20,380 nt of DNA. Source: a virus. Made by a program: the position numbers and the translations under genes. The stretch spans positions 1 to 20,380 of the IMG/VR virus record IMGVR_UViG_3300017752_002435. One strand, 5' to 3'. The notes under the pieces were generated by a model. That model was not told the origin of the DNA and searched no databases. It saw nothing but the letters and a program-made list of their open reading frames with translations. Position 1 is the first letter of the stretch. Each line of letters begins with the position of its first letter. This document shows positions 1 to 20,380 of this stretch, in pieces.

Positions 1-98
1 TCAAAGAGTTTCCAAACTCTATATTGTATAAGTTCTTCAAAACTAAAGAACAGGTAGAGACTTTTAAAAGTCAAAATTCACATTATATTTTCGAGTGA
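1..98 (+). CDS. C-terminal end of an unknown protein (5' end outside window)
   Basis: An open frame entering from the left edge (codons in phase from base 3) runs 31 codons to a TGA at 96-98. It is rich in Lys, Phe and Ser, and its last residues are YIFE. The next gene starts 4 nt after this stop, the same tight packing as the rest of the glycan cassette, so it is probably an upstream member of that cassette. Too little is visible to name a family. Confidence 0.6.
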   Translation, partial: KEFPNSILYKFFKTKEQVETFKSQNSHYIFE

Positions 99-102
99 TC
101 TA

Positions 103-849
103 ATGATTGAAGTAGATGCCCTGGTTATTCAGGGCCCAACAACCTACTGTAAAGAGGTTACAGAATACTATAAAGACTACAAACAAATATGGTCAACGTG
201 GAATTCTGAACCAAAAGAGAATCTGGATTATCTTCAGAGTTTATCAAATGTTTCTTTGGTAACTGATGATCTTCCAGTTCTTTCTATTAAGGAGAAGTCT
301 GGATCAGGTCATGGTCCATGGTGTCTTGAGAGAGCACTGTATCAATGGACTTCTACACTTAATGGATTTGATTTTGCTAATCAGAAGGGGTATACTTTTT
401 GCCCTAAGATAAGATCAGATTTTTTAATCGATCTTGATGCTGCTTTGGTGAAGTGTGATCCAGATGCATTCAATTCTCTTGGATGGCATAAAGGTAGTGT
501 TGGGTATCTAGTTGATTATTTCTATCTTGCAAAAACTAAAGATATTATGTCTATGCTTGAATGTTGTATATCTATGAGAATTCCTGCTCATGCTGAGAAT
601 ATAATGACTTATGCTTGGATTGAATGGTCTCAAAGAAGAAATTTAAAATATTGTTTAGATGAATATGTATATACTTACTCTTTAAAACATAAGTATACTA
701 CTGAATTATTCATGGGAGAAGTTGCAAAAGGTATTTGGATCGTTGATCACAATCAACATCATGATTCTAAAAACCATCTACATACTTTTACCAAGGATAA
801 TTTACCTGATAAGTATCCTTTAATTTATGGATGGGGACCTGGAGTATGA
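103..849 (+). CDS. WavE-like glycosyltransferase / LPS synthesis protein
   Basis: A 248-residue soluble protein with no signal peptide or membrane helix. The N-terminal strand with VIQGPTTYC (about residues 8-16), followed later by a Lys-x-Arg-Ser-Asp segment (KIRSDFLID, about residues 102-110), resembles the layout of WavE-type lipopolysaccharide synthesis proteins, in which a K-x-R-[ST]-D motif follows a beta strand. By inference it transfers a sugar to a surface glycan; donor and acceptor are unknown. It is first in a chain of overlapping glycan genes and shares ATGA with the next gene. The family call rests on short motifs only, and another nucleotide-sugar transferase family is possible. 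Confidence 0.5.
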   Translation: MIEVDALVIQGPTTYCKEVTEYYKDYKQIWSTWNSEPKENLDYLQSLSNVSLVTDDLPVLSIKEKSGSGHGPWCLERALYQWTSTLNGFDFANQKGYTFCPKIRSDFLIDLDAALVKCDPDAFNSLGWHKGSVGYLVDYFYLAKTKDIMSMLECCISMRIPAHAENIMTYAWIEWSQRRNLKYCLDEYVYTYSLKHKYTTELFMGEVAKGIWIVDHNQHHDSKNHLHTFTKDNLPDKYPLIYGWGPGV

Positions 850-1556
850 GAGACTACAAAAAAGAAATTGAATTTTTCCATAACAAGTTAGTCAATAATG
901 AGAAGTTTGCTCTCGGTAAGTTTGCTGATGGAGAGTGGGGAGCAATAAAAGGAACACAGTTTCTTCCTGCTAATGGTGAATGGGCTGCTAATGGAGATCA
1001 TCCTCTTTATGAAGTTGCTAGGAAAGAACTGGAAGATTCACTTTGTTTTCAGCATCCAGATTACTATGTTGCTATTTGTCCTTGTTATCAGGACACAATC
1101 ACATTTTCTCAACAACCAGAAAGTAATATCACATATGCAAATATCTTTGTAAATTCAAACTATGAGTTCTATAAAGAGAAATATATTGAAGTATATAATG
1201 AGTATGATATACATCTCGTAACCCATAAAGATACGAATCTGGATAACCTCCCATTCAAGGTGGAAAAATTCTATCCAATCGAGTATAATGCATGGGTACT
1301 CAACCGAGATCTGCCTGATCAGATCTTGAATGAGAATCCTGAGGGTAAATTATTCCTCTTTGCTGCAGGGGCTTTCGCTAACATCCTTGCACATAAACTC
1401 TGGGATAAGAACAAGAACAACACCTATCTTGATGTTGGTTCTACTCTCAATCCTTGGACTCAAATTGAACGCTTGAAGCGTGAATACTACATGGGCAATA
1501 AAGAACTTGAGTGTCTTGTATGCCCCTGCCCAAACTACTCTCCTTCTAAACTATGA
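846..1556 (+). CDS. GT-D-type glycosyltransferase-like protein
   Basis: The start at 846 gives a 236-residue protein and an ATGA overlap with the preceding stop. An in-frame ATG at 831 would add five residues but overlap 19 nt. Near the N-terminus, KFADGEWGAI (about 25-34) contains a D-x-E triplet, like the metal/nucleotide-sugar motif of GT-D-fold (DUF1792-type) glycosyltransferases. Near the C-terminus, FLFAAGAFANILAHKLW followed by DVGS is the kind of nucleotide-binding turn seen in that fold. There is no signal peptide. The cassette context supports a sugar-transfer role, but donor and acceptor cannot be read. The family assignment is an inference from motifs. Confidence 0.5.
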   Translation: MRDYKKEIEFFHNKLVNNEKFALGKFADGEWGAIKGTQFLPANGEWAANGDHPLYEVARKELEDSLCFQHPDYYVAICPCYQDTITFSQQPESNITYANIFVNSNYEFYKEKYIEVYNEYDIHLVTHKDTNLDNLPFKVEKFYPIEYNAWVLNRDLPDQILNENPEGKLFLFAAGAFANILAHKLWDKNKNNTYLDVGSTLNPWTQIERLKREYYMGNKELECLVCPCPNYSPSKL

Positions 1557-2347
1557 TCTCGTTTAACAGTCTTGGAAATCTGGGACGGCTTGCTAATCAG
1601 ATGTTCCAGTATGCATCTATCAAGGGTATTGCAAACAATTGTGGACTAGAGTTTTCTCTCCCTCCAGTTTCTTCATTTGGAACTAGAGATCCTATGGTAA
1701 AAAACTCTGATACAAATTTGTATGAGTGCTTTAAATTGCCTGAGTTTAAGCAAGGATTGTACGCACATCCTCAGTACGTTGAACAAAGTTTTGCATTCAT
1801 CCCAGAACTCTTTGATAGTTGTCCAGATAATATTGATCTAGTTGGGTATTTTCAAACAGAAAAATACTTCAAACATATCGAAGATGAGATTCGTAAGGAC
1901 TTTACTTTTATTGATGAAGTATCAGAACCTTGTAAGGATATTTGGAAGTCTATCTTTGGTGGTGCCGAAGTTCTTTCCCTTCATGTTCGTCGAGGTGATT
2001 ATGTTGGTCACACTGCACATCCTGTTCAAAGCATGGAGTATTATAAAAAGGCACTTTCAAACTTTTTCCCAGATCAACCAGTGTTGGTTTGCTCTGATGA
2101 TCCTGATTGGTGTAGGGGAGAGTTTAAAGAAGATCGTTTTATGATCTCTGATGGTGGTGATACTCGTGTCGATCTATGTCTGATGACTATGTGTAAATAC
2201 CATATCATCGCCAACAGTTCTTACAGTTGGTGGGGAGCATGGCTTGCTAATAGTAAAAAAGTTATTGCTCCTGGAAAGTGGTTCACTGGAGAGCTCTCTC
2301 ACAAAGACACCACTGATATCTATTGTCCTGGTTGGATCCTTATTTAA
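1553..2347 (+). CDS. GT11 family alpha-1,2-fucosyltransferase
   Basis: A 264-residue protein with the GT11 hallmarks. The N-terminus has GNLGRLANQMFQYA (about 8-21), like the family's start. The GDP-fucose site HVRRGDY lies at 144-150. The C-terminal block runs from DLCLMTMCKYHIIANSS to SYSWWGAWL (about 207-231). The length is close to bacterial GT11 enzymes (about 270-300). Known members move L-fucose from GDP-Fuc in alpha-1,2 linkage onto a terminal galactose, making an H-antigen-like end. No GDP-fucose synthesis genes are visible here, so the donor would come from the host or from genes outside the window. The start overlaps the upstream stop (ATGA). Confidence 0.93.
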   Translation: MISFNSLGNLGRLANQMFQYASIKGIANNCGLEFSLPPVSSFGTRDPMVKNSDTNLYECFKLPEFKQGLYAHPQYVEQSFAFIPELFDSCPDNIDLVGYFQTEKYFKHIEDEIRKDFTFIDEVSEPCKDIWKSIFGGAEVLSLHVRRGDYVGHTAHPVQSMEYYKKALSNFFPDQPVLVCSDDPDWCRGEFKEDRFMISDGGDTRVDLCLMTMCKYHIIANSSYSWWGAWLANSKKVIAPGKWFTGELSHKDTTDIYCPGWILI

Positions 2348-3066
2348 TGTCTGAACTAACTGTTATACTTCCTTGTGCGGGAGAGGGAACTAGACTTTCT
2401 CTCCCATATCCAAAAGAAATTCACTCTATTGAAAAAAACAAATCCCTGATTGATTATAGTTTTGATTTATTTTCAAACTATGGTCGCAGGGATGTTGAGT
2501 TTGTAATTACTCTCAATGAAAATAAAACCGAACTGGTTAAGTATCTGAGTCGATATAAGTCCAGATACAATATCTCATTCACATTCTTTAATCCTGCCGA
2601 AACTGAGTACACAGGATCGATCAAGAGTGCTAGTCATTTATTTGGTGAAAAGAATCTTGTTCTTCTCCCAGATACTTTTATGAAGTTGAAATCCTCTCAA
2701 GATATTGTGAACCTTGTTCATGATAGTTTGAATGAAACTGGATTCACTTTTTTCTATAAGTATGAAAATGATCCTGATATGCTGAAGACTAAAGGTGCGC
2801 TGTGTATTACTGATGATCTTGTTCAGGAGTATGAAGACAAACCTCAAGAAGAACATTCTAGGTTTAATTCTTTCTGGACTGCATTTGCATTTAGAAAAAG
2901 AGTATTTACTCAATGCATTGAGTTTATGGAAAAATCAACATTGAGGCATCGTCTTCTTACAGGTGAAATTGAGTGTACTCCAATATATAAGTCGAAGGCA
3001 ATTGAAGTAGATGAGTATGTTGACTTGGGAACGTGGTCTCAAATATATCAATTCACAAATGGATAA
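2347..3066 (+). CDS. Sugar-1-phosphate nucleotidyltransferase (NTP_transferase-like)
   Basis: The start at 2347 shares one base with the upstream stop (TAATG) and gives 239 residues. The open frame extends 8 codons further upstream without a better start. The N-terminus ILPCAGEGTRLSLPYPKE (about 7-24) is the nucleotide-binding G-x-G-T-R-L ... P-K signature of nucleotidyltransferases that make NDP-sugars, with a shortened spacing. LVLLPDT (about 105-111) provides a candidate metal-binding Asp. The Arg-Phe/Trp-rich middle and VDLGTW near the end also fit the fold. It likely activates a sugar phosphate for the neighbouring transferases; base and sugar specificity are unknown. It overlaps the HAD phosphatase gene by 8 nt, suggesting linked use. 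Confidence 0.8.
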   Translation: MSELTVILPCAGEGTRLSLPYPKEIHSIEKNKSLIDYSFDLFSNYGRRDVEFVITLNENKTELVKYLSRYKSRYNISFTFFNPAETEYTGSIKSASHLFGEKNLVLLPDTFMKLKSSQDIVNLVHDSLNETGFTFFYKYENDPDMLKTKGALCITDDLVQEYEDKPQEEHSRFNSFWTAFAFRKRVFTQCIEFMEKSTLRHRLLTGEIECTPIYKSKAIEVDEYVDLGTWSQIYQFTNG

Positions 3067-3643
3067 AAAAATAATCGTTGATTGTGATGGAGTTCTTCTA
3101 GATTGGGCATATGCATTCGATGTATGGATGGCTGAAAATGGGTTTGGAAGAATTGAAAATACTCAAAAGTATTATTCACAATCCAAGAGGTATGGAATAC
3201 CTGAGACTCAAGCAATTCGACAGATTAAAAAGTTCAATGATTCTGGGTGTGTAGGATTTATTCCTGCATATAAGGATTCGGTGGAGTATGTAAATAGATT
3301 ATATAATCTTGGATGGAGATTTGAGGTTATTAGTTCCCTGAATAAAGATAAGTATGCTCAAAAATTAAGACAGAATAATCTTGTACACCTCTTTGGAAAT
3401 GTATTTGATTTTATTGACTGTAGTTTGGATCATACTTGCACTAAAGAAGATTATTTGCTGGATAGATATTCAGGAAAAGAACACTTTTGGATCGAGGATT
3501 CAGTAAATAATGCTATTGCTGGTAGCAATATTGGACTGACTAGTGTTATAATGGACCATGAGTATAACCAAGAATGGAATGGTCCTCGGGTAAAGAATTG
3601 GAAAGACGTTTATCAAATGATACCAAATGACTCCACATATTGA
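3059..3643 (+). CDS. HAD-superfamily hydrolase (phosphatase)
   Basis: The start at 3059 gives 194 residues and an 8-nt overlap with the nucleotidyltransferase. The N-terminal VDCDGVLLDW carries the catalytic D8-x-D10 of HAD motif I. VISSLN (about 90-95) supplies the motif II serine. WIEDSVNNA (about 144-152) is the acidic motif IV. The segment between motifs I and II forms a small helical cap. HAD enzymes of this size are sugar-phosphate or nucleotide phosphatases. Sitting between a nucleotidyltransferase and a purine nucleoside phosphorylase, it could belong to NDP-sugar synthesis or to nucleotide salvage. The superfamily is clear and the substrate is not. Confidence 0.8.
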   Translation: MDKKIIVDCDGVLLDWAYAFDVWMAENGFGRIENTQKYYSQSKRYGIPETQAIRQIKKFNDSGCVGFIPAYKDSVEYVNRLYNLGWRFEVISSLNKDKYAQKLRQNNLVHLFGNVFDFIDCSLDHTCTKEDYLLDRYSGKEHFWIEDSVNNAIAGSNIGLTSVIMDHEYNQEWNGPRVKNWKDVYQMIPNDSTY

Positions 3644-4313
3644 AGCACATGAAGGGGCATACCATGAGACGGTTCTCATGCCTGGAGATCCACTTAGAGC
3701 TAAGTGGATTGCAGAAGAATTTCTAGATGATTATGAAGTTGTGAATACCGTTCGCAACTGTTTAGGATATAGTGGAACCTATAAAGGGAAGGAAGTATCT
3801 GTTCAGGCAAGTGGTATGGGACAAGCAAGTCTTGGAATCTATGCACACGAACTCTATAATGTTTATAATGTTAAAAGAATTATTAGAGTTGGTAGTTGTG
3901 GAGGCATTGCTCCTAATTTAAAAATTGGAGATATTATTGTAGCAATGTCTGCTGCTACTGATAGTGCTATGACTGAAAACCTTATCCCTGGTTTCAAGTT
4001 ATCTCCCTGCTGCGATTATAATCTTCTTAAAAACTATATGTCTCAGAATCCAATCGCTAAAGTTGGGCAGATGGTTTCTAATGATTACTTCTATCAACCA
4101 AACTCTGAATGGCATCATCCATTTGTGAAGATGGGAGTTCTTGCTGTGGATATGGAAACTCATGTTCTCTATAGTCTTGCAATGCGTTTCGCGGCACAGG
4201 CTTTGTCTGTGAACACTGTCTCTGATCACCTAATTAGTGGAGAAGAAATGACTTCTATAGAAAGAGAACAGGGATTAGTTTATATGGTTAAAAGTGTTTT
4301 GGAGAGTTTATGA
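3627..4313 (+). CDS. deoD: Purine nucleoside phosphorylase, DeoD type
   Basis: A 228-residue protein that aligns by eye along its whole length with the E. coli hexameric enzyme (239 aa). It begins MTPHI, with the His shared across subunits. It has the phosphate-site motif LMPGDPLRAKWIAE, an Arg in VNTVRN matching Arg43, IIRVGSCG (phosphate/ribose site), the ribose-binding motif AVDMETHVLY and catalytic TVSDHL. E. coli has VEMEA where this protein has VDMET, an Asp for Glu change beside the Met-Glu pair. The enzyme splits purine (deoxy)nucleosides with phosphate into base and (deoxy)ribose-1-phosphate, which would recycle host nucleosides during infection. It overlaps the HAD gene by 17 nt inside the glycan cassette, an unusual place for a salvage gene. 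Confidence 0.93.
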   Translation: MTPHIEAHEGAYHETVLMPGDPLRAKWIAEEFLDDYEVVNTVRNCLGYSGTYKGKEVSVQASGMGQASLGIYAHELYNVYNVKRIIRVGSCGGIAPNLKIGDIIVAMSAATDSAMTENLIPGFKLSPCCDYNLLKNYMSQNPIAKVGQMVSNDYFYQPNSEWHHPFVKMGVLAVDMETHVLYSLAMRFAAQALSVNTVSDHLISGEEMTSIEREQGLVYMVKSVLESL

Positions 4314-5191
4314 TTAATCTTTTTTATGAAGAGTCTTATTGGATGGGATCTAATAGGATGACTGGACCTCGTGCAGTAATTGGGAATCTTTTAAGAAGTC
4401 TAGAAGACCAGAATATTCCATATGCAAGGAATGAAGAAAAGTATGAAAATAATTTTATTATTCAATATGATAGAAATGGGTATATCAAGCACTCAACTTT
4501 AACTCTTGAAAATTGTGTTATTGGTCCTCAGATTTGGTTCTTTGATGATCATGTAAAAGAACTTCAACAAAATCCTGATAGATATAAATCTATTATTGTC
4601 CCATCGCAATGGACAAAGGATCTTGCTATAAACAAATTTGGATTTGAAAGAGTGGAAACATGGCCTGTAGGTATTCCACTTCCAGAAATTAAAAGGGATT
4701 CTGAAGTTCATCAGTTTGACTGTTTGATATATTCTAAACGTAGGACAGTACAAGAATTTGATGCAGTAGTGGATCTACTTCAGAAAAAGAATATGTCTTT
4801 CAGGACACTTGTATATGGAAACTATAATCAAGAAGAACTTGCTCTCATGTGTAGTCAGGCAAAATTCTGTTTTTTACTAAATGGAACAGAGAGTCAGGGT
4901 ATCGCTGTTCAGGAGATTATGTCCCACAACGTTCCTATTTTTTCTTGGGATGTGTCTGAGTGGAATGATATGGGACCTAAGTATTCAATACCTGCAACCT
5001 CTATTCCATATTGGTCTGATGAATGTGGTGAAGTGTTTAGGTCTACTGATCCTTCTCTTGATCATATTTTTATGGAGGAGACATTTGATAAGTTCTGTAG
5101 TAAAATAGATACTTATAATCCTCGTAAATATGTTGAAGAAAATCTTTCTTATGAACAATCTGTAAAACGACTGCTGGAGATATTATGCTGA
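4310..5191 (+). CDS. GT-B fold glycosyltransferase (group 1-like)
   Basis: A 293-residue soluble protein in two halves. The N-terminal half includes a glycine-poor GSNRMTGPRAVIGNLLRSLE segment resembling the acceptor-side start of group 1 transferases, and an IIVPSQWTKDLAINKFGF stretch typical of GT4-type proteins (V-P-S-x-W/F). The C-terminal half includes LIYSKRR and LVYGNY strands and LLNGTESQGIAVQEIMSH (about 194-211), the E-x7-E-like nucleotide-sugar binding region. Known relatives transfer sugars onto cell-surface glycans. Substrates are unknown. It overlaps deoD by ATGA and the next methyltransferase by 7 nt. Confidence 0.7.
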   Translation: MINLFYEESYWMGSNRMTGPRAVIGNLLRSLEDQNIPYARNEEKYENNFIIQYDRNGYIKHSTLTLENCVIGPQIWFFDDHVKELQQNPDRYKSIIVPSQWTKDLAINKFGFERVETWPVGIPLPEIKRDSEVHQFDCLIYSKRRTVQEFDAVVDLLQKKNMSFRTLVYGNYNQEELALMCSQAKFCFLLNGTESQGIAVQEIMSHNVPIFSWDVSEWNDMGPKYSIPATSIPYWSDECGEVFRSTDPSLDHIFMEETFDKFCSKIDTYNPRKYVEENLSYEQSVKRLLEILC

Positions 5192-5811
5192 TTACATTAG
5201 ATGGTCTAGTCAAAAAATATAACATGAAGATTGTAGGAGCTCTTCATGTTGGTGCTCATTATGGTGAAGAAGTAAAAGATTATGTTGATCATGGAATCAA
5301 AAATCTTTGCTTCTTTGAACCTCTTTCAAATACTTTACAAATCTTGGAAGATACTCTTGCGGAATATGCTGATAGTGCAAACATTCAGATCTATCCATAT
5401 GCTCTTGGAAATCATGATTGTGAAGTTGAGATGTTTGTAAGTGATCATGGTGGAATGTGTAGTTCCATCTTGAGACCTAAGATCGTTCTTGAACAGTATC
5501 CTGGAATTAAATTTCCTAGAAAGGAGAAAGTCAAGATGGTTCGTCTTGATGACTGTGAGGTAGATCCTGCAGACTATAACTTCATGAACATCGATGTTCA
5601 GGGGTATGAACTTGAGGTTTTGAAGGGTGCTGAAAACTTGTTAAATAACATTGATTATGTTTATACTGAAATCAATGTTGCTGAGGTCTATGCAAATGCT
5701 CCTCATGTCGATGAGCTAGATAAATTTTTATCAACATACGGATTCTCCAGAGTAGAGACTGATCTATCGGGAACAACTTGGGGAGACGCTTTCTATATTA
5801 AGGAGAAATGA
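5185..5811 (+). CDS. FkbM family methyltransferase (first copy)
   Basis: A 208-residue Rossmann methyltransferase. ALHVGAHYGEEV (about 19-30) is the SAM-binding glycine motif, CFFEPLSNTL is the acidic motif after strand 2, and FMNIDVQGYELEVLKGAENL is the D-x-Q/E-G-x-E signature typical of FkbM proteins. FkbM enzymes O-methylate sugars or polyketide hydroxyls using SAM. Beside glycosyltransferases, the likely substrate is a hydroxyl of a surface sugar (an inference). The gene overlaps the GT-B gene by 7 nt and is followed 1 nt later by a second, quite different FkbM gene. Confidence 0.88.
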   Translation: MLITLDGLVKKYNMKIVGALHVGAHYGEEVKDYVDHGIKNLCFFEPLSNTLQILEDTLAEYADSANIQIYPYALGNHDCEVEMFVSDHGGMCSSILRPKIVLEQYPGIKFPRKEKVKMVRLDDCEVDPADYNFMNIDVQGYELEVLKGAENLLNNIDYVYTEINVAEVYANAPHVDELDKFLSTYGFSRVETDLSGTTWGDAFYIKEK

Positions 5812-5812
5812 A

Positions 5813-6547
5813 ATGTCTAATTACAACGTATCAAAAACATGCCAGGTAAATGATCTGGATACTATTTTAACCAGGTATTTTGGTTATCCTTCTGAAGGAT
5901 TCTTTGTTGAGGTTGGCGCTTTTGATGGAGAATCGTTTTCAAATACCTCTTGTCTTGCTGATCATGGTTGGGGTGGTATCTATGTCGAACCCGTAGAGGA
6001 ACATTATGATGCTTGTTTGCGTCGTCATGAAAAGAATGAGGAGATTGCAGTTGTTCAGTGTGCTGTAGGTTCTGAAGATAAGACTATTGATCTTTATGTT
6101 GGTGGTCCGTTGACTACTTCTGACCCCGAACAAGTCAAACGATACTCTGAGATTGATTGGGCTCAGCACATTCCTTTCTCAAAGAGAGAGAAGATTGAGC
6201 AAGTAACTCTTGATAGTCTTCTTGATTACTTTGATATTGAACCTGGTCAGATTGATATCTTGACGGTTGATGTTGAAGGAAGAGAAGCAGATGTTTTTGA
6301 AGGATTTACTCTTAATGAGTGGAATCCTAAGATGATGATTGTGGAGTTAGAGGATGAGCATGAATCATTCCAAAAATATCCGGATCATGTTGCAGTTCAT
6401 AAGGCACTTAGAGATAAAATTCTTGCTTCAGGGTATGTAGAAATTTACAAAGATCATATCAATACTATTTTTGTTCAGCAGCACTACCACGAGGATGTCC
6501 AAAAAGCTTGGGAGTCTCAAGAGAAAGTAGATCTACAAACATCATGA
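5813..6547 (+). CDS. FkbM family methyltransferase (second copy)
   Basis: A 244-residue protein with the motif order of its neighbour but a divergent sequence. FFVEVGAFDGESFSNTS (about 30-46) is the SAM motif, GIYVEPVEEHYDACL follows strand 2, and ILTVDVEGREADVFEGF is the FkbM signature. It ends in an acidic, Gln-rich tail absent from the first copy. The start is fixed by a strong AGGAGAA ribosome binding site at 5801-5807, five bases before the ATG. It probably methylates a different sugar or position on the same glycan. The stop overlaps the GT6 start (ATGA). Confidence 0.88.
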   Translation: MSNYNVSKTCQVNDLDTILTRYFGYPSEGFFVEVGAFDGESFSNTSCLADHGWGGIYVEPVEEHYDACLRRHEKNEEIAVVQCAVGSEDKTIDLYVGGPLTTSDPEQVKRYSEIDWAQHIPFSKREKIEQVTLDSLLDYFDIEPGQIDILTVDVEGREADVFEGFTLNEWNPKMMIVELEDEHESFQKYPDHVAVHKALRDKILASGYVEIYKDHINTIFVQQHYHEDVQKAWESQEKVDLQTS

Positions 6548-7239
6548 AAATATGTATCTTAACTATCGCTACAAATAAGTATATTCATTTTGTTCAGGAA
6601 CTCTACGATAATATCGAAGAGTTTTTTCTCCCTGGACATGATAAAACTTGCCTCTTGTTCACTGATCATGAATTAGAAGAAGTGTCCGACAATGTTAGAG
6701 TTCATACGATTGATCATGAACCATGGCCAATGCCGACATTGAAAAGATACAACTACTTCATGAAAGAAAAGGATTTTATTCTTGAGCATGATTATTGTTT
6801 TTACTTTGATGTAGACATGGCGATCGACAATATCGTTGGTGATGAGATTCTTGGTGATCTTGTAGCAACAAATCATTTCTATCAGTCTCGTATGGATGAT
6901 GCATCCAAGTCTTTTGATAGAAATTCTGAGTCTCTCGCTTATGTTTCTTATGGCGAAAAGGTAAGGTCTTATTATGCAGGGGGATTTAACGGTGGAAAGA
7001 CTGAAGTCTTTATGACTATGGCTAAGACAATTGCTCATCGTGTTAATAGAGATCTTGAGAATGGAACCATTGCAACCTGGCATGATGAGTCTCATATGAA
7101 TCGATATATGATCGACCATCCACCAACTCTACCTTTATCGTATGAGTATTGTTATCCTGAACCAGAGTTAGGTAGACATCCTAACGATAATCCAAAAATT
7201 ATTGCATTGTTGAAAAATCATGGCGAACTTAGATCTTAG
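6544..7239 (+). CDS. GT6 family glycosyltransferase (ABO / alpha-1,3-galactosyltransferase family)
   Basis: The start at 6544 gives 231 residues and an ATGA overlap. A 36-nt in-frame extension upstream has no better start. It shows the GT6 blocks in order: an N-terminal strand followed by GHDKTCLLFTDHE, HEPWPMPTLKRYNYF, the D-x-D motif YFDVDM (D89, D91), SYYAGGFNGGKTEVF, and ATWHDESHMNRYMIDHPPT with LSYEYCYP after it. Animal GT6 enzymes (blood group A/B transferases, alpha-Gal synthase) transfer GalNAc or Gal from UDP in alpha-1,3 linkage to galactose, and the HDESH and GGF-GG blocks are theirs. It lacks the animal stem and membrane anchor. Most bacterial GT6 enzymes are reported to carry N-x-N instead of D-x-D, so the retained D-V-D is notable. 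Confidence 0.9.
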   Translation: MKICILTIATNKYIHFVQELYDNIEEFFLPGHDKTCLLFTDHELEEVSDNVRVHTIDHEPWPMPTLKRYNYFMKEKDFILEHDYCFYFDVDMAIDNIVGDEILGDLVATNHFYQSRMDDASKSFDRNSESLAYVSYGEKVRSYYAGGFNGGKTEVFMTMAKTIAHRVNRDLENGTIATWHDESHMNRYMIDHPPTLPLSYEYCYPEPELGRHPNDNPKIIALLKNHGELRS

Positions 7240-7861
7240 AGAAATCCCAGCAATTTATATCAATTTAGATTCTGATACCGAAAGAAATGAGAGAATGCAA
7301 TCCATGCTCACGGAGTTTGGATTTAAGAATATCATTCGCTTATCTGCTACTAGAATGGATGATAGGTTAGCTGCGTGTTCTCAGTCGCATTACAATGCAC
7401 TGAAAGAGGTAGATTCTCCCTTTATTGTATTCGAGGATGATTGTTTAATTAAGAACTTGAATCCTATAATAAATATCCCCGATGATTCGGATGCAGTTTA
7501 TCTTGGTATCTCTTCATGGGGTAGACAAAATGGTCACTCTGGACCTTGTGTATTCTATGAAGAAGTGTTAGACTCTCCTGGTATACTGCGTGTGTACAAT
7601 ATGCTAGGAGCACATGCAATTTTATATCTGTCCAAAGAATATGTGAGTTTATGCTCTAAGATTTCTAATTGGTATTGTAGAGAAGCATATCATCAAGATA
7701 TTGGATTTGCTGAAGTACAAAAGTATTACAATGTATATGCTTTTGATGATCCAATTTTTTATCAAACTAGTTCAAATGGAACTGATCAGAAGTTAAGTTC
7801 TTATCCTAGTATTGAATTTGTTCAGTACGACAAACGTTTTTGGAAACCCGTGGGAGTGTAA
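7220..7861 (+). CDS. GT25 family glycosyltransferase (LOS/LPS type), first copy
   Basis: A 213-residue protein. AIYINLDSDTERNERMQSM (about 11-29) is the GT25 opening (Y-x-I-N-L-x-x-x-x-x-R). AACSQSHYNALKE (about 51-63) matches the family's G/A-C-x-x-S-H block, and FIVFEDDCLI gives the E-D-D metal motif (72-74). GT25 enzymes include beta-1,4-galactosyltransferases of lipooligosaccharide. The start overlaps the end of the GT6 gene by 20 nt and no strong ribosome binding site is visible, suggesting translational coupling. The exact sugar is unknown. Confidence 0.82.
   Translation: MANLDLREIPAIYINLDSDTERNERMQSMLTEFGFKNIIRLSATRMDDRLAACSQSHYNALKEVDSPFIVFEDDCLIKNLNPIINIPDDSDAVYLGISSWGRQNGHSGPCVFYEEVLDSPGILRVYNMLGAHAILYLSKEYVSLCSKISNWYCREAYHQDIGFAEVQKYYNVYAFDDPIFYQTSSNGTDQKLSSYPSIEFVQYDKRFWKPVGV
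7465..7475 (+). promoter_or_regulatory. Possible internal promoter (TATAAT fused to AATAAATA)
   Basis: Inside the first GT25 gene, TATAAT (7465-7470) merges with the T4-late motif AATAAATA (7468-7475), and TTGTTT lies 18 nt upstream of the TATAAT. The same composite occurs at 18174-18184 in front of the tail-fibre gene. It lies about 390 nt before the epimerase gene and could serve the last two genes of the cassette. An AT-rich coding stretch could produce it by chance. Confidence 0.25.
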
Positions 7862-7862
7862 A

Positions 7863-8780
7863 ATGCCGCATAGTTTAGTTACTGGAGGGGCAGGATTTAT
7901 TGGATCAAATCTTGTAGATACCCTTTTAGAAAAAGGACATAGTGTAACTTGTGTCGATAATGAGCATTCTGATGCTCATGATGAATTTTATTGGAACCCC
8001 AAAGCATGGAATGTTAAGGGAGATATCCGAAACTATAATCTCATGAGAGAACTCATGGATGGGGTTGATTATGTTTTTCATTTGGCTGCAGAGGCACGTA
8101 TTCAACCTGCTATCATAAATCCAATTGAAGCAGTAAGTATTAATTGTGTTGGTACTACTACTATTCTTCAAACTGCAAGAGAAGCAGGTGTTAAAAGAGT
8201 AATGTATTCTTCCACGTCTTCTGGATATGGTATGAATACTCCTCCTAATGTTGAGACACAGATAGATGATTGTTTGAATCCTTATTCAGTTTCAAAGGTT
8301 ACTGGAGAAAAGTTGTGTAAGATGTATACAGACTTGTATGGTCTTCCTACAGTTGCTTTTCGGTACTTCAATGTATATGGTGAAAGACAACCTCTAAGGG
8401 GTCAGTATGCCCCTGTAATAGGCATCTTCTTACGCCAGAAAGCAGCAGGAGAAAAACTAACTATTGTTGGTGATGGAGAGCAGCGTAGAGACTTTACGCA
8501 TGTTAGTGATGTCGTTCAGGCAAACTTCCTTGCCGCAACTACTGAGGTAGACTCTGAGGCATTTGGTGAGGTTTACAATATTGGTACAGGAGTTAATTAT
8601 TCTGTTAATGAAATTGCAAAAATTATTGATTGTCCCACCACTAATATTGCTCCTCGTCCTGGTGAAGCTAGGATAAGTCTTGCTAACAATCAAAAGATGC
8701 GTAATACTTTTGGTTGGGCTCCTATTGTTAAACTAGAAGAATGGATTGGAACATATGGACAAAAACAAATCTGCGTTTAA
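7863..8780 (+). CDS. NAD-dependent sugar epimerase/dehydratase (GalE-like SDR)
   Basis: The start at 7863 has a GGGAG ribosome binding site six bases upstream and gives 305 residues, normal for extended short-chain dehydrogenases. SLVTGGAGFIGSNLVDTLL holds the NAD-binding G-G-x-G-F-I-G (8-14), VFHLAAEARIQPAI is the typical strand 4 motif, YSSTSSGYG gives the catalytic Ser/Thr region and YSVSK the Tyr141/Lys145 pair. RYFNVYGERQ and the RRDFTHVSDVV block are typical of UDP-sugar 4-epimerases. It likely interconverts UDP-Glc/UDP-Gal or UDP-GlcNAc/UDP-GalNAc, the donors used by GT6 and GT25 neighbours. A dehydratase or other epimerase role is not excluded. Confidence 0.88.
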   Translation: MPHSLVTGGAGFIGSNLVDTLLEKGHSVTCVDNEHSDAHDEFYWNPKAWNVKGDIRNYNLMRELMDGVDYVFHLAAEARIQPAIINPIEAVSINCVGTTTILQTAREAGVKRVMYSSTSSGYGMNTPPNVETQIDDCLNPYSVSKVTGEKLCKMYTDLYGLPTVAFRYFNVYGERQPLRGQYAPVIGIFLRQKAAGEKLTIVGDGEQRRDFTHVSDVVQANFLAATTEVDSEAFGEVYNIGTGVNYSVNEIAKIIDCPTTNIAPRPGEARISLANNQKMRNTFGWAPIVKLEEWIGTYGQKQICV

Positions 8781-9552
8781 GTTAGACGGTTTCGGTCCTG
8801 TATACTGTATTAATCTTGATGGTCAACCAGAGAGATGGGAATACATGGAGAAACAGTTTAACTATTGGGAAGTTAAAAACTATGAACGCATCTCTGCATA
8901 TGATGGTAGAGATGATGACCTGAGTGATATAATCTACGGAAGATATCCTGAAATGGTATCTTCTGGAGAGATCGGATGTATTACATCTCACTTGAAAGCT
9001 ATTAAGCATTGGTATGAAACATCCGATTCTCCTTACGCGGTCATCATGGAAGATGACTGTAAATTAGATCTTGTGAAGTATTGGAACTTTACATGGAGAG
9101 ACTTCTATAGTAAAGTCCCTTATGATTGGGACGTTATTCAACTCGCAATCATTTCTACTGGTGATATTCATGTCGGTCTTCACAAAAGATTTGTAAATGA
9201 TTTCTCCACTGCCTGTTACATTATTAATAGGCATCATGCAGAGAAGATTCTTAGACTTCACTGTAAGAAGGGTAAGTATAAATTAGACAATGGAGTCAAA
9301 CCACGTCCAGTTGCCGATGATATGATTTACAATTCAGGAAATACATTCAGTATTCCTATTCTTTTGTATCATATTCCACTTGGTTCTTCTATTCATCCAG
9401 ATCATATTGACGCATTTCATAAGAATAGTCATGATGGTATCTGGAACTTCTGGAGTCAAAATGGTGCGAGCCTTGACTTAACTGCTCTGATGAACTACAA
9501 TCCTTATGTTGGTCGGGTGTCCGAACCCACCCCACCAAAGCAGAGCTCCTAA
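8755..9552 (+). CDS. GT25 family glycosyltransferase, second copy
   Basis: The first ATG at 8755 gives 265 residues; an upstream TTG at 8746 would add three. GPVYCINLDGQPERWEYMEK (about 14-33) is the GT25 opening, GEIGCITSHLKAIKHW (about 71-86) the central G-x-x-x-S-H block, and YAVIMEDDCKLD carries E99-D100-D101. HADD-like residues occur later as PVADDMIY. Compared with the first GT25 copy it is about 50 residues longer, with a fuller C-terminal region. It overlaps the epimerase by 26 nt and is the last gene of the glycan cassette. Likely activity: a galactosyl or related transfer onto LPS-like glycan. Confidence 0.85.
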   Translation: MDKNKSAFKLDGFGPVYCINLDGQPERWEYMEKQFNYWEVKNYERISAYDGRDDDLSDIIYGRYPEMVSSGEIGCITSHLKAIKHWYETSDSPYAVIMEDDCKLDLVKYWNFTWRDFYSKVPYDWDVIQLAIISTGDIHVGLHKRFVNDFSTACYIINRHHAEKILRLHCKKGKYKLDNGVKPRPVADDMIYNSGNTFSIPILLYHIPLGSSIHPDHIDAFHKNSHDGIWNFWSQNGASLDLTALMNYNPYVGRVSEPTPPKQSS

Positions 9553-9602
9553 ACTTTGCTAAATAATAAACCTTTTGCTTTGCAATAGGTATATTTAACT
9601 AC

Positions 9603-9645
9603 GGGACTGTCGGGTCCCTATCCATCTGCGGGTATTCATTCCGCA
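9603..9645 (+). promoter_or_regulatory. Structured 5' leader with two hairpins upstream of the outer-membrane barrel gene
   Basis: The 113-nt gap before the next gene contains two perfect inverted repeats: GGGAC/GTCCC (9603-9607 with 9614-9618) and TGCGG/CCGCA (9627-9631 with 9641-9645). They are followed by an AAAGG ribosome binding site (9652-9656). Neither hairpin has a T run, so these are not terminators. The leader is GC-richer than its surroundings, like the gene it precedes. It could be a regulatory RNA (riboswitch-like or mRNA-stabilising), but no Rfam family was confirmed. No exact late promoter is present; CTAAATAATAA at about 9559 is the nearest match. Confidence 0.5.
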
Positions 9646-9665
9646 AGTAACTAAAGGTAATTCAA

Positions 9666-10037
9666 ATGATTAAATCTGTATTCGCAGCATCCGCTGCTCT
9701 TTTCGCTTCTGCTGGCGCTGCCCTTGCAGGTCCCTATGTTAATGTCGAAGCCAATGCTGGTTGGACCGGATCTGAGTATGGCGGAGCCGCCACAGATCTG
9801 CACGTAGGTTATGAAGGTGCTCTGGGTGAGTCCTCTTCGTACTACGTCCAAGGAGGCGCTACTGTGTTGACTCCTGACGGTGGCGACAGCGATACCGTTC
9901 CTTCTGGTAAAGCAGGTCTTGGACTCGCCGTAACTGACGCTCTGGGCGCATACGGTGAAGTCTCCTTCGTTGGTAGTGGTGACGAGGACATCGATCGCGG
10001 CTATGGTGCTAAACTGGGTGTGAAGTACAGCTTCTGA
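9666..10037 (+). CDS. Secreted outer-membrane beta-barrel-like protein
   Basis: A 123-residue protein with a clear signal peptide: Lys3, a hydrophobic Ala-rich core and ALA at 19-21, so cleavage is expected after residue 21. The mature part (about 102 aa) alternates polar and hydrophobic residues in short strands rich in Gly, Ser and Tyr (YVNVEANAGW, DLHVGYEGAL, SSYYVQGGATV, AYGEVSFVG). It ends GAKLGVKYSF with a C-terminal Phe, the usual outer-membrane barrel recognition end. It probably inserts in the host outer membrane, or is a carried virion protein. It has its own leader and terminator. Codons are visibly GC-richer than the AT-rich glycan genes, suggesting separate origin or strong expression. 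Confidence 0.75.
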   Translation: MIKSVFAASAALFASAGAALAGPYVNVEANAGWTGSEYGGAATDLHVGYEGALGESSSYYVQGGATVLTPDGGDSDTVPSGKAGLGLAVTDALGAYGEVSFVGSGDEDIDRGYGAKLGVKYSF

Positions 10038-10075
10038 TATTCAATATAGACACGTAAATATCTAGATGTTATACT

Positions 10076-10102
10076 GGGGGTGCGACGGCATCCCCATTTT
10101 TT
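10076..10102 (+). terminator. Rho-independent terminator after the beta-barrel gene
   Basis: GGGGGTGC (10076-10083) pairs with GCATCCCC (10088-10095) as an 8-bp stem with one G-U pair and a GACG loop. ATTTTTT follows (T run 10097-10102). It lies 38 nt after the barrel gene's stop. Confidence 0.9.
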
Positions 10103-10294
10103 ATGAAAAATTATTTTATAAAACTCATTACCCATCCTGCCTTCCACTATAATCTGATTACTATCTCATTACTTGTTCTTATAGGGATGCTTCATAACCA
10201 TGCTCACTACTCTATGGAAGTAGATCCTGACTCGTATGTCCTGCAGTGGTGCAGTAAGCATCCAAAGAAATGCACTTACAACCGTGACTGGTAG
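10103..10294 (+). CDS. Small single-pass membrane protein, unknown
   Basis: A 63-residue protein. One hydrophobic helix at about residues 16-31 (YNLITISLLVLIGMLH) is followed by a His-rich HNHAH and an acidic, Cys-containing tail (QWCSKHPKKCTYNRDW). The two cysteines are seven residues apart and could form a disulphide outside the membrane. The ATG immediately follows the terminator T run and has no Shine-Dalgarno sequence; an internal ATG at 10188 is an alternative. The convincing residue pattern argues that it is coding. No family recognised. Confidence 0.55.
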   Translation: MKNYFIKLITHPAFHYNLITISLLVLIGMLHNHAHYSMEVDPDSYVLQWCSKHPKKCTYNRDW

Positions 10295-10297
10295 GTG

Positions 10298-10326
10298 TTG
10301 ACGAAACTTTATATTTCCTATATAAT
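10298..10326 (+). promoter_or_regulatory. Sigma70 promoter for the hli operon
   Basis: TTGACG (10298-10303) and TATAAT (10321-10326) are separated by exactly 17 nt, a near-perfect bacterial promoter. It lies 28 nt before the hli start codon. It should be read by unmodified host RNA polymerase, that is, early in infection. Confidence 0.9.
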
Positions 10327-10353
10327 ATGTAAAGAAACATTACGGAGTGTATC

Positions 10354-10572
10354 GTGACTGTAACAACCAATGATCGTGGACAACAGAATCTGTTCGCTAA
10401 AGAACCAACGATGTATGTCTCACAGACCGACGCAGAGCGTTATGGTTATGAATCCTACGCTGAAAAGGCAGAGAAACTAAATGGACGCACTGCTATGCTT
10501 GGATTTGTTGCTGCTGTTATTTCTTATACTACTTCCGGTAGTGTATTTTTCTTTGGTGTCTTCGGATTCTGA
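10354..10572 (+). CDS. hli: High-light-inducible protein (Hli)
   Basis: A 72-residue protein with a GTG start preceded by GGAG at 10344-10347. The soluble N-terminus (about 1-37) is followed by AEKLNGRTAMLGFVAAVISY, the chlorophyll-binding E-x-x-N-G-R-x-A-M motif (E40, N43, R45) in the single transmembrane helix, then TTSGSVFFFGVFGF. Hli proteins are one-helix relatives of light-harvesting proteins. They bind chlorophyll and carotenoid and protect photosystem II assembly under stress, and phage copies are thought to keep host photosynthesis running. It is first behind a strong sigma70 promoter and couples by TGATG to the next micropeptide. Confidence 0.95.
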   Translation: MTVTTNDRGQQNLFAKEPTMYVSQTDAERYGYESYAEKAEKLNGRTAMLGFVAAVISYTTSGSVFFFGVFGF

Positions 10573-10658
10573 TGACTGAGATTATTTTCACCGTTACGAC
10601 GGTTGCTTTTTTCTGTCTGCTCGGTTATACTGTGGAACAACTTTCAGAAACCTACTGA
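10572..10658 (+). CDS. 28-aa single-transmembrane micropeptide
   Basis: The ATG shares its A with the hli stop (TGATG), and the stop shares its A with the next start (TGATG), so the frame is locked between two genes. The product MTEIIFTVTTVAFFCLLGY plus nine more residues is one membrane helix with a short acidic end. Its size and build resemble small photosystem or cytochrome b6f subunits, but I recognise no specific family. The perfect coupling on both sides is the main evidence that it is translated. Confidence 0.6.
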   Translation: MTEIIFTVTTVAFFCLLGYTVEQLSETY

Positions 10659-10879
10659 TGGAACCCTCTTTACTTGAAATTCTGACGTATTATGTGATTG
10701 GAGGAGCCCTGCTTATCGGTGCTCCAGGGGTATTTTTCTTTATTGCCTTTATGCCTGCCTTGCAGAATACTAAAGGACGAATGGTTGGTTACGGTGATCA
10801 CAAACAGTATGGTGATATTTCATCTTACGAGAACTCACCAACAGATCAAAGTAAATTCTACCTAACACTAGGAGAATAG
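10658..10879 (+). CDS. 73-aa single-transmembrane protein, unknown
   Basis: The protein starts MEPSLLEILTYYVIGGALLI. One long hydrophobic helix (about 9-34) ends in FMPALQN, followed by a basic turn (KGRMVGYGDHKQYGD) and a polar tail rich in Ser, Asn and Asp. The start is coupled by TGATG to the 28-aa gene. Topology and context (between two hli genes under one promoter) suggest a thylakoid or cytoplasmic membrane location with the tail on the opposite face from the short N-terminus. No family recognised. Confidence 0.75.
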   Translation: MEPSLLEILTYYVIGGALLIGAPGVFFFIAFMPALQNTKGRMVGYGDHKQYGDISSYENSPTDQSKFYLTLGE

Positions 10880-10902
10880 ATAGGGGAATAGTTATAAGCA
10901 AT

Positions 10903-11052
10903 ATGTCTAATCCCAATCAACTCTATGAAGACATGGAGAAACTGAATGCCCTATACGAAGAACTCTGCTGGGCACATGATGATGAACTAGTATTCACTCA
11001 TGAAAATGGTAGAGTCATTATTTACAACAAAACACAGGAACTAGAACAATGA
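10903..11052 (+). CDS. 49-aa soluble acidic protein, unknown
   Basis: The frame from ATG 10903 to TGA 11050-11052 encodes 49 residues: MSNPNQLYEDMEKLNALYEE, then CWAHDDELVFTHENGRVIIY and a short polar end. The first half is a predicted amphipathic helix and the second half a beta hairpin. An AGGGGA lies further upstream than usual (about 15 nt). The stop overlaps the second hli by ATGA, giving context support. Small proteins of this build are common in marine T4-like phages; no function recognised. Confidence 0.7.
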   Translation: MSNPNQLYEDMEKLNALYEELCWAHDDELVFTHENGRVIIYNKTQELEQ

Positions 11053-11156
11053 ACGAAAACGCAGAACGCATCAATGGTTGGGCAGCAATGATCGGAGTCA
11101 TTGCCGCAATGGGTAGTTATGCAACAACAGGACAAATCATCCCAGGTATCTGGTGA
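11049..11156 (+). CDS. hli: Minimal high-light-inducible protein (35 aa)
   Basis: The product is almost only the Hli helix: AERINGWAAMIGVIAAMGSY (5-24) followed by ATTGQIIPGIW, the usual Hli end. E6 and N9 of the chlorophyll-binding E-x-x-N-G-R-x-A-M motif are kept, but the Arg is Trp (W11). It overlaps the 49-aa gene by ATGA and the next micropeptide by TGATG. It probably binds pigment as a dimer like other one-helix proteins. Confidence 0.9.
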   Translation: MNENAERINGWAAMIGVIAAMGSYATTGQIIPGIW

Positions 11157-11221
11157 TGGGATTTATAGTAGCAGCATTGCTGATGCTAATTCCTATTGGA
11201 GCAGCAGCGAGAGAACTATGA
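11156..11221 (+). CDS. 21-aa hydrophobic micropeptide
   Basis: The ATG shares its A with the minimal hli stop (TGATG), and the TGA overlaps the next start (ATGA). The product begins MGFIVAALLMLIPIGAAA and ends REL: one short membrane helix with a charged end. It is so short that coding status rests on the double coupling. If real it would resemble the smallest photosystem or b6f subunits in size only. Confidence 0.45.
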   Translation: MGFIVAALLMLIPIGAAAREL

Positions 11222-11355
11222 ATTTAGAATGGGCACAAACAGTTATTTTTCTATTGACGCCATTCTTTTTTATGCTATTATTAGTAGATACAAATGAAGA
11301 TGATGATGGACCACCAGATGGGGGATTGATGACTCCGGTAGCAAATCCCGTATAG
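11218..11355 (+). CDS. 45-aa single-transmembrane protein with acidic Pro-rich tail
   Basis: The start at 11218 is coupled by ATGA to the preceding frame. The open frame continues upstream but overlaps the minimal hli, so the internal ATG is preferred. MNLEWAQTVIFLLTPFFFML is a membrane helix, followed by DTNEDDDGPPDGG and a hydrophobic C-terminus. The acidic cluster after the helix suggests a tail that could bind a partner or metal. Last gene of the hli operon; function unknown. Confidence 0.75.
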   Translation: MNLEWAQTVIFLLTPFFFMLLLVDTNEDDDGPPDGGLMTPVANPV

Positions 11356-11357
11356 TA

Positions 11358-11379
11358 ATGATAATATAAATATTATCAT
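11358..11379 (+). promoter_or_regulatory. T4-type late promoter inside a perfect palindrome
   Basis: TATAAATA (11365-11372) is an exact T4 late promoter. It sits in the centre of an inverted repeat: ATGATAAT (11358-11365) and ATTATCAT (11372-11379) around an ATAAAT core. It begins 2 nt after the hli operon's last stop and points to the gene at 11473. Confidence 0.7.
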
Positions 11380-11406
11380 CTCATAATCCATCTGAGAACA
11401 GCCAAG

Positions 11407-11450
11407 AGAGATTCATTGATCATTTCATTACATTATTATGGTGAATCTCT
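11407..11450 (+). repeat. Inverted repeat (9-bp arms) in the leader of the 63-aa gene
   Basis: AGAGATTCA (11407-11415) is perfectly complementary to TGAATCTCT (11442-11450), with a 26-nt AT-rich loop. It lies downstream of the late promoter and would form a long hairpin in the leader RNA. There is no T run, so termination is unlikely. RNase processing or transcript stability are possible roles. Confidence 0.5.
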
Positions 11451-11472
11451 TGTTGGATAAATCCCTACTAGC

Positions 11473-11664
11473 ATGGCGCTCACCAGAAATGAGTTAATCA
11501 AGGTCGTTGTTGCAGACGCAATGGTAAACTGTGAATCTCCTGATTACTCCGAAAAACTTAAGAAGATGTATCATAAATGGGAACACGCTTCCAGTGAAGA
11601 TCTTTGTACCGAATACAACAGAATACTAAAGTGTAATCTATCTGTGGATATACTTAATCCATAA
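11473..11664 (+). CDS. 63-aa soluble protein, unknown
   Basis: A protein of mixed charge, mainly helical, with Cys near 20, 45 and 54 (VNCESPDYSEKLKKMYHKWE, LCTEYNRILKCNL). No signal peptide or membrane helix. The ATG has no strong ribosome binding site; expression would come from the late promoter at 11365 through a hairpin leader. Its stop codon forms part of the next late promoter (CATAAATA). No family recognised. Confidence 0.65.
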   Translation: MALTRNELIKVVVADAMVNCESPDYSEKLKKMYHKWEHASSEDLCTEYNRILKCNLSVDILNP

Positions 11665-11667
11665 ATA
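11660..11667 (+). promoter_or_regulatory. T4-type late promoter
   Basis: CATAAATA, one base off TATAAATA and matching the cyanophage form NATAAATA, overlaps the upstream stop codon. By T4 geometry, transcription would start near 11673, only 16 nt before the ATG at 11689. That leader (GCGTTACTCTTTACTT) has no Shine-Dalgarno sequence. Confidence 0.65.
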
Positions 11668-11688
11668 TCTAAGCGTTACTCTTTACTT

Positions 11689-11976
11689 ATGGATAATCCA
11701 AAGAAAGAGGAAACCAAAAAGGAAAACAAATTTGAGTGGGCTGATGAAGGGGTATCTACCCTGGTGAGAGTTATTATTTTGGGTTGGTCAGCAGCAATTC
11801 TGACCCTTAATTATGTAACTGTTCCTGGTATTCCTCAAAAAAATATTGATCCAACTTTTATCGCCAGTGTATTCACTGGAACCTTGGCTACTTTCGGGGT
11901 TATGCCTTCTAAGAAGAAGGACGAAAAAGAGGATAAACCAAAGATTCAATGTACAAAAGAAAAAGTTGATGATTAG
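11689..11976 (+). CDS. Small two-helix membrane protein, holin-like
   Basis: A 95-residue protein. The Lys/Glu-rich N-terminus (1-20) is followed by one helix (about 25-43, LVRVIILGWSAAILTLNYV), a short turn with PGIPQKNIDP, a second helix (about 55-71, FIASVFTGTLATFGVMP) and a Lys-rich C-terminus. Small size, two helices and a charged tail are typical of phage holins, which open the inner membrane for lysis. It stands alone between a late promoter and a strong terminator, which fits late expression. No lysin gene lies beside it, so holin is an inference; a membrane scaffold or photosynthetic role remains possible. Confidence 0.7.
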   Translation: MDNPKKEETKKENKFEWADEGVSTLVRVIILGWSAAILTLNYVTVPGIPQKNIDPTFIASVFTGTLATFGVMPSKKKDEKEDKPKIQCTKEKVDD

Positions 11977-11997
11977 TTAAAAACTAATTGTGCAAAG

Positions 11998-12024
11998 AAC
12001 CACTCTTAGGAGTGGTTTTTTTTT
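11998..12024 (+). terminator. Rho-independent terminator after the holin-like gene
   Basis: AACCACTC (11998-12005) pairs perfectly with GAGTGGTT (12010-12017) around a TTAG loop and runs into a nine-T tract (12016-12024). It separates the late unit from the plastocyanin operon. Confidence 0.93.
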
Positions 12025-12053
12025 GACTAAGTTAGGAAGTCATAACAAATTTT

Positions 12054-12062
12054 TGCTATAAT
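12054..12062 (+). promoter_or_regulatory. Extended -10 promoter for the plastocyanin operon
   Basis: TGCTATAAT is a perfect extended -10 element. No good -35 box lies 16-18 nt upstream; a TTGACT at 12023 is too far at 28 nt. A weaker TGCTATCAT repeats the pattern at 12080-12088. It lies about 50 nt before petE and looks like a host-polymerase (early) promoter. Confidence 0.6.
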
Positions 12063-12113
12063 GAAAATTTGCTTAGTAGTGCTATCATAGATAATGTAGT
12101 TGAATAACTCTAT

Positions 12114-12437
12114 ATGAAATTTGTATTTGCGTTTCTAGCAACGTTATTTCTCGCTGCTCCTGCATGGGCAGTAGATGTATCAATGGGTGCTAATGGCAAC
12201 CTAGCATTCTCCCCGAATGAGATCACAATCTCTGCTGGTGATACAGTTCACTTCATCAATGAATCACTACCTCCTCATAATATTATTGTAGAAGGTCGTG
12301 CAGATCTTTCTAGAGAAGCATTACTGTTTGCTCCTGGTGAGTCACAAGATGTTGTATTTGCGGACAAAGGAGACTATAATTTCTTTTGTGGTCCTCATCA
12401 GGGCGCAGGTATGACTGGCGTAGTTCATGTTGAGTAA
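12114..12437 (+). CDS. petE: Plastocyanin
   Basis: A 107-residue precursor. A signal peptide with a hydrophobic core and AWA at 17-19 predicts cleavage after Ala19 and export to the thylakoid lumen. The mature cupredoxin has all four type 1 copper ligands: H55 in PPHN, then C92, H95 and M100 in FCGPHQGAGM. At about 88 residues it is some ten shorter than typical cyanobacterial plastocyanins, with the gap between the two ligand blocks. It carries electrons from cytochrome b6f to photosystem I or an oxidase. A phage copy would support electron flow in the infected cell. The stop overlaps the next start by 11 nt. Confidence 0.95.
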   Translation: MKFVFAFLATLFLAAPAWAVDVSMGANGNLAFSPNEITISAGDTVHFINESLPPHNIIVEGRADLSREALLFAPGESQDVVFADKGDYNFFCGPHQGAGMTGVVHVE

Positions 12438-12621
12438 TGATTACATAACCAAAGAACAAGCACAGGAGATGATTGACGATGCAATACGAAAGCATAATCG
12501 TAACGCTGGAATTATCAGTATGTGTGTTGGTTGGGTTGTTCTCGCACTTTTTGCTGAGGGTTTACTTCGACTCATCGGAGTTATAGATCCTATATTTCCA
12601 TGGTTGAAGATAACGTTATGA
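12427..12621 (+). CDS. 64-aa single-transmembrane protein, unknown
   Basis: The ATG at 12427 lies inside the end of petE (11-nt overlap); an ATG at 12437 hits a stop at once. The N-terminus ITKEQAQEMIDDAIRKHNRN (about 7-26) is a charged amphipathic helix, followed by a hydrophobic helix (about 28-43) and a hydrophobic end (IGVIDPIFPWLKITL). Coupling to petE suggests a membrane partner for electron transfer, but no family is recognised. Confidence 0.7.
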   Translation: MLSNDYITKEQAQEMIDDAIRKHNRNAGIISMCVGWVVLALFAEGLLRLIGVIDPIFPWLKITL

Positions 12622-12713
12622 TGAGTGGTTTATTTGTTTTTGGATTTGTTACACTGATGGTTATTACCATGGAAACAACATGGTCTGTAAAAAATAAAGG
12701 AAAATTAAAATGA
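12618..12713 (+). CDS. 31-aa single-transmembrane micropeptide
   Basis: The start overlaps the preceding stop by ATGA and the stop overlaps the next start by ATGA. MMSGLFVFGFVTLMVITMET is one membrane helix and the tail is basic (KNKGKLK), so the C-terminus should face the cytoplasm. Coupled position is the main evidence. Unknown function. Confidence 0.6.
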   Translation: MMSGLFVFGFVTLMVITMETTWSVKNKGKLK

Positions 12714-13180
12714 AAGTTGGATTGATTGGTTTAGGTCGTACTGGTGAAGGTATGGCTCGTCGTATGATCGAAAAAGGAATTGAAGTCTGGGGTTACAGTA
12801 GTACTAACTACGAGAATGCCTGTGGACAGTATGAAGCGGGATATATTAGTGGGTGTGTAACTTCACTAGAGTATCTTGTTCAAGCAGTTAAATCTGATGC
12901 TAAGAAGTTTACTAGTGCAGGAAGAATTCCTGGTATCTTTCAGATTACACTCCCAGAGGAAAAGGCAGAAGACATTCTTGATGAATTGCTACCTTTACTT
13001 GAGGAGGGTGATATTATTATTGATCACAGTACCACAGACATAGGAAAATGTCAGGAATTGGAACTGTACTGTTCTAAGCTAGGTATCTTATATATTTTCT
13101 CTGGGGTATATGGAGCACATGTTGCTATTGATGCTTGTTCTAAAATTTTCCAATCACTATCACCAGGTAATGTTATCTAA
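12710..13180 (+). CDS. Rossmann-domain protein related to 6-phosphogluconate / beta-hydroxyacid dehydrogenases
   Basis: A 156-residue protein consisting only of the NADP-binding domain. MKVGLIGLGRTGEGMARRMI (1-20) holds the G-x-G-x-x-G fold start, VWGYSSTN follows strand 2, QITLPEEKAEDIL matches the strand 4 region, and DIIIDHSTTD sits where 6PGDH has a G-G-N motif and hydroxyisobutyrate dehydrogenase has D-x-S-T. The family's helical C-terminal domain with the catalytic Lys is missing; complete enzymes are about 300 to 480 aa. Full gnd genes occur in cyanophages and feed the pentose phosphate pathway, so this may be a shortened derivative that binds NADP without full catalysis. It overlaps both neighbours by 4 and 1 nt and shows no frameshift. 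Confidence 0.8.
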   Translation: MKVGLIGLGRTGEGMARRMIEKGIEVWGYSSTNYENACGQYEAGYISGCVTSLEYLVQAVKSDAKKFTSAGRIPGIFQITLPEEKAEDILDELLPLLEEGDIIIDHSTTDIGKCQELELYCSKLGILYIFSGVYGAHVAIDACSKIFQSLSPGNVI

Positions 13181-13404
13181 TGCCACATGAATTCGATCCA
13201 TGCGAAGCACCTGTAGAAGGTGAAGTTGATAAATGGGGGTTTACAATTAAACCATCTATTAGTAATGATGAATTGATTCTTAGATGTTTAAGAAACGCTC
13301 CATGTGGATCTGATAGGAAACAAGCAATGAAACTAATTAAAATTTACGAGGATAAAGTTCGAGTAGAACAATTGGTTAAACTTTACGAGGATAAAATTAA
13401 ATGA
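13180..13404 (+). CDS. 74-aa soluble protein with a C-terminal repeat
   Basis: The start shares one base with the preceding stop (TAATG). The N-terminus is acidic with Pro and Cys (FDPCEAPVEGEVDKWGF); the C-terminus is helical and carries two near copies of one unit, KLIKIYEDKV (51-60) and QLVKLYEDKI (64-73). No signal peptide. It is coupled to the next membrane micropeptide by ATGA. No family recognised. Confidence 0.7.
   Translation: MPHEFDPCEAPVEGEVDKWGFTIKPSISNDELILRCLRNAPCGSDRKQAMKLIKIYEDKVRVEQLVKLYEDKIK
13343..13395 (+). repeat. Direct repeat of 14 nt inside the 74-aa gene
   Basis: TTTACGAGGATAAA occurs at 13343-13356 and again at 13382-13395, 39 nt (13 codons) apart and in the same frame. 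It encodes the repeated YEDK unit and points to a recent in-frame duplication. Confidence 0.8.
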
Positions 13405-13532
13405 CTTTAGCACATGTCCTACTTTTCGGATCACTACCCTTTGTATGTGCCACCATTTATTTCGGGCTACGAAAAGGTGAAAATAACTATTATGAAACCG
13501 ACGCCTACTCAGGAAATGGAACAGCGCATTAG
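13401..13532 (+). CDS. 43-aa single-transmembrane protein
   Basis: The ATG overlaps the upstream stop by ATGA. The product has a hydrophobic helix (HVLLFGSLPFVCATIYFGL, about 5-23), a basic turn (RKGE) and a polar tail NNYYETDAYSGNGTAH. It is preferred over the +1 frame beginning at 13414 because the coupling and the helix-plus-tail design match the other phage micropeptides. Unknown function. Confidence 0.7.
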   Translation: MTLAHVLLFGSLPFVCATIYFGLRKGENNYYETDAYSGNGTAH

Positions 13533-13713
13533 AATGAGATTTGCTTTTGCAATGTCCTCATTTGGTAGAATGTTTTTACCTCATGGCATAACACCAGAAA
13601 TGAGAGAATTATGTAATGAATGGTCTAGAATTGAAGAGCAACCACCTCAAGGTGATTTGTATCAGGTTGATAGATACTTTATAAAATTATGGAAGAATCG
13701 AAATGAACTTTAA
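13516..13713 (+). CDS. 65-aa soluble protein, unknown
   Basis: The reading frame extends upstream to 13414, but that part overlaps the 43-aa gene. The best starts are 13492, 13516 or 13534; 13516 is chosen for an AGGA just upstream and a 17-nt overlap. The protein has a Met/Phe-rich helical first half (MRFAFAMSSFGRMFLP), ITPEMRELCNEWSRIEE and a C-terminal segment DLYQVDRYFIKLWKN. No family recognised. The stop precedes the purC late promoter by 7 nt. Confidence 0.6.
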   Translation: MEQRIRMRFAFAMSSFGRMFLPHGITPEMRELCNEWSRIEEQPPQGDLYQVDRYFIKLWKNRNEL

Positions 13714-13720
13714 GAAAAAA

Positions 13721-13728
13721 AATAAATA
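13721..13728 (+). promoter_or_regulatory. T4-type late promoter overlapping the purC leader hairpin
   Basis: AATAAATA matches the cyanophage late consensus NATAAATA. By T4 geometry (last A at -6), transcription would start near 13734, inside the loop of the hairpin described next and 13 nt before the purC ATG. Confidence 0.6.
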
Positions 13729-13745
13729 TACCAGTGAGGTATATT
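13725..13745 (+). promoter_or_regulatory. Hairpin covering the purC ribosome binding site
   Basis: AATATACC (13725-13732) pairs perfectly with GGTATATT (13738-13745) around the loop AGTGA. The Shine-Dalgarno GAGG (13736-13739) lies half in the loop and half in the 3' arm, seven bases before the ATG. Readthrough transcripts would carry the whole stem, while transcripts from the overlapping late promoter would lack its 5' arm. Confidence 0.6.
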
Positions 13746-13746
13746 C

Positions 13747-14445
13747 ATGAAAGTAATTGTTGAAGGAAAAGTAAAAACAGTATATCAAGGTGACGATGCT
13801 GATCGTGTTATTATTGAGTATCACGATAAGGTAACAGCTGGTAACGGTGAGATGGTTGATCATCCTTTAGGAAAAGGATCCCTCTGCTGTAGTATCTCAT
13901 CTATTATTTTCGAGAAACTTTCTAAAGAACTTATCCCCAATCACTACATTAATATGGTTGGTGCGAACAAGATGGTATGTAGGAAGGTAGACATCGTTCC
14001 CCTAGAAGTTATCTGTCGCAACCGTGCTGCTGGATCTATTGTTAGAGAGACAACTCTTCAGGAAGGTGCGCCACTACCACATCCTATTGTTGAATTCTTC
14101 CTGAAGGATGATAGTAAGCATGATCCTTTGCTTACACCTGATCGTGTAAAATTAATGGGATATAATCCAGAACCTTTTATTGAGATGACTCTACAGATTA
14201 ATGATTACCTCCGTCAGATGTTCTACATCATGGGTATCGATCTTGTAGATTTTAAAGTTGAGTATGGTTACGATGCTCACGGTGATTTGTATCTTGCCGA
14301 TGAAATCAGTCCTGATAGTATGAGGCTCTGGAAGATTGGTAGTGATGAAAGATTTGATAAGGATCTATTTAGAAACGATGAAGGTGATATTGTACCTGCC
14401 TATCGTCAGATTCTTGACCGACTACAACCACTTGCTATTCAATGA
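13747..14445 (+). CDS. purC: Phosphoribosylaminoimidazole-succinocarboxamide synthase (SAICAR synthetase)
   Basis: A 232-residue protein, normal length for bacterial PurC (about 235-240). It starts with the ATP-binding GKVKTVYQGDD block and continues with VTAGNGEM, an EVICRNRAAGSIVRE block (CAIR/aspartate site), PEPFIEM and LADEISPDSMRLW (metal and nucleotide binding). The enzyme joins CAIR and aspartate using ATP in purine synthesis; phage copies are thought to raise purine supply for genome replication. Translation may be gated by the hairpin at 13725-13745. It overlaps the next gene by ATGA. Confidence 0.96.
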   Translation: MKVIVEGKVKTVYQGDDADRVIIEYHDKVTAGNGEMVDHPLGKGSLCCSISSIIFEKLSKELIPNHYINMVGANKMVCRKVDIVPLEVICRNRAAGSIVRETTLQEGAPLPHPIVEFFLKDDSKHDPLLTPDRVKLMGYNPEPFIEMTLQINDYLRQMFYIMGIDLVDFKVEYGYDAHGDLYLADEISPDSMRLWKIGSDERFDKDLFRNDEGDIVPAYRQILDRLQPLAIQ

Positions 14446-14735
14446 AGAAACTGTTTATAGTCAGTATCGGTGATAATGAATGTGTTAGTCATGATGGTTA
14501 TATTCAAATGGGTGTTTTCGATCATTCGGTAGAGAAGCACCTTAAATTAAATCCCTTGATTGAATGGCAGGTAACATACTGGATGCCTGACCCATTCTGT
14601 ATTAGATACCCACGACCAAACTATCAACATACTATGAAGAAAAACGAAGGTTCTCCTAGGACTGATAATGCTTCTGATAGTCGTCCTAGAGACTTCCCAG
14701 ACCAAGCAGAAACTAGATTGAATAGAACATTATGA
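14442..14735 (+). CDS. 97-aa soluble protein, unknown
   Basis: A beta-rich first half (LFIVSIGDNECVSHDGYIQM), an aromatic middle with EWQVTYWMPDPFCIRYPRPN (about 41-60) and a disordered, charged C-terminal third (about 65-97, rich in Asp, Arg, Ser and Pro). ATGA overlaps on both sides tie it to purC and the 89-aa gene. No signal peptide or membrane helix. No family recognised; the folded first half is probably the functional part. Confidence 0.75.
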   Translation: MKKLFIVSIGDNECVSHDGYIQMGVFDHSVEKHLKLNPLIEWQVTYWMPDPFCIRYPRPNYQHTMKKNEGSPRTDNASDSRPRDFPDQAETRLNRTL

Positions 14736-15001
14736 AACATCATATTCCTGACATCATTACAAAGAACTGCTTTGATTGTTTCAAGAGTTTGAATGCTGCT
14801 GAGAGAGCAGTTGTTATGTATGGTGATGAAGCATATCGTGAGTCACTAGACCTTGAGAACGATGACGCTCCCTGTTGGAAGATACCAAGTAAGGAATCCA
14901 CAACATTTGTTGGTTGGAATCCTATGTGTATCCCAACGATTGATTATATAGTATGGAAGCTAGAACGTCGCGAGAAAATCGCTAAGGGAGAAATTCACTA
15001 A
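14732..15001 (+). CDS. 89-aa soluble protein, unknown
   Basis: The protein begins MKHHIPDIITKNCFDCFKSL and contains a Cys-x-x-Cys pair at 13-16, LNAAERAVVMYGDEAYRESLDLE, further Cys residues at about 48 and 66, and a basic C-terminal helix. Four Cys in 89 aa could bind a metal, but the spacing is not a known zinc ribbon. Coupled by ATGA to the upstream gene. No family recognised. Confidence 0.7.
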   Translation: MKHHIPDIITKNCFDCFKSLNAAERAVVMYGDEAYRESLDLENDDAPCWKIPSKESTTFVGWNPMCIPTIDYIVWKLERREKIAKGEIH

Positions 15002-15193
15002 ATGAACTTTGATCTAACCATGGAGGATTATACTATTATCCTCAATGCACTTCACTATTATAAGAAAGTGGAGAAACGTGGACAGTTTCAACAGTATGAT
15101 GATGTAAAGATTAACCTTTTAAGAGACAAGTTAGCTTATCAATTAGTTCCATCTTTCAGGAGTAATCCTAATGATGAAAACACAACTACTTAA
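15002..15193 (+). CDS. 63-aa soluble protein, unknown
   Basis: The start directly follows the previous stop (TAAATG). MNFDLTMEDYTIILNALHYY (1-20) forms an amphipathic helix, followed by KKVEKRGQFQQYDDVKINLL, a second helix and a polar tail ending NDENTTT. The fold is probably a two-helix hairpin. No motif or family recognised. Confidence 0.7.
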   Translation: MNFDLTMEDYTIILNALHYYKKVEKRGQFQQYDDVKINLLRDKLAYQLVPSFRSNPNDENTTT

Positions 15194-15202
15194 TTTTCAA
15201 TA

Positions 15203-15358
15203 ATGTTACAGTTTGCTAGGTTTTGTGGGGTTGTATTAAACAACCCATACGGAATAGGATTCCTCTCAACTATTTTAGTATTTGTTCCTATCATAGGAAT
15301 GTGGGCAGTTCATAAATATGGTTGGGAGCACTGGGAACCTTTTACGAGGAAACACTAA
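15203..15358 (+). CDS. 51-aa single-transmembrane protein
   Basis: Frame from ATG 15203 to TAA 15356-15358. A basic N-terminus (MLQFARFCG) is followed by a hydrophobic helix (about 18-35, GFLSTILVFVPIIGMWAV) and an aromatic tail HKYGWEHWEPFTRKH. The stop shares one base with the next start (TAATG), supporting translation. Unknown function. Confidence 0.7.
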   Translation: MLQFARFCGVVLNNPYGIGFLSTILVFVPIIGMWAVHKYGWEHWEPFTRKH

Positions 15359-15567
15359 TGAATCCAATTGTTTTGATTGGGTGTTTTACACCTCTTGCTA
15401 TTATCTTTATTGTAATGAAACTTGCTGTGTGGGTATCTGCAGTTAATTCAGAAAACTCTTATGTCGGAAAAGAACCTCTACGAAAACGAGGACCGTTTGT
15501 GGCAGATGCATATGCAGACGTTGATGAGAAGGAAGAGGAATATGGAAATCGCACAGACTATAGATAA
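15358..15567 (+). CDS. 69-aa single-transmembrane protein
   Basis: The start at 15358 is coupled by TAATG and preceded by GAGGA; the frame is open 36 nt further upstream without a better start. MNPIVLIGCFTPLAIIFIVM begins a helix running to about residue 28, followed by a polar tail with a basic patch (KEPLRKRG) and an acidic end (DVDEKEEEYGNRTDYR). The last third of the gene also hides a second open frame that belongs to the next gene. Unknown function. Confidence 0.7.
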   Translation: MNPIVLIGCFTPLAIIFIVMKLAVWVSAVNSENSYVGKEPLRKRGPFVADAYADVDEKEEEYGNRTDYR

Positions 15568-15691
15568 TTCACTCCACCAATACTATGTTGTGGAGCAAGG
15601 AAAACCTGTCCCCAATTGGAGATATGTGAAAGATCAAGATTGGTGGATAGAATATTTAAAAGATTTAGGAATTGATCCGAGGAACCCATGA
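15542..15691 (+). CDS. 49-aa soluble protein (possibly 76 aa with an upstream start)
   Basis: A strong GGAAGAGGA ribosome binding site just before ATG 15542 favours this start. The product begins MEIAQTIDNSLHQYYVVEQG and ends with a Trp-rich part (NWRYVKDQDWWIEYLKDLGI). ATG 15461 would add 27 protein-like residues (MSEKNLYENEDRLWQMHMQT) and overlap the upstream gene by 107 nt. No family recognised. The stop overlaps the next start by ATGA. Confidence 0.6.
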   Translation: MEIAQTIDNSLHQYYVVEQGKPVPNWRYVKDQDWWIEYLKDLGIDPRNP

Positions 15692-15897
15692 ATTTATTAT
15701 TACGTCCTTTAGATAATCCAGGTGATCCTGTGTGGTCAGTAATTATCTTAGTGATACTTGCAGTTGTAGGTGCATTGTTTGTAATTATATACATACTAAG
15801 AGAAGCATTTGCGGAGTTAGAAAATGGGAGCCATGACCCCCCCGAGCAGAAAGAGTTGTTACAACTTCCGAGTGACGGAGATCAATCGTGTACTTGA
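15688..15897 (+). CDS. 69-aa single-transmembrane protein
   Basis: A short N-terminus (MNLLLRPLDNPGDPVW), one strong helix (about 17-37, SVIILVILAVVGALFVIIYIL) and an acidic cytoplasmic-looking tail with a Pro-rich end. GAGGAACCC precedes the ATG. The last 74 nt overlap the start of the nuclease gene in another frame. Unknown function. Confidence 0.65.
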   Translation: MNLLLRPLDNPGDPVWSVIILVILAVVGALFVIIYILREAFAELENGSHDPPEQKELLQLPSDGDQSCT

Positions 15898-16282
15898 TGG
15901 TGATACTATTGACGTTACTATCGACCTCGGGTTTGATCTATACAAGAAAGAAAGAGTTAGAGTTGCAGGAGTTGATACGCCAGAGAAAAGAACGAGAAAT
16001 CTTGAGGAGAAGGCTCTGGGACTAGATGCTACCAACTGGATGAAAGAAAAACTAGAAGGTGCTATTGCTGGTGACGATGAACTCTCCGTTAGAACTGAAT
16101 TGGTTGGCGGTATGGGTAAGTACGGTCGCCTTCTTGGTTGGTTATATATTGGAGACGCAGAAGTATCATTGAACGAGCAAATGATTACTGAAGGATATGC
16201 TCATGCCTATGATGGAGGCACTAAAGACATGAACTTAGAAAAACTAAGAGAGATTCGTCGTCTTCATGGAACACTTGTATGA
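15824..16282 (+). CDS. Thermonuclease (SNase-like) nuclease
   Basis: A 152-residue protein with the staphylococcal nuclease fold signatures. VLDGDTIDV (about 23-31) carries the first metal Asp, VRVAGVDTPE (about 45-54) supplies Arg46, Asp51 and Glu54 in the same spacing as Arg35, Asp40 and Glu43 of SNase, and KYGRLLGWL (about 99-107) supplies the second Arg (R102). No signal peptide, so it acts inside the cell. Such enzymes cut DNA and RNA with calcium. A phage role in degrading host nucleic acid to recycle nucleotides is plausible. Start 15824 has GGAG 8 nt upstream; ATG 15833 is an alternative and would shorten the unusual 74-nt overlap. Confidence 0.88.
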   Translation: MGAMTPPSRKSCYNFRVTEINRVLDGDTIDVTIDLGFDLYKKERVRVAGVDTPEKRTRNLEEKALGLDATNWMKEKLEGAIAGDDELSVRTELVGGMGKYGRLLGWLYIGDAEVSLNEQMITEGYAHAYDGGTKDMNLEKLREIRRLHGTLV

Positions 16283-16482
16283 TGAGTTTTTACTTAACAG
16301 TCTCGATTGTTATTCTTTTCATTGCTTATGCAGGAATTGAAGAAACAATGAGACTGTTTCGCTATTTCGATCTTCAATTCCGATATGTTATTATCAAAGT
16401 TCGTATAGGATTTATGCGTAGAAAACTTAAAAAACAATTGATGGTTAGTAGAGAAAAATTTTTAATTGAAAGAAAAGAATGA
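16279..16482 (+). CDS. 67-aa membrane-anchored basic protein
   Basis: A hydrophobic N-terminal helix (about 3-18, SFYLTVSIVILFIAYA) is followed by a long basic amphipathic helix (RYVIIKVRIGFMRRKLKKQL and onward). The N-terminus would be outside and the Lys/Arg tail in the cytoplasm, where it could touch nucleic acid or membrane. ATGA overlaps on both sides. Unknown function. Confidence 0.7.
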   Translation: MMSFYLTVSIVILFIAYAGIEETMRLFRYFDLQFRYVIIKVRIGFMRRKLKKQLMVSREKFLIERKE

Positions 16483-17282
16483 AAGTATTAAGTATAGATT
16501 TAGATTATGCAATGGGAGCATACATTGAATGTCAATCAAGTTATGTTATCAATCAATATGAAGAATGGAATAGTAATCCGTTCACTTCATGGCAGATGAT
16601 GAGAGATCTTTCTGATCTTGATTTTGATTCTCTAGAGATTGATCTTGATGGAATTGAATATATGTGGGCTGCTTTTGCTAAAGCATTACGGAATTGTAAA
16701 AATGTAGATTTTGCATATGATCATGATGCAATTTTGTATCGTTTAGAAAAAGACGATGCGACAGACTTAGAGATTATTAATATTGATCATCATGGAGACT
16801 TTTCAAACTTAAGCGAGTTCCTTTGTTATTCTAAAAATGATGAAGATGAAGATGATGAAGAGAGTGTTGATGATGATAGTTTCGCTAGAGAAAAGGAATA
16901 TGAATTCATAGAAAAATTTGATCATGTGATGGAAGGTAATTGGATTGCATGGTTAAATATTCATAATAAATTAAAAAGTTATACTACTATAACTGAGGAT
17001 AGAGAACTTCAAGCAGACTTTGGATCATTTGAACGTAACAATATTAAGGCATACCAAGGAGCATACTCTAGAAAAAACTATACGATTGAAGATTACAATT
17101 TTGATTATGTTTTTGTTTGTTTATCTCCAACTTATATTCCACCACAAAATTGGAAATATTTTAAATTTTTTATTGATTCTTATGAAAGGTTAACTGGAAA
17201 CAAAGCAAATATTATTGATAAAAAATATGAAATGACTGCTAGGTATAAATCTTTGAATAAATATCTGGGCTTACCCGTGTAG
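16479..17282 (+). CDS. UPF0489-like protein, arginase/deacetylase fold (tentative)
   Basis: A 267-residue soluble protein. IDLDY (6-10) at the end of the first strand, NIDHHGDF (101-108), NWIAWL (154-159) and CLSPTYIPP (214-222) occur in the order seen in UPF0489/arginase-superfamily proteins, where D-x-D and D-H-x-x-D residues hold a metal. An unusual acidic insertion (about 119-135) separates two halves. The enzyme reaction, if any, is unknown. Base composition is very AT-rich. It couples upstream by ATGA; the late promoter for the next gene lies inside its last codons. Family call is by motif only. Confidence 0.5.
   Translation: MKVLSIDLDYAMGAYIECQSSYVINQYEEWNSNPFTSWQMMRDLSDLDFDSLEIDLDGIEYMWAAFAKALRNCKNVDFAYDHDAILYRLEKDDATDLEIINIDHHGDFSNLSEFLCYSKNDEDEDDEESVDDDSFAREKEYEFIEKFDHVMEGNWIAWLNIHNKLKSYTTITEDRELQADFGSFERNNIKAYQGAYSRKNYTIEDYNFDYVFVCLSPTYIPPQNWKYFKFFIDSYERLTGNKANIIDKKYEMTARYKSLNKYLGLPV
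17256..17263 (+). promoter_or_regulatory. T4-type late promoter inside the end of the upstream gene
   Basis: AATAAATA, with the extension TCT as at 11660, lies 27 nt before the ATG at 17290. Predicted transcription start is near 17269. A weak stem (TTACC 17271-17275 with GGTAA 17282-17286) covers the AGGT ribosome binding site. Confidence 0.55.
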
Positions 17283-17289
17283 GTAAAAA

Positions 17290-17523
17290 ATGCAAAAACT
17301 AATTAACGTATTAGCAGTTTTATCTTTTCTAGGCACCGCGAGCATTGTTGGTGCTAGTTCTTATGTGTATCTTAATAAGGATGCTCTGATTGATTCTGCT
17401 AAGGAAGAGGCAACAAAAGCAGCAACTGCTGCTGTAATGCAGGCTATTCCTGGAATGTTAGATTCCGCTATGCCTGAAATTCCAGAAGTTCCATCTGCTA
17501 CTGGCGGAGCAATTCCTTTCTGA
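17290..17523 (+). CDS. 77-aa protein with N-terminal membrane/signal helix, probable late protein
   Basis: MQKLINVLAVLSFLGTASIV (1-20) is a hydrophobic helix, followed by YVYLNKDALIDSAKEEATKA, an Ala-rich amphipathic helix, and a Pro/Gly C-terminus (EIPEVPSATGGAIPF). The AGGT ribosome binding site is five bases upstream. A late promoter lies just before it and the neighbours are probably structural, so late expression is likely. Proteins of this layout are familiar in marine T4-like phages; the function is unknown to me. Confidence 0.8.
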   Translation: MQKLINVLAVLSFLGTASIVGASSYVYLNKDALIDSAKEEATKAATAAVMQAIPGMLDSAMPEIPEVPSATGGAIPF

Positions 17524-17525
17524 TC

Positions 17526-18155
17526 ATGAAATTATTCCAGAATAAAAAAGAGCAACCTCAGGAGGTAACACCCGTGGAAAATAAAAAATCTATGAAATGG
17601 TTTGTTTATGCTGTTGGAACTATTGTAGGTATTGCTCATATTGGTGTTCTGGGACATTTAATTAAACCAACAGAACCTTCAGTTCAACAACCTCCTACTC
17701 TTAATATTCCTCAGGGACCTTACTCTTCTTATAGGATTAAGGCAGGTAAGGATGGTTATGAGATTGAATTCCGTGCTGATGATCCTAAGGTTTTAGAATC
17801 ACAAAGGTCACTATCCACGGATAGCAATAAGAAAGGATTTTTCGGTGGTGGTACTAAAAGTCACCGCGAGTGGCGTCGTGATCAGTTCACCCGTGAGGGT
17901 ACTCGCAACCTAGGAGGTGCAACAGGTGAAGAGGGAAAGTTGAGTGCAAAAGAAGCAGAGTGTTTAGTGGCGGACGCTGGAGCACGATCACAAGGTGCAA
18001 TGGCGGGTAGTGCTATTACTGCTGGTGTAGTAGTTCCTGCTGTGATGAACATTCCTTATATTGGATGGTTGGCTGCTGGATGGGCAACACTACTAGGACA
18101 ACAGGCAGGGTCTTCACTTGGTTCGCAAGTTGGTACGGTATTTAATGACTGTTGA
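17526..18155 (+). CDS. 209-aa membrane-associated protein, probable late/structural
   Basis: A charged N-terminus (1-23) leads into a helix (about 24-45, KWFVYAVGTIVGIAHIGVLG), then a Pro-rich linker, a small folded domain (SYRIKAGKDGYEIEFRADDP), a basic Gly-rich region with SHREWRRDQFTREGTR, and a C-terminal Ala/Gly-rich glycine-zipper-like hydrophobic segment (about 150-200: AGVVVPAVMN, WLAAGWATLLGQQAGSSLGS). It starts 2 nt after the previous stop. The glycine-zipper end suggests membrane insertion or oligomerisation. No named family; virion or infection-membrane role is inferred from context. Confidence 0.75.
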   Translation: MKLFQNKKEQPQEVTPVENKKSMKWFVYAVGTIVGIAHIGVLGHLIKPTEPSVQQPPTLNIPQGPYSSYRIKAGKDGYEIEFRADDPKVLESQRSLSTDSNKKGFFGGGTKSHREWRRDQFTREGTRNLGGATGEEGKLSAKEAECLVADAGARSQGAMAGSAITAGVVVPAVMNIPYIGWLAAGWATLLGQQAGSSLGSQVGTVFNDC

Positions 18156-18184
18156 TTACTTCATATTTTGTGTTATAATAAATA
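18152..18184 (+). promoter_or_regulatory. Composite promoter: sigma70 and T4 late overlapping
   Basis: TTGATT (18152-18157) and TATAAT (18174-18179) are 16 nt apart, a fair sigma70 promoter, and the late motif AATAAATA (18177-18184) overlaps its -10 box. Start for the late form is near 18190, 25 nt before the GTG of the tail-fibre gene. Confidence 0.65.
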
Positions 18185-18214
18185 ATAATATTAGAAATCT
18201 AGGGTAGTAATATA

Positions 18215-20380
18215 GTGGCACTTAGAAAACCATCTAATTTTTTTGAAGACAATAATAAAAGTGAAGTGAGTGAAAGTATTAAAGGTACAGAATCCTTTGA
18301 TACTTTTCAAACATACAAGAAAAATGTAGAGAAGTTTGATGCTATTTCAAAGTTCTCTGGATCCTTGGAAGATTATAATGAGAATGTTGAGAAAGTAAAC
18401 TATCTTTCTCAGCAACTTCTTGGTGTTCAGGAAGAAATTAAAACTCTTCTAACTCAAGAAGACCTAGATCGTGCTATGATGTCGCAATTACTTGTGGTTG
18501 AAGAAACCGCAAAAGACATTCAGAGTAGAGTGAAGACAATTAATAATGAAAGACTTGTAGATATAAAGGAAAATGTTAAGGAACTGACTGAGCAAGTTAA
18601 TCAGTTTATTTCTATTGATGTACCAAAATATAAAAGCTTAGTAATTAATTCTGAGAATAGATCGTACTCTAGATACGATGAATTTGAGGAAAGAATTTCT
18701 GAATCTATTAATGATATTGATAGTAGTGTCGAACAAAAGTATGTAGAAATAGATGGTAGACTTAATAATTTTAAAACTAGTGTAGAAGAAAACTTAAGTT
18801 CTATTAAAGTAGATGTAAGTAAAGAAGTTACTACTGCTTTAGAATCTATTGAAAGTGTAAACAAAAACACTATTAATGTAGTCAAAGCAGAGTTTAAAGA
18901 AACTGAAGTAAGAACAGAAGAAAAAATTAATGAAGTAATTGATTCTTACAAAAAAGATATTGAAGATCTTAATGCAAAGGTAAAACTGTTTACTGAAACA
19001 GAGATACCAAAGTATAGTAATCTTTTAATTGAAACTAAACTTAAATCTGAGAAAGAAGTAAAGGATTTAGAAGAAGAAGTCCTTTCTAAAGTTAATATAT
19101 TATCGGAAAAGGTTCAATTTATTTCTGAAGGTATTCCAGAAAAAACTTCAGAAAAAATACAAGAACTTAAAGCTGTAACTGACGAATATAAAGAAGAGAT
19201 AGATTCTATTTCTAAAAAATATCAATCTCTATATAAAGATTTCAAAGAAAGAGAAGTTAGTGAAAACAAAAAACTAGAAACATATTCTAAAGATATTGAA
19301 AAATATCATAAGAGATTTAATTTTTTAGAAGAAACAGTCGCTGAAGATCTTGAGGAAATTCAAAATGTTCTAGCAGCATCCAATAAAAGTTATCATGCTA
19401 GTTTAGAAACTGAATCAGTAAAGTTCAGAGATAAAATTTCCGAACAGATGAAAGGTCTTGAAGTAGATCTTGTTACTAACGAAAAACATATTAAGAAACA
19501 GAATGAGCATATTGAAGATATTAGAGAAGAGATCAAAGGAGTATTTGATAAACTTCAATTAGATAAGTTAGAAGAAAAGAATGCTTCCCTATCAAGAAAA
19601 GTTAATTACATTCAAGAAGTTCTTGAAAAGTTTAATGAGAAGGAAGTTCTAACAGAAAGTATCACTGAACCAACTACAACAAATAATAGTGATCCACTTA
19701 CTCCTACTGATCAAAACTTTGTAACTTTTGATCAACTGCAAAGTCACTATAGATTATTTCTAAATCGTATTCAGCAACAACTATCTACACTCGGTGGTGG
19801 TGGTGAAGTTCGACTTGAATTTTTAGATGATATTGATAGAAGCACTGCAAAAGTTGATGGTAAGTTTCTTAAGTATGATTCTTCTTTAAATAAGTGGGTC
19901 GGTGCAACTGGTGGTAGTGGAGGTGGTGGTGGAGGAATCTCGGGTGTTAGTACTACGGGAACCTCAGGATTTAATAATGTAAATGTTTCTGGTATTATTA
20001 CTGCATCATCCTTTGTTAAGACTAGTGGAACCTCTTCACAATTCCTAAAGGCAGATGGATCTATTGATAGTAGTACATACATCACTTCTACAGATGGAGG
20101 TAATGCTGACCAATTAGATGGAGAAGAAGGAACTTACTACCTTGACTACAGTAACTTCTCCAATACTCCAACTATACCATCTAACAATAATCAATTAACC
20201 AATGGTGCAGGATTTATTACCACATCATTTACTAATACCAATCAGCTGACTAATGGTGCTGGATTCATTACAGGATCTGATAATACAACAGGTACTTCTG
20301 GTGGTTTAACCGGAACACCAGATATCACCGTTGATGATATTACTGCCGGTTCTATAAATGTTTCTGGTGTTGCAACTGCA
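18215..20380 (+). CDS. Long coiled-coil tail-fibre-like structural protein (3' end outside window)
   Basis: An uninterrupted frame of 722 codons runs off the right edge. The GTG start is chosen because AGGG lies about 10 nt upstream and the first residues MALRKPSNFFED read as a conserved phage structural N-terminus; the first ATG is 261 nt further in. Residues about 30-510 are charged, Lys/Glu-rich and helical with heptad-like hydrophobics (long coiled coil). A Gly-rich hinge follows (527-531 and 566-576, GGSGGGGGG). Then comes fibre-type beta repeat sequence with SGIITASSF, FLKADGS, DSSTYIT, DGEEGTYYLDYSNFSNTPTI and the later NVSGVATA. The YYLDYSN and FLKADGS blocks are typical of T4-like cyanophage fibres. 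It may be a tail fibre or baseplate-linked shaft protein; the receptor-binding tip is not visible. Confidence 0.88.
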   Translation, partial: MALRKPSNFFEDNNKSEVSESIKGTESFDTFQTYKKNVEKFDAISKFSGSLEDYNENVEKVNYLSQQLLGVQEEIKTLLTQEDLDRAMMSQLLVVEETAKDIQSRVKTINNERLVDIKENVKELTEQVNQFISIDVPKYKSLVINSENRSYSRYDEFEERISESINDIDSSVEQKYVEIDGRLNNFKTSVEENLSSIKVDVSKEVTTALESIESVNKNTINVVKAEFKETEVRTEEKINEVIDSYKKDIEDLNAKVKLFTETEIPKYSNLLIETKLKSEKEVKDLEEEVLSKVNILSEKVQFISEGIPEKTSEKIQELKAVTDEYKEEIDSISKKYQSLYKDFKEREVSENKKLETYSKDIEKYHKRFNFLEETVAEDLEEIQNVLAASNKSYHASLETESVKFRDKISEQMKGLEVDLVTNEKHIKKQNEHIEDIREEIKGVFDKLQLDKLEEKNASLSRKVNYIQEVLEKFNEKEVLTESITEPTTTNNSDPLTPTDQNFVTFDQLQSHYRLFLNRIQQQLSTLGGGGEVRLEFLDDIDRSTAKVDGKFLKYDSSLNKWVGATGGSGGGGGGISGVSTTGTSGFNNVNVSGIITASSFVKTSGTSSQFLKADGSIDSSTYITSTDGGNADQLDGEEGTYYLDYSNFSNTPTIPSNNNQLTNGAGFITTSFTNTNQLTNGAGFITGSDNTTGTSGGLTGTPDITVDDITAGSINVSGVATA
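20189..20272 (+). repeat. In-frame 51-nt repeat in the fibre gene
   Basis: The block NQLTNGAGFIT is encoded at 20189-20221 and again at 20240-20272, 51 nt (17 codons) apart, with synonymous changes. Such repeats are usual in the triple-beta shafts of phage fibres and can change length by recombination. Confidence 0.8.

Follow-up and report, generated by a model that had tools for sequence, protein, structure and literature searches.

Most of a glycan-capping cassette of a cyanophage lies in the marine virus fragment analysed here (20,380 nucleotides, IMG/VR record IMGVR_UViG_3300017752_002435; hereafter the window), and its glycosyltransferases of families GT11 and GT6 have intact catalytic motifs. 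In animals, enzymes of these two families, GT11 first and GT6 second, build the blood-group sugars. Our preferred reading, to which we assign a probability of about one half, is that the cassette caps a surface glycan with a branched, ABO-like sugar end, through the successive action of a GT25-like enzyme, GT11 and GT6, with the L-sugar coming from a swappable donor module.

In this model, the GT25-like enzyme (7220-7861) would add a beta-galactose, GT11 (1553-2347) would use a GDP-sugar donor to attach an L-sugar, either fucose or galactose, in alpha-1,2 linkage to this galactose, and a metal-dependent GT6 (6544-7239) would then add alpha-1,3-GalNAc or, with lower probability, Gal, the GalE-like epimerase (7863-8780) supplying UDP-Gal and UDP-GalNAc. 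Two interchangeable modules would be the alternative sources of the L-sugar donor, gmd plus fcl for GDP-L-fucose and GDP-mannose 3,5-epimerase (GME) for GDP-L-galactose. Going by the GME of the nearest relatives, the branch sugar in the window may be L-galactose. The product would repaint the infected cell surface or decorate the virion. We infer these linkage types, order of action, transferred sugars, acceptor, place and purpose from the family membership, motifs, folds, gene linkage and distribution of donor modules and host genes described below.

A packed cassette in a cyanomyovirus

All 13 open reading frames across 103-9552, the extent of the cassette, are on the + strand, with neighbours overlapping or almost touching, and the span 1553-7239 is part of it. 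The features, including the first flanking gene, are:

103-849, +, protein without Pfam or PHROG match, first cassette gene in the window (54-90% identity in the nearest kin L003, L005, L006 and L007)
831-1556, +, protein without Pfam or PHROG match, with a 4-base overlap with the GT11 start (92-95% identity in the nearest kin)
1553-2347, +, GT11, predicted alpha-1,2-L-fucosyl- or L-galactosyltransferase (PF01531, 5e-25)
2347-3066, +, nucleotidyltransferase (PF00483, 8e-7)
3011-3643, +, HAD/5'-nucleotidase-like hydrolase (NT5C, 1.3e-4, under the Pfam cut-off; phrog_420, 3e-30)
3627-4313, +, purine/uridine phosphorylase-family protein (PF01048, 3.3e-28)
4310-5191, +, glycosyltransferase, GT4-like, a weak match (PF00534, 0.0025; phrog_2170, 1.5e-4)
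5185-5811, +, FkbM-type methyltransferase (PF05050, 6e-15)
5813-6547, +, FkbM-type methyltransferase (PF05050, 5.9e-22)
6544-7239, +, GT6 subfamily I, predicted alpha-1,3-GalNAc (or Gal) transferase (PF03414, 5.7e-32)
7220-7861, +, GT25-like transferase, predicted beta-galactosyltransferase, with a 20-base overlap with GT6 (phrog_24091)
7863-8780, +, GalE-like nucleotide-sugar 4-epimerase, ATG start (PF01370, 2.5e-59)
8749-9552, +, GT25 transferase, last cassette gene (PF01755, 3e-12; phrog_2835, 3.3e-124)
9666-10037, +, cyanophage outer-membrane-protein-like beta barrel, flanking the cassette (PF24653 Phage_OMP, 6.7e-50)

The setting is a cyanomyovirus: downstream of the cassette come the cyanophage outer membrane protein (OMP), a chlorophyll-binding (hli-like) protein, plastocyanin and purC. 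The packed cassette of GT11, GT6 and a GalE-like epimerase put forward in the original prediction is borne out by this layout and by Pfam, PHROG and PDB matches, and chance can be set aside for the family assignments.

Motifs and folds of the transferases

The GT11 frame encodes 264 amino acids from an ATG start and matches PF01531 at 88.8 bits (cut-off 23.9) and phrog_2644 at 1.7e-106. Its HxRRxDY motif (H144-V-R-R-G-D149-Y, residues 144-150) and NSSYSWWGAWL (221-231) are invariant or nearly so in relatives. A sequence search against the PDB returned zero matches, and relatives were found by fold comparison instead: the AlphaFold model (pLDDT 94) matched NodZ (Z 14.8; 3.3 Å over 220), POFUT1 (14.7), Arabidopsis FUT1 (AtFUT1; 14.3) and FUT8 (13.5), against Z of at most 11.2 for unrelated GT-B structures. 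As modelled, GT11 has the GT-B fold of the transferases that use GDP-fucose. Linkage varies within the family, HhFT2 being an alpha-1,3 member (PMC4202792).

The GT6 frame runs from an ATG at 6544 to 7239 (231 amino acids) and matches PF03414 at 111 bits (cut-off 25) and phrog_3317 at 1.4e-72, with an NCBIfam Gltr_6 score of 187, under the cut-off of 250. Among proteins of solved structure, BoGT6a (5e-33) and the human ABO transferases (2.5e-24) are its best relatives. Alignment with human GTA and BoGT6a places DVD at 89-91, His111, Ser123, YYAGGFNGG at 143-151, WHDES at 179-183 and Lys218/Lys224; W179-H-D-E182-S, D89-V-D91, H111 and K224 are invariant across nine phage GT6 proteins. Judged by sequence, the enzyme holds all key elements of an ABO synthase, namely the DXD, the acceptor His, WHDE and the C-terminal Lys. 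It clusters with the DXD clade, to which human ABO also belongs (97 starred), and is predicted to be metal-dependent. In A/B synthases the loop 266-268 sets the choice between GalNAc and Gal as donor. The phage loop, A-G-G, is that of the GalNAc-specific BoGT6a, with a Gly aligned with GTA Gly268, and tentatively points to GalNAc as the predicted donor, Gal being less likely. The residues common with BoGT6a and GTA fit a Fuc-alpha1,2-Gal acceptor; alpha-3GT, for which the acceptor fucose is not needed, shares most of them.

For the AlphaFold model of the GT25-like protein (pLDDT 88), the best matches were COLGALT1, a human collagen galactosyltransferase, at Z 14.8 and beta-1,4-galactosyltransferases of bacteria at Z 12. 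For the epimerase, the best PDB match is UDP-glucose 4-epimerase 4zrm (7e-49), followed by the WbpP/WbgU sugar 4-epimerases (WbpP, 3.5e-44), and its 142 bits against NCBIfam galE are far under the cut-off of 262. These matches suggest a GalE-like enzyme, for which the supplying role proposed above is putative.

Linkage of GT11 and GT6

Co-occurrence of the two genes in related phages, which the original prediction had put up for survey, was found: after dereplication, GT11 accompanies GT6 in 42 of the 44 loci of GT6 subfamily I (GT6-I) that could be evaluated and in 16 of 17 of subfamily II (GT6-II). Among cassettes selected by GT25, however, 15 of 16 that have GT6 and 43 of 47 that lack it contain GT11 (Fisher p=1). 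With GT11 present in nearly all cassettes of this type, co-occurrence alone is uninformative, and we discarded it as proof of a pathway. Cyanophage OMP loci were of little use as a control set, 69 of 80 having neither gene and being mostly other cassette kinds.

The abundance of GT11 in GT6-less cassettes, together with the highly variable gene content near GT6 among related loci, would suit an ordinary hypervariable LPS or capsule cassette, in which glycosyltransferases are shuffled independently and GT11 and GT6 meet since both are common. We consider this highly improbable in view of gene positions and lineages. GT11 adjoins GT6 far above random position both in GT6-II phage loci (9/14 against 1.8 expected; 0/2000 shuffles) and in bacterial loci with both genes, which span many phyla (23/37 against 6.4 expected; 0/5000 shuffles). 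Clades are associated as well: in loci picked regardless of GT6, the window-type GT11 clade tracks GT6-I (29/38 against 8/39, p=1e-6). On the GT11 tree, informative pairs were too scarce for an independent-pairs test of GT6 against gmd/fcl. Tight gmd-fcl-GT11-GT6 arrays occur in loci L030, L339, L342 and L343, and epimerase-GT11-GT6 runs with touching or overlapping genes in phages Bellamy, S-PRM1, S-CAM9, S-8S53 and SynMITS9220M01.

The GT6-I loci themselves differ, in that GT11 adjoins GT6 in 2 of 41 against 5.3 expected, with no enrichment, and the gene most tightly linked to GT6-I is the GT25-like one (27/41 against 4.9 expected). As GT11 is not preferentially adjoining and co-presence is uninformative, GT6-I might use a different acceptor. 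GT11 and GT6 could then act on separate glycans or positions, GT6-I pairing with the GT25-like enzyme and adding alpha-Gal or GalNAc to an unfucosylated residue, in the manner of alpha-3GT or Forssman synthase, a reading with which the 17 of 26 bacterial DXD-type loci that have GT6 without a nearby GT11 also agree. We judge it unlikely, given that just two of the 44 evaluable GT6-I loci lack GT11, that the GT11 clade tracks GT6-I, that the two genes abut in a few GT6-I loci (L027 and L030) and that bacteria and subfamily II have them side by side.

The ABO-like sequential pathway originally proposed thus gains from adjacency in GT6-II and bacteria and from clade tracking, and gains nothing from GT6-I adjacency or co-presence. 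Direct adjacency strongly supports GT11 acting before GT6 in the other GT6 lineages; we consider this ABO-like order likely for the families and plausible for the cassette in the window.

L-fucose or L-galactose

Among the cassettes, 25 carry gmd/fcl only, 15 GME only, 3 both and 14 neither (p=0.0014), and the clades of GT11 follow the donor module, with 5 changes against 28 when shuffled. These alternative modules, gmd plus fcl or GME and rarely both, with GT11 sorting accordingly, are a new result, although both the exclusivity and the sorting may in part stem from the common descent of entire cassettes.

Judged from kin, the donor module would lie beyond the window, which is a fragment of 20 kb. 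GME is present in all four nearest kin with sufficient upstream sequence (L003, L005, L007 and L169) and gmd in none of them; a further relative, L167, carries GME at L167:5983-7080 with the Cys/Tyr/Lys motifs kept. We looked for gmd in the window and in kin fragments of up to 42 kb, L167 included, and did not find it. Within these kin, GME is separated from GT11 by four other genes. The GME proteins of kin and of Bellamy match AtGME (2c59) at 2.3e-82, the next family following at 6.5e-19, and their motifs SACMYPE, YGWEK and GGREKAPAA, found also in L167, align with AtGME. We take the catalytic residues of GME to be Cys, Tyr-xxx-Lys and Lys. By similarity and motifs the phage proteins belong to the GDP-mannose 3,5-epimerase family, with the corresponding predicted activity.

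Fucosyltransferases, one alpha-1,2 enzyme included, accept GDP-L-galactose (PMC8787198), and the donor of GT11 may be GDP-L-galactose. As the nearest kin have GME and lack gmd, the 'fucose' of the window may be L-galactose. Fucose as the added sugar, part of the original prediction, thus fits the many cassettes that encode GDP-fucose synthesis and is doubtful here. A tentative extension, on the unlikely side in our estimate, is that the ABO-like epitope comes in two cyanophage versions through a swap of donor modules beside a conserved GT11 and GT6 core, one with L-fucose (gmd plus fcl) and one with L-galactose (GME). The window would represent the latter, making the A-antigen analogue GalNAc-alpha1,3-(L-Gal-alpha1,2)-Gal, which is not known from the host or animals.

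The same ABO-like order could operate with ordinary L-fucose, GDP-fucose being derived from the host and the GME of kin serving another transferase. An fcl-like GDP-fucose synthase gene is present in 73 of 121 genomes of the host family (the NCBIfam fcl cut-off, 500 bits, lies above both the phage protein, at 462, and the host proteins), GME is absent from 20 of the 23 GT6-I cassettes having gmd or fcl, gmd and fcl adjoin GT11 in many cassettes, and P-SSM2, the nearest isolate-type cassette, has both. Set against this are the four nearest kin with GME and without gmd, and the sorting of GT11 clades by donor module; we regard ordinary L-fucose in the window as possible but doubtful.

A product that would be foreign to the host

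Host family genomes almost never have the other genes (GT6 in 1/121, GT11 in 11/121 and GME in 1/121), so the product of the preferred pathway would be foreign to the host surface, which is consistent with infected-cell remodelling or virion decoration. Superinfection blocking or a change in recognition, the purposes named in the original prediction, may be served in this way. If the pathway is real, marine phage infection abundantly yields a branched terminus of the blood-group type, made by enzymes absent from hosts, that would set infected picocyanobacteria or virions apart. It would also give a concrete reading to the long-noted, unexplained LPS gene clusters of cyanomyoviruses, and provide natural GT11 enzymes with a possible specificity for GDP-L-galactose, as well as non-animal GT6 enzymes from the metal-dependent clade, both of use in tracing the evolution of ABO-type synthesis and in glycan synthesis.

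Comparison with known systems

In the openly accessible literature we found no treatment of cyanophage GT11 and GT6 as an ABO-like pathway, which is weak evidence of novelty. The original prediction saw in the pairing in a marine phage a new biological setting for the epitope; the pairing is not peculiar to the phage of the window, since it is found in isolates such as P-SSM2 and Bellamy, and two cyanophages had earlier been described as having GT6 (PMC3961637).

In Escherichia coli O86, the GT11 enzyme WbwK and the GT6 enzyme WbnI make the H and then the B structure of the O-antigen (PMC4202792), likewise joining an alpha-1,2-fucosyltransferase and an alpha-1,3-transferase in one pathway. That product is a cellular O-antigen and WbnI transfers Gal, whereas the window holds a phage cassette of predicted activities, with an AGG loop suggesting GalNAc and a possible GDP-L-galactose donor. 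Bacteroides ovatus BoGT6a, which is GalNAc-specific and makes the A antigen on 2'-fucosyllactose (PMC3961637), is the closest solved GT6 relative (PDB 4ayj/4cjb) and has the same YYAGG loop, acceptor His and WHDES, but it carries NAN and works independently of metal, whereas the phage enzyme, with DVD, is predicted to be metal-dependent. Human GTA/GTB with FUT1/FUT2 share the GT11-then-GT6 family pairing, the DVD motif and acceptor residues; they differ in the donor loop (L/G or M/A, against A/G in the phage GT6), and the phage proteins, at 231 and 264 amino acids, consist of the catalytic domain alone, with predicted function.

Among phages, Synechococcus phage S-SCSM1 has genes for gmd, GDP-fucose synthase, GDP-mannose 3,5-epimerase and an alpha-1,2-fucosyltransferase, and the passages covered of its published account mention neither GT6 nor a blood-group-like pathway (PMC9602691). 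The cassette of Prochlorococcus phage P-SSM2 (PSSM2_257-271) holds gmd, fcl, GT11, two genes, GT6, a second GT25-type gene (GT25b), an epimerase and GT25, the order from GT11 through GT6, GT25b and epimerase to GT25 being the same as in the window, whose GT6 and GT11 are 61% and 55% identical to its proteins. It differs from the kin of the window in having gmd and fcl where they have GME; in these kin, GT11 is also separated from GT6 by nucleotidyltransferase, HAD, phosphorylase and GT4 genes.

Organization of the glycan cassette

The window, a viral contig of 20,380 bases from IMG/VR, belongs to a T4-like cyanophage (Kyanoviridae) as judged from its marker genes (a cyanophage outer-membrane-like protein, an hli-like protein, plastocyanin and purC) and from its synteny with Prochlorococcus phage P-SSM2. 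The original prediction had placed its GT11, GT6 and epimerase genes correctly, and the two glycosyltransferase assignments hold: both proteins exceed the Pfam cut-offs by a wide margin and are members of their CAZy families.

Main features of the cassette
103-9552, + strand: glycan cassette, 13 tightly packed genes in a single run
1553-2347: GT11
6544-7239: GT6
7220-7861: GT25-like gene (phrog_24091), overlapping the end of GT6
7863-8780: GalE-like epimerase

In the pathway we propose, the GT25-like enzyme would add β-Gal, GT11 an L-sugar and GT6 GalNAc, with the GalE-like epimerase providing UDP-Gal/UDP-GalNAc and two FkbM methyltransferases modifying the product further. The glycan may be attached to host LPS or to the virion, where it might act in superinfection exclusion, in evading recognition by phages or grazers, or in some other role.

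The cassette also holds a nucleotidyltransferase, a HAD/5'-nucleotidase-like protein and a purine/uridine phosphorylase (2347-4313), a trio retained in several relatives (including loci L052, L059 and L007), although a nucleoside phosphorylase is an unusual partner for glycosyltransferases. Two conserved proteins at 103-1556 are matched by neither Pfam nor PHROG. For the second, identity to kin is 92-95%, higher than for their other cassette genes.

Linkage of GT11 and GT6

GT6 occurs in 71 records of the phage collection (65 genes after dereplication at 90%) and GT11 in 102. As predicted, the two co-occur in related phages: in the window's subfamily, GT6-I, 42 of 44 evaluable loci have GT11, as do 16 of 17 in the second phage subfamily, GT6-II. 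Such co-presence is by itself uninformative, because GT11 is also found in 43 of 47 GT6-less cassettes picked by a neighbouring GT25 gene (Fisher p=1). One GT6-I gene, on a 181-kb contig (L071), lies alone, the 10 kb on each flank containing no other cassette gene of those searched for, and two cassettes (L030 and L040) carry two GT6 genes, one from each subfamily.

Gene order is more telling for some groups. In GT6-II (Bellamy, DSL-LC02, B23, S-CAM9 and others), 9 of 14 loci have GT11 adjoining GT6, where 1.8 would be expected and 0 of 2000 shuffles gave as many; among bacteria possessing the pair, the two adjoin in 23 of 37 (6.4 expected). GT6-I loci show no such enrichment (2 of 41; 5.3 expected), and here it is the GT25-like gene that adjoins GT6 (27 of 41; 4.9 expected). 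Among loci selected irrespective of GT6, GT6-I accompanies the window-type GT11 clade in 29 of 38 and the remaining GT11 genes in 8 of 39 (p=1e-6), an association that common cassette ancestry can inflate. The two phage subfamilies form separate clades, suggesting that GT6 entered cassettes with GT11 on two or more occasions. Taken together, the evidence supports sequential action of GT11 and then GT6 well for the families at large and makes it plausible for the window cassette.

Source of the L-sugar

In many relatives, gmd and fcl lie immediately upstream of GT11, with touching gmd-fcl-GT11-GT6 arrays at L030, L339, L342 and L343. In P-SSM2, the product of gene 257 scores above the gmd cut-off and that of 258 matches solved GDP-fucose synthases (8e-101), falling slightly below the NCBIfam cut-off. 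An 'epimerase' instead immediately precedes GT11-GT6 in Bellamy, S-PRM1, S-CAM9, S-8S53 and SynMITS9220M01. That of Bellamy is a homologue of GDP-mannose 3,5-epimerase (GME; Arabidopsis GME 2e-82, next family 6e-19) and retains the Cys, Tyr-xxx-Lys and Lys motifs, which we take to be catalytic. The product of GME is GDP-L-galactose. Fucosyltransferases, including an α-1,2 enzyme, can use this donor (PMC8787198).

Among the GT6 cassettes, gmd/fcl occurs alone in 25 and GME alone in 15; 3 contain both modules and 14 contain neither (p=0.0014). The donor label changes 5 times on the GT11 tree against 28 with shuffled labels. The window begins downstream of where a donor gene would lie, and its module was read from the nearest relatives with sufficient upstream sequence (L003/L167, L005, L007 and L169), all of which carry GME and lack gmd in fragments of up to 42 kb; in the window cassette, L-galactose may well therefore take the place of fucose as the branch sugar. 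GME and GT11 are separated in L167 by four genes (a GT2, a methyltransferase and two unknown genes), so another user of the GME product is possible. Several phages have a divergent GT11 directly after GME (L011:1092, L013:3530, L015:1135 and L023:1220), sharing some 30% identity with the GT11 queries and located in cassettes that carry another GT11 too; this clade is a candidate dedicated L-galactosyltransferase.

Host gene content

We sampled 121 genomes of a picocyanobacterial family, picked indirectly through a reference genome whose psbA is 93% identical to that of P-SSM2. A GDP-fucose-synthase-like gene is present in 73, GT11 in 11, and GT6 and phage-type GME in 1 each; by gene content, hosts can often supply GDP-fucose but rarely own the enzymes building the proposed terminus. 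The lone GT6 (L436, genome G305) and the lone GME (G215:C1:264795-265817, 77% identical to a phage protein) are possibly phage DNA within the assemblies.

Enzyme features

GT11 retains HxRRxDY and an SWWGAWL motif, and its predicted model (pLDDT 94) matches NodZ, POFUT1, Arabidopsis FUT1 and FUT8 (Z 13-15), all GDP-fucose enzymes. The predicted GT25-like fold of 7220-7861 is closest to human collagen β-galactosyltransferase (Z 14.8) and also near bacterial β-1,4-galactosyltransferases (Z 12), which makes this enzyme a plausible source of the galactose proposed to be decorated by GT11 and GT6, although fold alone is not proof of sugar.

GT6, a putative A/B synthase, retains the full ABO-synthase catalytic set: Asp89-Val-Asp91, the acceptor histidine His111, Trp-His-Asp-Glu182-Ser, Lys218 and Lys224. 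Its donor loop, YYAGGFNGG, is identical to that of BoGT6a, which synthesizes the A antigen with GalNAc (PMC3961637), and GalNAc is by this analogy the better guess for its donor sugar. BoGT6a, however, is metal-independent with NAN in place of the window's DXD motif, and the tree puts the window GT6 in a DXD clade with human ABO and Dependentiae/Chlamydiae proteins, apart from the NXN clade. DXD-type GT6 is frequent in Dependentiae and Chlamydiae genomes (L351-L374 and similar), 17 of 26 DXD loci having no GT11 nearby. These genes run counter to the older view of bacterial GT6 as almost exclusively NXN.

Comparison with known systems

The cassette has the same family pairing as the pathways of E. 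coli O86 and human ABO (PMC4202792). The suggestion that a marine phage would be a new setting for this pairing was not borne out: GT6 was reported in two cyanophages in 2014 (PMC3961637), and the P-SSM2 annotation already includes both GT11 and GT6. Genes for GDP-fucose synthesis, GME and an α-1,2-fucosyltransferase have been described in S-SCSM1 (PMC9602691). Within the literature searched, the new elements appear to be the tests of gene linkage and their negative control, the association between GT11 and GT6 clades, the choice between two interchangeable donor modules, and the finding that hosts almost entirely lack the terminal enzymes.
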